A stretch of 64,000 bases of DNA from Anaerolineaceae bacterium (GTDB lineage: Bacteria; Chloroflexota; Anaerolineae; Aggregatilineales; Phototrophicaceae): assembly GCA_002699585.1 (NCBI GenBank), contig PABP01000011.1, positions 1 to 64,000 of the forward strand. The letters run 5' to 3'. Every line of letters begins with the position of its first letter. Position 1 is the first letter of the stretch. A program made the translations under genes and the position numbers. Below, piece by piece: positions 1 through 64,000 of this stretch. Under the pieces are notes generated by a model. The model did not search any database, was not told the DNA's origin, and saw only the letters and a list, made by a program, of their open reading frames with translations.

Positions 1-1135
1 GCTGAGGGGGCGACACTAAGGGCTGTGCAAGCGTAAGAAAGCAAGCCAGCCCTCGCGAAATAAACTCCAGCGACGAATGGGATCACCTTGTGGGCGGCGT
101 TTGGGGGCCAATGTCTGCCCTGCACGAGTCAGGGCCAAACCCCATAAAAGCAACCAGGTATAAGCGACCACCAGAAGGATCCAAAAGCGCTCCATACGTT
201 GTGGGCAGGTGAACTGAGCCTGTTCCAGCTGCCAACCATGCGATTTGAGATCGCGAAACGCTTCTTCAATCCACATGCGTTTGGCATACTCCCAACCTGT
301 GAGCTGGGGATCATTGGTGACCAGGGCCCAACGCTCCTGAGCCTCTTCGCCCCACAAAACGCGCACATGAGCTGGGATGCGCCCCCGATTCTTGAACACG
401 AGGCCGCTGGCTACAAATTGTTCACCGGCCTGTGTCACTTGGTCATAGATCGTCACTTCCTGGCCATCTGTCTGGATAAGCTTACTCTGACGTGTGACAC
501 GAAAGAGAAAGGTCCAATTCAAGTCCATAATACCGCGCATCAGAGCAGGTGACGTCCCAATGGCTCGATCTGCCAGCACGCGTACCGACATGCTTGTGGG
601 TATACCTGCTGCAATGGCTTTTAACAAACTCACAATCACGCCCACTTGTCCTTCACTGGGATAGTCGGCTCGGCTGTTTGCCCGATACACACGCCAAGCG
701 AGTGGAATACAGCGGCCCTCATACGCCACACCCACCACCATCACACCAAAACGCGCTTTCAGTTTAGTCTCATCTACCACCAATACGATTGATTTGAGCT
801 TCAAGGAGCGCACCACGCTCGCCGTCCATTGACTGAAAAAGGTTTGCATATCCCAGCTTGTGGCCACAAAGCGCTGCAAACGTCGCCTTTGACTGGCTGC
901 TTTTCCCGACACACATCCTGCAATCCGACGAATATGGCTACTATGTGACAGGGCGATACCCACACTAAATCGGGTTACATTCGTCTGAAAGTGCCGACTA
1001 AATCCGGTCCATTCCTTGCTCACTTTACCAATCCACTGATATAGTTTTCTTTGGTTCATCTCGCACACCTTTTTTGGTTTCGTCGCCTAAAGTGTGCCTG
1101 ATGAACCTTTTCTTTTCTACTGTCGCCCCCTCAGC
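1..1135 (-). mobile_element. IS4-type insertion sequence
   Basis: A complete or nearly complete insertion sequence. The window opens with GCTGAGGGGGCGACA (1-15), and the exact reverse complement TGTCGCCCCCTCAGC is at 1121-1135, giving 15-bp perfect terminal inverted repeats around one transposase gene. The right end abuts half of a dispersed intergenic repeat (1136-1170), so the element inserted into that repeat. The left target duplication lies outside the window and cannot be checked. Confidence 0.85.
16..1059 (-). CDS. IS4-family DDE transposase
   Basis: Transposase that would mobilise the surrounding element. The 347-residue product shows a DDE catalytic core: the first Asp in VVDETKL (about residue 96), the second in LADRAIG, and the Glu in WIEEAFRDLKSHGW near residue 265, the EAFRDLK form being typical of IS4-like enzymes. 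A hydrophobic stretch rich in Trp and Leu follows the Glu, as in this family. The ATG at 1059 is preferred because AGGTG lies about 6-7 bases upstream; an in-frame GTG 9 bases earlier is also possible. The frame is intact, so the copy may be active. Only the family call is secure; the subgroup was not determined. Confidence 0.88.
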   Translation of the reverse strand: MNQRKLYQWIGKVSKEWTGFSRHFQTNVTRFSVGIALSHSSHIRRIAGCVSGKAASQRRRLQRFVATSWDMQTFFSQWTASVVRSLKLKSIVLVVDETKLKARFGVMVVGVAYEGRCIPLAWRVYRANSRADYPSEGQVGVIVSLLKAIAAGIPTSMSVRVLADRAIGTSPALMRGIMDLNWTFLFRVTRQSKLIQTDGQEVTIYDQVTQAGEQFVASGLVFKNRGRIPAHVRVLWGEEAQERWALVTNDPQLTGWEYAKRMWIEEAFRDLKSHGWQLEQAQFTCPQRMERFWILLVVAYTWLLLWGLALTRAGQTLAPKRRPQGDPIRRWSLFREGWLAFLRLHSP

Positions 1136-1170
1136 TCCTTCGGGGGAAGGACCGAGGATGGGGGTCTTAA
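1136..1170 (-). repeat. Interrupted copy of dispersed intergenic repeat
   Basis: Read on the minus strand this is GACCCCCATCCTCGGTCC followed by TTCCCCCGAAGGAG, nearly identical to the start of the repeat at 39045-39155 and similar to those at 23036-23156 and 30250-30330. The insertion sequence begins exactly where the match stops, so the rest of this copy should lie left of the window. Confidence 0.7.
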
Positions 1171-1257
1171 GCAAATAGCGACCAGCACAGGGCGGTTGGC
1201 GGCGGGCAGTATATTCGGCGCAAGCCCAACGCGGAGATTTTGTAGGCTTAAAAATAG

Positions 1258-1340
1258 TCAACGCAAAGGCGCGCAGGGTGTAAGGCGCAAAGAAAAGAAG
1301 AAATAACACAGAGACTCAGAGGCACAAAGACTCAGAGAGA
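1258..1340 (+). repeat. Purine-rich CAGAGACTCAGAG-type repeat
   Basis: Noncoding stretch made of variants of CGCAAAGGCGCGCAGG, AAGGCGCAAAGAAAAG and CACAGAGACTCAGAGG, repeated as GGCACAAAGACTCAGAGA. It resembles the dispersed CACAGAG-type intergenic repeats seen in many environmental bacterial genomes. It directly precedes the start of the next gene. No other copy is present in this window. Confidence 0.5.
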
Positions 1341-1344
1341 AAAC

Positions 1345-1899
1345 TTGAACCGATATAAATTGACCATCTGGCAAAACCAGTCTTTGGCTCATGCGAAGGC
1401 GCTTGTTCCTGGCAAGCCACCAGAACCCTGGCTCCACTGCTATACAGTTTCGGCTGCGGGTATATTCGCTGGTGGGTGGACTAAGGATGAAAATTTCATC
1501 ATGCTCTCACCAGATGGCTACAGTGAACATGACCCATTAACCGGAGATTGCCTCATTTTTGATCGTGATGTCGATGCAATGTATGACAATCTTGATGCGC
1601 ATGAACGGTATTTCTCCATACCATCACAATCTGAAAAAGTTGACCTCTTCGGCATAAAGTCTAGAGATGGAATTCACGTGATTGACGACTGGGGCTTATC
1701 AGTGATCTATCCTCGGTGGCCAAACGCAACGGTTATTCTGAGAAAAGGATCATCTGACAATTGGGATAATGTGTATGCTCTCGACACCGGCGTTTGCGAT
1801 CCAGGTAATTGGATAAAATGCGGATTCGCACCGTCTGGAAAGTCATTTGTGATACTTGGCCATGCGGGAGCAGAGTTTTTCTCTAGGAATGCTTCCTAG
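1345..1899 (+). CDS. Hypothetical protein, 184 aa
   Basis: Unrecognised soluble protein with no signal peptide, membrane segment or clear motif. It is rich in Trp, Asp and Gly with several short WxN/WxK patterns, suggesting a small beta-rich domain. The start is TTG at 1345, with purine-rich GAGAGAAAA just upstream; the frame stays open further upstream into the repeat, so the true N-terminus may have been lost when the insertion sequence and repeat arrived. Base composition is more AT-rich than most of the window. It stands alone on the plus strand between an insertion sequence and a minus-strand gene, typical of an accessory or remnant gene. Confidence 0.5.
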   Translation: MNRYKLTIWQNQSLAHAKALVPGKPPEPWLHCYTVSAAGIFAGGWTKDENFIMLSPDGYSEHDPLTGDCLIFDRDVDAMYDNLDAHERYFSIPSQSEKVDLFGIKSRDGIHVIDDWGLSVIYPRWPNATVILRKGSSDNWDNVYALDTGVCDPGNWIKCGFAPSGKSFVILGHAGAEFFSRNAS

Positions 1900-1910
1900 G
1901 AAATGTATGT

Positions 1911-1948
1911 ACAACAAAAACACCCTCATATCACTGCGATATGAGGGT
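1911..1948 (-). terminator. Rho-independent terminator of the selenoprotein gene
   Basis: Perfect 11-bp stem ACCCTCATATC (1922-1932) / GATATGAGGGT (1938-1948) with a 5-base loop. Read on the minus strand it is followed by GTTTTTGTT, so it terminates the gene ending at 1971. Confidence 0.8.
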
Positions 1949-1970
1949 ATTCAATGATCGTGAGTGTGCT

Positions 1971-2438
1971 TTAGGCGTTGAGCTTATCTAAAATCTCGAT
2001 CATGTCTTCGGTGGTCGGGATGTCCTGCATGCTTTTGCCAAAATGGGCAAATTGGATCATGCCGTTTTTATCGACCACCGTCTGCGAGGGCATACGCCCC
2101 AGCTTGAGCAGTTTCACCTGCTGCTTGTACATCTTGAGCACCGTATGCTTCGGATCCGGCAGGCCGATATACGGCAGGTCGTTCTCCTGGAAATACTTGG
2201 CGAACTTGTCCGCTGATTCCGGGCCAACGACCACTACTTCGGCATCCCGCTGAGTAAATTGGTCATAATCTTGGCGCAACTGCGCCATATGCGCGCGGCA
2301 GAAAGGTCACATGAAGCCGCGGTTGAAGACCAGTACCACATGCTTTTTACCCTTGAACTGCGAGAGCTGCACCTCGTTCCCCTGATAATCGGTCAGGGTG
2401 AAATCCGGTGCGACTTCGCCTTTTTCGATGTTCGACAT
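1971..2438 (-). CDS. Peroxiredoxin-like selenoprotein (in-frame UGA = Sec44)
   Basis: Thioredoxin-fold peroxiredoxin-like protein (AhpC/TSA family), predicted to reduce peroxides or act as a thiol oxidoreductase in the cytoplasm. An in-frame TGA (plus positions 2307-2309) separates two segments that join in the same frame into one normal-length protein of 155 residues. The junction reads NRGFM-U-PFCRAHMAQL; as I recall the Cys-containing homologues read RGFWCPFC, so the UGA falls on the peroxidatic Cys and leaves a U-x-x-C pair (Sec44, Cys47). The segment after the UGA keeps full family character (VVVVGPE, GRMPSQTVVDKNG). A SECIS-like hairpin lies at the expected distance downstream. The ATG at 2438 is chosen because AAGGA precedes it; upstream in-frame starts lack a ribosome site. 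Alternatives are a nonsense mutation or a base-call error. Confidence 0.82.
2272..2287 (-). promoter_or_regulatory. Candidate bacterial SECIS hairpin
   Basis: In the mRNA, UGGCGC-AGUU-GCGCCA forms a perfect 6-bp stem with a 4-base loop. The loop begins about 26 bases after the UGA and carries G at its second position. This fits what is known of bacterial SECIS elements: a short apical hairpin roughly 16-37 bases downstream with G among the first two loop bases. Confidence 0.7.
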
Positions 2439-2556
2439 CGCTGCATTGTCCTTCATAAATTGCAAGGTTGATACTGGGTCGTAGTTTAGTGCGACTGCCT
2501 TAGGCCAATGTGAGTATTTGCTCAGTTTTTCACAAATATGCACTCAGATACGGGGA

Positions 2557-2590
2557 ATAAAAAAGCGGCCAGCACAAGGCTGACCGCTGA
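2557..2590 (-). terminator. Terminator of the isomerase/oxidoreductase operon
   Basis: Read on the minus strand, AGCGGTCAGC-CTTGT-GCTGGCCGCT forms a 10-bp stem (one U-G pair) followed directly by TTTTTTA. It lies just past the stop of the oxidoreductase gene. Three tandem copies of CAAATAG occur between the stop codon and the hairpin. Confidence 0.85.
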
Positions 2591-2614
2591 AAGCTAATAG
2601 CTATTTGCTATTTG

Positions 2615-3700
2615 CTATTTGTTGATTGGCAGCACTGCCGGACGTTCCAACTGGGTCTGGATGTCGATGAATTTGCCGGATTCCGACGATTCATCGAAGG
2701 CCAGCATGACTTCCAGCACGTGGTTGGCCAGGTCACCACTGGCACGGTGCGGGCGGTCTTCGCGTATTCCCAGGGCCATATCAGCCACGCCGATGCCGCG
2801 CCCGACATCATCACGATGCGTCAGGGGCATATCGACCCATTCGCGCTTATCGGGCGTCCACAATTGGACCTCACCACCAAAGGTATTGGGGTCAGGAATG
2901 CTGAGGCTGCCTTCCGTGCCGTGTACTTCGATACGCGGGACGTGATGGGCGTAAATATCGAAGCTCATGACAGCCGTGCCAATGGCACCATTGGCGAAGC
3001 GCAAGCTGCCACTGTAGTGCGTGTTGACGTTAATCGGGATGTCCTGGCCAGCGATGGACTCATGGCCAGCGGTGCGCTTCTGGACGCCTGCACCGCTCAT
3101 ACCCGCTACCTGCTCAATCGGGCCGACCAGAGCGACCAGCGCCGTCATATAGTAGGGTCCCATATCGAGCATGGGGCCACCACCGGGCAAATAGTAGAAG
3201 AAGGGGTTCGGGTGCCAGGGTTCCGGCCCGTGGCTGAGCATGAAGGCGGTCGCCGCAATTGGCGTGCCAATAGCCCCATCATCAATCAGCTTGATAGCCG
3301 TCTGGATGCCACCACCCAGGAAGGTATCCGGCGCACAGCCGACGCGCACACCAGCTTCTTTGGCAGCAGCAATGACTTTTGCGCCATCTTCTTTGTTGAT
3401 CGCCAGCGGTTTTTCCATATAGACATGCTTACCCGCCGCAATCGCCGTCAGGCTGACCTCAGCATGGGCCGCCGGGATCGTCAGGTTGAGCACGATGTCG
3501 ATGTCGGGTGAGATGAGCAGTTCTTCAACGGTCATGGCTTTGAGGCCATTTTCATCGGCGAAAGCCTGGGCACGCTGCATATCCAAGTCAGCGCAGGCAG
3601 TAGCCTTCACCGCTTCCGGGAACTGGGCCAGCCCCCGAATGTATTGTGGGGCGATGTTGCCAACGCCAATGAACCCAACGTTATAAATTTTGTCTGTCAC
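2615..3700 (-). CDS. Gfo/Idh/MocA-family NAD(P)-dependent oxidoreductase
   Basis: Cytoplasmic sugar or polyol dehydrogenase of the Gfo/Idh/MocA family, 361 residues, the usual length. The N-terminus has a Rossmann fold with VGFIGVGNIA (GxGxxA), and residues near 95 carry the family signature GKHVYMEKPLA, whose Lys normally takes part in catalysis. The C-terminal half matches the GFO_IDH_MocA substrate domain (GGGPMLDMGPYY, GTEGSLSIPDPN). The start is GTG at 3700 in a GTGA overlap with the stop of the upstream isomerase gene, so the two are translationally coupled and probably act on the same sugar or inositol-like substrate. The substrate cannot be read from sequence. Confidence 0.87.
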   Translation of the reverse strand: MTDKIYNVGFIGVGNIAPQYIRGLAQFPEAVKATACADLDMQRAQAFADENGLKAMTVEELLISPDIDIVLNLTIPAAHAEVSLTAIAAGKHVYMEKPLAINKEDGAKVIAAAKEAGVRVGCAPDTFLGGGIQTAIKLIDDGAIGTPIAATAFMLSHGPEPWHPNPFFYYLPGGGPMLDMGPYYMTALVALVGPIEQVAGMSGAGVQKRTAGHESIAGQDIPINVNTHYSGSLRFANGAIGTAVMSFDIYAHHVPRIEVHGTEGSLSIPDPNTFGGEVQLWTPDKREWVDMPLTHRDDVGRGIGVADMALGIREDRPHRASGDLANHVLEVMLAFDESSESGKFIDIQTQLERPAVLPINK

Positions 3701-4464
3701 GATACGAATCCTTCTGATTTAAGATAAGCCCAACTTTTACTGACTGCTTCCATCATATCGGTGGCGCAGTGGTCCAGTTCTACGAAGATGCCTTTGGCAT
3801 TGTTGGCCAAACTGGCGCGGACGATGCCGGGAACGTCCATGTTGCCCTCACCGAAAGCGACCATATGCGCATTGCGATCAGAGGGGTCGGCGGGGCCATC
3901 TTTGATATGAATATAGGGCACACGCGCCCCCAACTTGCCGATCAGCTCAACCGGGTCCAGGCCACCGACCTGCACCCAATAGGTATCCAGCTCGAACAGC
4001 ACCGAGGGGTTGGTTTCTTCAACGACGACCTCGTAGCCTGTCTTGTCGCCATCGACCTTGGTGAATTCAAACTCGTGGTTGTGATAGCCGAAGCTCATGC
4101 CGTTATCGGCAGCGACTTTCTGGCCTTCATTGAGCTGGGCAGCAAAGGCCTTGGCAGCCTCAACTGTGGCGAAGTTCTCTGCGGGAACCCAGGGAATGAT
4201 ATAAGCTTCGACGCCAAAGGCTTTGGCTGTCGCCAAGCCTGCTTCAGCATCATCGCCTACAAGCATGGGCAAATGCCCGGTCGATACCGTAAAGCCCATG
4301 TCTTTCATCATGGCCGCAGCTTCTTCTGGCGGCAGGGGCATCCCCCGGAAAACTTCAAGGTGGCGGATGCCGAGATCATGCAGACGTTGCAGCGTACCTT
4401 TGAAGTCCTCTGCCAGGGCTTCTCGAACTGTGTAGATTTGTAAGCCGTAAAGGGGTTCTGTCAT
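3697..4464 (-). CDS. Sugar phosphate isomerase/epimerase (TIM barrel)
   Basis: Xylose-isomerase-like TIM-barrel protein (AP endonuclease family 2 fold), 255 residues. Family features include YGLQIYTVREAL at the N-terminus, the metal-site stretches YHNHEFEF and LFELDTYWVQVGG, and YIHIKDGP near residue 195, which supply the Glu, Asp and His ligands. It probably isomerises or epimerises a sugar or inosose. It is the first gene of a two-gene unit with the oxidoreductase at 2615-3700, a very common pairing in carbohydrate catabolism. The start is ATG with only a weak GGA upstream. The exact substrate is unknown. Confidence 0.82.
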   Translation of the reverse strand: MTEPLYGLQIYTVREALAEDFKGTLQRLHDLGIRHLEVFRGMPLPPEEAAAMMKDMGFTVSTGHLPMLVGDDAEAGLATAKAFGVEAYIIPWVPAENFATVEAAKAFAAQLNEGQKVAADNGMSFGYHNHEFEFTKVDGDKTGYEVVVEETNPSVLFELDTYWVQVGGLDPVELIGKLGARVPYIHIKDGPADPSDRNAHMVAFGEGNMDVPGIVRASLANNAKGIFVELDHCATDMMEAVSKSWAYLKSEGFVS

Positions 4465-4621
4465 GGAAGAAAATCCTATCTGATAAGGTTATAGCCAAGA
4501 ATAAATGCATTACTCAACAGGGCTAATAAAGGCTGTCCTGCTATTCATTACGGAACGCCCCTAGTGTGAACCGAACCGGGGCTATTTGCAATACTGCCAG
4601 GGGGAAATAGGTCTTAATGCC

Positions 4622-5632
4622 CTACAGCAGCGGATAATCGAGGAACATGGTTTCCAGGGCTAGGCGCACGTTGGCATTGGTGTTGAGCGTGCGCTGGAGC
4701 AGTTCACGGGTGGCCAGCAGCGCCTTGAGGGCGTCTTCCGGCAGCATGCGCACCACAACCTGTTCGAGTTCAGCGCGGCGGTCGCTGTTACAGGGTTTTA
4801 CCGGGCTATTCTCGGTCAGCAGCAGCAGATCGCGCCAGTAAGTCTGCCAGGTTTCCAATATATAGCGCACTGAGGGCTTAGGCAGCTTGGCCAGCTCATC
4901 AGCGATAGCGAACTTGGCGGCTCGATTGCCGGAAATGGCCTGATACAACATATCGAGCATCTGGTCACGGTCAGCCAGGATGGACTCATCTTGCAGAGCT
5001 TGCAGCGCCCAACCAATGCGACCATTGCTCAATCGGGCGATCAGATCAGCTCGCTCGGCTTCCGCGCCATGCAGGGTCAACACCTCGCGCACGACATCCC
5101 CCGGCGCTGGGCGTAGACGCAGAATCTGGCAGCGGCTGGTGATGGTCGTCATGATGTGCTCGGTGGATTGCGCCAGTAGCAGGATGACCGCATGCGGCGG
5201 CGGTTCTTCCAGCGTCTTGAGCAGGGCGTCCTGGGCCTGGGGCCGCGCGTTGTCGAAATCCTCAAAGATGGCGATGCGGTAGCGCGACGAAAACGGTTTT
5301 AGGGCGATCATGCGCATAACATCGCGGATAGCATCAATACGAAGCGCACCCGTTTTGTCATCGGTATGGCTGTAGAGCATGTCAGGATGGTTGCCGCTGA
5401 TGACGCGCTTGCACGACGCGCACTGCATACACGGGCGCGCCGCCTCGTCCTCATGCTCGCACATGAGCGTCATGGCATAGGCATGGGCCAAATGCGTCTT
5501 GCCGATGTTCTGTGGGCCTAGCAGCAGATAGGCGTGGCGTGTGCGACGGTGGGCCATGCTCTTACGCAGGAAGTCCACCGCCCAATCGTGCCCATATACC
5601 GGCCAGTGAGAGGGTGCGAGGTCTGTGGTCAT
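4622..5632 (-). CDS. holB: DNA polymerase III subunit delta-prime (clamp loader)
   Basis: AAA+ ATPase subunit of the replicative clamp loader. The 336-residue product has a P-loop (LLLGPQNIGKTHLA), a zinc module with four Cys (MCEHEDEAARPCMQCASCKR), a sensor-1-like DALLKTLEEPPPHAV stretch and the SRC motif (TITSRCQILRL). The C-terminal region is helical, as in HolB/DnaX proteins. The ATG at 5632 is used rather than the TTG 33 bases upstream, because a TATAAT box ends 6 bases before this ATG, consistent with a leaderless mRNA. It lies 49 bases downstream of the DUF5677 gene. DnaX itself is not ruled out, but the length and weak P-loop context favour delta-prime. Confidence 0.82.
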   Translation of the reverse strand: MTTDLAPSHWPVYGHDWAVDFLRKSMAHRRTRHAYLLLGPQNIGKTHLAHAYAMTLMCEHEDEAARPCMQCASCKRVISGNHPDMLYSHTDDKTGALRIDAIRDVMRMIALKPFSSRYRIAIFEDFDNARPQAQDALLKTLEEPPPHAVILLLAQSTEHIMTTITSRCQILRLRPAPGDVVREVLTLHGAEAERADLIARLSNGRIGWALQALQDESILADRDQMLDMLYQAISGNRAAKFAIADELAKLPKPSVRYILETWQTYWRDLLLLTENSPVKPCNSDRRAELEQVVVRMLPEDALKALLATRELLQRTLNTNANVRLALETMFLDYPLL

Positions 5633-5638
5633 AGGGCT

Positions 5639-5644
5639 ATTATA
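5639..5644 (-). promoter_or_regulatory. -10 box TATAAT, leaderless holB
   Basis: Consensus TATAAT on the minus strand with 6 bases between it and the ATG at 5632, which puts the predicted transcription start at the start codon. The -35 match is poor (TTGCCC at 15 bases). Confidence 0.5.
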
Positions 5645-5681
5645 GAGGGGGATAAGGTTGGGCAACAGTGTCTTGAGCTAA

Positions 5682-6971
5682 TCATTCAAATTTATCTCTG
5701 TCTTCACTCAGGTCATTTTGCTGGAGCTTTTCATCCATTCGTTGCTCACAATTGTTGAAAGCTTTGTATACTTCATCAGAAAGTTCTTTTATTACTCTGA
5801 TATAAGAATTACTTGACAAACTAGGTGCATAGCCAAGTAACAAAAGACTAATATGGAAAATAGACTGTGCAGCATTTCGGCCCGGCACACCTAACCCATA
5901 AATACTAGGCCCATCAACTAAAATATCATGCTCAGAGTGTTCACGTCCAAATGATTCATAGCTTGCAATTGAACCACCGTGAACAAAATTGCTAGCAATT
6001 TTGTAGTTTGGTCTAAACCGCTCTAGATTACAGAGCTTTTCTATATTCGCAAAAGAAGGTTTTTTTAGTTCGTCAGTAGCAGCCCAACCATAACTCCTTC
6101 CAAATGCTTTTCCATACTTTTCTTCTAACTCCTTCTTTTTTTTCGTATATTGCTCAAAAGCTTCCTCTAAATCTTTGATGTCAGAAGGATGCCAAGAAGT
6201 CTTGTTTGAGTATTCTTGGTATCTCCTTAATTCTTCATACTTATCAATATGTTGGTATTCCAAGTATCGTTCTGCAACTTCATTTCCTCTATCACTGATA
6301 AAATGCGCAATGATGCAGACTTCATAAAGAGTACGCCACCTAGCAACTGCACCATCTGCGAAACCATTTGATAAGAGAGAATGAATCTCAAAACCTATTT
6401 GACAAGCTCGAGCATGGAGGCGGGTCAGCACCTCAAAAAGTGCTTCATCGTTGTTTTCACTTTTGGCAACATGTTCATCTATATACATAGTCCCAAACCT
6501 TAAACCAGTTTGTAAAAACAGGTACAAACAATCTAAAGCTTCAGACCAAACTTCCTTCAAAAATTCGCTAAATTTTTCATGTGCAGCATGATCTTGAGTA
6601 ACCAACTCTTCATTTTGTCGAATACTCGCTAACCACTTATCTACAAGCCAATCAACTGATTCTTGGTACAAAATTGTAGCTTCATTGTTGATGAAGTTCT
6701 CAAAGTCTTCCTCTGTGAATTCAGGTATTTCTGGTTCGCAGTCTACCTCAGAATCAATTTTTAAATCGATTATAAGCTTATTGGCACCTGTTTTCTCTTG
6801 GACTTCTAGGGCCTTAAGAACCTGCTCGTATACATATTCCATGTTCTCCTCAGTTAGACTCAGATCGCAAGTTGATTCGATGCTCTGAACAATCAAACTC
6901 GACAGAATAGTTGATTTAGTTAACCGTTTTTTGAGTTGGTCGCTAAACAGTTCATCGAAAGTCTTTTTCAT
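5682..6971 (-). CDS. DUF5677-like protein of unknown function
   Basis: Soluble, mainly helical protein of 429 residues. The central part (GFADGAVARWRTLYEVCIIAHFI, then a long charged coiled-coil-like stretch and NFVHGGS) resembles the DUF5677 family, whose role is unknown; members are scattered and often found among mobile or defence genes. Composition stands out: the gene is clearly AT-rich with many AAA/TTT codons, in contrast to neighbours on both sides, which suggests recent horizontal transfer. The ATG at 6971 has AAAGGA at 7-8 bases upstream; an earlier in-frame start lacks one. There are no membrane segments or enzyme motifs. Confidence 0.6.
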   Translation of the reverse strand: MKKTFDELFSDQLKKRLTKSTILSSLIVQSIESTCDLSLTEENMEYVYEQVLKALEVQEKTGANKLIIDLKIDSEVDCEPEIPEFTEEDFENFINNEATILYQESVDWLVDKWLASIRQNEELVTQDHAAHEKFSEFLKEVWSEALDCLYLFLQTGLRFGTMYIDEHVAKSENNDEALFEVLTRLHARACQIGFEIHSLLSNGFADGAVARWRTLYEVCIIAHFISDRGNEVAERYLEYQHIDKYEELRRYQEYSNKTSWHPSDIKDLEEAFEQYTKKKKELEEKYGKAFGRSYGWAATDELKKPSFANIEKLCNLERFRPNYKIASNFVHGGSIASYESFGREHSEHDILVDGPSIYGLGVPGRNAAQSIFHISLLLLGYAPSLSSNSYIRVIKELSDEVYKAFNNCEQRMDEKLQQNDLSEDRDKFE

Positions 6972-7041
6972 GACTAATCCTTTTCTGAGAGCAAGTAGGG
7001 ACAAAATTTACCCTTAAAATTATGTAGCTAGCAGAAGTGGC

Positions 7042-7683
7042 CTAACCCGTGGAGCGGTTGAGGAAAGCGACAGTGCGCTCCCAGGCGAGGTTGGTGGCGT
7101 CGGCATCATAAACATCGGGGCGGTCCGGCTCCACGAACCAGTGCTGCATGCCTTCGTAAAAATGGAAAGTCACAGAGCAACCCACTTTTTTCAGCTCGCC
7201 TTCCAGCCAATCGACCCACTTGCGCTCCTCGTATTGGTCATTTTCGGCGAAGTGGCCTAGAAAGTCCGCTTTGATCTGGCTGAAATCACCTTCGCCAACG
7301 CCATAGTAGAGCACCACCGAATGCACGTCATCGGGTTGGCTGCCGGATAAATGCACGGCAAATGATCCACCCAGCGAGAAGCCAATCACAGCGATGCTAT
7401 CCTCGCCCGATTTTTCCTTCAAATAAGCGACTGCCGCCGCAATATCAGGATGAGCCTGTTCATCCGTCAGGCCATTGGCGAGTTTTTCCGCTTCGGGGAT
7501 CTGGTCGGTGACCTGGCCGTGATAGAGATCAGCAGCAAAGGCAAGGAAACCCGCCGCAGCCAATTGGTCGGTGAAGGCTTTGATCGTGTCATTGAGTCCC
7601 CACCAGGGATGCAGAACCAAAACGGGCTGTCCGCTGCCGGATGCAGGTGTCGCCAGATAACCATCAGGTTGTTCGAGGGCCAT
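7042..7683 (-). CDS. Dienelactone hydrolase family protein
   Basis: Alpha/beta hydrolase of the dienelactone hydrolase family, 213 residues, cytoplasmic. The nucleophile elbow reads GFSLGG, with Ser where classical dienelactone hydrolase has Cys (GxCxGG); the acid is the Asp in HFAENDQYEE and the base the His in MQHWFVEP. Family features such as VLVLHPWWGLN near the N-terminus are clear. The ATG at 7683 has AAGGAG with 6-base spacing. A promoter upstream predicts transcription beginning at another in-frame ATG (7707), so a leaderless longer form is also possible. The substrate is unknown. Confidence 0.83.
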   Translation of the reverse strand: MALEQPDGYLATPASGSGQPVLVLHPWWGLNDTIKAFTDQLAAAGFLAFAADLYHGQVTDQIPEAEKLANGLTDEQAHPDIAAAVAYLKEKSGEDSIAVIGFSLGGSFAVHLSGSQPDDVHSVVLYYGVGEGDFSQIKADFLGHFAENDQYEERKWVDWLEGELKKVGCSVTFHFYEGMQHWFVEPDRPDVYDADATNLAWERTVAFLNRSTG

Positions 7684-7713
7684 ATTCATCTCCTTGTTGT
7701 CGCTCATACGACA

Positions 7714-7742
7714 AGGATAGAACACTTGTTCAGTTGACGCAA
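7714..7742 (-). promoter_or_regulatory. Sigma-70 type promoter of the dienelactone hydrolase gene
   Basis: TTGCGT (7737-7742), 17-base spacer, TATCCT (7714-7719) on the minus strand. The -10 ends 6 bases before the ATG at 7707, placing the predicted start of transcription at that codon. Confidence 0.55.
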
Positions 7743-7752
7743 GTAACGGGGG

Positions 7753-8208
7753 TTACATCACAGCTTGAGCGCCAAGCACACCGAGCGATACCAACACGGT
7801 CAGGGCGACGCTCCACAGCAGGCCACCCAGTGAAAGCCATAGGAACAAGCGGCGTGGGTCGGCGTTAAGTGTAATACCGAGGATAGACCCCAACTGTGCG
7901 CCGAGAGTCATCGGGGCCAAAAGCCCTAAGCCAACGATGCCATATTTCTCCCAGATGCGCTGCATACGGCCATTGGACTGCCCATCAGCCGATTTGCGTC
8001 CCCAGCGGCGCATCACCCACGCACGGATACGTTCACCGGGCAGTAGCACGATGGCCACCCCGGCTACATAGCTGAGGGTCGTCACGGTGATGACAACTCC
8101 GGGCGATAAGCCCAGCACCAATCCGGCAGGTATTGCTGACCAGAAATAGAAAAAGGCGAGTCCGAATATACCAGCGATGGCTGGCAATTGGGCAAGGAAA
8201 TCATCCAT
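7753..8208 (-). CDS. Small multidrug export family membrane protein
   Basis: Integral membrane protein of 151 residues with about four hydrophobic segments (8-30, 36-56, 88-110, 122-148) and a basic cytoplasmic loop (RAWVMRRWGRK). Length and pattern fit the small multidrug export protein family (Pfam Sm_multidrug_ex); the name is historical and the substrate is unproven. The ATG directly follows the TAA of the kinase gene (TAAATG), so the two are one transcriptional unit and translation is probably coupled. It could equally be called a DedA/YqaA-like membrane protein. Confidence 0.65.
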   Translation of the reverse strand: MDDFLAQLPAIAGIFGLAFFYFWSAIPAGLVLGLSPGVVITVTTLSYVAGVAIVLLPGERIRAWVMRRWGRKSADGQSNGRMQRIWEKYGIVGLGLLAPMTLGAQLGSILGITLNADPRRLFLWLSLGGLLWSVALTVLVSLGVLGAQAVM

Positions 8209-10443
8209 TTAGTTGGTCTCGCGCTGGGGAATCCAGGAGGCGTAACCGCCGCCCATTGAGGTGATTTGCTGCACGTTGCTGCCATCGGACTGCATCAGGA
8301 AAAGCTGGTCATCGCCGGTGACATTGGAGCTAAACACGATGAATTCGCCATCGGGGCTGTAGTTGGCGGCCCAATCACTGCCAGCACTATCGTAGAGCAA
8401 ACGCGCATTGGTGCCATCGACATCCATGACGAAGATGGCGTTATTGGTGCCGTTATAGGAAATGTACAAAATCTGTTCGCCATCGGGGCTGAAAACAGGC
8501 GAGCCATCGCGCACATTATTGTTGGTCAACATCTCGACTTCGTTGGTTTCCGTATCCAGCAGGGCGATATCCCAGGTGGATGCATCCAACGCGGCCTCCC
8601 CGGTAGCGAAGACGATATAACGACCATCAGGGCTATAACGCGCGTGGCTGTTGCGCTGGCGGTTGCTGAAGACCAGTTCGGTATCCTGGCCAGTCGGTCG
8701 CGTGCGATACAGATCATACAAACCGTCGCCACGCACATCGGCTGAGTAAAGAATCCACTGGCCATCCGGCGACCAGGAAGCCAGATAGTCCTCGTAGTCG
8801 TTGTTGGTGATGCGCTGGCGCTGGCCGCCAAGCGTATTGACCACATAAATTTCATTGTCACCATCGCCATCAGATTGATAGGCGACCCATTTGCCATCCG
8901 GCGAAGCCAGCGGGAAGGTATTGTTGCTGGTATCATTGGTCAACTGTGTCTCGATCCAGTTTTCAAGATTGAGCGAAACGATCTCAAAGGTCTGGACATC
9001 ACTGTCGCTATCCGGCTCGGCTCGGCGGTCGGCGAAGAGAATTGTCCCGGTGACGCCGCTCAAAGCAGGACGCAGGGTCGGCGTCCCGCGCACCCCAATC
9101 GGCGCGAAAATGCTGTCAGTCGCTTGGGGCGTGGGTGTGGCATTTTCCGCTACGGCGGTCAGGGTCGCCTGATTATTGGCATCGCGTGTTTCCAAAATGG
9201 CGAGAGCTGCCATTTCAGTTGCATCCTGGGTCGGCAGCGGGTCGGCAGTGCTTGGGACCTCAGCATTGGCGGTGAGATCCGCGCTGGCTGTCGGCGCGAC
9301 CTGCGCCCCATCATTGTTAGATAGCAAAAACAACACAGCAACGATCCCCAGCACAACCATCACGCCCAGCAAGCCACAGCCAATCGCCCCACCCATGAAC
9401 ACGCTCAACAGGGGGTTACTACTGCGCTTCTGGCGCAGGCGTGATGTGCGGTTGGAGGGCACACTCGGCATGCTGCCACTGGATACGCCTCCGTATTGCA
9501 TCGGCGGCGGGCTGTTCATCGGACCGGGTTGGCTCACCTGCTGATAAGGCGGCTGTTGCATCGAACTCGGCAGCGGCAGTGGCTGCAAATTCGGCTCGGT
9601 ATCCATCATCTTTTCAGGAGACTCAATTGCCGTTTTGAGAGCCTCATACAAAGCGACCGCCGTTGGATAGCGATCATCAGCCTTTTTGCTCAAAGACTTG
9701 AGCACCACTTTTTCCACGGCTTGGCTGACCAATGGATTGATCGCGCGTAAGTTGGGTGGTGGGGTCGTCACTTGCATAACGGCGATGCTGTAGGGCGTCT
9801 CGCTCTCGAAGGGGCGGCGTCCGGTAAGCATCTCGAACAGCATAACCCCCAGCGCATACAAGTCACTGCGACCATCGAGCGGTTTGCCCTGGGCCTGTTC
9901 CGGGGACATATAGCTGGGTGTGCCAACCACGCCCTGGGTGGTAATGGCGCTAACGCCATCGCCTGCCAGACGGGCAATACCAAAGTCAGTCAGGAAAGCG
10001 CCGCCATCATCATCGAGCAGCACATTGCTGGGTTTAAGATCACGGTGCAGCACATCCTTGAGATGCGCGTAATCCAGCGCCGGGGCGATCTGGGCCACAA
10101 ACTTGAGCACCTGCTCCGGTGACATGGGGCCATCCAGCAGCAAATCATCAATCGAGCCGGAGGGCATATAGCGCATCACGATGAACGGTAAGCCATCATG
10201 CTCGCCGTAGTCATACACCGGGATGATATTGCGATGCTCTAATTTGCTGACAATCGCCACTTCGCGTTCGAAGCGCTGGAGGTAGGTATCATCATTGACG
10301 AATTGCTTGGGCAGCACTTTAAGCGCCACATGCCGATTCATCGACTGTTGGCGTGCCAGATAGACAGTCGCCATGCCACCGCGCCCGATGACACGCTCCA
10401 CATCATACCCGCCAATTGCTTGTCCGATGAACTCGTCCGTCAT
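8209..10443 (-). CDS. Membrane Ser/Thr protein kinase with TolB-like beta-propeller
   Basis: Receptor-type Hanks kinase, 744 residues. The cytoplasmic kinase domain (about 12-270) has the glycine loop GRGGMATVYLA, Lys42, HRDLKPSN (Asp135), DFG (153-155) and GTPSYMSPEQ, so it looks catalytically complete. A Pro/Gln-rich linker leads to one membrane segment near 350-375 (FMGGAIGCGLLGVMVVLGI). An outer Thr/Ala-rich stalk is followed by a C-terminal propeller of TolB/WD-like repeats, each with a SPDGxxI/V core (LASPDGKWVAYQSDGDG, YSPDGRYIVFATG and others). The ATG at 10443 is chosen over an upstream in-frame ATG that falls inside the promoter spacer. An FHA protein is encoded nearby (12012-12449) and could be a substrate or reader. 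Confidence 0.92.
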   Translation of the reverse strand: MTDEFIGQAIGGYDVERVIGRGGMATVYLARQQSMNRHVALKVLPKQFVNDDTYLQRFEREVAIVSKLEHRNIIPVYDYGEHDGLPFIVMRYMPSGSIDDLLLDGPMSPEQVLKFVAQIAPALDYAHLKDVLHRDLKPSNVLLDDDGGAFLTDFGIARLAGDGVSAITTQGVVGTPSYMSPEQAQGKPLDGRSDLYALGVMLFEMLTGRRPFESETPYSIAVMQVTTPPPNLRAINPLVSQAVEKVVLKSLSKKADDRYPTAVALYEALKTAIESPEKMMDTEPNLQPLPLPSSMQQPPYQQVSQPGPMNSPPPMQYGGVSSGSMPSVPSNRTSRLRQKRSSNPLLSVFMGGAIGCGLLGVMVVLGIVAVLFLLSNNDGAQVAPTASADLTANAEVPSTADPLPTQDATEMAALAILETRDANNQATLTAVAENATPTPQATDSIFAPIGVRGTPTLRPALSGVTGTILFADRRAEPDSDSDVQTFEIVSLNLENWIETQLTNDTSNNTFPLASPDGKWVAYQSDGDGDNEIYVVNTLGGQRQRITNNDYEDYLASWSPDGQWILYSADVRGDGLYDLYRTRPTGQDTELVFSNRQRNSHARYSPDGRYIVFATGEAALDASTWDIALLDTETNEVEMLTNNNVRDGSPVFSPDGEQILYISYNGTNNAIFVMDVDGTNARLLYDSAGSDWAANYSPDGEFIVFSSNVTGDDQLFLMQSDGSNVQQITSMGGGYASWIPQRETN

Positions 10444-10473
10444 GCTAACCCTGTTAACAGGTGAATTATGTCG

Positions 10474-10502
10474 ATTATACGGCAAGGGTATGTGGCTAAC
10501 AA
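10474..10502 (-). promoter_or_regulatory. Promoter of the kinase operon
   Basis: TTGTTA (10497-10502), 17-base spacer and consensus TATAAT (10474-10479) on the minus strand, about 30 bases before the kinase ATG. It is one of the best sigma-70 type matches in the window. Confidence 0.65.
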
Positions 10503-10585
10503 CGGGAGGGTTGTAATCGAAACGTTAACTGTGAAGCGGCTTTATATCCATAATGGGCACTTATGGGGACTATATTTGCGAGAAT

Positions 10586-10612
10586 ACAAAAAGCCAGACG
10601 ATGTGTCTGGCC
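10586..10612 (-). terminator. Terminator of the DUF2202 gene
   Basis: GCCAGACACATCGTCTGGC on the minus strand (stem GCCAGA/TCTGGC) followed by TTTTTGT. It lies about 30 bases past the stop at 10641. Confidence 0.75.
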
Positions 10613-10640
10613 TTTTAGAAAATTGGTTATGTGCTTGGGA

Positions 10641-11348
10641 TTACGCTCCAGCACAGGTCTGGAAAGCCGATAGATGCTGGAATTCCGAGGCATTGCGTAG
10701 CGAGAGCGCAATCTGATACAGATCCGGGTAATCGGCGAATGTATCCAGCATCGTGTCATACAGGCCGAAGTTAGCAACTTCAGCTTCTGCGGCAGCGGCA
10801 CAGGCATCCTGTAAGCTGGCGAACTGCGGCACATCAAAGTTGGGTACATCGGGTACGGCAATGCCATAGCGATCAAACATCAGTTCCCAGGCCGCGGCAT
10901 GTTGAAGTTCCGCTTGCTGAATATTGACGAAGGGTGCGACCTCACCAAACTGGGCAATGACCGCTTCGTAAACAGCGTAGGCGTGCTGTTCATCGAGCCA
11001 GCCATCACCAACCAGGCTCGCGATATCTTCCGGCAATTCGCTGACTGTCGCCGGGGGCAGGCTGGCATAGAAGCCCGTGCCATTCATACCTGAGCCGCGA
11101 TTCATCTGGCCGCGCTGGCTACCATTCCACATATTGCCCGTCTGTGGGTTCACAAAGCCGATGCCGCCATTGGTGTACGCTGGATCGTGGATTTGTAGAT
11201 TTTGCTGAATACCGTTACCACCATTGCCGTTGGCACCATTGCCAGCTGCGCCACCGCCCCGATTTCCATTTCCTTGTGCAGAAACGACCGCTGCACCGAT
11301 GGCGAACACGCCAATCAATATCGTTACGATAAATAGTTTCTTAGACAT
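10641..11348 (-). CDS. Secreted DUF2202 (ferritin-like fold) protein
   Basis: Exported protein of 235 residues. The N-terminus has a signal peptide with a hydrophobic core of about 20 residues ending VVSAQG, followed by a Gly/Asn-rich low-complexity stretch (GNGNRGGGAAGNG type). The C-terminal half matches DUF2202, a ferritin-like helical domain: DEQHAYAVYEAVIAQFG and QQAELQHAAAWELMFDRYGI carry the spaced Glu and His residues that could bind metal. The ATG at 11348 has AAGGAG at 7 bases. It is transcribed alone, with a terminator behind it. The biochemical role of DUF2202 is not established. Confidence 0.82.
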   Translation of the reverse strand: MSKKLFIVTILIGVFAIGAAVVSAQGNGNRGGGAAGNGANGNGGNGIQQNLQIHDPAYTNGGIGFVNPQTGNMWNGSQRGQMNRGSGMNGTGFYASLPPATVSELPEDIASLVGDGWLDEQHAYAVYEAVIAQFGEVAPFVNIQQAELQHAAAWELMFDRYGIAVPDVPNFDVPQFASLQDACAAAAEAEVANFGLYDTMLDTFADYPDLYQIALSLRNASEFQHLSAFQTCAGA

Positions 11349-11475
11349 GATGTTGCTCCTTCTGGTTTTGTGTGTCGAACTGAAGACATCATGCGCGCAA
11401 CTTTTGTAGATATTGTGAAGATAAAATGTCGGCTTTGTGTGGACTGCGGCTAGGCTTGTTGGAGCCATTAAACAA

Positions 11476-11503
11476 TAAAGCTGACGTCATGCGGTCAGCT
11501 TCA
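11476..11503 (-). terminator. Terminator of the 87-aa gene
   Basis: Stem AAGCTGAC (11478-11485) / GTCAGCTT (11494-11501). On the minus strand it is followed by T-rich TATTGTTTA. It lies 60 bases after the stop at 11565. Confidence 0.55.
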
Positions 11504-11564
11504 TTGCATCCTGATTATCGTTCGCCAGGGGGTCAATCTGGCACGGAAAATGCTTATTAAGGGG

Positions 11565-11828
11565 TTATTTGCGCCGAATGAGGCGCGTCACCTGGTTTTT
11601 GATCTTATGCAGCTGCGGATGCAAGCTCACATAATGCGTGAAAGATGCTTTCCGAGTGTGCTGCAAATTCTTGACAATCGCTTTAGCGCGCTGTTGGCTG
11701 AGGCCATCCGCGACCAGGGCAGATTCAATGTCAGTTGTTTTTTTGCCAGCGCGCAAGAGGCTTGCAGCGTATTGATAGACGGTCTTGTTTTCTGGCTGTT
11801 GTGGGATGGTAGCCATGCCCTCGCTCAT
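11565..11828 (-). CDS. Small hypothetical protein, 87 aa
   Basis: Unrecognised small soluble protein, helical and strongly basic toward the C-terminus (HKIKNQVTRLIRRK), which could bind nucleic acid. The pattern TVYQYAASLLRAGKKTTDIESALVADGL looks like a short helix-turn-helix, but no family was recognised. Two starts are possible, ATG at 11828 or ATG at 11816; GAGGGC lies just before the second. It is followed by a plausible terminator and preceded by an unusual tandem ATGTAATG-type repeat, supporting a real, independently transcribed gene. Confidence 0.5.
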   Translation of the reverse strand: MSEGMATIPQQPENKTVYQYAASLLRAGKKTTDIESALVADGLSQQRAKAIVKNLQHTRKASFTHYVSLHPQLHKIKNQVTRLIRRK

Positions 11829-11868
11829 TTACATTACATATCATTACGTTACATTACATAATATAACA
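11829..11868. repeat. Imperfect tandem TTACATTACA repeats upstream of the small gene
   Basis: The plus strand reads TTACATTACATATCATTACG then TTACATTACATAATATAACA: the 10-mer TTACATTACA occurs twice, 20 bases apart, separated by an ATCATTACG variant. It sits directly on the start of the gene at 11828 and may be an operator or promoter spacer. Confidence 0.45.
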
Positions 11869-11934
11869 TATCTTAACGACAGAAACAATTAAGATACTGA
11901 CTTATCTTTCAAGGTCTGAGTACGCTACAAAACG

Positions 11935-11960
11935 ATAAAAAAGCCGGGTGCGATCCGGCT
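11935..11960 (-). terminator. Terminator of the FHA gene
   Basis: AGCCGGATCGCACCCGGCT on the minus strand (stem AGCCGG/CCGGCT) followed by TTTTTTATC. It lies 50 bases past the stop at 12012. Confidence 0.8.
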
Positions 11961-12011
11961 GCGTTGGTGTGGCTATTCAACTCATTATGTGGCGGGGTTA
12001 TGTGATAGCGT

Positions 12012-12449
12012 TCAGAGGACGTAACGCACTTGCATACTGAGCATACCCACCGTCAGCACATCACCATCACGGAGTGTATACCGTTTCATCGGGATCAGCC
12101 GTTGGCCATTGAGCAAGCTGTGGTTCAGGCTGTTTAAATCCTGTATGGTGAGTTTACCTTTGGTGACGGCGACCATCGCATGGCAGCGCGAAACACCATG
12201 TTCACGCCCATTGACCGATTCCAGATCGAGTGAAACTTCAGGGTCTTCCCGGCGTGCCCGCCGACCAATCAAAATTTCGCGCTCAGTGGAGATACTAAAA
12301 ATCTTACCATTCGGCAGCTCAAATTCCAGGATGGTGGGGACACCTGGGTTCTCAAGTGAGTTCGTGATGCGTTGTTCTTGTCTAAAATCGGGCCGATGAA
12401 ATTGCGTCACCGCCATTTCAGAATCTTCAATAAAATGTTTGCCTGCCAT
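12012..12449 (-). CDS. FHA-domain protein
   Basis: Soluble 145-residue protein that is mostly one forkhead-associated domain, the phosphothreonine-binding reader of Ser/Thr kinase signalling. Hallmarks are ILIGRRAR (strand with GR), a short insert, then EHGVSRCHAMV (the S-R-x-H signature), IQDLNSLNHSLLNGQRL (the N-G-x-x-L signature) and DGDVLTVG. The N-terminal 40 residues are a flexible tail where a kinase could phosphorylate it, as in GarA-type proteins. The start is probably ATG at 12449; ATG at 12416 is an alternative. The receptor kinase at 8209-10443 is a natural partner, though this is inferred from proximity. Confidence 0.85.
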   Translation of the reverse strand: MAGKHFIEDSEMAVTQFHRPDFRQEQRITNSLENPGVPTILEFELPNGKIFSISTEREILIGRRARREDPEVSLDLESVNGREHGVSRCHAMVAVTKGKLTIQDLNSLNHSLLNGQRLIPMKRYTLRDGDVLTVGMLSMQVRYVL

Positions 12450-12786
12450 GTTGTTGTGCCTGATTCTCTTGCAACGAACGATGTAGAACGCACAGCACGA
12501 CATCTTACGAATATCGTCTCAATACCACCGAAATACATTTACTATGAACACATAGAATATTACGCATTATAACAGTTTTATCTTACACCGATTTATCTCT
12601 TCAAAAATAGAATTTTTGTATTTTGTCAATAAATCTTTACAACTTTTCAGTACACTTCAGGACTTCAGTCCTAGTTTATTGAGTTGGGTATGTCATAAAA
12701 AACGTGTTCTGATTTACTGCTGACTATAGTTAGACGTTGGTCTTCCATGTTATGCTTTAATGAAGATCGTAATTGGGGGAGAGTCG

Positions 12787-14034
12787 ATGGCAGGCATCTT
12801 CATTAGTTACAGCCGCAAAGATGAGGCTTTTGCCTACCAACTGGCCAGCGCATTGCAACAGCATGGGCGCGATGTCTGGATTGACCAGGATGATATTCAC
12901 GCGGGTAAAAATTGGTCCAATGCCATCCAACAGGGGTTGGATAATGCCGATGTGATGCTCATCGTGCTCTCGCCGGATTCCATGTCATCAGTCAACGTCA
13001 CCAATGAATGGCAGTATTTTCTGGATCATGGCAAAACGATCATTCCGGTACTGCTGCGCCCGACCAAGGTACATTTTCAGTTACATCGTTTGCAATACGT
13101 CGACTTCAGCACCCAGCCCTTCGCCGATGCCTTCAACCAATTGCAGACCGAACTGGACCTGCGAAAAGGCGAAGACTCGCGCCAGACACCGCTCAAGCAA
13201 TCCAAGCTGGAAACACTGCCTCCGGGCAGCGTCCCGCGCATGGATGTCGTCAACAAACCGGGCGATGACCATCCAGAGCCACGCAAGCGCAAGCAATCCG
13301 GGCGATCTTTCGTCACAATAGCCCTTGTCGCCCTGGTGATTGCCGTGCCCGTACTGTTGATCGGCGGCTTTGCGGCCAGCCAATTATTATCGAGCATGGT
13401 TGATACTGTGGTCACGGTTGCCACACAGACCATCAACCCCATGTTGACGCCCATCACGCTGACCACACCTGCCCCGACGCACACACCAACCCCGGTTCCA
13501 ACAACTCCGGTTCCAACAACTCCGGTTCCAACAACTCCGGTTCCGGCAACCGATACGCCTAATGCGGTCGTAACGCCTGTCATCGAGCTACCGAGCGAAG
13601 CCCTATGCCCAGCAGATTATGATGGCTATATGGTCCCGCGCTTGACCCTGGGCGTGCAAACCGCACGCATTGTCACCACAGGCGGCGCCAATCGCCTGCG
13701 CCAGCAACCATCTGTCTCCAGCCAGCAGCTAGGCTTGATTGGAGAAGGCGTTGTGTTGGACCGGGTGTACCTGGGGCCAGCCTGCACCGATGGCTACGTC
13801 TGGTGGTTGGTACAAACGGACGGTCAAATCGGTTGGACAGCGGAATCCTCCTATGCGGAAATGGCCTATTATGTCGAACCCTACCCGGTGCCGACGGATA
13901 CACCGACACCCAGTGGCGGCGTAACGCTCAGCGTGGATGACATCCGCATTGTGCCTATTACCTTTGAGCCGATTGTGCCTATCGACCGTTTCATCATATT
14001 GACGCCATTCCTCATACCAACTACAGCACCTTAA
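12787..14034 (+). CDS. TIR-domain bitopic membrane protein with SH3-like outer domain
   Basis: Single-pass membrane protein, 415 residues. Residues 1-140 are a TIR domain (FISYSRKDEAFAYQLASAL, WIDQDDIHAGKNW, LIVLSPDSM) with Glu74 in NEWQYF at the position of the catalytic Glu of TIR NADases. One membrane segment follows near 174-201, then a Thr/Pro linker built from a 15-bp tandem DNA repeat, then a bacterial SH3-like domain (about 288-358: ANRLRQQPSVSSQQLG, VWWLVQTDGQIGW) that would lie outside the cell. The ATG at 12787 has GGGGGAG upstream; an ATG 27 bases earlier lacks one. It is paralogous in its TIR part to the next gene. It may be a sensor-effector acting on NAD, but enzymatic activity is unproven. 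Confidence 0.85.
   Translation: MAGIFISYSRKDEAFAYQLASALQQHGRDVWIDQDDIHAGKNWSNAIQQGLDNADVMLIVLSPDSMSSVNVTNEWQYFLDHGKTIIPVLLRPTKVHFQLHRLQYVDFSTQPFADAFNQLQTELDLRKGEDSRQTPLKQSKLETLPPGSVPRMDVVNKPGDDHPEPRKRKQSGRSFVTIALVALVIAVPVLLIGGFAASQLLSSMVDTVVTVATQTINPMLTPITLTTPAPTHTPTPVPTTPVPTTPVPTTPVPATDTPNAVVTPVIELPSEALCPADYDGYMVPRLTLGVQTARIVTTGGANRLRQQPSVSSQQLGLIGEGVVLDRVYLGPACTDGYVWWLVQTDGQIGWTAESSYAEMAYYVEPYPVPTDTPTPSGGVTLSVDDIRIVPITFEPIVPIDRFIILTPFLIPTTAP
13492..13551 (+). repeat. 15-bp tandem repeat, four units
   Basis: CCGGTTCCAACAACT repeated three times exactly plus a diverged fourth unit (CCGGTTCCGGCAACC). It encodes the PVPTT units of the extracellular linker and could change copy number by slippage without breaking the frame. 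Confidence 0.85.
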
Positions 14035-14063
14035 TCGTTTCTCCGTTTGCCGGATTTGCGGTA

Positions 14064-14072
14064 TGCTATAGG
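14064..14072 (+). promoter_or_regulatory. Extended -10 candidate (TGC TATAGG)
   Basis: TGC followed by TATAGG, 31 bases before the ATG of the second TIR gene. No good -35 is seen. The match is weaker than those at 18018 or 26547. Confidence 0.3.
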
Positions 14073-14103
14073 CAGGTTGACTATCCTCTGAAATGAGGTC
14101 AAC

Positions 14104-15786
14104 ATGCCGAGCATTTTCATCAGTTACAGCCGTGTCGATCAGGCATTTGCCGTTGAACTGGCAAGCGAACTCACCGACGCGGGGGCTGATGTCTGGCTTG
14201 ATTTGGATGACATCGCTGCTGGCGTTAACTGGAGTCAGGCCATTCAAGCGGGCCTGGACGAGAGTGATGCACTCCTCATTTTGCTCTCGCCGGATGCGAT
14301 GGCATCAGAGAATGTGCGCGATGAGTGGCAGTACGCCAAAGATCAGGGCACCGTATTGATCCCCATCCTATGGCGACCGACGCGGGTGCATTTCCAACTG
14401 CATCGCCTACAGTTCATCGACTTCCACAATCAAGAATTTGATACAGCTTTCCGGCAGTTACGCGGCGAACTGCGGCGACATGGGCTGCCCTTGCCCTCAA
14501 CCGACAATGGCGACGAATCCCTGCCCGCCGACCAAAAGCCGTTGGACATCCAGCCAACAGACAACGCCACCGCCAATCCGCCAACCATCGAACCCGCTCC
14601 TGAACTCAGCAAAACCGTCACAGCCGGGGATCATCGCGTCAACAAGTCGATTCAGTCGCCGACAGCGGCCAAGCCCAGGCGCGGACGGTCGCCCTGGTTG
14701 GCCCTGATTCCGCTGCTAATCGTAGCGGTCGTGATTGTCGCGGCGGTTGTCCTCAATTCGCGGCCCAACGATCCGACAGACCTCACTCAGGAACCTGCTG
14801 CCGCTAATCAGCCGATGGCAGCCGGAAGCATCACGACGAAGACCATCAGCCAAGCCCCCCTCTTCCATGAACCGGCTATCTATACGGAACCTGTCGCGCT
14901 CATCCCACCCTTCAAAGAAATCACTGTGACGCACTGGCTTTACCAAGAAGAAACAAATTTGTTGTGGTACACAGGCACCGTTCCAGAGCACCCGGAATGG
15001 AGCATTATCTGGGTGGAGGCGAGTGAAGTTGACCTGACAGAAGACCAACGCGCAACACTATCTGAATACAACGAAGAAGCCACACAACCGGATAATCTGA
15101 GCACATTTGAAGGGGTCATTGCCCGCATAGCGGACCCTTCAGAAGCCGTGACGCTATTTCGTCTGGGGCTGGTGGATGATGGCAGCCACTTTGAGACTGA
15201 ACCCGTGACCTGGTTTTTCGGCGTGACCAGCGTGCGCGTCAAAGCCCAGATCAGCAATGCTAATAATCCCGATGATCGCTGGTATCTCATAGAAATACCG
15301 CAGCAACCGGACCTGCTGGCGTGGTTGCCTGCCGGACGCATCATCGCTGACCTGGGCCAGGATGTTCCCGTACTCGATCATCCGACGGATGTTGAAGGCA
15401 TCTTCAACCTGGCGACAGAGCGTGTGGAAGTTGGCCCCAATCTGGTGGTGCTTGGGAATGAGGGAGAGGCCCTACAAACTGAACCGACATATTTCGACAT
15501 CGAGAAGCTCGATGCGTTTACCGCCAATGACACGCCGCTTGAAGCCTACCTGGTCTGGTACGATGACTGGCAAGGCTCACGCTGGTTGCTCGTTCGGGAC
15601 ACGCGCAATGGTCAACTGGGGTGGATCAATGTATTTGATGTGCATGCCGTCGATGGCTTTGATGTCAACACGGATACCGTACCGGACATCATATCCCACA
15701 CCCCCGAAGCGTTGTGGTCGTTTTATCCGCGCGATGTCCAGGAACACATGCATATGTGGAACGAGAAGTACAACTTGTTCAAGTAA
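14104..15786 (+). CDS. Second TIR-domain bitopic membrane protein
   Basis: Protein of 560 residues, paralogous to the preceding gene. The TIR domain covers 1-145 (FISYSRVDQAFAVELASEL, WLDLDDIAAGVNW, LLILLSPDAM), with Glu74 in DEWQYA at the predicted NADase position and the shared RVHFQLHRLQFIDF. A charged linker leads to a membrane segment at about 196-218 (WLALIPLLIVAVVIVAAVV). The external part is larger than in its neighbour and has three to four beta-rich SH3-like units (ITTKTISQAPLFHEPAIYTEPV, WYLIEIPQQPDLLAWLPAGR, GSRWLLVRDTRNGQLGWI). It lies 69 bases after the first gene and may be co-transcribed. The duplication with divergence only in the outer domains suggests that different signals feed the same output. 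Confidence 0.83.
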   Translation: MPSIFISYSRVDQAFAVELASELTDAGADVWLDLDDIAAGVNWSQAIQAGLDESDALLILLSPDAMASENVRDEWQYAKDQGTVLIPILWRPTRVHFQLHRLQFIDFHNQEFDTAFRQLRGELRRHGLPLPSTDNGDESLPADQKPLDIQPTDNATANPPTIEPAPELSKTVTAGDHRVNKSIQSPTAAKPRRGRSPWLALIPLLIVAVVIVAAVVLNSRPNDPTDLTQEPAAANQPMAAGSITTKTISQAPLFHEPAIYTEPVALIPPFKEITVTHWLYQEETNLLWYTGTVPEHPEWSIIWVEASEVDLTEDQRATLSEYNEEATQPDNLSTFEGVIARIADPSEAVTLFRLGLVDDGSHFETEPVTWFFGVTSVRVKAQISNANNPDDRWYLIEIPQQPDLLAWLPAGRIIADLGQDVPVLDHPTDVEGIFNLATERVEVGPNLVVLGNEGEALQTEPTYFDIEKLDAFTANDTPLEAYLVWYDDWQGSRWLLVRDTRNGQLGWINVFDVHAVDGFDVNTDTVPDIISHTPEALWSFYPRDVQEHMHMWNEKYNLFK

Positions 15787-15867
15787 CGTCTAACTAACAC
15801 CAGAAACTCATCATCAAAAAGCGTGCCATATGGAAAACCAAATGTTCACCTCTTAAGTTCGGCCCCG

Positions 15868-15876
15868 TGCTACGCT
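15868..15876 (+). promoter_or_regulatory. Extended -10 candidate before the phage-like genes
   Basis: TGC TACGCT ending about 40 bases before the ATG at 15917, similar to other extended -10 boxes in the window. No clear -35. Confidence 0.3.
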
Positions 15877-15916
15877 GGCAGCAGACATCCAAAGAAGCGT
15901 ATCACGGAGCTATGGC

Positions 15917-16468
15917 ATGGCTTGGACATCCCCCAAAACCTGGGTCAATGACGAACCCTTAACCGCGGCTGATCTGAATGCACAGCTCAGCGGCAATATT
16001 GCATTTCTCAGTCAATTGATGAATTCCTACACGCTGCTGCGTGACGAAAAATCAACCCTATCCTATGGCGGGACCTTTACGGGCGGCGGTTGGCGAACGC
16101 GCGCCCTCAATACCAAGTATGGCGATGCCCAGGGCAACGTTACGTTGGGTGGCAACCAGTTCACGCTGGTCCCTGGGACCTACTACATCCGCGCCCAGGC
16201 GCCTGCCGCAGAAGTCGACCAGCATAAGCTCAACCTGCACAATATGACGGATAATGTCAGCATGATGGTCGGCAGCAATGCCTACGCCTCATCGACTAAT
16301 GCTGGCCAGAGCACAGCCACTTTGCAAGCCTTCTTCACCATCACAGGGACTAAAACCTTCGAGCTACAGCACTATTGCCTGACGACCTGCGCCACCTATG
16401 GCTTTGGTCAACGTGTCGCCTGGGGTATAGAAATCTACGCTGTGGTCGAAATCTGGCGGGTGAAATAG
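15917..16468 (+). CDS. Phage-like fibre or virion surface protein
   Basis: 183-residue protein with no signal peptide. The N-terminus, MAWTSPKTWVNDEPLTAADL followed by NAQLSGNIAFL, resembles the opening of many phage structural or tail-associated proteins (W-x5-TWV-x-GE-x-LTAA-x-xN). The rest is Gly/Thr-rich and predicted beta, ending FELQHYCLT and WGIEIYAVVEIWRV, compatible with a C1q- or fibre-tip-like jelly roll. GGAG lies about 9 bases before the ATG. It is followed after 2 bases by a second small gene and then a holin-like gene, so this is probably a domesticated phage fragment. A surface adhesin is the alternative. Confidence 0.55.
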   Translation: MAWTSPKTWVNDEPLTAADLNAQLSGNIAFLSQLMNSYTLLRDEKSTLSYGGTFTGGGWRTRALNTKYGDAQGNVTLGGNQFTLVPGTYYIRAQAPAAEVDQHKLNLHNMTDNVSMMVGSNAYASSTNAGQSTATLQAFFTITGTKTFELQHYCLTTCATYGFGQRVAWGIEIYAVVEIWRVK

Positions 16469-16470
16469 CT

Positions 16471-16818
16471 ATGACAACCCCCACGCCACAAGACACGATA
16501 GACCTGGCCCTGGCCGTTGAAGGCATCTACAACGATGCGCAATTCCGGCGAGCGGATAGCTACCCGGCGCTAGTTGCTACCTGGGCCGATAAGCGTCCCG
16601 TGCCGACGCTGGAAGAACTTGAAGCCAGTTGGCAAGCCATCCTGGAAGATCAGGCTGACGAATCTGCTGAAAAATCCGAATTGCAGCAAAAGCGATCCGA
16701 TAATGCGGGCAAGATCGTCCTGGATGACTATCGCGGCACATCACCCCAAATTCAGGCACTCGCCCGCAAAATCGCCTGGTTGGAAGCCGAAATCCGCGAC
16801 CTACGTTATCTGGACTAG
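16471..16818 (+). CDS. Small hypothetical protein of the phage-like cassette
   Basis: 115-residue soluble protein, acidic and mostly helical, with a likely coiled coil between about 50 and 110 (TLEELEASWQAILEDQADES, IAWLEAEIRDLRYLD). It starts 2 bases after the fibre-like gene stops, with GGGTGA at the ribosome-site position, so the two are translationally coupled. By position it could be a tail-fibre assembly helper, but no sequence match is recognised. Confidence 0.5.
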   Translation: MTTPTPQDTIDLALAVEGIYNDAQFRRADSYPALVATWADKRPVPTLEELEASWQAILEDQADESAEKSELQQKRSDNAGKIVLDDYRGTSPQIQALARKIAWLEAEIRDLRYLD

Positions 16819-16889
16819 CTCACGCATTCCATCACAGGCGCGACATATTCATGCCCTACAAAAAACCCTAACACCCATAAGGAGGCCCT

Positions 16890-17213
16890 ATGCCCGAAGA
16901 TAAAAGCCAACGCCGTGCTGTGATCGACCCGATTCTGCTGGCGCTGAAATCGCGGCGCGTGCTGATCGCCATCAGCGCTTTGCTGGTCGGATTGATGACC
17001 CTGCTCGTTCCAGAGTTGGTCGTCGTCCGCGTGGAAATCCTGGTGCTGCTGATTACGCTGGCGCTGGCACTCATCGGCGGCTATACCATCGAAGACGCAG
17101 CGAGTGTCGCCCGCCAGAGCAACCCCTCAACCGTACCCAGGGAGCAAATCCAGGAACTGGTTGAAGCCGTTCTGGATGCCCTCATGGACCCTGTCGACGA
17201 AGGCATCGGCTGA
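16890..17213 (+). CDS. Holin-like small membrane protein
   Basis: 107-residue protein with two membrane segments (about 24-42 RVLIAISALLVGLMTLLVP and 46-65 VRVEILVLLITLALALIGG) and an acidic C-terminal tail. Size and topology fit a phage holin or a small membrane anchor, and the position after a fibre-like gene supports that; no lysin gene is adjacent. The ribosome site is excellent (AAGGAGG, 5 bases before ATG), suggesting strong expression. Confidence 0.5.
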   Translation: MPEDKSQRRAVIDPILLALKSRRVLIAISALLVGLMTLLVPELVVVRVEILVLLITLALALIGGYTIEDAASVARQSNPSTVPREQIQELVEAVLDALMDPVDEGIG

Positions 17214-17342
17214 TAGCCGCATATGCCGCACCCGGTGAGCAGGGAAAATTCTCTGCTCACTGCTGATTTTTGCCTATTTTCCCTCCGAAGTAGCCGCTAG
17301 GCACGGAAAAGTATGTTAAGCGATTTAACATAAATGTTCTAA

Positions 17343-17545
17343 TTATCCCAAAGTACAGGCCCAACAGGCGCCCATATAACCCAATTTTCTTGGGATAACA
17401 TTTTTCAAACCACAGGTTATCCCAAATAAAACAAAAGCTTTTCAGCATTAATCGCAGCATTTAACCCAAAACGCTTGGGTTATTCGCACGCCTGTTCGGA
17501 AGGTGATTTCCCAAGTTAGACCCCTATATATCCCAATAACCCAAG
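17343..17545. repeat. Iteron-like TTATCCCAA / AACCCAAG repeats
   Basis: Noncoding AT-rich DNA with many copies of TTATCCCAA and AACCCAA in both orientations: TTATCCCAA at 17343, TTGGGATAAC (17390-17399) facing GTTATCCCAA (17416-17425), AACCCAA facing TTGGGTT near 17463-17483, and AATAACCCAAG near 17537. Several form short hairpins. The pattern looks like protein-binding sites or an origin. Confidence 0.6.
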
Positions 17546-17569
17546 TATTACCCACATTAATAAACTTGT

Positions 17570-17740
17570 CTGTTCAAAACTCTGTGCAAAACTCGCCTTT
17601 GCCTGTTCAAAACTTTCGACAGGCTGTGCAAAACTCAGGCGGTAAATTGCCCTATTTCGTAATAAACACCGTCATTGTTCAAAACTTTTGCACAGGCTGT
17701 GTATATGTTCAAAGTTATCAACAGTAGGCTGTGCAAAACT
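17570..17740 (+). repeat. Alternating CTGTTCAAAACT / CTGTGCAAAACT repeats
   Basis: Five 12-mers differing at one or two positions: CTGTTCAAAACT at 17570 and 17603, CTGTGCAAAACT at 17582, 17624 and 17729, plus TTGTTCAAAACT at 17675. Inverted copies (TTTTGAACAGTTTGAACAG) lie near 17868. A DnaA-box-like TTATCAACA is at 17715-17723. No protein-coding gene fits here. Confidence 0.7.
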
Positions 17741-17805
17741 TTTTTCCCAAGTATCCAAAATGAGTTTCCCAGATTGTGATAACTGCCTCTTGATTTGGGT
17801 ATAGA

Positions 17806-17833
17806 TTGGGAAAAAAGGCGCCTTTTTTCCCAA
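17806..17833. repeat. 28-bp perfect palindrome
   Basis: TTGGGAAAAAAGGC followed immediately by its reverse complement GCCTTTTTTCCCAA, with no loop. It could be a dimer-binding site or a cruciform; as RNA it would make a 14-bp hairpin ending in U-rich sequence in both directions. Confidence 0.8.
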
Positions 17834-18017
17834 ATTAATGAGTAGGGTTACTGACTTTTGAACAGTTTGAACAGCCCCTACAACTAATACAACTACTTAT
17901 ATTCATAAAATGCTATACAAAGAGACCTTTACCCAAATGATAAAAACGCAACTCAAAAAATCGAAACAATTTTGATATTCTTTTGATAGAAAGCTTTTCG
18001 CTGGATTAGGGTCTTGG

Positions 18018-18026
18018 TGCTACAAT
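18018..18026 (+). promoter_or_regulatory. Extended -10 promoter of the GAF histidine kinase
   Basis: TGC TACAAT ending 12 bases before the first in-frame ATG (18039), so the 5-prime leader would be only about 5-6 bases. No good -35, as is usual for extended -10 promoters. Confidence 0.5.
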
Positions 18027-18038
18027 GGCATCAAGTAA

Positions 18039-19379
18039 ATGTTATCAATGGTAATGGAAAACATGGATGTTCAGGCCTTACAAAATCGCATAGCCCAACT
18101 GGAAAATCAGGTTGCTGTTTTAGAGCAGTTGGTCGATGTGAGCGTCGTACTGAACTCTCGAATGCAGCTAGACCCATTGTTGAAACATATTATGGATGTC
18201 GCTGTTCAAATTATGAGCTGTGACGCGGCATCAGTCCTGTTATGGAACAACAAAAAGCAGCAGCTTTTCTTCGCCGCATCAACGACACTAGATAATGACA
18301 ACAGCCTGATCGGTACGCCGGTGCCGATGGATAGCATCGCTGGCGAAATTCTGCGCACAAAGGAAATCGTCCAGGTGGATGATGCCCGTACAGATCCGCG
18401 CCATTATGACAAAGTCGGGGAAGACATCGGCTTCCAGACGCGCTCTTTGTTGGGTGTGCCGATGACCTACAAAAACAAGGTCATTGGTGTACTGGAAGCG
18501 ATCAATAAGCGCACCGGCAAATGGACCCAGGAAGATCGCCGTTATTTGAAGATTCTAGCGGCACAGGCAGCGGTTGCTATTGAAGGCGCTCAGTTGGTCA
18601 TGGAATTGCGCCGAGCCAACGAAGAACTGAATGAAGTCGATCAGTTGAAGAATAATTTTATTGCAATTGCGTCACATGAACTGCGGACGCCGTTGGGCGT
18701 CATCATGGGCTATGCCAGCTTTTTGCAGGACCATGAAGATAAAGATACCCAGAGCCATGCCTCTAAAGTGCTGGAAAGCGCCCTGCGTCTGCGGAAGATC
18801 ATCGAAGACATGGTCAACTTGCGCTACGTCAAACAGAAGGCAAGCGACCTGCATCTTGAAACGTTACGTGTCAGCGAGTTGTTTGACTCCTTATGGATGG
18901 AAAGCCAATCGCTGATTGATGTCGACTTGCACGAGATTGCGATTAAAAAGCCGGAAAACGATGTTTACGTCAGCGTTGACCACACGCGCATGATGATGGT
19001 GCTGACCAATCTTTTGAACAATGCCATCGCTTTTACGGAACCCGGCAATAGCATTCAAGTGGAATCTGGCCCTGGCCTGACCGAAAAAGAGGTTCGCATC
19101 CGTGTGACCGACAAGGGCATCGGCATCGACCCCAAACAAATTGAGAAAATCTTTGAAGAGTTCTATCAAGTTGAGGACCATATGGTGCGCCATCATGGCG
19201 GCCTGGGGATTGGCTTGAGCATCAGCCGGGCGATTGTGGAGACACATGGCGGACGCATCTGGGCGGAAAGTGCGGGCATTGGCCAGGGCGCGTCTTTCAT
19301 CGTGAGTTTGCCGACTGTCCCAGCACCACAAGATGGTAAATCATCTGTGGATGATGCTAAAGTGACCCCAGAAGGTTAA
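18039..19379 (+). CDS. GAF-domain sensor histidine kinase
   Basis: Cytoplasmic sensor kinase, 446 residues, without membrane segments. A short N-terminal coiled coil (QNRIAQLENQVAVLEQLVDV) is followed by a GAF domain (about 30-185: ILRTKEIVQVDDARTDPRHY, RSLLGVPMTYKNKVIGVLEA), a HisKA helix pair with phospho-acceptor His213 in FIAIASHELRTPLG, and a HATPase_c domain (LTNLLNNAIAFTEPG, VTDKGIGIDPKQIEKIFEEF, GGLGIGLSISRAIVE). All kinase boxes are present. In-frame ATGs at 18048 and 18054 are alternative starts. No response regulator is adjacent, so the partner is elsewhere. Confidence 0.92.
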   Translation: MLSMVMENMDVQALQNRIAQLENQVAVLEQLVDVSVVLNSRMQLDPLLKHIMDVAVQIMSCDAASVLLWNNKKQQLFFAASTTLDNDNSLIGTPVPMDSIAGEILRTKEIVQVDDARTDPRHYDKVGEDIGFQTRSLLGVPMTYKNKVIGVLEAINKRTGKWTQEDRRYLKILAAQAAVAIEGAQLVMELRRANEELNEVDQLKNNFIAIASHELRTPLGVIMGYASFLQDHEDKDTQSHASKVLESALRLRKIIEDMVNLRYVKQKASDLHLETLRVSELFDSLWMESQSLIDVDLHEIAIKKPENDVYVSVDHTRMMMVLTNLLNNAIAFTEPGNSIQVESGPGLTEKEVRIRVTDKGIGIDPKQIEKIFEEFYQVEDHMVRHHGGLGIGLSISRAIVETHGGRIWAESAGIGQGASFIVSLPTVPAPQDGKSSVDDAKVTPEG

Positions 19380-19478
19380 AATGCACACGAAACTGCACAT
19401 GGGTGATCCTTTACAATATAGGCAGGTCATTATGATGTGTTCATTGAAGGAGCACACCCTGCAAAGGAGTAAATACAC

Positions 19479-20165
19479 ATGAGTTTTACGATTCGCTGGT
19501 TAGGGCACTCAGCATTTGTTTTTGATATTGATGGGCATAATATTCTTGTTGATCCTTTCTTGACGGGTAATCCGCTGGCAGCGGCCCAGGCTGACGACCT
19601 CTCGCCAGAAGTGATACTGGTTTCCCATGCGCATGGCGACCATACATCGGATGTCGTCGAGATTGCCAAGCGCACCGGCGCGCTAGTTGTTTGTAACTTT
19701 GAGATGGGGAATTACTTTACGGCCCAGGGCGTGGAGAATGTCTTCCAGGTTAACCCTGGTGGCACCTATTCTGGTGATTTCTTCAATGCCAAGTGGACGG
19801 TTGCTTTCCATAGCTCATCGTTCCCGGATGGGACCTATGGTGGCCAGCCGAACGGCTTTGTCGTGACTGCCGCGGGCAAGCGCGTCTATTTTGCCGGCGA
19901 TACCAGCCTGTTCAGTGATATGAAGCTTATTGGCGAAGATGCGCTCGATGTGGCGATGCTGCCCATTGGCGATGTCTTTACGATGGGCGTCGAAGATAGT
20001 ATCAAGGCCACCAAGCTGTTGTGCCCACGCTACGTTATTCCCATGCACTACAACACGTTCCCGCCGATTGTGCAGGATGGTGCCCAATGGGCAGAAATGG
20101 TCAACCGTGAGACGAGCGCACAACCCATCGTGCTTGATCCTGGTGATACATTTAACTTGGAATAG
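19479..20165 (+). CDS. UPF0173 metal-dependent hydrolase
   Basis: Metallo-beta-lactamase-fold hydrolase, 228 residues, the usual UPF0173 size, cytoplasmic. The metal-binding motif SHAHGDHTSD (His50, His52, Asp54, His55) is intact; VYFAGDTSLF and PMHYNTFPPI supply the remaining ligands. The family start WLGHSAF is present. Its physiological substrate is unknown. AAAGGAG lies 8 bases before the ATG, and a rho-independent terminator follows, so it is a single-gene unit. Confidence 0.9.
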   Translation: MSFTIRWLGHSAFVFDIDGHNILVDPFLTGNPLAAAQADDLSPEVILVSHAHGDHTSDVVEIAKRTGALVVCNFEMGNYFTAQGVENVFQVNPGGTYSGDFFNAKWTVAFHSSSFPDGTYGGQPNGFVVTAAGKRVYFAGDTSLFSDMKLIGEDALDVAMLPIGDVFTMGVEDSIKATKLLCPRYVIPMHYNTFPPIVQDGAQWAEMVNRETSAQPIVLDPGDTFNLE

Positions 20166-20186
20166 GTGGCACAAAATCGCGATAAC

Positions 20187-20222
20187 AAAAAGGGCTTTGC
20201 ATGCAGCAAGGCCCTTTTTAAT
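20187..20222 (+). terminator. Terminator of the UPF0173 gene
   Basis: AAAAAGGGC ... GCCCTTTTT with an inner TTGC/GCAA pairing, 22 bases after the stop and ending in a T-run. It may work in both directions between the convergent genes. Confidence 0.8.
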
Positions 20223-20256
20223 GACTGTGTTTTTTCGGAAACCCCTTCGGAAACCC

Positions 20257-21336
20257 CTAAACGAAGATCGACCCAGACCAATCAAGGTCTTTTTGTTCCG
20301 GGCGATGGCGACCGCCGAGGGTGTCCCAGGGCATGAGATTGGGCTGTGTCCAGTCAATGGCCTCGGCATAGGCCCAGCCAATCCGGCTGAGCAGATCGAG
20401 TTCTTTTGTGCCGGATACATCCAGATTGAGCTGTAGCGGGTTAACGCCATTCAGATCGATAGCCAGGTCTTCTTGCAGGTGATGCGGCTGTAGGCTGACG
20501 TTATAACGCCGGAAATCCGACTGTGGGTAAATGGCGCGTGTGGCCAGGGCTTGCTGCAATGCGGATTCTTCTATGCTGCTGGAAATCAGATATTGTAGCC
20601 AGTTGAAGATATTGAATCGGCTGCCTTCGCCGTCTTCGCGGTTGCTGGGGATATGGCCCGTGCCAAGAGAGATATGCATGACCTGTTCCGGGGCCACACC
20701 GATATAGGTCGCTAGTTCGATAGCTGCGGCCTGACTGGGGTTGCCGAAGACACCTGCGCCGCCATCAATCAGGTTGCCGAGTACGGGCGGGAAGTAGATC
20801 GGCGCAGCAGCACTGGCCGCGACAGCGCCCATCACGGGCCAGGTACTGAACATGGTCGCACCCGGTCCCTCATTGACCAGATAGTAGGTGTTGCCTGTGC
20901 GCAGGTCTTTGGTCGTGAAGAGCACAATCGGCTTGCGATAGGGGTGGTCGTTGGTTCCGGGCATGCCCAGGTCGCCCAGTCGACGATGGCCCGCATAGGC
21001 TTTGAGGGCATCGATAAAAGGCTTGATCTCGTAGAAATGGCGCATGCCATGCAGCAGCCAGTTTAAACGCGGCCAACAGCCGCGCCCACCCCTGAACTCG
21101 GTAGCGATGTCATCATAATAGATGTGGATGATTTCTTTGGCGGTCAGCTTAAGGGCAATCCCGGCTGCGATAATGGCCCCGGTACTGGTCCCGGCGACCA
21201 TATCGAACAACTCATACAGCGGCTGCCCGGTTGCTTTTTCCAGGTACGCCAGCATATTCAGCGCGAGCAGGCCGCGCATGCCCCCACCATCGATAGACAG
21301 CAGCGTAAATTTGCCCGATGGATTGAAGTCGAGCAT
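20257..21336 (-). CDS. Patatin-like phospholipase
   Basis: Patatin-family lipid acyl hydrolase, 359 residues, predicted cytoplasmic or peripheral. It has the oxyanion-hole motif SIDGGGMRGL (17-22), the nucleophile elbow GTSTG with Ser51 and the catalytic Asp191 in LIDGGAGVFGNP, giving the Ser-Asp dyad. The ATG at 21336 has AAGGGAAG upstream; the frame is open further upstream but no better start exists. CBASS and related defence systems use patatins as effectors, but no cyclase or other defence gene is adjacent, so a general phospholipase role is the simplest reading. Confidence 0.88.
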   Translation of the reverse strand: MLDFNPSGKFTLLSIDGGGMRGLLALNMLAYLEKATGQPLYELFDMVAGTSTGAIIAAGIALKLTAKEIIHIYYDDIATEFRGGRGCWPRLNWLLHGMRHFYEIKPFIDALKAYAGHRRLGDLGMPGTNDHPYRKPIVLFTTKDLRTGNTYYLVNEGPGATMFSTWPVMGAVAASAAAPIYFPPVLGNLIDGGAGVFGNPSQAAAIELATYIGVAPEQVMHISLGTGHIPSNREDGEGSRFNIFNWLQYLISSSIEESALQQALATRAIYPQSDFRRYNVSLQPHHLQEDLAIDLNGVNPLQLNLDVSGTKELDLLSRIGWAYAEAIDWTQPNLMPWDTLGGRHRPEQKDLDWSGSIFV

Positions 21337-21440
21337 ATGGCTTCCCTTTGTTGTGTTTTTGGTTGTTTTGCTGCGGGAACTCAAAAGTGGCTTCCCCCAC
21401 GCTGAATCAGGCCTCAGTGTATCGGAGTCATCAGGCTGAA

Positions 21441-22112
21441 TCAATGACCGCTGGATACGATGGGCAGGGTAAATGCGCTTAGGAGGCTGTCAAAAGCAGC
21501 AGCATCGCCCGATAGCGTCATCATGCCGGAGGCCTGGGTTTGCTGGCGTACATCAGGATTGCCGATGAGCATCAGCAGCGACTTGAGGTCATCGAAGTTG
21601 ACATCGGCATCAGCCTGGGGTGCCAACCCAGTTTGGACGGCCAACACACCCCGATGGACCTGTACGAAAAAGGATTCGTTATCGCGGGCAACATTGATCG
21701 TCACGCTGATGCCTGTGGCGTTATCCGGGGTGAACATCATACGCAGCGCGGACATACAGGCGACGGTGCTGAAGTAGTCATCGGACTGGAAGCCCTCGGC
21801 TAGGTAGGGTTTACCCCATTGCGCCAATTGGTTGATGATGGGCTGCAAGGATTGGCCGCGTTCCGTCAAGGCGTAGACGTGTGATGCCGCTGGCGGGGGC
21901 AGCTTTTGCTGGCTGATGATGTCGGCGGCTTCCATGTCTTTGAGGCGTTTGGCCAGCAAGTTGGTGCCGATACCGGGCAAGCCCTGTTGCAGGTCGGTGT
22001 AGCGGCGGGGGCCAAACATCAGCTCGCGCACGATGAGCAGCGTCCAGCGGTCGCCGATGACATCCAGGGAATAGGCTAAGGGGCAAAATTGATTGTAGGT
22101 GCGTTTGTTCAT
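21441..22112 (-). CDS. HxlR-type regulator with SCP2-like C-terminal domain
   Basis: 223-residue transcription regulator. Residues 1-100 are an HxlR winged helix (CPLAYSLDVIGDRWTLLIVREL, YTDLQQGLPGIGTNLLAKRL, YALTERGQSL). The C-terminal 110 residues resemble a sterol-carrier-like SCP2 domain (FFVQVHRGVLAVQTG, ADVNFDDLKSLLMLIGN), which may bind a lipid-like ligand and adjust DNA binding. It is divergent from the DUF2461 gene at 22306, so the roughly 190-bp intergenic region probably carries its operator. The start is ATG at 22112. Confidence 0.82.
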   Translation of the reverse strand: MNKRTYNQFCPLAYSLDVIGDRWTLLIVRELMFGPRRYTDLQQGLPGIGTNLLAKRLKDMEAADIISQQKLPPPAASHVYALTERGQSLQPIINQLAQWGKPYLAEGFQSDDYFSTVACMSALRMMFTPDNATGISVTINVARDNESFFVQVHRGVLAVQTGLAPQADADVNFDDLKSLLMLIGNPDVRQQTQASGMMTLSGDAAAFDSLLSAFTLPIVSSGH

Positions 22113-22305
22113 GGCGTATTCTAGCTAACAACAGTTGGCATATGGATGAGTGTATAGAGAAGATAGTAACAGAAACCCGCATTTTACAATGAAATTGGTT
22201 GTATGAAGTTTGGTTTAAAAATATATAGTAACTTGTTGACTAAATGATAGCAGTCTTCTATGATAGTGTGAATAGCAAATTTGTTCTAATTATTGGAGGC
22301 GAGAT

Positions 22306-23007
22306 ATGGACATGGTGTTTGAAGGCTTTCCAGCAGGCGCGGGGCAATTTCTGCGGGATTTGCGCGACAACAACAATAAAGAATGGTTCGAAGCGCATAA
22401 ACAGACCTACATCGACGCCCTTCGAACCCCAGCCCAGGCTTTTGTGATGGTGGTTGGGGAACGCTTGCAAGACATTATTTCGCCAGAGGTCTATTACGAC
22501 ACACGCACCAATGGCTCCGGCTCGCTAATGCGCATCAATCGTGATGTGCGCTTTAGCAAGGACAAATCGTCTTATAAAGAAAACCTGGCCATGATCTGGT
22601 GGCAGGGACCAGGCAAGAAAATGCAGAATCCGGCCTTTGGTTTGCAGATCACGCCCACAGGCGTCGGCATGATGGCGGGTATGTTCGGCTTTGATAAGGA
22701 CCAATTGGTTCTTTATCGAGATGCGGTTGATGACGATAAAAAGGGCAAGGTACTTGAATCGGCTGTCGCCAAAGTGCAGAAAGCGGGCGACTATGAGCTA
22801 TTTGGTGAAGCGCTCAAGAAAGTACCGCGCGGCTATGACGCCGACCATCCGCGTGCGGACCTGCTGAAGTACAAAGGACTGTACGCCCATCTGAAGCAGG
22901 ATTTGCCGCAGGAGATCATCAACAGCGCCGATTTCGTAGACATTACCGTCGAGCATCTGGTGAACATGGCCCCGATTCAACAGTGGTTGGTGCAGGTGAT
23001 GAGTTGA
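22306..23007 (+). CDS. DUF2461 (TIGR02453) family protein
   Basis: Soluble protein of 233 residues matching the DUF2461 family: FLRDLRDNNNKEWFEAHKQTY at the N-terminus, LMRINRDVRFSKDKSSYKEN in the middle and LLKYKGLYAHLKQDLP near the C-terminus are family landmarks. The biochemical function is unknown. The ribosome site GGAGG lies 6-7 bases before the ATG. It is divergent from an HxlR regulator, which may control it. Confidence 0.85.
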   Translation: MDMVFEGFPAGAGQFLRDLRDNNNKEWFEAHKQTYIDALRTPAQAFVMVVGERLQDIISPEVYYDTRTNGSGSLMRINRDVRFSKDKSSYKENLAMIWWQGPGKKMQNPAFGLQITPTGVGMMAGMFGFDKDQLVLYRDAVDDDKKGKVLESAVAKVQKAGDYELFGEALKKVPRGYDADHPRADLLKYKGLYAHLKQDLPQEIINSADFVDITVEHLVNMAPIQQWLVQVMS

Positions 23008-23035
23008 GTTTTTCTGTCGTAAGCGTGGACTATGT

Positions 23036-23156
23036 TTACTAGACCCCTATCCTCGCTCCTTTCCCCATGAGGTGCAAGGATGCCTTTCTTAGTCATTTGC
23101 CAGCAGACAAAAGTCCCCTCACATCATGGGGAGGGGATTTAGGGGTGGGGTCTTTG
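23036..23156 (+). repeat. Dispersed intergenic repeat, full copy
   Basis: Begins AGACCCCTATCCTCGCTCC and ends AGGGGATTTAGGGGTGGGG, with AAGGATGCCTTTCTT inside; matched by copies at 39045-39155 (plus) and 30250-30330 (minus). The ends are G/C-rich and partly complementary, so the transcript could fold. It carries no coding gene. Confidence 0.75.
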
Positions 23157-23157
23157 A

Positions 23158-23871
23158 TTAGCTTTTTAGAGTAGTCAAACATGCCGCCAGATCGGTTTCT
23201 TCGGTGGCATCGGCGGCGAGGGTCAGCCAGTTGAGCGTGGGCACCTGCCCAATTACGGCAGGTAGGCTGTCGGGTAGGGTGCGTCCGGGGCCGCTGATAT
23301 GCGCATAGGTAATGCGGTCGGCGTAGTTGGACCATTTTTCGTCGGATGTATCCGACGTGCAGGGCGCAATGAACAGGTGGTGCGGCTTACGCACCGCGTT
23401 GTACCAGTCCCAGGCTTCCTTGACCGTATGGACGATAGCCGAATCCGCTGTGGGCTGCATATGAAGTTCGACGCCCATCGCATAGGCCAGGTCGGGCATA
23501 TTGGATAGAATCCACTTGAGGCCGCGTGGTTGTTCCGCTTCTTCGACCGGGTCCGCGCCACTGTTGCGCCAGTGTGGCACAAACAGCACATGCTGGACGC
23601 GCAGGTCGGTGGCATCCGCCAGTGATTGTTGAAAAAGGCTCAGGGCGGCGCTGCGTGCTGCGCGGTCTGCGGCCAAGAAGGGATGCTTACCTGTGTTCAC
23701 GGCGGCGATGGGCACGCCCGTATGCTCGATAGCGTGAGCATAGCCCATAAAATCGGCAGCCAGGGCAGCGGCATCGACCTCAACCCCATCGAAGCCCATA
23801 TCACGGGCGGCAGCAAAACGCGCTGAAGGCTCATCACCCGGCAATAAGTGTTCCTGAATGCCCCACTGCAT
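23158..23871 (-). CDS. Xylose-isomerase-like TIM-barrel protein
   Basis: 237-residue protein of the sugar phosphate isomerase/epimerase type (TIM barrel): QWGIQEHLLPG, GFDGVEVDAAAL, IAAVNTGKHPFL, VQHVLFVPHWR, GVELHMQPTADS and ITYAHISGPGR mark successive strands, with Glu, His and Asp ligands of the metal site partly visible. The ATG at 23871 has GGGAG about 8 bases upstream; an in-frame ATG 84 bases earlier would add an unrelated tail. It stands alone, abutting the repeat on its 3-prime side. The substrate is unknown. Confidence 0.7.
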   Translation of the reverse strand: MQWGIQEHLLPGDEPSARFAAARDMGFDGVEVDAAALAADFMGYAHAIEHTGVPIAAVNTGKHPFLAADRAARSAALSLFQQSLADATDLRVQHVLFVPHWRNSGADPVEEAEQPRGLKWILSNMPDLAYAMGVELHMQPTADSAIVHTVKEAWDWYNAVRKPHHLFIAPCTSDTSDEKWSNYADRITYAHISGPGRTLPDSLPAVIGQVPTLNWLTLAADATEETDLAACLTTLKS

Positions 23872-23965
23872 AAGTTTTGCTCCCGAATCGCTATAGACTG
23901 ATTGCATTTTGCTGAACGTCAGCATCATAACGGATACATTCGTCAGGTCAAGCATTTGCCGTTTT

Positions 23966-23974
23966 TGCTATGCT
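23966..23974 (+). promoter_or_regulatory. Extended -10 candidate
   Basis: TGC TATGCT, identical to the box at 26547-26555, 75 bases before the DUF6544-like gene. No clear -35. Confidence 0.4.
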
Positions 23975-24048
23975 AAGGATGCATCAAAAAGATAGGTTTA
24001 TACGTAATTTGGAGTGTGACTTAGATTAAACAGAAAGTGCATTGACGT

Positions 24049-24858
24049 ATGTTTTTGCTGTATGCAGCCCTGATTGTTGTCTTGCTGATCGTAGGCGGGT
24101 GGATGGGCTTGCGAATCTGGCCTCGCCCGTTCCCCACCTATGAGGCGCCACGCCCCAAGTTCGACACTGTTCCTTTGCCAGATAATTTGCCGCCGCCTGT
24201 CGAGCGCTACTTCCGCGCTACCTTTGGCGACGAGGTGCCCGTTATTCACTCAGCGGTGATTACAGGCCGCGCGAATTTGCGCCTGGGGCCGATTCCCTTC
24301 CTGGGGCGCTTCCGCTTTACGCATGAAGCCGGACAGAATTACCGTCACTATATCGAAGCGACGTTGTTTGGCCGTCCGCTGATGAAGGTCAACGAGCGTT
24401 ATCTGGACGGTGTCGGGCGTATGGAGCTGCCTGTTGGCGTGATCGATAATGACCCCAAGATGAATCAGGCGGCGAACCTGGGCCTATGGGGTGAGTCCAT
24501 GTGGCTGCCCTCTATCTTCCTGACCGATGCGCGCGTTCGCTGGGAACCGCTGGATGATCACAGCGCCTATCTGATTGTGCCCTTTGAGGACGAAGAAGAG
24601 ACATTTACTGTGCATTTTGATCCACGTACAGGTCTTTTCCAGCGGATGGAAATCATGCGTTGGCGTGATGTCAAAGATACGGCCAAGACGCGCTGGATAT
24701 TGGAGCCACAGGGTTGGGTGACGTTCAATGGCATCAAAGTGCCATCCCCGGCCAGCGCCACCTGGGAGCCAGACGGCAAGCCCTGGTTGATCTGCCATGT
24801 GGAAGATGTAGCCTTCAATGCTGATGTTAGCACCTATGTACGGGCGCATGGCCTATGA
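24049..24858 (+). CDS. Membrane-anchored DUF6544-like protein
   Basis: 269-residue protein with one N-terminal membrane segment (LLYAALIVVLLIVGGWMGL) and a large beta-rich domain. PPPVERYFRATFGDEVPVI, NLRLGPIPFLGRFRFTHEA and the LPSIFLTDARVRWEPLDDH stretch resemble DUF6544 proteins, which look like lipid- or lipoprotein-binding barrels; the function is unknown. The ribosome site is weak. A strong terminator follows, so it is monocistronic. Confidence 0.65.
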   Translation: MFLLYAALIVVLLIVGGWMGLRIWPRPFPTYEAPRPKFDTVPLPDNLPPPVERYFRATFGDEVPVIHSAVITGRANLRLGPIPFLGRFRFTHEAGQNYRHYIEATLFGRPLMKVNERYLDGVGRMELPVGVIDNDPKMNQAANLGLWGESMWLPSIFLTDARVRWEPLDDHSAYLIVPFEDEEETFTVHFDPRTGLFQRMEIMRWRDVKDTAKTRWILEPQGWVTFNGIKVPSPASATWEPDGKPWLICHVEDVAFNADVSTYVRAHGL

Positions 24859-24890
24859 GTTAATCGAGTCGTTCTCTGCGACCGTTATTG

Positions 24891-24921
24891 AAAAGAGCGC
24901 CCACCTGGGACGCTCTTTTTG
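24891..24921 (+). terminator. Terminator of the DUF6544-like gene
   Basis: AAAAGAGCG ... CGCTCTTTTT hairpin 35 bases after the stop, ending in a T-run. It may also serve the convergent trpB2 gene. Confidence 0.8.
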
Positions 24922-24939
24922 CTTTGTATGCTAGCTGTT

Positions 24940-26304
24940 CTAGATCTGTGGCAGATTGGCCATCGCCGCATCAATGGCTTCCTGCGGGTACTCATAGTCA
25001 CTGAGTTCATTGCCCAGGTAGGCATCATAGGCACTCATGTCAAAGTGGCCGTGCCCACACAGGTTGAACAGAATGACGCGCTTTTCGCCAGCTTCTTTAG
25101 CGGCGAGCGCCTCGCGGATGGCCCCGGCGATGCCATGTGCTGCTTCCGGCGCAGGGACGATGCCTTCGGCGCGGGCGAAGGCCAATGCGGCGCTGAAGGT
25201 TTCCATCTGTGGGATGGCTGCCGCTTCCATCAGGCCCTGGTCGTACATTTCGCAGATAATCGAGGCCATACCGTGATAGCGCAGGCCACCCGCATGCAGC
25301 GGCGGCGGCACATAGTCATGGCCCAATGTGTACATCTTGACCAGAGGTGTCATTCCGGCTGTATCGCCAAAATCATAGGCATATTTGCCGCGCGTCAGAC
25401 TGGGACAAGCTGCGGGTTCGACACCGAGCAACCGCGTTTTCTTGCCGTTTCGCAGGTTTTCATGCAAGAAGGGCAGCGAAATTCCGGCGAAGTTGCTGCC
25501 GCCGCCCGTTGGGCCAATCACCACATCAGGATACTCGTCAGCCAGTTCCATCTGCTTGAGGCACTCCTGCCCGATGACGGTCTGATGCGTCAACACATGA
25601 TTGAGGACGCTGCCCAGGGCGTATTTGTATTTGCCGCCGCTGGTCGCCGCGACTTCCACCGCTTCGCTGATGGCGATACCTAGTGACCCGGTGCTGTCGG
25701 GGTCTTTTTCCAGGATGGCGCGACCTGCCTGGGTGGTATCGCTGGGGCTGGGCGTCACACTCGCGCCGAAGGTCTGCATAATCGCGCGACGATAGGGCTT
25801 CTGGTTGTAGCTGATCTTCACCATATAGACGAAGCATTCCATATCGAAGAAATTGCACGCCTGAGAAAGGGCCGTGCCCCACTGTCCGGCTCCTGTTTCG
25901 GTCGTTAAGCCGGTGATGCCTTCCTGTTTGTTGTAATAGGCCTGGGGGGTCGCCGTGTTGAGCTTGTGACTGCCGCTGGGGGAGACGCCCTCGTATTTGT
26001 AATAGATATGCGCCGGGGTATCGAGTGCTTTTTCCAGACGCCGGGCGCGCAACAAGGGGGTCGGTCGCCATAATTTGTAGATTTCGCGCACTTCTTCCGG
26101 GATGTCGATGTATCGTTCCTGGCTGACTTCCTGCATGATGAGCGCCATCGGGAATAGCGGCGACAGATCATCAGGACCAACGGGTTGATGGGTGCCGGGA
26201 TGCAGCACAGGCGGCAGCGGGCGCGGTAAATCCGCCTGGATGTTGTACCAGTGATGCGGAATCTCGCTCTGCGGCAGGTCATAACGTGTGATGGAATCGG
26301 ACAT
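24940..26304 (-). CDS. trpB2: TrpB2-like PLP-dependent tryptophan synthase beta chain
   Basis: PLP enzyme of the TrpB2 family, 454 residues, longer than classical TrpB as expected. The PLP lysine is Lys114 in [13 protein letters not shown], and the phosphate-binding loop is [38 protein letters not shown] and [13 protein letters not shown] are also family landmarks. It would make tryptophan from indole and serine, or salvage indole. No trpA or other trp gene is near, which is usual for trpB2. The ATG at 26304 has AAAGGG upstream. Confidence 0.9.
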
Positions 26305-26526
26305 CAGAACCCTTTCTCTCTTCAAACAATTTGGCTAATAAGTGAGGCGTAGCAAAGTGTAATAGGTTGCAGGTGAATCTGCAAAAATGTCGCTTTATGG
26401 ACAGGTGTAAAACGATAAACAGCTAAAGCTGATGCCACCTGTTAGCCGCTGCCGCGGGTATGTTATTTGCGGCTCCTGGATGCCATTGGGGCCATTGTCA
26501 CAATAGCGACTTGGACAGTCTGACCA

Positions 26527-26555
26527 TTGTCGGCAGGTGGCCCCCTTGCTATGCT
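26527..26555 (+). promoter_or_regulatory. Promoter of the sulfatase-like gene
   Basis: TTGTCG (26527-26532), 17-base spacer and extended -10 TGC TATGCT (26550-26555), about 58 bases before the ATG at 26614. Confidence 0.6.
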
Positions 26556-26613
26556 TGATGGCTCAACGGACCAGACCAAATCACTTGCAAGGCTGCAACC
26601 AACAGGGACCCTC

Positions 26614-28140
26614 ATGGCAGCAAAGCCCAACATCCTCTTCATTGTGCTGGATACTCAACGGCGGGACCGCCTTTCATTATATGGTCATCAACGAGACACA
26701 TCGCCACAGCTTGATGCCTTCGCCCAGGATGCAACTATTTTTGAGCGGGCCATCGCTCCGGCACAGTGGACGATTCCGGCGCATGGGTCATTGTTTACCG
26801 GGCTGTATCCGGGGGCACATCAGTTGCAGCAGGCGCACCAGGCCTTGCCGCATGAGCACATCACCCTGGCGGAACATCTGCAAGCGGCAGGCTACCACAC
26901 GACCGCGTTTTGCAACAATCCGATGGTTGGCTTGCTGGAGACAGGCTTACAGCGTGGGTTCCACCATTTTTTCAATTATGCAGGGGCTTCGCCCAATCGC
27001 CCGGTGGATATGCGCCGCAGCGGGCCGCGCAAAGCCGTGGCGACCCAGTTCCGCAAGCTGGCGCGCAAAGTCACCAACCAGTTCGCCCACAATGACATGA
27101 TGTTCAAGTTGTCACTGAATCCGCTGGTGGTGCCGATCTGGTCGCGCATGGTTAATTACAAGGGCAACACCGAGCGCTCCATCGATGATTTGATTGATTA
27201 CCTGGGGACCGAGCGGGCTGGTAGCTCACAAAAGCCGCTGTTTACCTTCCTCAATTTGATGGGCACGCACACGCCCTACCGTCCACCACAGGATGTGGTC
27301 GAACGTATTGCGCCGTCGATTAAGCACGATAAACATGCCTGGCGCTTTATTACAGAGCACAATGCCGATGCTGGCGCGTGGATCAGCCCAGCCGACCCGC
27401 CGCTGGCAGACTGGCAGCGCGATACGCTATCGACGTTTTACGATGCGGAAATCATGGACCAGGATGTGCACCTGGGCCGCTTGTTTGCCTATTTAGAAGC
27501 CAGTGGCGCCCTGGATGACACGGTGGTCATCATTGCAGCCGATCATGGCGAAGGGCATGGCGACCATGACTTCGTCGGCCACAGCTTCGTCGTGTATCAG
27601 GAATTGGTGCATGTGCCGCTGATGATTCACTATCCTGAGCGCTTCCCGGCCAAGCGCATACCGACCAACGTATCGACACGACGTATTTACCATACAATCC
27701 TGGAAATGGCCGGACTGTACCCTGACAGCGATGTCGAAGCCCTGTCTCTGACGCGCTCGCTCAATGGTGTGCCTGATCCTGAAGGCGGCGTTGCCTTCTC
27801 CGAGGCGTTCCCGCCGGATAATTTGCTGACGATTCTTGATGAGCGTATGCCGGGGATCGTCACCAACCGCAAGCTGACCCAGGTGCGGCGTGGTGTCTAC
27901 GATGGCGATCATAAGTTGGCGATGGTCGGTGATGACGTGGAAAATCTCTTCCATGTGGCCAGTGATCCCAGCGAAGTCAGTGATGTTGCTGAAGAAAAGC
28001 CCGACCTGGCGGAAACGTTGCGTCAGCGCGTGTCGCAGTTTGTGGATGATGCCAGCAAAGAGAAGGCCAAAGCCACCTACAACGGCGGCGTTAGCAAGGA
28101 AATGATGGATAACTTGCGCGCCCTCGGCTACATCGAATAA
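26614..28140 (+). CDS. Sulfatase-like alkaline phosphatase superfamily hydrolase
   Basis: 508-residue enzyme of the alkaline phosphatase/sulfatase superfamily. NILFIVLDTQRRD supplies the first metal ligand (Asp13), and IIAADHGEGHGDH gives the second Asp-His pair. The nucleophile region reads WTIPAHGSLFTG (Thr53) in place of the C/S-x-P-x-R motif of formylglycine sulfatases, so the nucleophile is probably Thr, as in phospho- or phosphonate-transferases, and no FGly maturation is expected. There is no signal peptide, so it is probably cytoplasmic. The ATG at 26614 has AGGGACC upstream and follows a good promoter. The true substrate (sulfate or phosphate ester) is uncertain. Confidence 0.82.
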   Translation: MAAKPNILFIVLDTQRRDRLSLYGHQRDTSPQLDAFAQDATIFERAIAPAQWTIPAHGSLFTGLYPGAHQLQQAHQALPHEHITLAEHLQAAGYHTTAFCNNPMVGLLETGLQRGFHHFFNYAGASPNRPVDMRRSGPRKAVATQFRKLARKVTNQFAHNDMMFKLSLNPLVVPIWSRMVNYKGNTERSIDDLIDYLGTERAGSSQKPLFTFLNLMGTHTPYRPPQDVVERIAPSIKHDKHAWRFITEHNADAGAWISPADPPLADWQRDTLSTFYDAEIMDQDVHLGRLFAYLEASGALDDTVVIIAADHGEGHGDHDFVGHSFVVYQELVHVPLMIHYPERFPAKRIPTNVSTRRIYHTILEMAGLYPDSDVEALSLTRSLNGVPDPEGGVAFSEAFPPDNLLTILDERMPGIVTNRKLTQVRRGVYDGDHKLAMVGDDVENLFHVASDPSEVSDVAEEKPDLAETLRQRVSQFVDDASKEKAKATYNGGVSKEMMDNLRALGYIE

Positions 28141-28210
28141 GGCCCCATTCTCAACAGGTTTGTAAGAATGAGGCCCGATAACTGCTGTATGTGAGGTCTA
28201 AGCGTGGCGC

Positions 28211-29665
28211 TTAAGCGTCATAGGAGCTGGCTGTGATATTACCCCCTGTGCCGGTCCAGTTGGTATGGAAGAACTCGCCGCGTGGTTGGTCGACGCGCTC
28301 ATAAGTATGGGCGCCGAAGTAATCACGTTGCGCTTGCAGCAAGTTGGCTGGCAACCTGCCATGACGATAGCCGTCATAGAAGGCGAGCGCGCTCGACAGG
28401 GCAGGTACCGGAACGCCCACTTTAGCAGCTTCCGCGACTACAGTGCGCAATGCGGTATTCGATAGCTGCATTTGCTCATTGAAGTAATCATCGAGCAGCA
28501 GATTGACCAGGGCCGGGTTGTTGTCAAAAGCCGCTTTGATCTTGCCCAGGAATTGTGACCGGATAATACAGCCTTCGCGCCACATCAACGCGATACCGCC
28601 GTAATTCAAATTCCATTCATATTCAGCTGCCGCCGTCCGCATCAGCATATATCCCTGCGTATAAGAGATGATCTTGGCCGCATAGAGCGCGTTTTCGAGA
28701 TGATTGAGAAACTCGCTGCGGTCAACTTCAATGGATAACTCTGGTCCCTGGAGTACTTCTGAAGCGGCGACACGTTCCTCTTTGAGCGCCGATAAGAACC
28801 GCGCAAATACTGCTTCGCCGATGAGCGTCAGCGGAGTGCCTTCGTCCAGGGCTGTGATGGCAGTCCATTTACCCGTGCCTTTTTGTCCGGCTGTATCAAG
28901 AATTTGATCGACAACGTAGTCGCCATTTTCATCTTGATAGGCGAGAATATCGCGCGTAATTTCAATCAGGTAGGAATCAAGCTTACCAGTGTTCCACCGG
29001 TTGAATGTCTCGCTCATTTCGGCATTGGACATGCCCAAGCCGGATTTCATCAGGTCATACACTTCGCAAATCAACTGCATATCACCATATTCAATGCCGT
29101 TATGCACCATTTTGACGAAGTGACCCGCGCCATTTTCCCCAACCCAATCGCAGCATGGGGTGCCGTCATCGACTTTGGCGGCGATGGATTGCAAAATATC
29201 TTTAACATGTGGCCAGGCTTCCGGTGACCCACCGGGCATGATGGAAGGACCATGTCGTGCGCCTTCTTCACCACCCGATACGCCCGTACCGATGAACAGC
29301 AGCCCCTTTGATTCGAGATACTCTGTCCGACGGATCGAGTCGGCGTAGTTGGAGTTGCCACCATCGATGATGATGTCGCCTTCTTCTAAATGCGGGAGCA
29401 GTTGCTCAATCGTCGCATCGACCGCCGGACCCGCTTTAATCATCAGCATGACGCGGCGCGGCCGTTTGAGATTGGCAATGAGTTCTTCAATAGAGTGTGT
29501 CCCAATAATGGTGGTGTCTTTTGCTTCGCCTTCGATGAAGGCATCGACTTTAGATGTTGTTCGGTTGTAGACTGCGACCGTGAAGCCATGATCGTACATA
29601 TTCAGAATTAAATTCTGTCCCATAACCGCCAGGCCAATGACCCCAATATCTGCACTTGCTTCCAC
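28211..29665 (-). CDS. gnd: 6-phosphogluconate dehydrogenase, decarboxylating
   Basis: Cytoplasmic enzyme of the oxidative pentose phosphate pathway, converting 6-phosphogluconate to ribulose 5-phosphate with NAD(P)H. 484 residues, the long-form size. The Rossmann motif is IGVIGLAVMGQNL; substrate and catalytic motifs are GTGVSGGEEGARHGPSIMPGG and HFVKMVHNGIEYGDMQ; the C-terminal domain (GKWTAITALDEGTP, YGGIALMWREGCIIRS, QAQRDYFGAHTYER) is intact. The start is GTG at 29665 because AGGAG lies 7 bases before it; a TTG 15 bases upstream overlaps that ribosome site. It is transcribed alone. Confidence 0.95.
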   Translation of the reverse strand: MEASADIGVIGLAVMGQNLILNMYDHGFTVAVYNRTTSKVDAFIEGEAKDTTIIGTHSIEELIANLKRPRRVMLMIKAGPAVDATIEQLLPHLEEGDIIIDGGNSNYADSIRRTEYLESKGLLFIGTGVSGGEEGARHGPSIMPGGSPEAWPHVKDILQSIAAKVDDGTPCCDWVGENGAGHFVKMVHNGIEYGDMQLICEVYDLMKSGLGMSNAEMSETFNRWNTGKLDSYLIEITRDILAYQDENGDYVVDQILDTAGQKGTGKWTAITALDEGTPLTLIGEAVFARFLSALKEERVAASEVLQGPELSIEVDRSEFLNHLENALYAAKIISYTQGYMLMRTAAAEYEWNLNYGGIALMWREGCIIRSQFLGKIKAAFDNNPALVNLLLDDYFNEQMQLSNTALRTVVAEAAKVGVPVPALSSALAFYDGYRHGRLPANLLQAQRDYFGAHTYERVDQPRGEFFHTNWTGTGGNITASSYDA

Positions 29666-29908
29666 GGGATGTCTCCTCAATTTGAGTGTTGTAGATCCCC
29701 AAAATTATACCGAACTTGACACTATATTTCCTCTGAGTATGGAAACTGGTTCTAAGTGTCAGATGTCGTTGCCTTTGATTCCATTAGAGTGAATCTCAGG
29801 CGGATTTTTCTCAAAACGCCACCCAAACCCTTGCCGATACATTGTCAAACTAGGCCAAAAAGGCCCCTTAAACCGGGCACGTCTTTAGTTTCGCACAATG
29901 GGGCGCTG

Positions 29909-29917
29909 TGTTATACT
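29909..29917 (+). promoter_or_regulatory. Leaderless promoter with extended -10
   Basis: TGT TATACT (29912-29917) with 7 bases to the ATG at 29925, so transcription should begin at the start codon. A weak TTTCGC -35 lies 17 bases upstream. Confidence 0.5.
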
Positions 29918-29924
29918 GCGTTTT

Positions 29925-30203
29925 ATGGCGAACGAATATCTCCCGCAGGGCAATGACCCGCTTCTCCCCGACGATGATTGGTTGACACAGGCACTCCATC
30001 GGGGATGGGCGCCGTCACTGCATTTGCTGCTTGATGTGGTGGAACCGGTCGGTCCGTTGGTCGCTCAGGTGGCCTTCGTTTTGCAGCCTGCGAGTATGAT
30101 TTTCGGCGCCGGGGAGATTGTGCGGGGCTTGGCAAACGCGCTAGAAACGCCGGAAGGCATTGCAGCCATTCGACAGCGGCTGGCTGATGAAGAAACACCT
30201 TGA
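29925..30203 (+). CDS. Small hypothetical protein, 92 aa
   Basis: Unrecognised small protein: an acidic Asp/Pro-rich start (NDPLLPDDDWLTQALHRGW), then a hydrophobic middle (LLLDVVEPVGPLVAQVAFVLQPASMIF) that could touch a membrane. The case for a real gene is the promoter with a -10 box exactly 7 bases from its ATG, plus normal codon use. It is followed by a dispersed repeat and lies 215 bases upstream of the DUF6754 cluster. No function can be assigned. Confidence 0.55.
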   Translation: MANEYLPQGNDPLLPDDDWLTQALHRGWAPSLHLLLDVVEPVGPLVAQVAFVLQPASMIFGAGEIVRGLANALETPEGIAAIRQRLADEETP

Positions 30204-30249
30204 CCCTGAGCACAACCAAAGCCTGATGAATCGTGTGACTGGCAAACTC

Positions 30250-30330
30250 CACCCCTAAAACAGTAACCGCTAGGGTTGCCTAAGAGGCATCTTTCCAACG
30301 CATGGAGGAAGGATTGAGGATAGGGGTCCA
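30250..30330 (-). repeat. Dispersed intergenic repeat, shorter diverged copy
   Basis: Inverted relative to the copies at 23036 and 39045: on the minus strand it reads GGACCCCTATCCTCAATCC, then AAAGATGCCTCTTAGG, then TTTTAGGGGTGG. The middle is shortened. It sits just upstream of the DUF6754 cluster. Confidence 0.6.
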
Positions 30331-30342
30331 GGGAAGCATCGT

Positions 30343-30372
30343 TTGCTCGTATAGCACTTGAACAGATATGTT
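30343..30372 (+). promoter_or_regulatory. Possible promoter of the DUF6754 cluster
   Basis: TTGCTC (30343-30348), 18-base spacer and TATGTT (30367-30372), 46 bases before the GTG start. It is the only reasonable match in this gap. Confidence 0.35.
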
Positions 30373-30418
30373 ATGTGATTGAGGTAGTAGTTCATTATTT
30401 CACCACAGGGAGACCGCT

Positions 30419-31171
30419 GTGGCATCTGACGTACAAATCATCACGATATTGATTATTTTGTTCACCTTCGCAGCTTCGTTGATTATTCGGCGCAGGCGTC
30501 CACTGCCGATGCGAGCCATCAGCGCCTATGATGTGCTGCCGGACCTGGCTAATGAGAGTATCGAAGCCAGCCGCCCGCTGCACATCGGCCTGGGTGGCGC
30601 CGAACTGGGGAGTGAAAACACCATGCTGGCGCTGGTCGCGGCGGAAGCGGCCTATTATGCGATCCAGCCAGCGACAATCAGTGATGCGCCCCCGATTGTG
30701 ACCACATCTGAGACGAGTACGATTCCGTTGGCAGTCGATACGCTGCGCCGGGCCTATGCCTCACGCGGCATGATTGATGCCTACCGGGGCACCTCCGCGC
30801 GCTGGTACCCGGCAGGTCCGCGTGCGTTGGCCTATTCCGGTGCGCTGACTACACTCCCTGCGGATGACCACATCAGTAGCCATGTGCTGGTCGGCGAATA
30901 TGGCGTGGAACTGGCGCTGGTGCTGGCATCAGCCAGCCGACGCGGCCTGACGACGATTGCCACCAGCAATTCCCTGACTGGGCAGGCGGTGGCCTATGCG
31001 ATGGCTGACCATGCCTTGCTTGGTGATGAATTGTTCGGCGGGGCGGCTTACCTGGGCAAACTGCCACATCTATCCAATCGCAACGTCACTATCGACTTGC
31101 TGCGTTGGGTGCTAATCGTAATTATTGTACTTTTGATGGCCTATAACCTGGCCCAGCAATTCGGCAGTTAG
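30419..31171 (+). CDS. DUF6754 membrane protein
   Basis: 250-residue membrane protein with one N-terminal segment (IITILIILFTFAASLIIRRRRP) and one C-terminal segment (WVLIVIIVLLMAYNLA). The soluble middle matches my memory of DUF6754: SRPLHIGLGGAELGSENTML, TLRRAYASRGMIDAYRGTSA, HISSHVLVGEYGVELALVLA and HALLGDELFGGAAYLGK. The function is unknown. The start is GTG with GGGAGACC as the ribosome site. It is the first gene of a co-directional run reaching to 41473; the next gene starts 13 bases downstream, so they are co-transcribed. It probably forms the membrane base of the proposed complex. Confidence 0.75.
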   Translation: MASDVQIITILIILFTFAASLIIRRRRPLPMRAISAYDVLPDLANESIEASRPLHIGLGGAELGSENTMLALVAAEAAYYAIQPATISDAPPIVTTSETSTIPLAVDTLRRAYASRGMIDAYRGTSARWYPAGPRALAYSGALTTLPADDHISSHVLVGEYGVELALVLASASRRGLTTIATSNSLTGQAVAYAMADHALLGDELFGGAAYLGKLPHLSNRNVTIDLLRWVLIVIIVLLMAYNLAQQFGS

Positions 31172-31184
31172 CGAGGGGGCCGCG

Positions 31185-31847
31185 ATGCGTGTACGTTTTG
31201 GTTTCGCACTTTATACGGCGGTTGTCGTCGTTTTTGGCATTTTGACGCTGGCTGGCCTTTTGGTTGGGGATGGCTCTGCATTTGGTGAGGTTGGCGTCCT
31301 GCTAGCCCCATTAAGCGATATTTCCAGTCGGTTCATTCAGTTGGTGGTGGTGGTGATCGCCCTCACGCTGGTGATCGGCATCTTTAACCTGCTTTCTGTG
31401 CATGTGGTGCGCCTGGTACGTGGGCCGGGCACTGGCGCACGTCTCAACAGCCTGGTGCTGTTGGTGAGCTTTTTGCTGGCCTTGGTGGCCTATCAGGCAT
31501 CGACCGAATACAACCTGCTGCTGGAAAATGTCCAGGTGCAGATTGAGCTGGCGCTGGCGGCGCTGATTTGTTTCGCGCTGGTTTATGGCGCGTTCCGGCT
31601 GCTGCGCAATCGGGTGACATGGGGTGGATTGGTCTTTTTGGTGGGCATGCTGATTATCCTGATCGGTGCGCTGCCCCTTTCCCAATTGGAGCCGCTGCAA
31701 CAAGTAACCGATTGGTTGACCCGTGTCCCCTTAAGTGCCGGGGCGCGTGGCATTCTATTAGGCATTGCATTGGCCACTCTGGTGACAGGCGTGCGCGTCA
31801 TCATTGGGCAAGATCGAACATACGGTAACCAGTCGTCGGTGGAGTAA
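31185..31847 (+). CDS. Polytopic membrane protein of the DUF6754 cluster
   Basis: 220-residue protein with about six membrane segments and very short loops: segments near 10-30, 47-70, 84-104, 117-136, 143-164 and 184-203. It has no enzymatic motif. The loop after segment 2 is basic (HVVRLVRGPGTGAR), giving a cytoplasmic orientation there. It starts 13 bases after the DUF6754 gene and precedes the giant acidic gene by 54 bases, so it is probably a structural membrane subunit of the same machine. No family was recognised. Confidence 0.7.
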   Translation: MRVRFGFALYTAVVVVFGILTLAGLLVGDGSAFGEVGVLLAPLSDISSRFIQLVVVVIALTLVIGIFNLLSVHVVRLVRGPGTGARLNSLVLLVSFLLALVAYQASTEYNLLLENVQVQIELALAALICFALVYGAFRLLRNRVTWGGLVFLVGMLIILIGALPLSQLEPLQQVTDWLTRVPLSAGARGILLGIALATLVTGVRVIIGQDRTYGNQSSVE

Positions 31848-31901
31848 GGCGTGTGCTTTTTGGTACATATCCGGCTGGCCCATGGCGAAGTGTAGGTGAC
31901 G

Positions 31902-34900
31902 ATGAGTAACGACGATTTCTTCGACAATCCAGAGCGTCCAGAAGACGATGAATCGTCTGAGGATATGTCCTTTGATTGGGAAGATGGCGACGGTGAAACG
32001 GATGGCGAAGAACATACCGGCATCACTGGCGAACTAAAATGGAAAGATTCCGAAGAAGCCGAAGCGGATGAGCGTACGGGCGTGACGGGTATGCTCAACT
32101 GGCAGAGCGACGACGAGGATGACCTCGGCGAACTGGATGACGACCAGAGCTATGGCTTCGCATGGCAGCGGGGCCAGGAATTTGAGGAATTGCTGGACGC
32201 GGTAGAAGCTGCCAGCTATACCAGTTCCGATGAAGAAGCCGAGCCAGATGCCACCGGTTTTGAGTGGGCAACGGGCGAAGATGACTCTTATGAAGCTTCT
32301 GAGCCGGAAGAAACCGCCTCGGCAGATACCTGGTTTGATACCGGGCGTTTGGATGCTTCAGAAGAAGCCAAGCCGGATACCAGTGAACTCTACAGTGACG
32401 AAGCGCTTGATAACCTGTTTTCGGATTCCGACGACAGCAGCACCGACCCCCTGGCTGGATTGTTTGATCGCAAGCCGAAACAGCCTGACCTCGAAGAAGA
32501 CCTTCTCGACAATATGTCAGATGAATTGTCGAGCGAGTTACCGGATGAGCCGTCAGAAGGCGAGTTTGTATCCGTAGAAGAACCTGATTTTGATGCCTAT
32601 GACTTTGGCAACCTGGATGCGGAAGAAACCGATGACCAGGAATTTGGCTACGAAGAGTCGGATTACGAACAGGTCGACGATGAACAAGTCGATTACGAAC
32701 AGGTCGATTACGAAGCCAGCGACTACGAGGAAATGGAGTTCGAAGCCACCGAAGGTACCGATGAGGAACCTGCCAGTGAGGCATCACTCCCGGAAGATCA
32801 GCAGGATTGGCTGGTTGAGTCCGATGATTTGCTGGTGACAGATTTTGAATTTGACGACAATTTATTTGAAGAAATGGGCGGTGATTCGCCATCGGACGAA
32901 ACGACACAGCAGACAGGGACAGATGACGATAACCTGGCCTGGTTAAGCTCGCTTGATGACGATGAACAGGCCGATGCCGAGCAGTATCAGGTGCCGGATA
33001 GCGGCTGGCTGTCGGATGATTTCAGCGTATTGTCCGATGAAGAGGCCGAGGAACTGGGCCTGGGGGATGATCTGCTGGAGCCGGATTGGTTGCAGGACAG
33101 TGCGCCCTATCTGGGTGATCCTGATGCGCCAGAAGGCGGCACCGCCGATCTATCCAGCGCGGAAGTCGAAGCCGAGTTTGAGCAAGATACGGGCGATCTG
33201 GACTTTTTGCCGGGGGCCAGTGCCGGAACAGAAGACCTCGACAGCGCCCTGGCGGATATTGGCGACGATGATGATGTCGTCGAAGACATTACTAGCATTC
33301 TCCGGGGCGTTGCTGACGAAGACGATTATGAATCGACGCGCGTCGGCACGAGTGATCTGGAAGATTTGCTGCAAAACCTGGGCGACGAAGATGAGGATGT
33401 CGGCCACGAAATCGAGATTGATGCTTCCACATCTGATCTTTATAACCTGCTAGACGATATGGAACTGGACAGCGGTGACCCTGAATTGGAGGCGTTTGCT
33501 GGCCAGGATGCAGATGCGCTGGATATAAGTGCTATTGATTTCAGCAGCGATTTTGATGATGCGGCCGCTGTGGATGATTTCGAGGATGCGTATCCTGAAC
33601 CATCGGACGAGTATGCGGGTATTGATGACATCATTGGCGCCGGGGCATCGACCGAAGACGATCAGTTTGGTGAGTGGTTCGAGGAAGCGGATGACGAACC
33701 CGAATGGCTGTCGGTCCTCGATGAAGTCAATGATGAGGGTGAAACAGACGAAGAAGACGAAGATACGCCAGAATCGCGCCGTCAGCACACGGGCGTAACT
33801 GGGGAACTACTGGCCGAGCTATCCGACTTTGATACGGTCGAATCCGAGGTGCGGGATACCTCGCAAGATGAGCCGCTGGCTGATCTGGATGCATTACTGG
33901 CGTCCTTTGATGTTGAAGAAACTGTTGACGAACCGGTTGAACTGGCGCCGCTAGACCTCGACAGCGTGTTGGACCAGCAAGAGGCCGCGCGCGAAGAACC
34001 CGCTTTAGAAGACGACTTCCTTGATGAGGACGAAGGCGACTTCGAACTGGTGGAATCCGACGTGCCGGAATGGCTGCGCGAAGCAGCCGCGTCGAGCACG
34101 GTAGCCGCCTCTATGGTTGGCGATCATGCGGATCGCCCGGTGGTGGAACTGGATAATCGCCTCAACAAATTGCGTGAATCCGGTATGGAACTGGGCATCA
34201 AAGAAGGCGAAACCGAGGAAGCATCCCAGGTGATGCCCGGTGGTGCCCTGGCTCCTATCGCTGTCGAACAGGCCGAGTCGCGCCTGACAGCCGCGACTGA
34301 TGCCGTCAAATTGTCACCGGATCAACGGCGCAGTGCAAACGTCCTGCGCGAACTGGCCGGGACGCAAGATACGGGTGGCTCGCGTCGTGAGCGCCGCCGT
34401 GAGCGCCGTCGCTGGCCGTTTGAGCGCTTGCTGATCGCTGTACTGCTGATTGCTGCCGTTCTCATTCCGCTGCTGACCTTTGTCGATGTGGGTGAGCCAC
34501 CGCAGGCAGTCTTCGATGACGAAGCTGCTTTGAGCGCTTTTGCTCGTCTTGATGCTATTGATGAAGGCGAATTGGTCCTGTTCGCGGCTGAATATGGCCC
34601 GACTGGCTCGGCTGAACTGGACCCCTTAGCGGAAAATCTACTGGCGCATATCATTGGACGCGGTGGTCGACCAGTTATCGTCGGCACCAATGCCATTGGC
34701 CTGATACGGGCTGAGATCTTTGCTGCGGGGATGGCTGGTGAGCCAAACCGCAACGTGACGTATTATCCAGTGCGCTACCTGCCCGGTGGCAGCCTGGGTC
34801 TGCGTGACCTGAGCAGCAACACCCAGACCCTATTCAGCACGGATACGCGCGGCAACACCAATAATCTGGTGATTCCTGACCTGGACGCCTTCAATTTGAT

Positions 34901-36392
34901 CGTGATCGTCGCCGAAAGTGCCGATACGGTGCGTGCCTGGATGGAACAGGTCGCCCCAGAAACATCGGCCCAATTTGTGGTGGCGACCAGTTTTGCTGCT
35001 GCCCCATTCAGCCAACCCTACCTGGAAGGCAATACGCAGGTCGTGGGGGCGCTGGCGGGTTATGGCGATGCCATTACCTATAATCAGATGTTGGTCGATC
35101 TGGGTGATTTACCGGACAACTTGCTGCCGACCGTGATTGTGCCACCAACGCGCACGCCAACCAGCACACCGACCCCAACGGCGACCTTTACGCCGACAGC
35201 GACTGATACGCCGCAGGCGACAGCGACCAATACCGCCACGCCGACGCCAGAGGTCATCGAATGCTCGGCGACCAACCGCACGGCTGATCGTATCAACCTG
35301 CGTAGTGGTCCGGGTACGACCTTCGACATCGTCGGCACGATGGACCCCAACCAGAATATTGACATCGTCGCTATTGATGAAAGCGGCACCTGGTATCAGC
35401 TTGCTGGTGAGGAATCGGCCTGGGTCTTCGGCAGTATCATCAATATCAGTGGCAATGACTGTGAACTTTTGCCGCTGCCGAGTGGGGCCAGTGCGCCGAC
35501 GGATACGCCGCAGCCATCTGATACACCTGAGCCAAGCGACACGCCAGTGCCCACTGATGAACCGACTGAGGTCCCAACTGACGAACCGACGGACGAGCCA
35601 ACAGCGGTTCCTGACGAACCAACGGACGAGCCGACCGCCACGCCGCAGCCGACGGATACACCACAGCCTACTGCGACACCTTCACCAACGGTTGCTCCGC
35701 TGGTTGATGTGGCCGTGGTCATCGCCGATGTCAACATCAACGTGCGCAATACGCCGAATGGTGCCATTATCAGCGTGCTGCGACCGGGTGCAGCGGCCCC
35801 GGTGGTGGGTTACAACGATGACGAAAGTTGGACGCAAATTGTCCTGGCAGATGGCCGTGAAGGCTGGGTTGCCAGCTTCCTGGTCGAGATTGAACAGCGG
35901 CCTGCCGATGAAGTCCAGACGAGCAGAGAGGCGCAGCCGCGAACGGTAGCTAAGCCGGGGTTGCGCACAGCGCTCAAGCAGATTGGGCGCGTATCCCAGA
36001 CGGATGATGATTCGACGCCAACAGAAGATGTGGATGAAGAAGCAACCGAAGAAGTAACCGAAGAGGCTACAGAAGAAGCGACAGCCACACAACGCGCCAC
36101 GTCGACACCGCGTGCCACTGCTACGCCCCGCGCCACAGCAACCCCATCTGATTCTGATGAGTCGATGACGGACGAATCAAGCGCGGATGACTCCATGACG
36201 GATGAAGGCGATGATGACGGTGATGGTGGCGCGGCCCTGGATGAGCGCGGCGTCATCAATATCGACCGCCTGGAGAATACCGACCAGCGCTGGCAGTCGT
36301 TTACGATTGGTCTGTTTGTCATCATTGGCCTGATTGTCGTCGGCAACGTGTTTTATATTATTCTTCATCTCCTGCGGAGAGGACGGGCATAA
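31902..36392 (+). CDS. Giant acidic bitopic protein with SH3-like domains
   Basis: 1496 residues. Residues 1-825 are extremely Asp/Glu-rich and low-complexity, probably disordered and cytoplasmic, punctuated by three TG[IV]TG[EM]L repeats (HTGITGEL, RTGVTGML, HTGVTGEL) and several W-L/F-D motifs. A basic patch (RRERRRERRRW) precedes a membrane segment at about 841-862. Outside, a folded alpha/beta domain (about 865-1075; FDDEAALSAFARLDAIDEGE, GGRPVIVGTNAIGLIR) is followed by Thr/Pro linkers, an SH3-like domain (about 1121-1187, NRTADRINLRSGPGTTFDIV), another linker, a second SH3-like domain (about 1268-1333, NINVRNTPNGAIISVL) and a C-terminal membrane segment (about 1463-1490). It ends one base before the next gene. 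It may be a scaffold linking cytoplasm to envelope; no function is known. Confidence 0.8.
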   Translation: MSNDDFFDNPERPEDDESSEDMSFDWEDGDGETDGEEHTGITGELKWKDSEEAEADERTGVTGMLNWQSDDEDDLGELDDDQSYGFAWQRGQEFEELLDAVEAASYTSSDEEAEPDATGFEWATGEDDSYEASEPEETASADTWFDTGRLDASEEAKPDTSELYSDEALDNLFSDSDDSSTDPLAGLFDRKPKQPDLEEDLLDNMSDELSSELPDEPSEGEFVSVEEPDFDAYDFGNLDAEETDDQEFGYEESDYEQVDDEQVDYEQVDYEASDYEEMEFEATEGTDEEPASEASLPEDQQDWLVESDDLLVTDFEFDDNLFEEMGGDSPSDETTQQTGTDDDNLAWLSSLDDDEQADAEQYQVPDSGWLSDDFSVLSDEEAEELGLGDDLLEPDWLQDSAPYLGDPDAPEGGTADLSSAEVEAEFEQDTGDLDFLPGASAGTEDLDSALADIGDDDDVVEDITSILRGVADEDDYESTRVGTSDLEDLLQNLGDEDEDVGHEIEIDASTSDLYNLLDDMELDSGDPELEAFAGQDADALDISAIDFSSDFDDAAAVDDFEDAYPEPSDEYAGIDDIIGAGASTEDDQFGEWFEEADDEPEWLSVLDEVNDEGETDEEDEDTPESRRQHTGVTGELLAELSDFDTVESEVRDTSQDEPLADLDALLASFDVEETVDEPVELAPLDLDSVLDQQEAAREEPALEDDFLDEDEGDFELVESDVPEWLREAAASSTVAASMVGDHADRPVVELDNRLNKLRESGMELGIKEGETEEASQVMPGGALAPIAVEQAESRLTAATDAVKLSPDQRRSANVLRELAGTQDTGGSRRERRRERRRWPFERLLIAVLLIAAVLIPLLTFVDVGEPPQAVFDDEAALSAFARLDAIDEGELVLFAAEYGPTGSAELDPLAENLLAHIIGRGGRPVIVGTNAIGLIRAEIFAAGMAGEPNRNVTYYPVRYLPGGSLGLRDLSSNTQTLFSTDTRGNTNNLVIPDLDAFNLIVIVAESADTVRAWMEQVAPETSAQFVVATSFAAAPFSQPYLEGNTQVVGALAGYGDAITYNQMLVDLGDLPDNLLPTVIVPPTRTPTSTPTPTATFTPTATDTPQATATNTATPTPEVIECSATNRTADRINLRSGPGTTFDIVGTMDPNQNIDIVAIDESGTWYQLAGEESAWVFGSIINISGNDCELLPLPSGASAPTDTPQPSDTPEPSDTPVPTDEPTEVPTDEPTDEPTAVPDEPTDEPTATPQPTDTPQPTATPSPTVAPLVDVAVVIADVNINVRNTPNGAIISVLRPGAAAPVVGYNDDESWTQIVLADGREGWVASFLVEIEQRPADEVQTSREAQPRTVAKPGLRTALKQIGRVSQTDDDSTPTEDVDEEATEEVTEEATEEATATQRATSTPRATATPRATATPSDSDESMTDESSADDSMTDEGDDDGDGGAALDERGVINIDRLENTDQRWQSFTIGLFVIIGLIVVGNVFYIILHLLRRGRA

Positions 36393-36393
36393 C

Positions 36394-37038
36394 ATGGATT
36401 TGAGCCAAGTGAGCGCCGTACTGGGCTTCGTCTTCACGCTGCTCATCTTCAGCTATCTGCTGGGGGATAATGTCCTGTATCGGCTGTCGATTTCCGTTTT
36501 TGTGGGTTTGGCGGCTGCTTTCACGGCGATTGTCACCTTCGAAAGTGTGATTTTGCCGCTGCTACAGTCGGTTACCGAGTATGGTGAAGCGGTCTTTTTG
36601 CTGATTGCGGCTCTGCTAGCCTTTATGCTGCTGTTCAAGCCGCTGCGCGGTGCCTCTGGTTTGACCAACCTGGCGCTGGCGGTTCTGATCGGCGTGGGTG
36701 CGGCGGTGGCCGTATTTGGTGCTGTGACCGGGACGCTCATCCCGTTGACCACGTCCACAGCCGAATCGACCCAGACAGAAGGCATCATCGAAGGCTTCAT
36801 TATCTTCCTGGGTGTGGCTAGCTCACTGATTTACTTCCAGTACACAGCGCGACGGCGGCCCGGTGGCATCGCCACTCGGGGTTCGATTACGCGCATGATT
36901 GCCTTCGTTGGCGAGACGTTCGTCATGCTGACGTTGGGCGCGGTCTATGGGGCGGCCATCCTCAGCAGTTTGGTGGTGCTGGTGGACCGCCTGGATTATA
37001 TCGTTGCATTTATTGCAAATATCGTAGGTGGAGGGTAG
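36394..37038 (+). CDS. Second polytopic membrane protein of the cluster
   Basis: 214-residue protein with about five to six membrane segments (7-27, 32-55, 62-85, 96-118, 133-151, 170-200) and a basic loop (YTARRRPGGIATRGSITRM) on the cytoplasmic side. It starts one base after the giant acidic gene (TAAC-ATG), with GGAGAGG upstream, so the two are translationally coupled. The MutL-like gene follows after 6 bases. No motif or family was recognised; it is probably a membrane subunit. Confidence 0.7.
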   Translation: MDLSQVSAVLGFVFTLLIFSYLLGDNVLYRLSISVFVGLAAAFTAIVTFESVILPLLQSVTEYGEAVFLLIAALLAFMLLFKPLRGASGLTNLALAVLIGVGAAVAVFGAVTGTLIPLTTSTAESTQTEGIIEGFIIFLGVASSLIYFQYTARRRPGGIATRGSITRMIAFVGETFVMLTLGAVYGAAILSSLVVLVDRLDYIVAFIANIVGGG

Positions 37039-37044
37039 CGCACG

Positions 37045-38991
37045 ATGATGGAGCGCTCCGGTTCTATATTGGCAGCTGATTTTGGCAGCGTCAACACGCG
37101 CGTGGTGCTGGTGGATGTGGTCGAGGGCGTTTATCGTCTGGTGGCCCGTGCCAGTGGCCCCTCGACGGTGGGCTTCCCGATTGATGATGCCAGCATTGGG
37201 CTGCGCCGCATGGTCGATGAAATCGGCAAGCGGGCAGGCCGTACCTTCTACGATGATGCTGGCGAAATTGTCATCCCGGAAGGCATGGACCGTACGGGTG
37301 TCGAAGCCTTCGTCACGACAGCGACGGCAGGTCGCCCGATGCGCGTGGCCATCATTGGTCTCGTGGAAGATGTCAGCGTGGCCAGTGCGCGTCGCGTACT
37401 CAGTAGCTCATTTGTGGAAGTCGTCAGCACGATTACGCTGGAAGATGGCCGCGACGAAGCTGGTCGTATGAATGAGCTGGTGCTCAATCGGCCTGATTTG
37501 ATTTTGATCGTCGGTGGTACCGACCGCGGTGCTGTCCGTGCTCTGGAATCCATGATTGCGCCGATACGCACGGCCTTGCAGGTGCAGGATGCCGCCATGC
37601 GTCCGACGATTTTGTATGCAGGCAATAACAAACTGGTCTCGACGATTGAAGCGGCTTTTAACGAGTTGGCAACTGTACTCTATGCCGATAACGTCCGCCC
37701 GCGAATCGACGTGGAAAATCTGGATTCGGCGCGCTCGCAGGTGACCAAAGCCTTCAACAGCTACAACTCGCGCCAGCGTGGGGCGTTCCGCAACATCAAG
37801 AGCAGCACGGGTTTGGTGCCGACCGCGCGCGGTTATGCCCTGGTGGCGGAGTTCATCGCGCGGACCAGCGAACGGAATGTGCTAGCAGTGGATATGGGCA
37901 GCGCGACAACTGTTATGATCGCGGCCTTGAATGGCCAGGTCGATACGGTCGTCAATGCCAATTATGGCCTGGGACACGGTGCGCCCAATCTGTTGAAGCA
38001 ATCAGGGGCCGATGCTGTTCTGGATTGGCTGCCCTTTGAAAGCTCACGGCGGCAGGCAGCGGATTATGCTCAGAACAAAGCCTCGCGTCCTGGCAGCGTA
38101 CCCGTGAATATCCGTGACCTGTATTTTGAACATGGCTTGCTGCGCGCAGGTATCCAACATTTGATCCAATCTAACCGTGAGACATGGCTCGACGTTGGCA
38201 AAGATGGCCCCCTGGAAAATGTCGATTTGATCCTGGCGGGTGGCAAAGGGCTAACGGGCAGTGGTCATCCCGGTTGGGACCTGCTGCTGATCGCTGATGC
38301 TGTCCAGCCGACAGGCATCACCGAAGTGGAAGCCGACCCATATGGCCTGATCCCGGCGATTGGCGCTGTGGCGACTATCAACTCCGATGCTGCCGTGCAT
38401 TTGCTCTCCAACAATGATTTGGATCATCTGGGCACAATTATCAGCCTGGAAGGTCAACCGACTGTGGATCGTTGGGCTGCGCGCATTACGGTCACGACAG
38501 ATGATGGCGAGTCTTACAAACAGGAAATGATGGGTGGCGAGTTGCTGCTGCTGCCTGTACGCACCGGGCGCAGCATCACCCTGCGGATTGAAGCTGGGCG
38601 CGGTTTGCGCGTCGCAGGTAAACGCAGCCTGAAGCGGCGCATCGAAGGCGGTAAAGCCGGGATTTTGATCGATGCGCGTGGGCGAGAACTGGTGCTGCCT
38701 GCGGATGCGGCTGAACGCGCCATCAAGTTGCCGGAGTGGGTGGCCCAGATGGCAGGTATCCCTGCCCATCAGATACCACAAGATTGGCTGGTGCCTGTCA
38801 GCAGTGATGGTCGCTTGGATGCCCTGTTTGATGAGGCGCTATCCGCCGATGCGGGTCCGTCAGCGCGTGACCAGCGCGTCGGCCCAGACGATGACGACTT
38901 CTTTGATGATGTGCTGTCTGACCCTGATCTTGAGACATTCGACGATGATCCCTTTGATGATCTGGACGAGTTACGCAGCCTGAGTGGTTAG
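37045..38991 (+). CDS. MutL-family actin-fold ATPase (glutamate mutase L-like)
   Basis: 648 residues, cytoplasmic. The two phosphate motifs of the actin/Hsp70 ATPase fold are clear: ILAADFGSVNTRVVLVD at the N-terminus and VLAVDMGSATTVMIAALNG near residue 280, with an adenosine-type LILAGGKGLTGSG near 395. The family (Pfam MutL) is named after the reactivase-like partner of B12 glutamate mutase, but no mutase subunit is here and this protein is longer, with a C-terminal extension ending in an acidic Asp/Phe-rich tail (DDDDFFDDVLSDPDL). ATG ATG start; 6 bases after the membrane gene. It probably supplies ATP-driven assembly to the membrane proteins encoded upstream. Confidence 0.8.
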   Translation: MMERSGSILAADFGSVNTRVVLVDVVEGVYRLVARASGPSTVGFPIDDASIGLRRMVDEIGKRAGRTFYDDAGEIVIPEGMDRTGVEAFVTTATAGRPMRVAIIGLVEDVSVASARRVLSSSFVEVVSTITLEDGRDEAGRMNELVLNRPDLILIVGGTDRGAVRALESMIAPIRTALQVQDAAMRPTILYAGNNKLVSTIEAAFNELATVLYADNVRPRIDVENLDSARSQVTKAFNSYNSRQRGAFRNIKSSTGLVPTARGYALVAEFIARTSERNVLAVDMGSATTVMIAALNGQVDTVVNANYGLGHGAPNLLKQSGADAVLDWLPFESSRRQAADYAQNKASRPGSVPVNIRDLYFEHGLLRAGIQHLIQSNRETWLDVGKDGPLENVDLILAGGKGLTGSGHPGWDLLLIADAVQPTGITEVEADPYGLIPAIGAVATINSDAAVHLLSNNDLDHLGTIISLEGQPTVDRWAARITVTTDDGESYKQEMMGGELLLLPVRTGRSITLRIEAGRGLRVAGKRSLKRRIEGGKAGILIDARGRELVLPADAAERAIKLPEWVAQMAGIPAHQIPQDWLVPVSSDGRLDALFDEALSADAGPSARDQRVGPDDDDFFDDVLSDPDLETFDDDPFDDLDELRSLSG

Positions 38992-39044
38992 TGGGATTGC
39001 GAATCCCAATATGACTGTTTTGAAAAGCGATTAGTTGTGTTTTC

Positions 39045-39155
39045 CAGACCCCCATCCTCGGTCCTTCCCCCGAAGGAGGAAGGATGCCTTTCTGGCTAAT
39101 TGGGTAGTAGGCAGATGTTCCCTCTCCTTCGGGGAGGGGAATCAGGGGTGGGGTT
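39045..39155 (+). repeat. Dispersed intergenic repeat inside the cluster
   Basis: Begins CCAGACCCCCATCCTCGGTC and ends GGGGAATCAGGGGTGGGGTT, with AGGAAGGATGCCTTTCTGG inside. It is nearly identical over its first part to the interrupted copy at 1136-1170. It separates the MutL-like gene from the next gene of the cluster. Confidence 0.78.
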
Positions 39156-39200
39156 AGAGAACTTTCACTTCGGCGATTCATAAGCAATTGAGGAACGAGT

Positions 39201-40277
39201 ATGGCACAATACGCCGACCAACGCATTATCAGCGAAATGACCACCATCCGGCGCGAGGTATTACTGCCGGAAGAGGCCATCGGCCAGGTGCGCGTGTTGC
39301 AGGGCCAGCGCGTCGATATTCGTGACACGGTGGCACGAGGCGTGATCCCGGCCGAGCACATTATCATTGATGCAGCCCGTGAACTGCGCCTGCGCAAAGC
39401 CGATGACCTGCCCGGTAAGCTGCTGGTCAAAGTGGGCGCTCGCGTCAAAGAGGGCCAGCCGATTGCGGGTTCTGAAGGCCGACGTGGTCGTCGGGTACTA
39501 GCACCTGTCCGGGGGCTGGTGGTGCATGTCAGTGATGGCCGTATTATCATGCAGCGCATGCCGCGTATCATTAACCTTGAAGCGGGTGTGCGCGGTCGCG
39601 TAATCGAAGTGTACCCGCGTGGCGTCGCTATCGAAGCGGTTGGCACACTCATTCAGGGCGTATGGGGCAATGGTCGCAGCACGATTGCCACCCTTAGGGC
39701 TGCACCCAGCAATGGCGGGTTGCATGCTTTGCCCAAAGATACGCTCGAATCGGGCTATCATAATGAAGTCGTTCTGTCTGCGGACCCGATTACGAGTACC
39801 CATCTGAAAATTGCGTCCGCGCGCCAGTTCGTGGGGTTGATTGCGCCCAGTATGTCGGCTGCGTTGGTTGATGAAGCGATGGCGCTGGATGTGGCTGTGA
39901 TGGTCACAGAAGGCTTTGGCGAGATGCGCATGCCGGAAGATCAGCATACGCTGTTCATGGAGTGCCAGGGTTTCCAGGTGACGCTGGATGCGTTTACGCC
40001 GCGGCGTAATGCGGCTCGTCGACCAGAAGCGGTCGTCAATCGGCCTCGGCGCGATGACCTGCCTGCCATGCCCGATCCCAGCCTGCCGCTGCGTCCGGGG
40101 ATGCGCGTGCGCGTGTCGCGTGCGCCCCATTATGGCGTGCTGGGCCGTGTGTTGACGGTATCGTCGGAGCCACGCATTTTACCAAATGGCCTGCGTATGG
40201 CCTGCTCCGAAGTGGAATTAATGAGTGGTGAAAAGGTCTGGTTGCCGTCTGCTGACCTGGAATTGACCGGACGCTAA
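39201..40277 (+). CDS. Hypothetical protein with possible biotinyl/lipoyl-like and KOW-like folds
   Basis: 358-residue soluble protein. The N-terminal 120 residues show beta-rich repeats (GQVRVLQGQRVDIRDTVARG, KLLVKVGARVKEGQPIAG, RRVLAPVRGLVVHVSDGRI) that look like the barrel-sandwich hybrid seen in biotinyl/lipoyl carriers and secretion adaptors, though no biotinylated Lys motif is present. The C-terminal part (LRPGMRVRVSRAPHYGVLGR, SGEKVWLPSADLEL) is like a small SH3/KOW barrel. It probably functions with the MutL-like ATPase upstream, a neighbour I recall for such genes, but the function is unknown. A ribosome site GAGGAACGAGT precedes the ATG. Confidence 0.6.
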   Translation: MAQYADQRIISEMTTIRREVLLPEEAIGQVRVLQGQRVDIRDTVARGVIPAEHIIIDAARELRLRKADDLPGKLLVKVGARVKEGQPIAGSEGRRGRRVLAPVRGLVVHVSDGRIIMQRMPRIINLEAGVRGRVIEVYPRGVAIEAVGTLIQGVWGNGRSTIATLRAAPSNGGLHALPKDTLESGYHNEVVLSADPITSTHLKIASARQFVGLIAPSMSAALVDEAMALDVAVMVTEGFGEMRMPEDQHTLFMECQGFQVTLDAFTPRRNAARRPEAVVNRPRRDDLPAMPDPSLPLRPGMRVRVSRAPHYGVLGRVLTVSSEPRILPNGLRMACSEVELMSGEKVWLPSADLELTGR

Positions 40278-40480
40278 TCATCATCGGTTCAAAGCTGCCA
40301 CAAAACCCGTAGCAAAGCCTGTGGTTAGTTTGCTGGCAGAGATTTATGTTTCGGTTTATGATAAGCGTGATACCATGTGTGAGCGCCGTTATGTTTAGCG
40401 CAACACTGATTAGCGAAAGACAACACTCTGTGTATAGAATTTTGTGCACCAACGCAATTGGCGTTTAAGGGGAGGCCCCA

Positions 40481-41473
40481 ATGTCCGACGATTTTAGATT
40501 TGATGATGATGATCTCTTTGGGGACGACGACGATCTCTTTGGTGATGACGACCTGTTTGGCGAAGGTGGGGATGATGACTTCGGCAGCGGGTTCGACGAC
40601 TTTGGCGATGATGCCGATTTAGACGCCGACCTCGATATTCCTGATACTGGCCCGGACTTTGATGATGCCGATTCGGTTATCATCGAAGAAGAAGAGTCTG
40701 GGGGCGGTAACCGCCTGTTCATCTTCCTGGCTGCGATTATGCTGCTGCTGCTGTGCGGTGGCTTCGCCTTGATTGCTTATCTGGCGATCACAGGCCAGCA
40801 GAACCCAGAACGCGATGCGACGGCGACAGCCATCGTCGCCCAGAATATGACGATTGAAGCATTCCAGACACAGACGGAAATCGCCAATACGCAGATTGCT
40901 GGTGTGACGCTAACGGCTGCTGCTGCTTCCCCAACACCGACCATCACGCCCAGCCCGACTATTGACGTTGAGGCGACGGAAACCCAGGCGGCTGTGATCG
41001 TCGGTATGACACAGACTTTTGAGGCGGCCCAGGTTGAGGCGACTGAAGACTCGGTCATGGGTGCGCTGACGCAAACGGCAGAAGCGGTGGTCACGATGTC
41101 CGCTGAAGAAGCCGCTGCTGCGACGCAGACGGCGGAAGCAGGTGGCCTGAGCAATGTGGAACAAACGGCGACCGCACTGGCACAAGCCCCGACGGTGATT
41201 GACGCACCAGAGTTGAGTGAAGTCCAGATGACAGCTACGGCCCTGGCGACTCTGTTCGCTACACCGATTGTCACGCCGGGTGAAGCAACTCCAACTCAGG
41301 AATTCGGTGTGGTCCCGACTCAATCTGGCGGTGGCATTGATACGCAGCTACCCGATACCGGTATCTTCGATGATCTGGCGGCAGGTGGCCCTGGTACCTT
41401 CTTGCTGGCAGCATTCGGCCTGTTGGGTGTGATCTTCATTTCGCGCGCGGTACGCAAGAACACCAGCGCTTAG
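40481..41473 (+). CDS. Asp-rich membrane protein with LPXTG-like C-terminal signal
   Basis: 330 residues. The N-terminus is almost pure Asp/Phe/Leu/Gly (units like DDDDLFG and DDDLFGEGG); a membrane segment lies at about 83-105 (RLFIFLAAIMLLLLCGGFAL), followed by an Ala/Thr/Glu-rich stretch of about 170 residues (repeated ATQTAEA, QTATALA, TPTITPSPT). The C-terminus has LPDTG (290-294), a hydrophobic stretch and a basic tail (RAVRKNTSA), the layout of a sortase-sorted protein. It is the last gene of the cluster, with a strong terminator behind it. It could be a surface-displayed or envelope-spanning stalk. The C-terminal sorting role is inferred. Confidence 0.7.
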   Translation: MSDDFRFDDDDLFGDDDDLFGDDDLFGEGGDDDFGSGFDDFGDDADLDADLDIPDTGPDFDDADSVIIEEEESGGGNRLFIFLAAIMLLLLCGGFALIAYLAITGQQNPERDATATAIVAQNMTIEAFQTQTEIANTQIAGVTLTAAAASPTPTITPSPTIDVEATETQAAVIVGMTQTFEAAQVEATEDSVMGALTQTAEAVVTMSAEEAAAATQTAEAGGLSNVEQTATALAQAPTVIDAPELSEVQMTATALATLFATPIVTPGEATPTQEFGVVPTQSGGGIDTQLPDTGIFDDLAAGGPGTFLLAAFGLLGVIFISRAVRKNTSA

Positions 41474-41496
41474 TCGCCCTGATACACGCTAAACAA

Positions 41497-41527
41497 AGGC
41501 CCGCTCATCGTGAGTGGGCTTTTTTCA
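41497..41527 (+). terminator. Terminator of the DUF6754/MutL-like cluster
   Basis: GCCCGCTCA (41499-41507) / TGAGTGGGC (41511-41519), three-base loop, followed by TTTTTT. It lies 25 bases past the stop of the LPXTG-like gene. Confidence 0.88.
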
Positions 41528-41683
41528 TATCTGGAATATGTCATTTTTCACTACAAGGCCCTATTCGAAATATTTACACTGAGGATGTAATGTGCCGCTG
41601 GTATGTTGCGCCTTTTGCCATGCCTACTCTTTGTTGCTCTACCGCTGTTGCGGCACCGGGTTAGAGACAAGGAGGTTTTACTT

Positions 41684-42073
41684 ATGGAAAAGGTCCTCAT
41701 TGGGATTTTCGTGATTTTACATGGGCTTGTTCATCTGTTGTACTTCGGCCAGAGCTGGCGTATGTTTGAGATGCAGCCCGGTATGACCTGGCCGGATGGA
41801 TCGTGGGCATTTGCACGGTTGGTCGGGAACGATGCGACGCGGTTGTTGGCGAGCTTATTACTGGTTGTGGCGGCAATAGGCTTCATCGTCGCGGGCATCG
41901 CCATACTGGCCGCCCAGGCCTGGGGCGCTACTTTGCTCCTCGTTGTGTCGATCTTCTCATCGGTGCTGTACATCCTCTTCTGGGATGGCAAAATGACCCA
42001 TCTCGATAACCAGGGTGCAATTGGCATCCTCATTAACCTGGCGTTGATCGTTGTGTCACGGGTGTGGTTGTAA
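41684..42073 (+). CDS. Small polytopic membrane protein
   Basis: 129-residue protein with four membrane segments (about 3-25, 47-72, 76-97, 106-127) and almost no soluble part, beginning EKVLIGIFVILHGLVHLLYF. AAGGAGG lies 8 bases before the ATG; an upstream in-frame start gives no better context. No family is assigned beyond an integral-membrane small protein. It lies just downstream of the cluster terminator, so it is transcribed separately, and shares its own terminator with the convergent anti-sigma gene. Confidence 0.7.
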   Translation: MEKVLIGIFVILHGLVHLLYFGQSWRMFEMQPGMTWPDGSWAFARLVGNDATRLLASLLLVVAAIGFIVAGIAILAAQAWGATLLLVVSIFSSVLYILFWDGKMTHLDNQGAIGILINLALIVVSRVWL

Positions 42074-42105
42074 GTTACATCACCTGAGCTAACAAAATGC
42101 ATAAT

Positions 42106-42145
42106 CAAAAACGGCCTGCTCATGTTGAACAGGCCGTTCGTTTTG
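42106..42145. terminator. Bidirectional terminator
   Basis: AACGGCCTG ... CAGGCCGTT, a 9-bp stem with an 11-base loop, preceded by AAAAA and followed by CGTTTTG. It serves both the plus gene ending at 42073 and the minus gene ending at 42167. Confidence 0.8.
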
Positions 42146-42166
42146 ATGGTGCTGACGGTATGCGGG

Positions 42167-43021
42167 CTAAATTTCGCCGCCGATGGCCAGATCGCCCGTC
42201 GGCGCGGGACTGCCGCCGGGTGGCTCGATGGTGACACCTGCTCCGGCAAATTTGCCGATGGGTTCATCCAGCTCGAAGATAACCGTGGCGCGGCCTTCTT
42301 CATCGACCGTAAAGGTTCCGATGCTGATGACGCTCTCGTCGTCACGTTGCAGCCAGAGCTGGTAAACGGCATCTTGAAGGGTCGGCAAGTTCTGCACAGC
42401 GAACATCGCCACCCAATGTTCGGGCGTCGCGGAATCGGTCCAGGCGAGTTGGGCTAGCGGTTGGCCGTCGGTGGCGTCGGCGCTGATGAACTGTGCCCGT
42501 CCGCCGCGTTCGGTACCCAGGGCTGCCAACAGGTTTTGCGAGCTTGTCAGTTCGGTCGTGAGTTGCGTGTTTTCCTGTTCCAGATGGCGTGCATCATAGG
42601 CCAGTTGGCGATTTTCGTCCTGAATGGCCTGGGATTGATACAGCCAATACCCATTGCTGACGAACAATGCGACAATCGCCAATGCTGCGGCTGCACCAAC
42701 GGGTGATAACAGGAGTTGGCGCCAGTTAGGACGGATGATATTTTCTTGCCGTTTGCGCGGCTGTGTACTCTGACGCGCTGTTGACTCGGCCAGGATGCTG
42801 GCGCGTAATGATGGCGGCGGGGCCACCTGCGGCACATCATAGAGCATGGCATCGGTCATGGCTTCATAATCGGCGAGTTCCCGCTGTAAACCAGGGCAAT
42901 CCAGCAAGGCAGCCTCGACCAGGGCCGTTTCGACTTCATTGGTCGCGCCCAAGGCATAGCTACCCAGTAAGGCCTGGGCTTCCTGGCAGCGGTTGTTTGT
43001 TGTGGCCACGTTTGTTTCCAT
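42167..43021 (-). CDS. RskA-type membrane anti-sigma factor
   Basis: 284-residue anti-sigma factor. The N-terminal cytoplasmic part (QEAQALLGSYALGATNEVET, LADYEAMTDAML) resembles an anti-sigma domain; one membrane segment lies near 107-127 (PVGAAAALAIVALFVSNGYWL). The outer part has a short coiled coil (ENRQLAYDARHLEQENTQL) and an RskA C-terminal domain (MFAVQNLPTLQDAVYQLWLQ, FTVDEEGRATVIFELD). It lies 58 bases downstream of the ECF sigma gene in the same orientation, and should bind and hold that sigma factor until proteolysed. Confidence 0.87.
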   Translation of the reverse strand: METNVATTNNRCQEAQALLGSYALGATNEVETALVEAALLDCPGLQRELADYEAMTDAMLYDVPQVAPPPSLRASILAESTARQSTQPRKRQENIIRPNWRQLLLSPVGAAAALAIVALFVSNGYWLYQSQAIQDENRQLAYDARHLEQENTQLTTELTSSQNLLAALGTERGGRAQFISADATDGQPLAQLAWTDSATPEHWVAMFAVQNLPTLQDAVYQLWLQRDDESVISIGTFTVDEEGRATVIFELDEPIGKFAGAGVTIEPPGGSPAPTGDLAIGGEI

Positions 43022-43079
43022 GTATTGCTTACTCTATCATTCAACCATCTTACGACAAAACATCATCTATTAGATTGCT

Positions 43080-43628
43080 TCAGTCGGCATTTTCTAACCA
43101 TAGTTTACGTAGTTTTTGCATTCCTGATCGGATGCGCGTCTTAACGGTGCCCAGCGGTGTCTGGGTGGTATCGGCGATGTCCTGATGGCTCATGCCGCCG
43201 TAATACGATAATTCGATTAGCTGGGCCTGTTCCGGCGGGATCAGTGTCAGCAGAGATTTAATCTGGCGGCGCTGTGCCCAATTTTCGCTGCCTTTGGCTG
43301 GCATGTTATCCAGCGGGGTGTCGGCGATGTTATAGCGGCGTTTTTCCATGCGCAGGCGGTCGATGGCGGCGTGGCGGGCGATTGTCAGCAACCAGCTAGA
43401 GAGCTTGCCTCGGTTCGCATCCCATTTTTCCGCACCATGCCAGACGCGCATAAAGACATCCTGCGTCACCTCTTCTGCCTGGCCTGTATCGTTCAATACT
43501 TGCAAGATCAGGCTGAACACACCCCCGCCATAACGATCATACAAGTCCGCTAGGGCCTGTTGATCGCCATCGACGATACGGTGCATGATGGCTTGGTCGC
43601 TCTGTATGGACTCGTTAGACAAAAGCAC
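43080..43628 (-). CDS. ECF RNA polymerase sigma factor (SigK-like)
   Basis: 182-residue extracytoplasmic-function sigma factor. Region 2 (ADLYDRYGGGVFSLILQVLN, DVFMRVWHGAEKWDANRGKL, WLLTIARHAAIDRLR) and region 4 (LIPPEQAQLIELSYYGGMSH, DIADTTQTPLGTVKTRIRSG) are both complete. It is transcribed with the anti-sigma gene directly downstream, giving a typical feedback pair. The start is GTG at 43628 with GGAG 4-5 bases upstream. The divergent secreted DUF7282 gene at 43921 is a candidate target. A TATAAT-like box lies 45 bases upstream on the minus strand. Confidence 0.93.
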   Translation of the reverse strand: MLLSNESIQSDQAIMHRIVDGDQQALADLYDRYGGGVFSLILQVLNDTGQAEEVTQDVFMRVWHGAEKWDANRGKLSSWLLTIARHAAIDRLRMEKRRYNIADTPLDNMPAKGSENWAQRRQIKSLLTLIPPEQAQLIELSYYGGMSHQDIADTTQTPLGTVKTRIRSGMQKLRKLWLENAD

Positions 43629-43920
43629 GCTTCTCCGACGAACAGCACGAAAAATTTATTGGCAAACAATTCATTATAGTCTGCATCTGTAATCTGGTTT
43701 ATAGGCTGTCGGCTCAATGGGGTCGTGATATAGACATTCGACAACAAATGGAGTGTAGCACAGGCCTATCAACCACTCAACTAAATGACATCAAACATGA
43801 ATAGCTGATAAATAAACCTATCCTCGATACATCCAATAAGGGCTTTCTCTACGAAACATGGGTGTAGCAGCTACAAGTTACGCTTTAACACGCCAACAAA
43901 TTTGACTAGAGGATACACCT

Positions 43921-45297
43921 ATGTTACGTAAGCTCTCTTTATTTACAGCTATCCTGATGCTGCTGGCGGTCCCGACCTTTGCACAAGACATGATGACGCC
44001 CAGCGTCACCGTCGCTGACCAGGTTGTGACGCATGATCAGGTGATTATTGATGAAATTTACAGTGAAGGCCCCGGCTTTATCGTCATCCATGCGGATAAC
44101 GAAGGCTCCTTTGGCGCTGTCATCGGCCACCGTGCTATCAATGCCGGAACCAGCGTCAACGTGGCGGTCGATATCGACGTGACGATGGCCACCCCCGTGC
44201 TGTATGCCATGCTGCATAGCGATACAGGCGAAATGGGCGTCTATGAATTCGGTACTGTCGAAGGTGCAGATGGCCCGGTTGCGGTCGATGGTGAAGTTGT
44301 CACCCCAGACTTCAATGCCGCCATCATCAGCGTATACCCGCAGCTCATTGATATGAACACCGTACATGTGCATGCTGCGACCGTTGCCGAAGATGGTTTC
44401 GTCGTGATCCATGCCGGTGATGCCGAGAGCTTCGGCGCAGTGGTGGGTTTTGCTCCCATCAGCGCGGGTACAACCACTTCTATCGACGTGCCTGTCGAAG
44501 GCCTGGATACGGACTATATCTGGCCGATGCTGCACACTGACACGGGCGAAATGGGCACTTATGAATTCGGTACGGTTGAAGGTGCGGATGGCCCGATTGC
44601 GATTGATGGCAACGTCGCCACGATGGCCCGCTTCGTCGGTGCGCCCTCGGTCCATGTTCACGATCAGATCGTTACGGATACAGTCACGGCTAGCTCTGTT
44701 GTCAGCGAAGGCCCCGGTTGGCTCGTGATCCATGCTGATAACGATGGCGCTCCCGGTCCGGTCATTGGCCAGACGCTGGTAGACGCTGGAACGACCGCTA
44801 ACGTGGTTGTTGAAGTCGATGCAATGGGCGTCACTCCCGTTCTGTGGCCGATGCTGCACGTCGATACGGGTGAAATGGGCACCTATGAATTCGGTACGGT
44901 TGAAGGTGCTGATGGCCCGGTCTTCGTCAATGACGCTGTCCTGACCTTCCCGATTAACGCCGCGCCCTCCATCAGCTACGAAGGTACGCTGGATGGCAAC
45001 ACCCTGACTGTTGACTCAGCGCTGATTGATACACAGGGTTGGTTGGTCATCCATGCCGATAACGAAGGCGCACCTGGCGCTGTCCTCGGCCAGACGCCGC
45101 TGGTAAGTGACCTGAACGAGCATGTCGCCGTGACGCTAGATGGTGACATCACCGAAACTGTCTTCCCCATGCTGCATGTGGATACTGGCGAAATGGGCGT
45201 CTATGAGTTCGGTATGGTCGAAGGTGCCGATGGTCCGGTGACTGTCAACGACGCTGTCGTCACAGGCCCGCTGACCCCCGGCATGATGATGGAATAA
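43921..45297 (+). CDS. Secreted protein with four DUF7282 repeats
   Basis: 458-residue exported protein: a signal peptide (about 1-21, ending PTFAQD), then four repeats of roughly 105-110 residues. Each repeat has a strand pattern [GP]GWLVIHADNEG ... [GP]AVIGQ ... VxPMLHVDTGEMGVYEFG ... VEGADGPV, the DUF7282 signature. The repeat DNA is well conserved (GAAATGGGC, TATGAATTCGG, GTCGAAGG in each), suggesting recent duplication or gene conversion. Its biochemical role is unknown; many members are cell-surface or secreted. A ribosome site AGAGGATA precedes the ATG. It is divergent from the ECF sigma gene. Confidence 0.82.
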   Translation: MLRKLSLFTAILMLLAVPTFAQDMMTPSVTVADQVVTHDQVIIDEIYSEGPGFIVIHADNEGSFGAVIGHRAINAGTSVNVAVDIDVTMATPVLYAMLHSDTGEMGVYEFGTVEGADGPVAVDGEVVTPDFNAAIISVYPQLIDMNTVHVHAATVAEDGFVVIHAGDAESFGAVVGFAPISAGTTTSIDVPVEGLDTDYIWPMLHTDTGEMGTYEFGTVEGADGPIAIDGNVATMARFVGAPSVHVHDQIVTDTVTASSVVSEGPGWLVIHADNDGAPGPVIGQTLVDAGTTANVVVEVDAMGVTPVLWPMLHVDTGEMGTYEFGTVEGADGPVFVNDAVLTFPINAAPSISYEGTLDGNTLTVDSALIDTQGWLVIHADNEGAPGAVLGQTPLVSDLNEHVAVTLDGDITETVFPMLHVDTGEMGVYEFGMVEGADGPVTVNDAVVTGPLTPGMMME

Positions 45298-45342
45298 CGT
45301 TCTTATGATGGGGCATCGTCCCTGTTAACCTCCTCCTTGTGC

Positions 45343-45378
45343 GAAGGGCATGCCACTATGGTGTGCCCTTCTGCGTTT
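45343..45378 (+). terminator. Possible terminator of the DUF7282 gene
   Basis: GAAGGGCA (45343-45350) / TGCCCTTC (45364-45371) with an inner GCCA/TGGT pair; only a weak T-run (TGCGTTT) follows. Confidence 0.5.
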
Positions 45379-45584
45379 AATGACATAGTGCTTGTTTTAG
45401 GTGGATTGTAACTTTTGTCACTAACGAAGCGTGACGAGCCGATGTGTAAACAGGCCTAAAATAATTCTGGGAGAATAGCGCACGCAGTCACGTCGTGGCG
45501 GCTACAACTTCATAGTCTCTTCGCTAAGCCGGAAAACATCTCCAGAAGATGCTTGTTCGGTTTTTTCTTTTTAGGGAGGTCAGG

Positions 45585-46838
45585 ATGATGGCCATTAGCA
45601 AGAGAACGATCGTATGGGTGTTATGCTCGGTTTTTGTACTATGGGGCCTGCCGCTGATGGCACAGGACGAAGAACCCGTCGCACAGGGGTTCCGTCTGGA
45701 TGCGCCGTCCTACGCGGTTCGGGGACCATTTGCTGTCGGTACGATGGAATTCACTGTCGAGGATGGTGAGCGGATAATTCCTGGGACAGCCTGGTATCCG
45801 GCGCTAAACCCGGATGGCCTTGAAGAAGCTGTCGACTATGATGCTGGAATGGGGGATATGTTGCCGCCGGAACTCAACCTGTTCCCAGGGCATGCATTAC
45901 AAGATGCTGACCCCGATTTGGACAATGGCCCCTACCCGCTGGTGATTTATTCACCTGCCAATGGGGCATCGCGCCTGTGGACTGCTTTTTTCCAGGAGCA
46001 CGTGGCGTCCTATGGTTTTGTCGTGCTGGCGATTGACCATCCTGGAACGGGAATGCTGGATACCATCATTGTTGACGACAGTGAATATTGGACTGTTAAT
46101 TCGCCTGATTCCCACGTCCTTCGCCCACAGGATATCGTGCGCATGCTGGACTACGCAGAGACGATGACGGCTGAAGGCGGTGCATTGGCAGGTGTCATTG
46201 ATATGGAGTCGGTTGCTGTGACAGGCTGGTCATCCGGTGGCTATACGGCCCTGATGTCGGCTGGTGCACGGCTTAATCTGAATTCGTTCGGGACCTGGTG
46301 TGCTCACTTAACTGAGTACGATATCCTGTGCAATGCCTTAAGTCGGATTGACAACCTCGTTGCCCTGGCGGGCCTGGATGCGGCGCCGGAGGGACTCTGG
46401 CCATCCTTTGCCGATGATCGGGTTGATGCCATCATTGCCGATGCGCCGGGTGGTGTACCAATGCTGCGAGACGGCGGCCTTGAAGGTGTCGAAGTGCCGG
46501 TCTTGTTCATTGGTGGTAGTGCCGACACGGCCGTTAAACCGCTTTCTGATTATTTGCACTATGCTTATGAGCACGTTGGGTCAGCCCAGAAGGCGCTGGC
46601 CGTTTTCGAGAATGCGGATCACTTTATCTTTGCTGGTGGTAGTCCGACCTGGTATGAGATTATGTACCCGCTACTGTCCGATTCTGTTTGGGATTATGAT
46701 CGTGCCCATGATTTGATTGATTATTTTTCGACAGCATTTTTATTGGCAGAACTCAAAGGGGATGCTGAAGCTGCGGCGGCGCTTGCGCCAGATGCGGTTC
46801 AGTTCCCTGGGATTGTTTATGAGGCAGTCGGCTTCTAA
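45585..46838 (+). CDS. Secreted alpha/beta hydrolase
   Basis: 417-residue exported hydrolase. The signal peptide (about 1-27, TIVWVLCSVFVLWGLPLMA) is followed by an alpha/beta-hydrolase domain: YPLVIYSPANGASR, VLAIDHPGTGMLDTI, the nucleophile elbow GWSSGGYTA (Ser in GxSxGG), the acid in IGGSADTAVKPL and the base His in ENADHFIFAGG. It resembles dienelactone hydrolase or PAF-acetylhydrolase type enzymes; the substrate is unknown. The ATG pair at 45585/45588 has GGGAGG upstream; an earlier in-frame ATG lacks a ribosome site. A weak hairpin (46850-46873) lies past the stop. Confidence 0.85.
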   Translation: MMAISKRTIVWVLCSVFVLWGLPLMAQDEEPVAQGFRLDAPSYAVRGPFAVGTMEFTVEDGERIIPGTAWYPALNPDGLEEAVDYDAGMGDMLPPELNLFPGHALQDADPDLDNGPYPLVIYSPANGASRLWTAFFQEHVASYGFVVLAIDHPGTGMLDTIIVDDSEYWTVNSPDSHVLRPQDIVRMLDYAETMTAEGGALAGVIDMESVAVTGWSSGGYTALMSAGARLNLNSFGTWCAHLTEYDILCNALSRIDNLVALAGLDAAPEGLWPSFADDRVDAIIADAPGGVPMLRDGGLEGVEVPVLFIGGSADTAVKPLSDYLHYAYEHVGSAQKALAVFENADHFIFAGGSPTWYEIMYPLLSDSVWDYDRAHDLIDYFSTAFLLAELKGDAEAAAALAPDAVQFPGIVYEAVGF

Positions 46839-46849
46839 AGCGTTGAATT

Positions 46850-46873
46850 GGGAGCAGTATCTAAGCTGCTCCC
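46850..46873. terminator. Hairpin after the alpha/beta hydrolase gene
   Basis: GGGAGCAG-TATCTAAG-CTGCTCCC, 8-bp stem and 8-base loop, with no T-run; a weak terminator or RNA-stability element. Confidence 0.45.
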
Positions 46874-47018
46874 AAATCTCCCCTGGGCAAATGCATAAAG
46901 AGCCTGTAAAAAATAGCCCGCGTCAATGATCGGCTATGTATTTTAGACGTATGATTTAGACGCATGATGAGAAAAAGGCCCATACGCTCAGCGTGTGGAC
47001 AGTTCTAGGAGCTTTATC

Positions 47019-47108
47019 GTGGTTCGGCGTTTGGTATTGGTTTTGCTGCTGATTCTGTTTTTGTCGCTGCCTGCGTTGGCTCAGGCATTCAGTCAGCCTG
47101 TGATCTAA
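47019..47108 (+). CDS. Micro-ORF: isolated signal peptide, 29 aa
   Basis: A 29-residue ORF that is essentially a signal peptide: a basic start (MVRR), a hydrophobic core (LVLVLLLILFLSLPALA) and a short tail AQAFSQPVI before a stop. AGGAG lies 8 bases before the GTG. It may be a secreted or membrane micropeptide, or a remnant of a larger secreted gene; no downstream reading frame continues it. Confidence 0.4.
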   Translation: MVRRLVLVLLLILFLSLPALAQAFSQPVI

Positions 47109-47124
47109 ACCAGTTTTAAAAGCC

Positions 47125-48135
47125 TTAGTTGGGCGATTCGTTGCGGAGGGCTACGATTACATCCCGCCGCTTGATGACGCGATCCACCTGATGGGTGAGC
47201 GTGTTATACGGCGCTTCATCGAGCACCCTGAGCCCTGAGATAGTTTCCACCTGCGCGATCATATCCTCGCGTGGGAAGCGTGTGGCATCCCAACTGAAGG
47301 CCAGTGCCCCGCCTTCGTCGAGCAATCCCTCCCAGACAGGCAAGGCATTTTTCAACAACGAAATCAGTTCGCCATTGTGCTGAATGCCATAAGGTAAGTC
47401 AGTGACGATCAGATGCGGCTTTTTGAAGCCGTGTAAAGCTTGTGCCCCATCGCCGACATCGGCCCGACTGAGCAAACAGCGTTGTACTGTGCCCCCCTGT
47501 TTGATGTCGATCCACCAGCGCTTGCCAATATTTTTCAGGGATTCCGTGCGCACGTTGATACCAATGCGCTGTTCCTTGCCGTACTGCTGCAAAAATTGGG
47601 CCGTACCATCAATCGCCTGACGGTCCTCATCGCTGCCTGCTACTTCCATGCCCAGCATCAACCCGGTGAAGAGCGTCGTGCCGCCACCAGCCAGTGGATC
47701 ATACAGGCGCAGCGTGTCCCAGGGCCGATGAGCGAAGGCGCTACTGTGACGGGCGATATTCAGCATGAACTGCGTCAGCATTTCATTGGTTTTGCCCTTG
47801 TAACGGCGTGCGGTCACGATGTCCGGCGGCAGCGTTGGCTGGAACGAGGGCGTCAATGGGCGCAGCAGCGGTCCCTCGACATCGCCCAGACGATCAAAAA
47901 ACTCAAAGTGGGCGCTGGTCATGGCCAGTGTGCCGAGTTCGTGAAGCAGGGCATCATCCAGCGGCTGGTCGAGATCCAGTAGCAGGTATTCCTGACCGCC
48001 CAGCGGGGTCGGCTCTACGTGCTGGATGTGTGATCCTAGCGGACTGAGTTGCAGCTCCGGCGCGGCTAATTGGCTGGCGAGTTGAGCGTATTGGGTGCTG
48101 CGCTGAGGCGCGATCTGGGAAGCAAGTTTAGGCAT
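47125..48135 (-). CDS. Trm11-like RNA methyltransferase
   Basis: 336-residue cytoplasmic SAM-dependent methyltransferase. The N-terminal part (HIQHVEPTPLGGQEYLLLDL) has the look of an RNA-binding domain, and the core has YDPLAGGGTTLFTGLMLGMEV (SAM motif I) and the catalytic motif LIVTDLPYGIQH (a D-L/P-P-Y type NPPY variant). This fits the TRM11/UPF0020 family, which modifies tRNA guanosine or rRNA; the target site is not known. The ATG at 48135 begins two bases after the stop of the GNAT gene, so the two are coupled. Confidence 0.77.
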   Translation of the reverse strand: MPKLASQIAPQRSTQYAQLASQLAAPELQLSPLGSHIQHVEPTPLGGQEYLLLDLDQPLDDALLHELGTLAMTSAHFEFFDRLGDVEGPLLRPLTPSFQPTLPPDIVTARRYKGKTNEMLTQFMLNIARHSSAFAHRPWDTLRLYDPLAGGGTTLFTGLMLGMEVAGSDEDRQAIDGTAQFLQQYGKEQRIGINVRTESLKNIGKRWWIDIKQGGTVQRCLLSRADVGDGAQALHGFKKPHLIVTDLPYGIQHNGELISLLKNALPVWEGLLDEGGALAFSWDATRFPREDMIAQVETISGLRVLDEAPYNTLTHQVDRVIKRRDVIVALRNESPN

Positions 48136-48136
48136 C

Positions 48137-48583
48137 TTACAACTCGTCTCGCATTTGCAGGAAAAAGGCTTTACGTAGGCGCGGCAGTGTGAAGTCGAAA
48201 CCGCAGGCTTTGAAGAAATCTTCTTTTGCGGAAATTGCCATGACTTCAAAGACGCCGCTTTCGTCGGCCAGGTCCAGGCAGATTTGGACCAGACGCTTGC
48301 CGACGCCGCGTCCCTGTACTTTGGGCGATACCGCCAGACTGCGGATTTCCGCTAGCTTTTTGCTATAGATTTCCAGGGTGGCGCAGCCGACCAGCTCGTC
48401 GTCTTCATCGACCGCGATGAAAAAATTACCCAGTAAATCGTGTAGCTCGGTCAGGGTGCGCGGCAATAATTCGCCACTATCGACAAAACCAGCGATAAAG
48501 GCCTCCAGCACGGGGATGTCCGCGTGAGTGGCTTTACGAATGGTCACGCCATTGACCGTCTGTACTAAGTCCGTTTGCGCCAT
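48137..48583 (-). CDS. GNAT acetyltransferase, ArgA-like
   Basis: 148-residue acetyl-CoA-dependent N-acetyltransferase. The GNAT core has LAEIRSLAVSPKVQGRGVGKRL (the Q/R-x-x-G-x-G/A coenzyme A loop) and VFEVMAISAKEDFFKACGF at the C-terminal end. The spacing and LLPRTLTELHDLL resemble the short ArgA-type N-acetylglutamate synthases of Actinobacteria, so arginine biosynthesis is a possible role; the general GNAT call is safer. It overlaps the end of the membrane glycosyltransferase gene by 19 bases and precedes a methyltransferase gene. Confidence 0.75.
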   Translation of the reverse strand: MAQTDLVQTVNGVTIRKATHADIPVLEAFIAGFVDSGELLPRTLTELHDLLGNFFIAVDEDDELVGCATLEIYSKKLAEIRSLAVSPKVQGRGVGKRLVQICLDLADESGVFEVMAISAKEDFFKACGFDFTLPRLRKAFFLQMRDEL

Positions 48584-50136
48584 ACAAAAAAGTTCCCGAT
48601 CATCGTTTCGCGCTCATAATTTGCCATCAACCAGTTGTTGAGTTCGACATCATCTTGCAGCAGTTGATGGCTGTCCATGTCGTAATTCGTCACCCAGGGC
48701 ATATAGTCGCTCTGCAAAATGAGGACGTAGGGCGGCATGGCCCCCCATAGTAACCCGACATTTTCTTCGCGCCAAGATGCCGGATACCAGGGTGCCACCA
48801 GCGGGAATTGCGCCTGGAAGCGGGTCGCGGGTCGCCATTGCCCCATGAAAGCCACTTCTGGCCGGAATCCGTATATAAAGATGCTGTCGCCTGGTGCGAG
48901 CCGTTCCTGCAAATATTGCACCACGTCCAAGGATTCTGCGGCCCGTAAATCCCCGGCGACAAAGTTCTCATAGTAATCGTGTTGGGTGGCGTTCCCGGTC
49001 AGCCAGGGCAGTGCCGGACCCCAGGTGTTGGCAATCAGGATGATCAGCGCGCCAGCACCCACCATGAATGTAAGGGCCGTCTGTAGGGGCACAATAGATT
49101 GTGCCCCGGACGCAGCATGCTGCGTCCCTACGAGTCTACCTATTATCCATTCGACCACATCGGCGGTGAACAGGCACATGGGCGGCAGCAGCGGAATCCA
49201 GTGCGTATCGAAGCCTTTGGCCTGAATGAGCAGGAATCCGAGCGCGGCCAGCATCCACAGCCAGATCAAGCGCCAGTCGGTGCGCCCACGCCGGAAAAAG
49301 GCCAGCAGCAGCCAGACCACCGTCCCGATCATCACGGGCGACCAGCGCAGCCCGCGCGACATCAGCCCATTGCCCATGCCAAACAGAAATTCATTGAGTG
49401 CGTAGCCCTGCGCGTTATAGGCAGCGGTTCCCTGGGCGACGATCAGCATTTCATCGAGTATGCCCTGCGCGGCGAAGATCAGCAGGATGGTGCCACCTGT
49501 CAGTAAGCCGCCAACGGCAAAGGCGAACGCTTCTTTAAGGGGCAGGGCGCGCCGCTGCCATATCTGATGAATCACCAGGGCCAGCACAAAAAACAGGTAA
49601 TACTGTTTGAACCACAATAGTACGCCACAGAGCAGTCCTGTCAGCAGGCTGTAGATGATGGCTCGGCGGCTGGCGCGTGGGTGTGTAGCGGCTAAATAGG
49701 CGTTCCAGGCGGCTAATGTGGTCGGTACCAGCGCCAGGGAATCGCTCTGGGTGAGGTTTTCAAAACTTTCACTGAAGTAGAACACGCCCAGGAACAGCGC
49801 CGCCAAAGCGCCCGTGCGGCGGTTGCCCAGGCGTCTGCCCAGCAAATAGGTCGCCAGCAGCGCGATGGGCATCAACAGCAGATCAAGTGCACGCACCGCC
49901 CCGACGCTGTGCCCCAGCAGGGCGATAGCGCTCGCATACAGGTAGTAAATCGGCGGCGGCTTGATGTCCCACATGCTGATGTAAGGCAGGCCACCATCGA
50001 CGATGCTGCGCCCGATATTGGCATACATGCCCTGGTCACGGCCCAGCGGATAGAGCACGACGGGCAGCGCCGCCACGATCACGACGACGATCACCAGCAG
50101 CGGCCAGAACCAGGAGGCGTTAAATAGGCGTTTCAT
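48565..50136 (-). CDS. GT39-like (GT-C) membrane glycosyltransferase
   Basis: 523-residue polytopic membrane protein (about 10-12 segments) of the GT-C type (ArnT/PMT-like). The first extracytoplasmic loop has the conserved acidic pair after LGRDQGMYANIGRSIVDGG, and DIKPPPIYYL follows. It would transfer a sugar or aminosugar from a polyprenyl-phosphate donor to lipid or protein outside the membrane. The ATG at 50136 is preferred over one 21 bases upstream. It overlaps the GNAT gene by 19 bases. Confidence 0.82.
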   Translation of the reverse strand: MKRLFNASWFWPLLVIVVVIVAALPVVLYPLGRDQGMYANIGRSIVDGGLPYISMWDIKPPPIYYLYASAIALLGHSVGAVRALDLLLMPIALLATYLLGRRLGNRRTGALAALFLGVFYFSESFENLTQSDSLALVPTTLAAWNAYLAATHPRASRRAIIYSLLTGLLCGVLLWFKQYYLFFVLALVIHQIWQRRALPLKEAFAFAVGGLLTGGTILLIFAAQGILDEMLIVAQGTAAYNAQGYALNEFLFGMGNGLMSRGLRWSPVMIGTVVWLLLAFFRRGRTDWRLIWLWMLAALGFLLIQAKGFDTHWIPLLPPMCLFTADVVEWIIGRLVGTQHAASGAQSIVPLQTALTFMVGAGALIILIANTWGPALPWLTGNATQHDYYENFVAGDLRAAESLDVVQYLQERLAPGDSIFIYGFRPEVAFMGQWRPATRFQAQFPLVAPWYPASWREENVGLLWGAMPPYVLILQSDYMPWVTNYDMDSHQLLQDDVELNNWLMANYERETMIGNFFVWRKRT

Positions 50137-50327
50137 GGGCGGCATTATAAAGGCCATCGGCTATGTGGCCTATGGGCAAGCTGCTAACCTGGCCATGCTT
50201 TACGATTGGCCTATGGTCTGTATGTGCCGATTTTCCAAGTGAGGTGTTTTCCAGTAAACTCATCTGTATGGGTTACACAGCATTTCGTGGACCCAGGATT
50301 AATGCCACCAGAGGACGAAAGTGACCG

Positions 50328-51572
50328 ATGTCGGGCACGCGCTACATGACCGCCCAGGAAGCGGCGGAAGCCTTGAACGTCAGCCGTAATACGCTGTATG
50401 CCTACGTCAGCCGGGGCCTGATTCGTTCGGAATCCCAGGGCGAGGGCAGCCGCGAACGACGCTACCATGCGGAAGACGTGTATAAACTCATCGAGCGCAA
50501 ACAGGGGCGCAGCAACCCTGAAAAATTGGCGCAGAGTGCGCTCTTTTGGGGCGCGCCTGTTTTGGATTCCGAGTTGACGCTGATCGCTGACGGCCAGCTT
50601 TACTATCGCGGTTATGATGTCGTGCAGTTGGCGCGTACGGAAACGATTGAGCGTGTCGCATCGCTGCTGTGGACGGGCAACTTTGACCAGGCCAGTTCAC
50701 TGTTCAACAATAGTTACGACGCCCTCACCCAATACGAAACCATGCTGGTCCATCTGGAAATGGATGGGGCGCATCCCACGCCCATGCAGGCCATGCAGTT
50801 CATCTTGCCGATTGCTGCCGCTGATGACCTGGCCGCGCTCGATATGCGTACAGAAGCGGCGATCAAAACCGGGGCACGGGTTTTACGCTTGCTGGTGTCG
50901 GTTGTGGCTGGCAATGTGCCCAACGATGTGCCGCTAGCAGTGACGTTGCAACAGGGCCTTTGCCCGGACCAACCCGATGCGCGGCCTCTGCTGGATGCGG
51001 CTATGATCCTGTGTGCGGACCACGAGCTAAATGCCTCGTCGTTTACGGCGCGGGTGGTCGCTGCGGCTGGGTCAACGCTGTATGCGGTCGTTACGGCGGG
51101 CCTATCGGCATTGCAGGGTGTCAAACATGGTGGTCATACCCAGCGCGTAGAAGCCATGCTGCGCGAGGTCGATACGCCGCAGCGGGCGCGTCAGGTGCTG
51201 GTTGATCGGCTGCAACGCGGGGATAGCATCCCTGGGTTTGGCCATAAGCTTTACCCCGATGGTGACCCGCGCGCCCAGGCTTTGCTGGATCTCATCGCGG
51301 AATATGCTCCTGATCATGAAGCCCTGGCCCTGGTCAGCGCTGTGCAGGATGTTGCCTATAATTTAATTGACCAGCATGCGACGATTGACCTCGCCCTGGC
51401 GACGATGGGCCGTGTCCTGGGGATCAACAACGGCGCGCCGATGACCTTTTTCGCATTGGGCCGCACAGTGGGTTGGGTTGCCCACGCCTTAGAACAGTAC
51501 CAGACGGATCGGCTGATCCGGCCACGGGCGCGTTATACGGGGCCATCACCTGTTATGGATGGAGAGGGTTAG
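50328..51572 (+). CDS. Helix-turn-helix/citrate synthase fusion
   Basis: 414 residues with a MerR-like DNA-binding domain (1-60: MTAQEAAEALNVSRNTLYAY, GLIRSESQGEGSRERRYH) joined to a full-length citrate-synthase-like domain. The substrate and coenzyme A sites are visible: ADHELNASSFTARVVAA (His), GVKHGGHTQRVE, PGFGHKLYPDGDPRA and DLALATMGRVLGI (catalytic Asp). It is either an enzyme that also binds DNA or a citrate-sensing regulator. No TCA-cycle genes are adjacent. The ribosome site is weak (GAGGAC about 10 bases upstream of ATG). Confidence 0.85.
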   Translation: MSGTRYMTAQEAAEALNVSRNTLYAYVSRGLIRSESQGEGSRERRYHAEDVYKLIERKQGRSNPEKLAQSALFWGAPVLDSELTLIADGQLYYRGYDVVQLARTETIERVASLLWTGNFDQASSLFNNSYDALTQYETMLVHLEMDGAHPTPMQAMQFILPIAAADDLAALDMRTEAAIKTGARVLRLLVSVVAGNVPNDVPLAVTLQQGLCPDQPDARPLLDAAMILCADHELNASSFTARVVAAAGSTLYAVVTAGLSALQGVKHGGHTQRVEAMLREVDTPQRARQVLVDRLQRGDSIPGFGHKLYPDGDPRAQALLDLIAEYAPDHEALALVSAVQDVAYNLIDQHATIDLALATMGRVLGINNGAPMTFFALGRTVGWVAHALEQYQTDRLIRPRARYTGPSPVMDGEG

Positions 51573-52034
51573 CTTGAACAGCGACCCTCATCATTGAATG
51601 GGAGATCGGGCAGCAATCAATCGAAATGCAACCGATATGGAACGATTGGCAGCATCAGACCGTCCAATAAGAAAGCGGACATAAAGCAAGCGGGTTTAGC
51701 ACAGGCTGCTAATGTGGCAATCTACAAGGTGTATAAAACCTGTCAAATAAGTGCAAAATTACTTTGTGCCAGAACAAAAACGTGTACAATAAGTTAATTG
51801 AGATACAATAAATATTGAATCAATCGCATCCCGATTTTGGATGTTTGTGTAGGAACTGTTCGGAATTTGTAACAAAATGCAATGTTCAAATCGTTTTGTC
51901 ATACAATGGTGAAACGATATCGTACATGTTGTACGCGGAATACCGTATAGAACACTTGAGGCCGATTTGCAGTTCAACACCTCAGGCGTTGTTGCGGCGC
52001 AGACTAGTAGATCAGGCACTTACAAAGCGATCCT
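51573..52034. other. AT-rich gap without a recognisable gene
   Basis: About 460 bases between the citrate synthase fusion and the PAS kinase. It is AT-rich, with runs such as GATACAATAAATATTG, but no convincing coding frame, terminator or repeat was found. It may hold the upstream regulatory region of the kinase. Confidence 0.5.
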
Positions 52035-53531
52035 ATGCGCACCCGTACGAAACAACCTGCAATTATCAATCATCATGCGGAAAGTCAGAAACGCGTGTTT
52101 GACGAACACAACCCGTTTTACTTAATCGAAGCCATCGATGTGCCGGTGATGGCCATCGCAACTGATGGGACCATCTTAGCCGCCAATCAACTCACTCTGG
52201 AAACCTTGAATCAGCCTCTTGAGCATCTGGTGGAGCATGCGGTATGGCAAATTTTCCGCAGTGACCCACCGCATGCACTCCAGAACGTTTTTAGCCCTTT
52301 AGACATCACCGCTTTCCCGATGCAAATGCAGCTCAGTTGGCAGTGCGAGGATGAAACATCGTGTATAGGGGAAACCACGCTGCGTGCCATCATTCAGCCG
52401 GATGGCAGCCAGTTAGTCTTATGCACTATCATCCAACTCATTGAAAGCCAGAATATTCTAGACAATGTGATTACCTATGGTGTCCTGGATAATATCCCGC
52501 AGCCGGTTGCCCTGGGTGATGAGAATGATTTGCTTCGCTATGGCAACCAGGCCTTCGCTGACTTGCTGGGCCGTCCGATTGAAGACTTAATCGGTACGTC
52601 GTTTCTCAATGTGATCGTTGAGGAAGAACGCGAGTTTGTAAAACCGCGCATCGTTGAACGGCATCAGGGCCAGGGCGATATTTATGAAACGACTATCTAT
52701 CATGCTGACGGATCAAGACGGTATATCATCATTGCTGCGTCGGCCATTATTGACCATGCGGGGCGCTATCATGGGGCGTTGTCATTCATCACGGATTTGA
52801 CCACCCAGAAGCAGACTGAACAGGATTTGCGTCGGACCAACTCCGAGTTGGATGCTTTCTCGCATACGGTCGCGCATGATCTAAAAAGCCCTTTGAGCGT
52901 TTTGCTCGGCTTTGCGGATTTGCTGGAAAATGAAATCACCAACCTGGATATAAACGACACAGTCGAGTATCTGCGGACGATGGGCCAGACGACGCAGAAG
53001 ATGATTAGCATCGTCGATGAATTGCTGTTGCTGTCACAGATGCGTAAAGCCGATGTCACCTTGCTGCCGGTGGATATGGAATTCACGGTGAACGAATCGC
53101 TGATGGGTTTGGCCTATTTGCGCTCACAACACAATGCGGAAATTACCGTCACGACTGACGAGTGGCCAGCCGCTTTTGGCTACCCGGCCTGGATTGAGGC
53201 TGTCTGGTCGAACTATATTTCCAATGCGATCAAATACGGTGGTGAACCCCCGCGCATTGAAATCGGCGCGACGGAAGAAGGCGATTGGGTCCGTTACTGG
53301 GTGCGTGACAACGGCGATGGCCTGACGCATGAGCAGATTAGTATGCTATTCAAGCCATTTGAGCGCTTGCATACTGAGCGGGCTAAAGGGCATGGCGTTG
53401 GCCTGACCATCGTGCAGCGCATCATGGAGAAGTTGGGCGGTCGCGTCCATGTGGCCAGTGAACCCGGCCAGGGCAGCGAATTCAGCTTTTTGCTCAAGCG
53501 TGTCCCACAGCCCAATGCCAACCAGCGCTAA
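52035..53531 (+). CDS. PAS-domain sensor histidine kinase
   Basis: 498-residue soluble sensor kinase with no membrane segments. Two N-terminal PAS-like regions (about 20-140 and 150-265; TYGVLDNIPQPVALGDENDL, GTSFLNVIVEEEREFVKPRI) precede a HisKA domain with the phospho-acceptor His about residue 282 in TVAHDLKSPLSVLLGFADLL and a HATPase_c domain (YISNAIKYGGEPPRI, RDNGDGLTHEQISMLFKPFE, GHGVGLTIVQRIMEKLGG). It probably senses a small molecule or redox state in the cytoplasm. No response regulator is adjacent. Confidence 0.92.
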   Translation: MRTRTKQPAIINHHAESQKRVFDEHNPFYLIEAIDVPVMAIATDGTILAANQLTLETLNQPLEHLVEHAVWQIFRSDPPHALQNVFSPLDITAFPMQMQLSWQCEDETSCIGETTLRAIIQPDGSQLVLCTIIQLIESQNILDNVITYGVLDNIPQPVALGDENDLLRYGNQAFADLLGRPIEDLIGTSFLNVIVEEEREFVKPRIVERHQGQGDIYETTIYHADGSRRYIIIAASAIIDHAGRYHGALSFITDLTTQKQTEQDLRRTNSELDAFSHTVAHDLKSPLSVLLGFADLLENEITNLDINDTVEYLRTMGQTTQKMISIVDELLLLSQMRKADVTLLPVDMEFTVNESLMGLAYLRSQHNAEITVTTDEWPAAFGYPAWIEAVWSNYISNAIKYGGEPPRIEIGATEEGDWVRYWVRDNGDGLTHEQISMLFKPFERLHTERAKGHGVGLTIVQRIMEKLGGRVHVASEPGQGSEFSFLLKRVPQPNANQR

Positions 53532-53543
53532 CCTCACTGAGGC

Positions 53544-54671
53544 TTAACGCCGCGCGAACAAGTCCTCGTACAGCGCAAACGTCCTATCGGCCACATGCCG
53601 TAGCGAATACTCTGCTGCGGCTTTTTTGCGCCCATTTTCTCCCATTTTTTGGCGCAGAGCGGCATCGTCAATCAGGCGTTGCGCGCCACTCACCAGCGTA
53701 TCCAGGTTATCGGGTGGGACCAGTAATCCATTTTCGCCATCGGTGACAATTTCCCGGCAGCCCGGTGTATCGGTCGTCAGGATAGCCCGACCACAAGCTG
53801 CGGCCTCGATCAATACTTTGGGGATGCCTTCGCCATAGGTCGAGGGCAGGCAGACGATATTCACGCTGGCGAAGACCTGCGGCATATCATCGCGCCGCCC
53901 CCACCACTCGATGATGCCCTCGTCTTGCCATGCAGTCATCTGCGACATGGGTACGGCATGCGGACTGCTCGGTTCTGGATAGCCCGCGACCACAAACCGC
54001 GCTTTGCCCTGCAAACGCCGCGCCAATTCAACATAGGTACCCAGCCCCTTGCTCCACAGCAGACGTCCGGCGAATAGGACGACGGGCAAGCCGTCTGGCT
54101 CCGGCTTTGGGCTGAATTCGTCCATATCGACGCCGCTGCCTTTGATGAGCACCGTGCGCTGCTCTGGCAGCAGGCCCATTGCCACAAAACGCTGCTGATC
54201 GTCCGGGTTCTGGAAGATCATACGGGTGCGGTTGCCTGCCAGGGCCAGCCGGAACAATGGCCCAACGCCCAATCGCAGCAAGCGAGCTTTGGTGCTGTCA
54301 TCGATGAAGACATAGCCCAGGCCGCTCATGGCGCTGACGACCGCCGGAATACGCGCTAATTTCGCGGCTATTCCCCCATAGATCACCGGCTTGATGCTGA
54401 CCTGATGCACCAGATCGGGCTTTAGCTGGCGGTAGAGCGTATACAGTGCACGAATGGTCTTGATTTCGCTGAGTGGGTTGGTGCCATGCTGACTGAGTGG
54501 CAGCGGGTGATATGGCAGGCCGCTGGCTTTGATGAGAGCGACATTTTCGGCATCGGCATCTGACGTGGTGACGTGGACATCATAGCCACATTCCTGGGCG
54601 GCCAGGGCCAGCGGCAGGCGGTGCGTCACAAAAAAGCGCGGAATATTGACGACATACAGAACGCGAGCCAT
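53544..54671 (-). CDS. GT4-family glycosyltransferase
   Basis: 375-residue cytoplasmic GT-B glycosyltransferase of family GT4. The N-terminal domain begins RVLYVVNIPRFFVTHRLPLA, with a nucleotide-sugar domain around VVLFAGRLLWSKGLGTYVEL and the catalytic E-x7-E motif in LPSTYGEGIPKVLIEAAACG. It adds a sugar in the synthesis of exopolysaccharide, lipopolysaccharide or similar. It is 3 bases downstream of a second GT4 gene, so the pair probably works in the same glycan pathway. Confidence 0.9.
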   Translation of the reverse strand: MARVLYVVNIPRFFVTHRLPLALAAQECGYDVHVTTSDADAENVALIKASGLPYHPLPLSQHGTNPLSEIKTIRALYTLYRQLKPDLVHQVSIKPVIYGGIAAKLARIPAVVSAMSGLGYVFIDDSTKARLLRLGVGPLFRLALAGNRTRMIFQNPDDQQRFVAMGLLPEQRTVLIKGSGVDMDEFSPKPEPDGLPVVLFAGRLLWSKGLGTYVELARRLQGKARFVVAGYPEPSSPHAVPMSQMTAWQDEGIIEWWGRRDDMPQVFASVNIVCLPSTYGEGIPKVLIEAAACGRAILTTDTPGCREIVTDGENGLLVPPDNLDTLVSGAQRLIDDAALRQKMGENGRKKAAAEYSLRHVADRTFALYEDLFARR

Positions 54672-54674
54672 CGA

Positions 54675-55913
54675 TCAATCCTGGGGCGGTTGGGTCAAGG
54701 TGACATGCTTTTTGGTCAACAGGCCGCGATACAAGCTGTCGAGGTCTTGCGTCAGGCGGTCGATGCCATAGCGATTAATCATGGCTTCTTGGGCGGGCTT
54801 GGGGTCGTAGTCGGTGGCCAATGTTTGCACGATGGCCGCCGATAGGGCATCGGGGTCATTGGGTGGAACCAGTGCGCCTAATCTGCCACCATCCAGTAAT
54901 TCCGGGATGCCGCCGACTTCGGTCGCCACGACAGGGCACCCCGCTGCCAAACCTTCGATCAAGGGCAGGGGCGTGCCTTCGTTCAGGCTGCAATTGACGA
55001 TCATATCGATGTCACAATAAGCACGGGCGACATTGCCGATCCAACCAGTGAAGGTGACAGCATCTTCCAGCCCCAATGTCTGGATACGTTCCTGCAAAGC
55101 GGGCTTCAGGAAGCCATCGCCAATAATGACAAAATGGGCATCCGGCACGGCCTGCTTGACCTGTTGTGCGGCCTCTAAAAACAGGGCGTGGTTCTTCACC
55201 GGGATGAGTTGGCCGATAATACCGATTAAGGGAGCATCGGCAGGGATGTTATATTCTTCCCGGAAGGCCCCACGATAACGGCCCATTTGCAGGTAGCTGG
55301 TCAGGTCCAGGCCGAGCGGCAGCACAGTGATGCGCTGCTTGCGCGTGATCGGGTATTTTTCGGTCATCTGGCGGCGCAGGCCCTCACTGAGCGTGATGAT
55401 GCTATCTGACAGGCGTGCGCCCAGGCGTTCAATCCAGATGAAGATGCTGGTCGTCACGCGGCTGTAATAGCCCCGGAAAGGGTACACATGCAGCGTATGC
55501 ACACTGACGGGCACGCCAGCGATGCGGGCTGCCACGCGCCCCAAAAATCCAGCGGTTGTCGTGTGTGTATGCACAATATGCGGCTGATAGGTGCGCATGA
55601 TGTCGATCAATTGGCGCAGCACCGAGAACAATACAATCGGGTTGACGGTCCGCTCCATCGAGGGGATGAAATGCGTATCTACATTGTAGGTACGGGCCTG
55701 GTCCAAAATCTCGGTTTCTTCGGGAGGTACGCTACCCGCGACCAATAGCGTTTCATAACCATGATCGCGCATTTTGGCAGTCAGCAAAACGGCCTGGACA
55801 GCGGGGCCAGTGATGTTAAGCCGGGTTGTGATGCGAACAATACGGATGGGCATATCAGGGTTAGGTGTATCGGTGTGCAGGGATTCACTCACGGGTGCGG
55901 GACCTCTTGGCAT
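54675..55913 (-). CDS. GT4-family glycosyltransferase, second of a pair
   Basis: 412-residue GT4 glycosyltransferase: IRIVRITTRLNITGPAVQAV at the N-terminus, GIIGQLIPVKNHALFLEAAQ and the donor motif NCSLNEGTPLPLIEGLAAGC (E-x7-E type). The start is probably ATG at 55913, but ATG at 55853 (MPIRIVRI) is equally good and would remove a short Pro-rich tail. The adjacent second enzyme suggests successive sugar additions. No flippase or polymerase gene is nearby in this window. Confidence 0.88.
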   Translation of the reverse strand: MPRGPAPVSESLHTDTPNPDMPIRIVRITTRLNITGPAVQAVLLTAKMRDHGYETLLVAGSVPPEETEILDQARTYNVDTHFIPSMERTVNPIVLFSVLRQLIDIMRTYQPHIVHTHTTTAGFLGRVAARIAGVPVSVHTLHVYPFRGYYSRVTTSIFIWIERLGARLSDSIITLSEGLRRQMTEKYPITRKQRITVLPLGLDLTSYLQMGRYRGAFREEYNIPADAPLIGIIGQLIPVKNHALFLEAAQQVKQAVPDAHFVIIGDGFLKPALQERIQTLGLEDAVTFTGWIGNVARAYCDIDMIVNCSLNEGTPLPLIEGLAAGCPVVATEVGGIPELLDGGRLGALVPPNDPDALSAAIVQTLATDYDPKPAQEAMINRYGIDRLTQDLDSLYRGLLTKKHVTLTQPPQD

Positions 55914-56099
55914 AATCGATCATGGCGCAGGCACAACATCAGATAGCTACTATGGGATATGTTGTGGCGTGCGCTATGGTGCATGCGATGACGTTCGCAG
56001 AGCATTTTAGCAAACGAAATCGTATGTCGCCGCTGTTTGTATTGTGGCGTAGAGTCCGACTTTAGACCAGGGCCGGACTCGCTGGCTGTGGCAGCTCTA

Positions 56100-56597
56100 T
56101 CAGCGTCGTCGCCGATTTCTGAAGTTCCTGATAGAGATGGCCAGCTTATAAGCTATGACACCCAGTAGAGGATAGCGCACGCTTTCCTGGATGGCCTCTG
56201 GATAATGGGCCAGCGTGATCGTCAGGTATTTCTCTGTTAACGGTGAGCAGCGTTCCGGCAGTTGATGCACATCAAACCACCCTGCATCGACGGTTTCGTT
56301 ACTTTCTTTGATGAGCTTGCCACCGATAGCGCGGCACTCATACAGATGCAGACAGTTGCCCATCTGTTTTTGCTCGATGTCGGCGACGTGCCGGACCACT
56401 TCGACAATCAGGCCCGTTTCTTCGCGTGCCTCGCGGACAGCCGCCTGGGCAAACGTTTCACCGACATCCACCAATCCGCCAGGTAACTCCCATATTTTGA
56501 AGTCTTCTCGCTTTTGCAGCAGGACTTGATCCTCATCAAGGACGATAGCTTGTGCTGCGTGCTTAACAACCATATGTCGAGCTTGCTCCCACAGCAT
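56100..56597 (-). CDS. Nudix hydrolase
   Basis: 165-residue Nudix hydrolase. The Nudix box G-x5-E-x7-REUxEE-x-GU is complete in GGLVDVGETFAQAAVREAREETG and neighbouring residues, which bind Mg2+. Likely substrates are nucleoside diphosphates linked to another moiety. The C-terminal RNFRNRRRR is strongly basic. ATG at 56597 or 56573 could be the start. It is transcribed on its own. Confidence 0.87.
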   Translation of the reverse strand: MLWEQARHMVVKHAAQAIVLDEDQVLLQKREDFKIWELPGGLVDVGETFAQAAVREAREETGLIVEVVRHVADIEQKQMGNCLHLYECRAIGGKLIKESNETVDAGWFDVHQLPERCSPLTEKYLTITLAHYPEAIQESVRYPLLGVIAYKLAISIRNFRNRRRR

Positions 56598-56736
56598 AAA
56601 TCCAACTGAACCGCCTTCAGCTTGAATGATCTACAGGGTAACAGCAAGTGTTGTTTGTCCTATAACGGGCACACCAGTGCAGTAAATCAGATTGTCAGAG
56701 GGGATATGAGGGAGATAGGCGAAATATGGATTTTAG

Positions 56737-57324
56737 TTAGCTGAGGAATGGCTCCAGCACGGCTAACAGGCCCTCGACGATGTCATCGACGGTGTAGCCA
56801 TGTGTTTCACGCTGATAATTGATGACACGCACGTCCAGCATGACGTAGATGACATCCGCCAGATAGGAAACATCGCGCTGATTGCATAGGCGCTGCAACA
56901 AGGCCAGGATGGTTTGTCGCCACCAGCTATGGGCCGGATGGCGCAGCATTTCCCCGCCGCCACTGGCAGCAGCTTCCACCAGCAGGGCGTTATGCTTGGT
57001 TACATAATGGACGACTTGCCCCACAAACCAGCGTAAGGTCTGTGCAGGTGGGTTATTCTGACGCAGGCGAGCGAAGGTCTCTTCCTGAAAGCCGCGCATG
57101 GCTTCGTCCAACAGCGCATGACATAGCTCAGCTTTGTCGCTGAAGTGGCGATACAACGTTCCTTTGCCGACACCCGCGGCTTTGGCTATAGCCGACATGG
57201 TCACCGCATCGACGCCTTCCTGCGCAAACAGGCGGCTGGCTGTCTCTAACAGCAGCTCGTGATTGCGGACAGCATCCGCGCGTGAGGGTTTGTCATTTGG
57301 GAACAGTATAATGTTATCATCCAT
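56737..57324 (-). CDS. TetR-family transcription regulator
   Basis: 195-residue regulator. The N-terminal TetR helix-turn-helix (AVTMSAIAKAAGVGKGTLYRH) is followed by a helical C-terminal ligand-binding/dimer domain. It is downstream of, and parallel to, the gene at 57378-58145. A 7-bp inverted repeat (ACGTTCA N8 TGAACGT) covers its own -10 box, so it is probably autoregulated. The TATACT -10 lies 7 bases before the ATG, so the mRNA is predicted to be leaderless. Confidence 0.9.
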   Translation of the reverse strand: MDDNIILFPNDKPSRADAVRNHELLLETASRLFAQEGVDAVTMSAIAKAAGVGKGTLYRHFSDKAELCHALLDEAMRGFQEETFARLRQNNPPAQTLRWFVGQVVHYVTKHNALLVEAAASGGGEMLRHPAHSWWRQTILALLQRLCNQRDVSYLADVIYVMLDVRVINYQRETHGYTVDDIVEGLLAVLEPFLS

Positions 57325-57325
57325 A

Positions 57326-57347
57326 ACGTTCAGTATAGCATGAACGT
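57326..57347 (-). promoter_or_regulatory. TetR operator overlapping an extended -10
   Basis: ACGTTCA (57326-57332) and TGAACGT (57341-57347) are perfect inverted arms with an 8-base spacer; TGC TATACT, the extended -10 of the tetR promoter, overlaps this sequence on the minus strand. The start codon is at 57324, so repressor binding would block initiation directly. Confidence 0.75.
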
Positions 57348-57377
57348 ATGGGTTTTGTGGTGAGCATGCATGGCGTT

Positions 57378-58145
57378 CTAACGCGATTTTTGCAGGTCGA
57401 TGTGCTCTATGATGAGCGACTGCTGGTTATGGATAGGCGTGATGCCAAAATCGAAGTGCCCCTGCGGCGTCACGATAGCGTATTGGTTATCTACCCAGGC
57501 GATGAAGCCCAGGGGCTGTGTAGGCGCACGCTTCGTCTGCATGATGACGCGATCATCAACCCTGAATGTAGCGTGGTCAGGCTGCCAGTCGAGGGTGTAG
57601 GTGTGCTTTTCTTGCAGCAGATGGCTGTCGAGAGCTGCTTCGCTGACGCCGAGCGCCCGTTGACCCATCGGCCATAGGGCACGATACAGTGCTGGGATGC
57701 GCATCAGCAAGAAGCCCGGTAAGGCCAGCGGCAGCATCGCCAGGAACTGCCAGCGTCGGGCATTGAACGTTGCCGTCTTAAAGCCGCCACCGGGGACATC
57801 CAGTGCCAGGGCCATGTTGTTGGGGGGCGCTCCGAAGAAGAACCACAACGCTTGCGGCAGCCGGAACCCGCGCTGTCCCGGCTGAAAGGGATGGTTCCAG
57901 AAGCCGAAGCCGGCCGTACCGACAGCCAGCGGGTCTGGGGAATAGGCTGTGATGCGCATTGTCACTGGTGGGCGCAGGCTAAACGCCTGGGATGTGGGAT
58001 CATAATCTGTCAGTTGGGCGTCACTGTAGCCCCTTTGCGCCGGCGAGATGGCCAGTTCTAGGCCAGCGGCATGTGGCGATACGCGGCCCGTACCGATTTC
58101 AGTTGACAGCAGGTTTTTAGAGAATGCGGGTAAGGGGTTGCTCAT
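57378..58145 (-). CDS. Hypothetical beta-rich protein
   Basis: 255-residue protein with no certain family. It has many Trp/Phe and beta-like segments (FGFWNHPFQPGQRGFRLPQ, FRVDDRVIMQTKRAP, FIAWVDNQYAIVTPQGHFDF), suggesting a jelly-roll or concanavalin-like fold as in some sugar-binding proteins. A hydrophobic stretch (FLAMLPLALPGFLLMRIPALY) lies in the middle. The ATG at 58145 is preferred over a GTG or ATG 60 bases upstream. It is followed by tetR, whose operator lies just beyond its 3-prime end. Confidence 0.5.
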   Translation of the reverse strand: MSNPLPAFSKNLLSTEIGTGRVSPHAAGLELAISPAQRGYSDAQLTDYDPTSQAFSLRPPVTMRITAYSPDPLAVGTAGFGFWNHPFQPGQRGFRLPQALWFFFGAPPNNMALALDVPGGGFKTATFNARRWQFLAMLPLALPGFLLMRIPALYRALWPMGQRALGVSEAALDSHLLQEKHTYTLDWQPDHATFRVDDRVIMQTKRAPTQPLGFIAWVDNQYAIVTPQGHFDFGITPIHNQQSLIIEHIDLQKSR

Positions 58146-58181
58146 GGTGGGCCTGCATCTAGCGGCTTGTTGGTCAGTCGC

Positions 58182-58211
58182 TTCTATTATAAAATAGAAA
58201 CACATGTTCTA
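58182..58211 (-). promoter_or_regulatory. TTCTAT-type operator candidate
   Basis: TTCTATT-ATAA-AATAGAA is an 18-bp perfect palindrome (58182-58199) over a TATAAT -10 box; a third half-site TTCTAT lies at 58207-58212 so that half-sites alternate along the promoter. Probably a repressor site for the gene at 57378-58145. Confidence 0.5.
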
Positions 58212-58225
58212 TCGCTGTGGCGCAA

Positions 58226-58254
58226 TTTACACGCCTATGGGCATCCTGTATAAT
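58226..58254 (+). promoter_or_regulatory. Sigma-70 type promoter of the MBL hydrolase gene
   Basis: TTTACA (58226-58231), 17-base spacer and perfect TATAAT (58249-58254), with about 58 bases to the GTG at 58313. Confidence 0.6.
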
Positions 58255-58312
58255 TGACCTACTAATGATCACATAGAAAATCATATCGACTGTAAACCCG
58301 AAGGATACCGTT

Positions 58313-58954
58313 GTGGATATTACCTGGTATGGTCATAGTTGCTTTCGTATTACCGAACGCGGCCAAACGACCGTTGTAACCGACCCCTATCACACATCCA
58401 TTGGCTTACCCGAACTCAAGCTCAAGGGAGACGTGGTGACGGTCAGCCACGATGACCCTGGCCATAACGCAGCCGATATGGTGAAGGGTCAGGAGTATGT
58501 GCTCAGTGGCCCTGGGGAATATGAAATTGGCGGCGTGTTTATTCATGGTGTGGCCATGCACATGATTGATGGCGACCAGGGCTACCCCAATGTCGGCTAT
58601 ATGATCGAGTACGGTAACAACCTGACTGTTTTACATGCTGGCGGCCTGACCCGTGTGCCCGATCAATCGACGATTGAAGAATTAGGCGAAGTTAATGTTC
58701 TGCTGCTGCCTGTTGGTGGTGGGCACGGTTTGCGCCCGGCGGATGCCGCCGATGTCATTGCGCTAGTTGAACCCAGTTATGTGGTTCCGATGCACTATGA
58801 GCAACCGGGGCTAAAGGTTCAGTTGGAGCCAGTGGAGAAGTTTTTGAAGGCGGTCGGCGTCAGCAAGGCGCAGGAAGAAGATTATCTGCGTGTGACATCC
58901 GGCAGCTTACCGGAGCAGCCCCAGGTCGTTTTGCTCACGCCGATGTCCGATTAG
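58313..58954 (+). CDS. Metallo-beta-lactamase-fold hydrolase (UPF0173-like)
   Basis: 213-residue cytoplasmic metal-dependent hydrolase. WYGHSCFRI at the N-terminus is typical of the UPF0173-related group. The metal site has a shortened form of HxHxDH (SHDDPGHN), so one His is an Asp, and LPVGGGHGLRPADA plus VPMHYEQPG supply further His ligands. The start is GTG at 58313 with AAGGATA upstream. It follows a strong promoter. The substrate is unknown. Confidence 0.8.
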   Translation: MDITWYGHSCFRITERGQTTVVTDPYHTSIGLPELKLKGDVVTVSHDDPGHNAADMVKGQEYVLSGPGEYEIGGVFIHGVAMHMIDGDQGYPNVGYMIEYGNNLTVLHAGGLTRVPDQSTIEELGEVNVLLLPVGGGHGLRPADAADVIALVEPSYVVPMHYEQPGLKVQLEPVEKFLKAVGVSKAQEEDYLRVTSGSLPEQPQVVLLTPMSD

Positions 58955-59068
58955 GCGGATGCCGATTGAACAAGCCGGGCCTAGGGAACGCCATCCTGTA
59001 TATGGGGGTGATTTGGGGTACAATGCATACCCTGATAACCTGTCGATACGATGTGGAGTAAATCCGAT

Positions 59069-59383
59069 ATGAGCAGTGTCATGCTCATCATGAACTGGGA
59101 CGTCAAAGAGGGCAAAGATAGCGACTACTTTGAATTCATCGTGCGCGAATGGGCGGCCCAGACCAATCGGTTGGGATTAACGATGGTTGGGTTGTGGCTG
59201 AGCGTCTACAACCGGGAAATGGATCAACCGCGCATCCGGGCGGAAGCTATCACAGATGATGCTGCCAATATGCGCCGTATTCTCTCCAGCCCAGAGTGGA
59301 CGAACATCATGGATCGCCTGATGGAATACGTCGATAATTATACGCAAAAAGTCGTTTATACCGATGGCGAGTGGAAACTATAG
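59069..59383 (+). CDS. Small conserved protein, ABM-like fold
   Basis: 104-residue protein with MLIMNWDVKEGKDSDYFEFI and SSPEWTNIMDRLMEYVDNYT, a layout like the dimeric alpha-beta barrel (ABM or NIPSNAP-like) fold. No catalytic residue is recognised, and the function is unknown. The ATG at 59069 has GGAG about 10 bases upstream and a strong terminator follows, so it is monocistronic. TACAAT at about 59019 could be its -10. Confidence 0.6.
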   Translation: MSSVMLIMNWDVKEGKDSDYFEFIVREWAAQTNRLGLTMVGLWLSVYNREMDQPRIRAEAITDDAANMRRILSSPEWTNIMDRLMEYVDNYTQKVVYTDGEWKL

Positions 59384-59419
59384 CGCGCTCGGTTACTCGT
59401 CTATCACCCTTGTGTTTGT

Positions 59420-59452
59420 AGCCCGATCAGTTTGTACTGACCGGGCTTTTTC
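59420..59452 (+). terminator. Terminator of the ABM-like gene
   Basis: AGCCCG-A-TCAGT ... ACTGA-CC-GGGCT followed by TTTTTC; a strong rho-independent terminator after the stop at 59383. It may also act on the convergent RidA gene. Confidence 0.8.
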
Positions 59453-59463
59453 TTTGCCTGTGC

Positions 59464-59850
59464 TCAATCCTCGCTGAGGATGGCCTCGGCTTCGATCTCG
59501 ACCAGATAGGCTTCGCCAATGAGTTGAGCAATAACCATCGTATTGGCTGGGCGGATGTCGCCGAAGGCTTCTTGATGGGCACGGCCCACGTCTTCCCAAA
59601 TGGCGATGTCCGTGATGTAGACGCGCGTACGAACGACATCAGCCAGACTGGCTCCGGCTTGCTGCAAAGCGCGGTCGATCTTCTGAATGGCGAACTTGGC
59701 CTGTTCATAGGCGCTGTCACCGCCGACCAGTGTGCCTTCGCCATCGGTGGCCGTCGTCCCACTGACATGGACCACGTTGCCCACGCGCACCGCCCTGGAG
59801 TACCCTACGACAGGCTCCCACTTGGTCCCGCTGCTGATGTTCTGGCGCAT
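59464..59850 (-). CDS. ridA: RidA-family protein
   Basis: 128-residue protein of the RidA/YjgF/UK114 family. It begins with [20 protein letters not shown] and has [15 protein letters not shown] and the conserved Arg in [11 protein letters not shown] with the Glu in [15 protein letters not shown]. It would hydrolyse reactive imine intermediates from PLP enzymes. The ATG at 59850 has AAAGGGAC upstream. It stands alone. Confidence 0.87.
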
Positions 59851-60053
59851 AATGTCCCTTTCTTGGATGATGACCCATAGCTGCGCATTGTAAGCTGCTG
59901 ATTGTATCGCATAAGCAGTCTCATACACGGGAGCATATCTCATCCCTGACAACGAGCGCATGTGCGCTTATGATGGGGATGTAACTCTGTTGTTTGGCGC
60001 AACACATTTAGCACGCTATTTTGGGTACAGCATACTTAGAAAGCATAATCTAC

Positions 60054-60791
60054 ATGTCTCAGCATCTGGTTCCTATTGCTGAAAATATCTGGGTTTATCC
60101 CACCAGTACAGAACCGAATACCATCCAGCCCAATGTGGGTGTCATTGCTTGTGGGGATCAGGTGGTAATGGTTGATGCTGGCAGCGCTCCCCCTTTGGGC
60201 CGGGTCATCGCCTCTGAGATCATGATGCTCGGCTTAAGGCAAGTCGATACACTCATCTATACCCATCATCATTGGGACCATATCGTTGGGGCGATGGCGT
60301 ATACGCCGCGCCATATCATCGCCCATGAGCAATGCGCAACGATGCTTGACCATCTGGCCCAGCGTGATTGGCTGCAAGAAGATGTCGAACTGCCGCCGCA
60401 GATGGTGGCGCGCCTGGAGCGTATGGCTACCCAACTCGACAGATGGCACGATTTCCGTCTGCTACAGCCCAATATGACCTTCAGCCATGAGCTGACGCTG
60501 CACATCAACGATACGCCGATTGAACTGGCCTATGTCGCGGGGCGGCATGCGCAAGACAGTATTGTCGTCAAGTTCCCGCAGGCCGGGGTGATGTTCCTAG
60601 GAGACTGCTATTATCCACCGCCGCAGGCCGAGCGTCCGCCGGAGGGTGATGACGACCTGGCGATTGCCATGCTGGAAGCGCTTTATGCCGAGGGGTATGA
60701 GACTTATATTGATGGGCATGGTCCCCCGCGTGATCGTGACGCGTTGGCTACATTGATTGATGCTGAGAAAGCACGCCAGGGTACGGCCTAA
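60054..60791 (+). CDS. Metallo-beta-lactamase-fold hydrolase
   Basis: 245-residue cytoplasmic MBL-fold hydrolase. The metal motif THHHWDH (HxHxDH) is intact near residue 83, and further His and Asp ligands lie in GRHAQDSIVVKF and FLGDCYYPP. The substrate is unknown; glyoxalase-like, lactonase or other thioester/lactone activities are all possible. The ATG at 60054 has no clear ribosome site, but TTGGGT and CATAAT lie just before it, so leaderless transcription is possible. It is convergent with the gene at 60858. Confidence 0.83.
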   Translation: MSQHLVPIAENIWVYPTSTEPNTIQPNVGVIACGDQVVMVDAGSAPPLGRVIASEIMMLGLRQVDTLIYTHHHWDHIVGAMAYTPRHIIAHEQCATMLDHLAQRDWLQEDVELPPQMVARLERMATQLDRWHDFRLLQPNMTFSHELTLHINDTPIELAYVAGRHAQDSIVVKFPQAGVMFLGDCYYPPPQAERPPEGDDDLAIAMLEALYAEGYETYIDGHGPPRDRDALATLIDAEKARQGTA

Positions 60792-60797
60792 TAAGCA

Positions 60798-60825
60798 AAC
60801 AGGGTACAAGCGTCTGTACCCTGTT
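60798..60825. terminator. Convergent-gene terminator hairpin
   Basis: AACAGGGTACA-AGCGTC-TGTACCCTGTT, an 11-bp perfect stem between two converging genes; no strong T-run, but it is centred to serve both. Confidence 0.65.
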
Positions 60826-60857
60826 GACCTGAGTTGTTTCTCAAATACGAGTTGGCT

Positions 60858-61208
60858 TTAGTCGTTGCCCTTCAGCAACCAACCAAGGATTAAACCAACC
60901 ACCAGCGCAGCGATGATCGCCTGCCAGGGGTTATCGCTGATGACCTCACGGGCGTCATCTTCAATATCATCGATCGTGTTGGTTTCCAGGTATTTGGCGG
61001 CACTATCCAGGCCATCCACGATGTTGGTGGCGCGGACGCGAGCATCTTTATCCAGGTCCTCATTTTCATCAATTTCCGTGCGGATGGTTGAGGCGGCTTC
61101 TGCAAGGCGCTTGGCGATGCTGGTACGGGCGGCTTCTGCGCCTTCACCCAGCCGCTTCCCGATTTCGTCCATACGTTCCTGGGTTACATTGCCATTTTCG
61201 TTGCTCAT
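60858..61208 (-). CDS. DUF883/ElaB-like small membrane protein
   Basis: 116-residue protein with a long amphipathic helix (EGAEAARTSIAKRLAEAAST and following residues) and one C-terminal membrane segment (WQAIIAALVVGLILGWLLKG). This is the layout of the YqjD/ElaB/DUF883 family, which are inner-membrane, ribosome-associated, stress-induced proteins in Escherichia coli. The helical N-terminus is cytoplasmic. The start is ATG at 61208. The role is inferred from the layout. Confidence 0.7.
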   Translation of the reverse strand: MSNENGNVTQERMDEIGKRLGEGAEAARTSIAKRLAEAASTIRTEIDENEDLDKDARVRATNIVDGLDSAAKYLETNTIDDIEDDAREVISDNPWQAIIAALVVGLILGWLLKGND

Positions 61209-61289
61209 TACAATCTCCCCTTTTGTACGACAGCCTACTTTTGTTGATAGCTTACACTATCATTATAGAGGATATAGCAAGCCCTGGGT

Positions 61290-61814
61290 TTAGGAGCCAG
61301 TGAGTAGGAGCGGGTGGTCGCTTGATGAGGTACCACTGAGCGACCCAGATGTGTCGATCTTACTGGACTGGTGGAGCAGGGTGGCTGTTTGTAGATGGGT
61401 GACGCTGCGGTCGATGAAGGCGTCATCAAAGAGCAGCGTCACCTTAAATCGACGATGGCCACTGAATGAACGTGCTTGCTCATGGGCAATCAGGCCGCGT
61501 TTAAATTGGCTTGAGTTCGCTACGAGGAACCACAAATTGCTCAAGCGATCATGTGCTGGCAGCTTGATCGTTTCAATGGCAGGTGTTAAGCCCAGTGGTG
61601 GATGTTCCTGGCAGAAAAAAGTGATGTTCATATCTTGAGATAACGCTTGATAGCGCTCGATCTGGGGCACAAAGTACTTCCATGCTTGCCAACCGACAAA
61701 CAAAGTCGCGTCAGGCTCCTGACGGATGCGATCTTCTATGCGTTGGCTCAAGGTCAACAAATGTTGCGTGCCAACCACCACCGTTTTTGGCATATTGTGG
61801 AAATCAATAACCAT
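61290..61814 (-). CDS. DICT-like sensory domain protein
   Basis: 174-residue protein. LLTLSQRIEDRIRQEPDATL, LFVGWQAWKYFVPQIERYQA and RRFKVTLLFDDAFIDRSVTHL resemble the DICT sensory domain found in cyclic-di-GMP enzymes and kinases, but here there is no output domain, so it may be a stand-alone sensor or an inhibitor. The start is ATG at 61814 or 61793. The call is uncertain; it is a small soluble protein of unknown role. Confidence 0.5.
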   Translation of the reverse strand: MVIDFHNMPKTVVVGTQHLLTLSQRIEDRIRQEPDATLFVGWQAWKYFVPQIERYQALSQDMNITFFCQEHPPLGLTPAIETIKLPAHDRLSNLWFLVANSSQFKRGLIAHEQARSFSGHRRFKVTLLFDDAFIDRSVTHLQTATLLHQSSKIDTSGSLSGTSSSDHPLLLTGS

Positions 61815-62099
61815 TTTGGTGCCACCTTTGTATGCATCATGCGATGCTGCTTAACATCTATTTTACGATGTAAGTATCCTGTTCTACGTGTTACTACTTA
61901 GAAATGATAAGCGATAATTAGAGTTCGTAATATTAAGTTATTGGAAAATGTCCCAAGAGTTTGAATATCCATACTTTTTGAACGAATGAGTCGAAGAGTC
62001 TCATAGGGTTGGTTAAGATAATGGTCCTCCGCTTTATTATCTAAATGCGTTAATCTAGTGCATATTACTTGATGAGCAGCTCATATCGGATGAAATAAC

Positions 62100-63908
62100 T
62101 TGCGAGAAAATCCAAGGACTCGTTGGCGTTGGGGACGTTGGCTGGTTGTCATTGTTTTGGTATTTATCCTCCTGTTGGGCCTTGATCTGGCGAGCCACGG
62201 GTTGGCTTGGCGCATTTTTTGGTCGCAAACCGGCGAGGAACAACCCCTCGGCCAGCTCCAGGGCATGGTTGAATTGGGCAGCAATCTGTTGCGTGCCCAA
62301 CCGGAAACCGATCCAATCCAGCCGATCCAATACACGGCAGATGTCCCCTATGGCATCAACGTCTTTTTGCAAAAAGAGGTCGAAGAACCCAAGCTTCGTG
62401 CCATGCTGGGGATGATCCGCGATGCGGGTTTCGTGTGGCTGCGGCAGGAATTTACCTGGGAAGATTTGGAAGTTGATGGGCGCGGCCAGTTCACCGATAC
62501 GCGCAATGATCGCAATGGTGACGGCGTGATCGATGAAGCCGATACCATCGACGCCTGGGCCAAATACGACCGTATCGTCGATCTTGTGGAAGAATACGGC
62601 CTCAAGATGATGGTGCGCCTCAGCAATCCGCCGCCCTGGTCGCGGGCTGATAACGAAAGCACCACGCCCCAGGCCCCGCCGGATGATTATCAGGATTTTG
62701 TGAATTACGCGGTGGCTGTCGCGGAGCGCTACAAAGGGCGCATCCAGCATTATCAGGTATGGAACGAGCCGAACATCTACCCGGAATGGGGCAATGACTT
62801 CGCGGACGCAGCCGCGTATACCGATATGCTGTGCCGTACCTATGAGGCCCTCAAGGCTGTTGACCCGAATATTGTGGTCATCAGCGCGGCGATTGCGCCC
62901 ACGATTTCCCTGGATGGCCTTTATGGCTATCAGGATGTCATCTATTTACAGAATATGTATGATGCCGGGGCAGGCGACTGCTTCGATGTGTTGGCGGCCC
63001 AGGGATACGGTTTGCGCAGTGGCCCGACTGACCGCCGCCTGAGCATCACCCAGGTGAACTATCAGCGGCATGTGTTATATCGTGATGTGATGGTCGCCAA
63101 CGGCGATGGCGATAAGTCGATCTGGCTGAGCGAAATGGGCTGGAACGCTATCCTCGATGCTGAGTTACCCGCTGACCAGATCACGCAGTATGGCGAGTAC
63201 GGCCTCAATACGCAGGATGAGGCCGCTCGTTGGACGCCCCTGGCCTACCAGCGCGCCGCCGAAGATTGGCCCTGGATCGGTCAGATTGATTACTGGTTCT
63301 TCACACGGCCAGACCCCTTTGAAGCCGATCAAGCCTTTTATTACTTCCGCATGGTGGAGCCGGATTATAGCCCCGAGGACCCGACTTTTACGCCGCTGCC
63401 TGTTTACGAAACCATGCGCGACTACATTGCCTATCAAACAGAAAACCCGGTGCTGTATCGCGGCGTGCATCAGGCGGAAAGTTGGGAAGTCGTTACTGAG
63501 GGCGAACTACCTGATCCGACGCTGGGCGTGCTAGAAACAGCCGAGGGTGCCCAGTTCAATGAGGCGGTCAGTACGCGCATCACGACCTTTACAACCTTCG
63601 GCACAGAAACGCGCTTGCGTATCAAGGCTGACGTTGGCCCCGTCACGATTCTAGTCGATGGTGAACGGGCTATTGAGGTAAATACCAGCGATGCGTGGCA
63701 AGAGATCACGCCAGTGTATAGCGTCCTGCCGGAAGAGCATAGCTTCAGGATAGGGACGCTGCGACATAATTACCTGATTGATAGCATCACAGTCGATAAC
63801 CGTATCTGGTGGAATATCGCGCCCTTCATCATTACGGGTGTGGCTCTGCTGGTGATCTTGCTGGCGACTGCGGTCTGGGCATGGCAGCGACGGACCCCGC
63901 TGCGCTAA
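62100..63908 (+). CDS. Membrane-anchored glycoside hydrolase (GH39/GH5-like)
   Basis: 602-residue envelope enzyme: an N-terminal membrane segment (about 12-31, WLVVIVLVFILLLGLDLASH), a (beta/alpha)8 catalytic domain (about 75-410) and a C-terminal membrane segment (about 570-592, FIITGVALLVILLATAVWAW), so both ends are anchored and the catalytic domain lies outside. The acid/base Glu is in QVWNEPNIYPEWG and the nucleophile Glu in IWLSEMGWN, as in clan GH-A enzymes (GH5/GH39 type). It probably acts on a plant, microbial or own-envelope polysaccharide; the substrate is unknown. The start is TTG at 62100 with GGATGA upstream. Confidence 0.8.
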   Translation: MRENPRTRWRWGRWLVVIVLVFILLLGLDLASHGLAWRIFWSQTGEEQPLGQLQGMVELGSNLLRAQPETDPIQPIQYTADVPYGINVFLQKEVEEPKLRAMLGMIRDAGFVWLRQEFTWEDLEVDGRGQFTDTRNDRNGDGVIDEADTIDAWAKYDRIVDLVEEYGLKMMVRLSNPPPWSRADNESTTPQAPPDDYQDFVNYAVAVAERYKGRIQHYQVWNEPNIYPEWGNDFADAAAYTDMLCRTYEALKAVDPNIVVISAAIAPTISLDGLYGYQDVIYLQNMYDAGAGDCFDVLAAQGYGLRSGPTDRRLSITQVNYQRHVLYRDVMVANGDGDKSIWLSEMGWNAILDAELPADQITQYGEYGLNTQDEAARWTPLAYQRAAEDWPWIGQIDYWFFTRPDPFEADQAFYYFRMVEPDYSPEDPTFTPLPVYETMRDYIAYQTENPVLYRGVHQAESWEVVTEGELPDPTLGVLETAEGAQFNEAVSTRITTFTTFGTETRLRIKADVGPVTILVDGERAIEVNTSDAWQEITPVYSVLPEEHSFRIGTLRHNYLIDSITVDNRIWWNIAPFIITGVALLVILLATAVWAWQRRTPLR

Positions 63909-63929
63909 CATCGACACATCGTTGCGTGC

Positions 63930-64000
63930 TACTGGCCCTCAAAATCGGGATCGTCGCCGGTGACGAAGAACTCGTAGCGGTTGGGGTTGTGCTCGTCAAG
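63930..64000 (-). CDS. 3-prime end of a gene running out of the window
   Basis: Minus-strand frame ending at 63930, with its last residues probably NPNRYEFFVTGDDPDFEGQ. Only the tail is inside the window and it is too short to identify. Confidence 0.35.

Follow-up and report, generated by a model that had tools for sequence, protein, structure and literature searches.

An in-frame UGA in a peroxiredoxin-like gene of an Anaerolineaceae bacterium: a probable UxxC selenoprotein of a nearly all-selenocysteine subfamily

Introduction

A UGA codon inside an otherwise open reading frame may stand for selenocysteine (Sec), for a broken or misread gene, or for an altered genetic code. Such a codon lies in a redoxin-like gene on contig PABP01000011.1 of an Anaerolineaceae bacterium (assembly GCA_002699585.1), within the 64,000-nucleotide stretch of DNA that was analysed here and is called the window. 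A preliminary description of the locus, which did not give the strand, had proposed a peroxiredoxin-like selenoprotein with a U-x-x-C redox pair, in which the UGA would stand exactly at the position of the peroxidatic cysteine. In this study, we ask whether the codon is decoded as Sec and what kind of active site it would serve. We are highly confident, from the sequence evidence below, that this is a genuine selenoprotein gene with a UxxC peroxiredoxin-like (Prx-like) product.

Gene structure and selenocysteine machinery

The minus strand carries the gene and all its features. The gene occupies 1971..2438, encodes 155 residues followed by a TAA stop (1971-1973), and carries an AhpC-TSA/Redoxin domain in a frame that is uninterrupted once a single TGA (2307..2309, residue 44 in RGFM-U-PF-C) is read as an amino acid. 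Read with translation table 11, the same stretch falls into two ORFs, at 2307-2543 (78 aa) and 1971-2288 (105 aa). The start ATG (2436-2438) is preceded by a Shine-Dalgarno-like AAGGA at 2449..2453, 10 nt upstream, and homologues likewise begin with an ATG in the corresponding place or close to it. Three codons after the UGA, a TGC (2298..2300) encodes Cys47, the candidate redox partner in U-P-F-C, and a Gly-Arg-Met-Pro stretch (residues 114-117) is encoded at 2088..2099. The frame shared by both halves and the ribosome site of the preliminary description are thus borne out, and the same TGA recurs across relatives. A DDE transposase is encoded near the gene, at 16-1068 on the minus strand.

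Searched against Rfam at the gathering score, the window gave no match; a script scan listed 12 sites with a UGA and a hairpin, of which the residue-44 site is the only one with the AGUU loop described below. Another of them, at 53404 on the plus strand, has a U-P-S-C motif and was taken as chance because it does not share the frame of the 498-aa ORF (52035-53531) in which it lies.

The source genome (6.7 Mb in 42 contigs) contains the full gene set for Sec. Its tRNA-Sec scores 72.8 bits and is called tRNA-SeC with anticodon tca by ARAGORN, while the matches to selA (565 bits), selB (344 bits) and selD (380 bits) all exceed their cut-offs, so that the four genes expected elsewhere in the genome, selA, selB, selC and selD, are all present. 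The selD gene is itself UGA-coded, with one in-frame TGA in CAG-U-ASKLG (L016, C35:514430-515365), and is followed after its UGA by a hairpin, GGCGCAG/CUGCGCC, whose stem is similar to that of the redox gene. The Sec trait is therefore present in the organism, and the redox gene is not its sole UGA gene.

In other genomes, selA tends to accompany the gene. In a draw of 400 genomes from the phylum, selA was present in all 43 genomes having the UGA form above 170 bits vs 322 of 400 overall (hypergeometric P 5e-5, the two genome lists being matched by eye). In the order set, selA was found in 14 of the 16 genomes with the UGA form. Two UGA-bearing genomes of this order, G066 and G072, gave no selA match at E<=1e-60, and both assemblies consist of hundreds of contigs; G066 has a tRNA-Sec, and the best tRNA-Sec-model matches of G072 (49.4 bits, cut-off 47) are tRNA-Ser according to ARAGORN.

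Conservation of the UGA and selection on the downstream part

Related genes mostly carry the same codon. Among 61 genomes, the source genome included, all eight matches with E below 1e-50 have one in-frame TGA. A search of 154 genomes of the order found it in 16 of 17 matches above 140 bits, the seventeenth (G063) being a fragment whose match begins after the UGA site, and in the phylum draw of 400 genomes the matches above 130 bits numbered 50, from 47 genomes, the in-frame TGA being present in 49 (46 genomes). The sole match without it comes from G385. When 57 fetched members were read codon by codon, TGA stood at the site in 56 and TGC in one, again G385; this 57-row alignment leaves out one fragment (L072), all fetched rows at or below 130 bits, and nine further phylum-draw matches above 130 bits that were not fetched. 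Cys47 is present in 57 of 57 aligned members. Two of the 49 TGA-bearing phylum matches contain a TAA inside the match (G415 and G343), and in the G415 member (L120) the frame ends at this codon, well short of the usual end. Judged from these sequences, the UGA reading is conserved in many related bacteria and is not a product of chance.

Selection acts on both sides of the codon. In all eight close pairs compared, dN/dS is 0.05-0.22 after the UGA and 0.05-0.33 before it, which indicates purifying selection on the part behind the UGA and argues that this part is translated. TGA serves as a true stop as well, since it ends 6 of 40 non-overlapping window ORFs of about 200 codons or more, and three genes of the family itself (L024, L026 and L056) terminate at a second TGA. 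The codon thus has two meanings, as Sec decoding requires.

The one TGC carrier, G385, does not serve as a clean negative control. In this genome, the match to selA is divided between two frames (L136 and L137, contig C6), and its two best tRNA-Sec-model matches (47.9 bits, above the cut-off, and 45.2 bits) are tRNA-Ser by ARAGORN. On the other hand, it has selB above the cut-off and another Prx-like gene, of the UMQC type, with a UGA in the active site. Its Sec trait looks damaged or misassembled rather than cleanly absent.

A covarying hairpin downstream of the UGA

A candidate bacterial SECIS hairpin lies at 2272..2287, with a 6-bp stem (UGGCGC/GCGCCA) and the loop AGUU. It spans bases 20-35 after the UGA, with 25 nt from the UGA to the loop, folds on its own at -10.0 kcal/mol, and in stem, loop length (4 nt) and spacing fits the bSECIS model as set out in the available part of PMC13188914. 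In an alignment of 46 sequences, the six stem pairs are kept in 276 of 276 cells, which come from related sequences and do not count as independent events; the set comprises the 49 sequences of the main register minus L051, L115 and L128, and includes L094, whose loop is AUUU. Three stem pairs have changed on both sides, from G-C to C-G in three sequences and from G-C to A-U in two and in one, and none of 500 shuffles reached the covariation score of the stem. Furthermore, with codon-preserving shuffles of 53 genes, the mean z was -1.49 for the stretch after the UGA and ranged from -0.19 to -0.63 for five control windows taken from these genes. One sequence of the main register, L051 (6001-6462, from a Poribacteria MAG), has its in-frame TGA at a U-P-S-C motif within a second redoxin-like domain. 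The Cys member (L110) does not have this hairpin.

The hairpin appears to leave its mark on the coding sequence. For the Leu at U+10, whose codon falls in the main-register loop, 45 of 49 sequences use TTG, a codon that makes up 106 of 747 Leu codons in the rest of these genes. In L121, Cys has replaced the Arg beside the loop and an A-U pair compensates for the change; this suggests a constraint of the RNA on the protein. A clade of 12 sequences (L097-L100, L102, L105-L109, L125 and L127) has a shifted hairpin with the loop core GUU, nine bases nearer the UGA. Sixteen bases separate the UGA from the loop there, the lower bound of the bSECIS model in the same part of PMC13188914. The clade shows one-sided changes and no double changes, so that for its stem the argument is one of pairing.

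These results bear on two readings in which the codon would not be Sec. A pseudogene created by a nonsense mutation, or a sequencing error, would leave two ORFs under standard translation, as is indeed seen, and its downstream remains would be decaying; a shared UGA in 56 of 57 members, the low dN/dS behind it and a covarying hairpin all speak against this, and we reject both the pseudogene and the sequencing error as extremely improbable. Reading of UGA as Trp in an altered code, or unspecific readthrough, would account for the open frame and for nothing else. It is contradicted by the TGA codons that end window ORFs and the three family genes just named, by the complete Sec machinery of the genome, and by the sole non-UGA member, which has Cys at the site; the chance that it is correct is again very slight, and it was rejected too. 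The reading preferred here, a selenoprotein with a U44-P-F-C47 pair, agrees with the preliminary description on this point.

Protein fold and active site

Both Pfam models of the superfamily recognise the product, PF00578 (AhpC-TSA) with 92.1 bits against a gathering score of 26 and PF08534 (Redoxin) with 74.1 bits, above its cut-off. No NCBIfam cut-off is reached by the window protein, the nearest model being SelL_rel_redox (NF040769) with 85.5 bits against 120. An AlphaFold2 model built from a five-row alignment has a pLDDT of 86, and its nearest solved folds are AhpE/Bcp with Z 20-21, which places the predicted structure in the peroxiredoxin fold. The 50 VIA-align rows listed are all peroxiredoxins. 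Foldseek matches of the model include ResA chains, which are also among the sequence matches. The product is probably cytoplasmic.

The active site departs from this fold's usual pattern. When the protein is aligned with Cys peroxiredoxins, by HMM as well as by MAFFT, U44 occupies the Thr/Ser column of PxxxT/SxxC and Cys47 the peroxidatic-Cys column, with two exceptions, namely PDB chain 3drn, which has Ser in the Cys47 column, and L078, which has G at the U44 column in the hmmalign row and T in that of MAFFT. The alignment with Cys homologues, which had been suggested as a check, therefore moves the UGA three residues ahead of the peroxidatic position at which the preliminary description had put it. 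The term "peroxiredoxin-like" remains apt for the fold and not for the motif, as PxxxTxxC is absent from all 57 aligned members, every one of which has Arg in the Pro column and Sec or Cys in the Thr column. A further column, with Arg in 7 of 10 aligned Cys peroxiredoxins, is Pro117 in 56 of 57 members (Arg115 being kept in 54 of 57), and we take it to be the column of the cis-Pro in thioredoxin and ResA. Since 41 of 57 members have only two Cys/Sec residues, U44 and C47 are likely to form the redox pair. Taken together, the register of U44 and Cys47, the Arg in the Pro column and Pro117 point to an active site, UxxC with Pro117, that in the model resembles that of ResA and thioredoxin on a peroxiredoxin fold. 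In a pair of this kind, a Sec that comes first typically serves as the nucleophile.

A peroxidase function overlaps with this explanation, under which the substrate may be a disulfide or a peroxide; Sec44 could be peroxidatic, as in the preliminary description, or Cys47 could be peroxidatic with Sec44 as its resolving residue. The fold closest to AhpE/Bcp, the Pfam AhpC-TSA match and the position of Cys47 in the peroxidatic column all fit a peroxidase. The lack of PxxxTxxC, with Arg in place of Pro and Sec or Cys in place of Thr throughout, and Pro117 where most of the aligned Cys peroxiredoxins have Arg, argue in the other direction, and we consider this reading possible but rather doubtful.

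For the ResA-like selenoprotein that we favour, the following mechanism may be proposed. With the downstream hairpin (bases 20-35 after the UGA) as its guide, SelB with Sec-tRNA-Sec would decode the codon at 2307-2309 as selenocysteine 44, to give a 155-residue protein of the peroxiredoxin fold with a thioredoxin/ResA-like U44-x-x-C47 site. Sec44, at the N-terminus of a helix, would act as the nucleophile and attack a disulfide or a peroxide; Cys47 would resolve the adduct through a Se-S bond, which a thioredoxin-type donor would reduce again. We hold these catalytic steps to be reasonably probable. As for the substrate, disulfide exchange is the slightly favoured reaction, and peroxide reduction has a real but somewhat less than even chance.

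Relation to known families

Bacterial selenoproteins that combine PF00578 with UxxC form an established class according to the accessible parts of PMC13188914, PMC9312934 and PMC2398784. By its sequence, the window protein belongs to a nearly all-Sec subfamily within the known class of "Prx-like thiol:disulfide oxidoreductase, PF00578, UxxC", an assignment made from domain and motif, with the reference member WP_010940744.1 outside the comparison. It shares PF00578 and UxxC with the Prx-like thiol:disulfide oxidoreductase selenoproteins (UxxC/UxxU), the "Prx-like 1" family of the GOS data, but differs in composition: Prx-like 1 comprised 225 Sec to 2,740 Cys forms in the portion of PMC2398784 available, whereas 56 of the 57 aligned members of the present subfamily have Sec. 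Sec peroxiredoxins (Prx), as described in the sources accessible in part, likewise have PF00578 and the peroxiredoxin fold, but their motif is TxxU with Sec in the Cys column, while in the window protein Sec stands three residues earlier and the Cys is retained. The SelL-related model NF040769 gives the best NCBIfam score, and each of the nine members scanned has a match to it (best E 3e-26), although its cut-off is missed by the window protein, the other eight members being judged by E-values only. ResA/TlpA thiol-disulfide oxidoreductases have a CxxC-type pair to which the UxxC can be likened; unlike them, the window protein has Sec for Cys, and a signal peptide is not obvious by eye.

In the accessible parts of PMC1794560, PMC13188914, PMC9312934, PMC2398784, PMC4918011, PMC5736913, PMC5029168 and PMC3281104, a search that lay mostly outside the subscription literature, no description of the subfamily was found. 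What may be new is a nearly Cys-free subfamily with a sliding SECIS and no NCBIfam model that reaches the window protein. A paralogous Prx-like subfamily (L111-L115, L128 and L142) has CPQC, in one case CYQC, or UMQC, and mixes Cys and UGA forms.

Distribution and evolution

In a quick tree, the window gene lies among UGA forms of its order and phylum, in a 13-row group with 86% SH-aLRT, and three changes between Sec and Cys are required across 66 rows. The copy of Thermomicrobium roseum, a species that GTDB places in Chloroflexota, groups with genomes of the phylum draw, so that Chloroflexota is very probably the phylum concerned. In the order search, the source genome is alone in its family in having a match above 100 bits, and many genomes of that family have selA and lack the redox gene; G001, of the same genus, gave neither a match to the gene at E<=1e-20 nor a selA match, and its best tRNA-Sec-model match is a tRNA-Ser by ARAGORN. 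Loss and horizontal transfer are both possible causes, and the quick tree decides for neither.

An upstream ORF cluster that includes an annotated alpha/beta hydrolase of T. roseum occurs at 11 of 45 loci and has no member in the window. From the plasmid collection came one clear member of the family, carried by the T. roseum megaplasmid, and among the other 96 plasmid records the 19 listed match at 25-35% identity. The close-peptide patterns matched none of the viral contigs, and a scan of genome contigs with exact peptide patterns returned seven distant relatives only, because such patterns are narrow. Among the relatives read from that scan, one, the Poribacteria gene L051, has an in-frame TGA.

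Significance

The sequence analysis supports the gene, its machinery, the conserved UGA, the SECIS, purifying selection and the predicted fold, and we infer the presence of Sec in the expressed protein. Standard annotation can cut or drop such genes. The T. roseum copy (L056:2501-2971, plasmid NC_011961.1) is annotated as a hypothetical protein of 43 aa, WP_012643006.1, that ends at the UGA, and the window protein stays below the NCBIfam cut-offs. With a profile built for this subfamily, annotation would be corrected in many genomes.

With one Cys form among 57 aligned members, the subfamily lends itself to the question of why Sec is retained in an enzyme, and its two hairpin registers are a natural experiment on the joint evolution of SECIS position and coding sequence. 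In the broader reading, which we regard as fairly probable, this would be a Sec-locked redox subfamily that extends across the phylum, is missed by NCBIfam models and is truncated in public annotation (e.g., WP_012643006.1). In one clade, its SECIS would have shifted over a distance of exactly three codons with the loop core kept, so that here it would be the RNA that constrains the protein and not the reverse.
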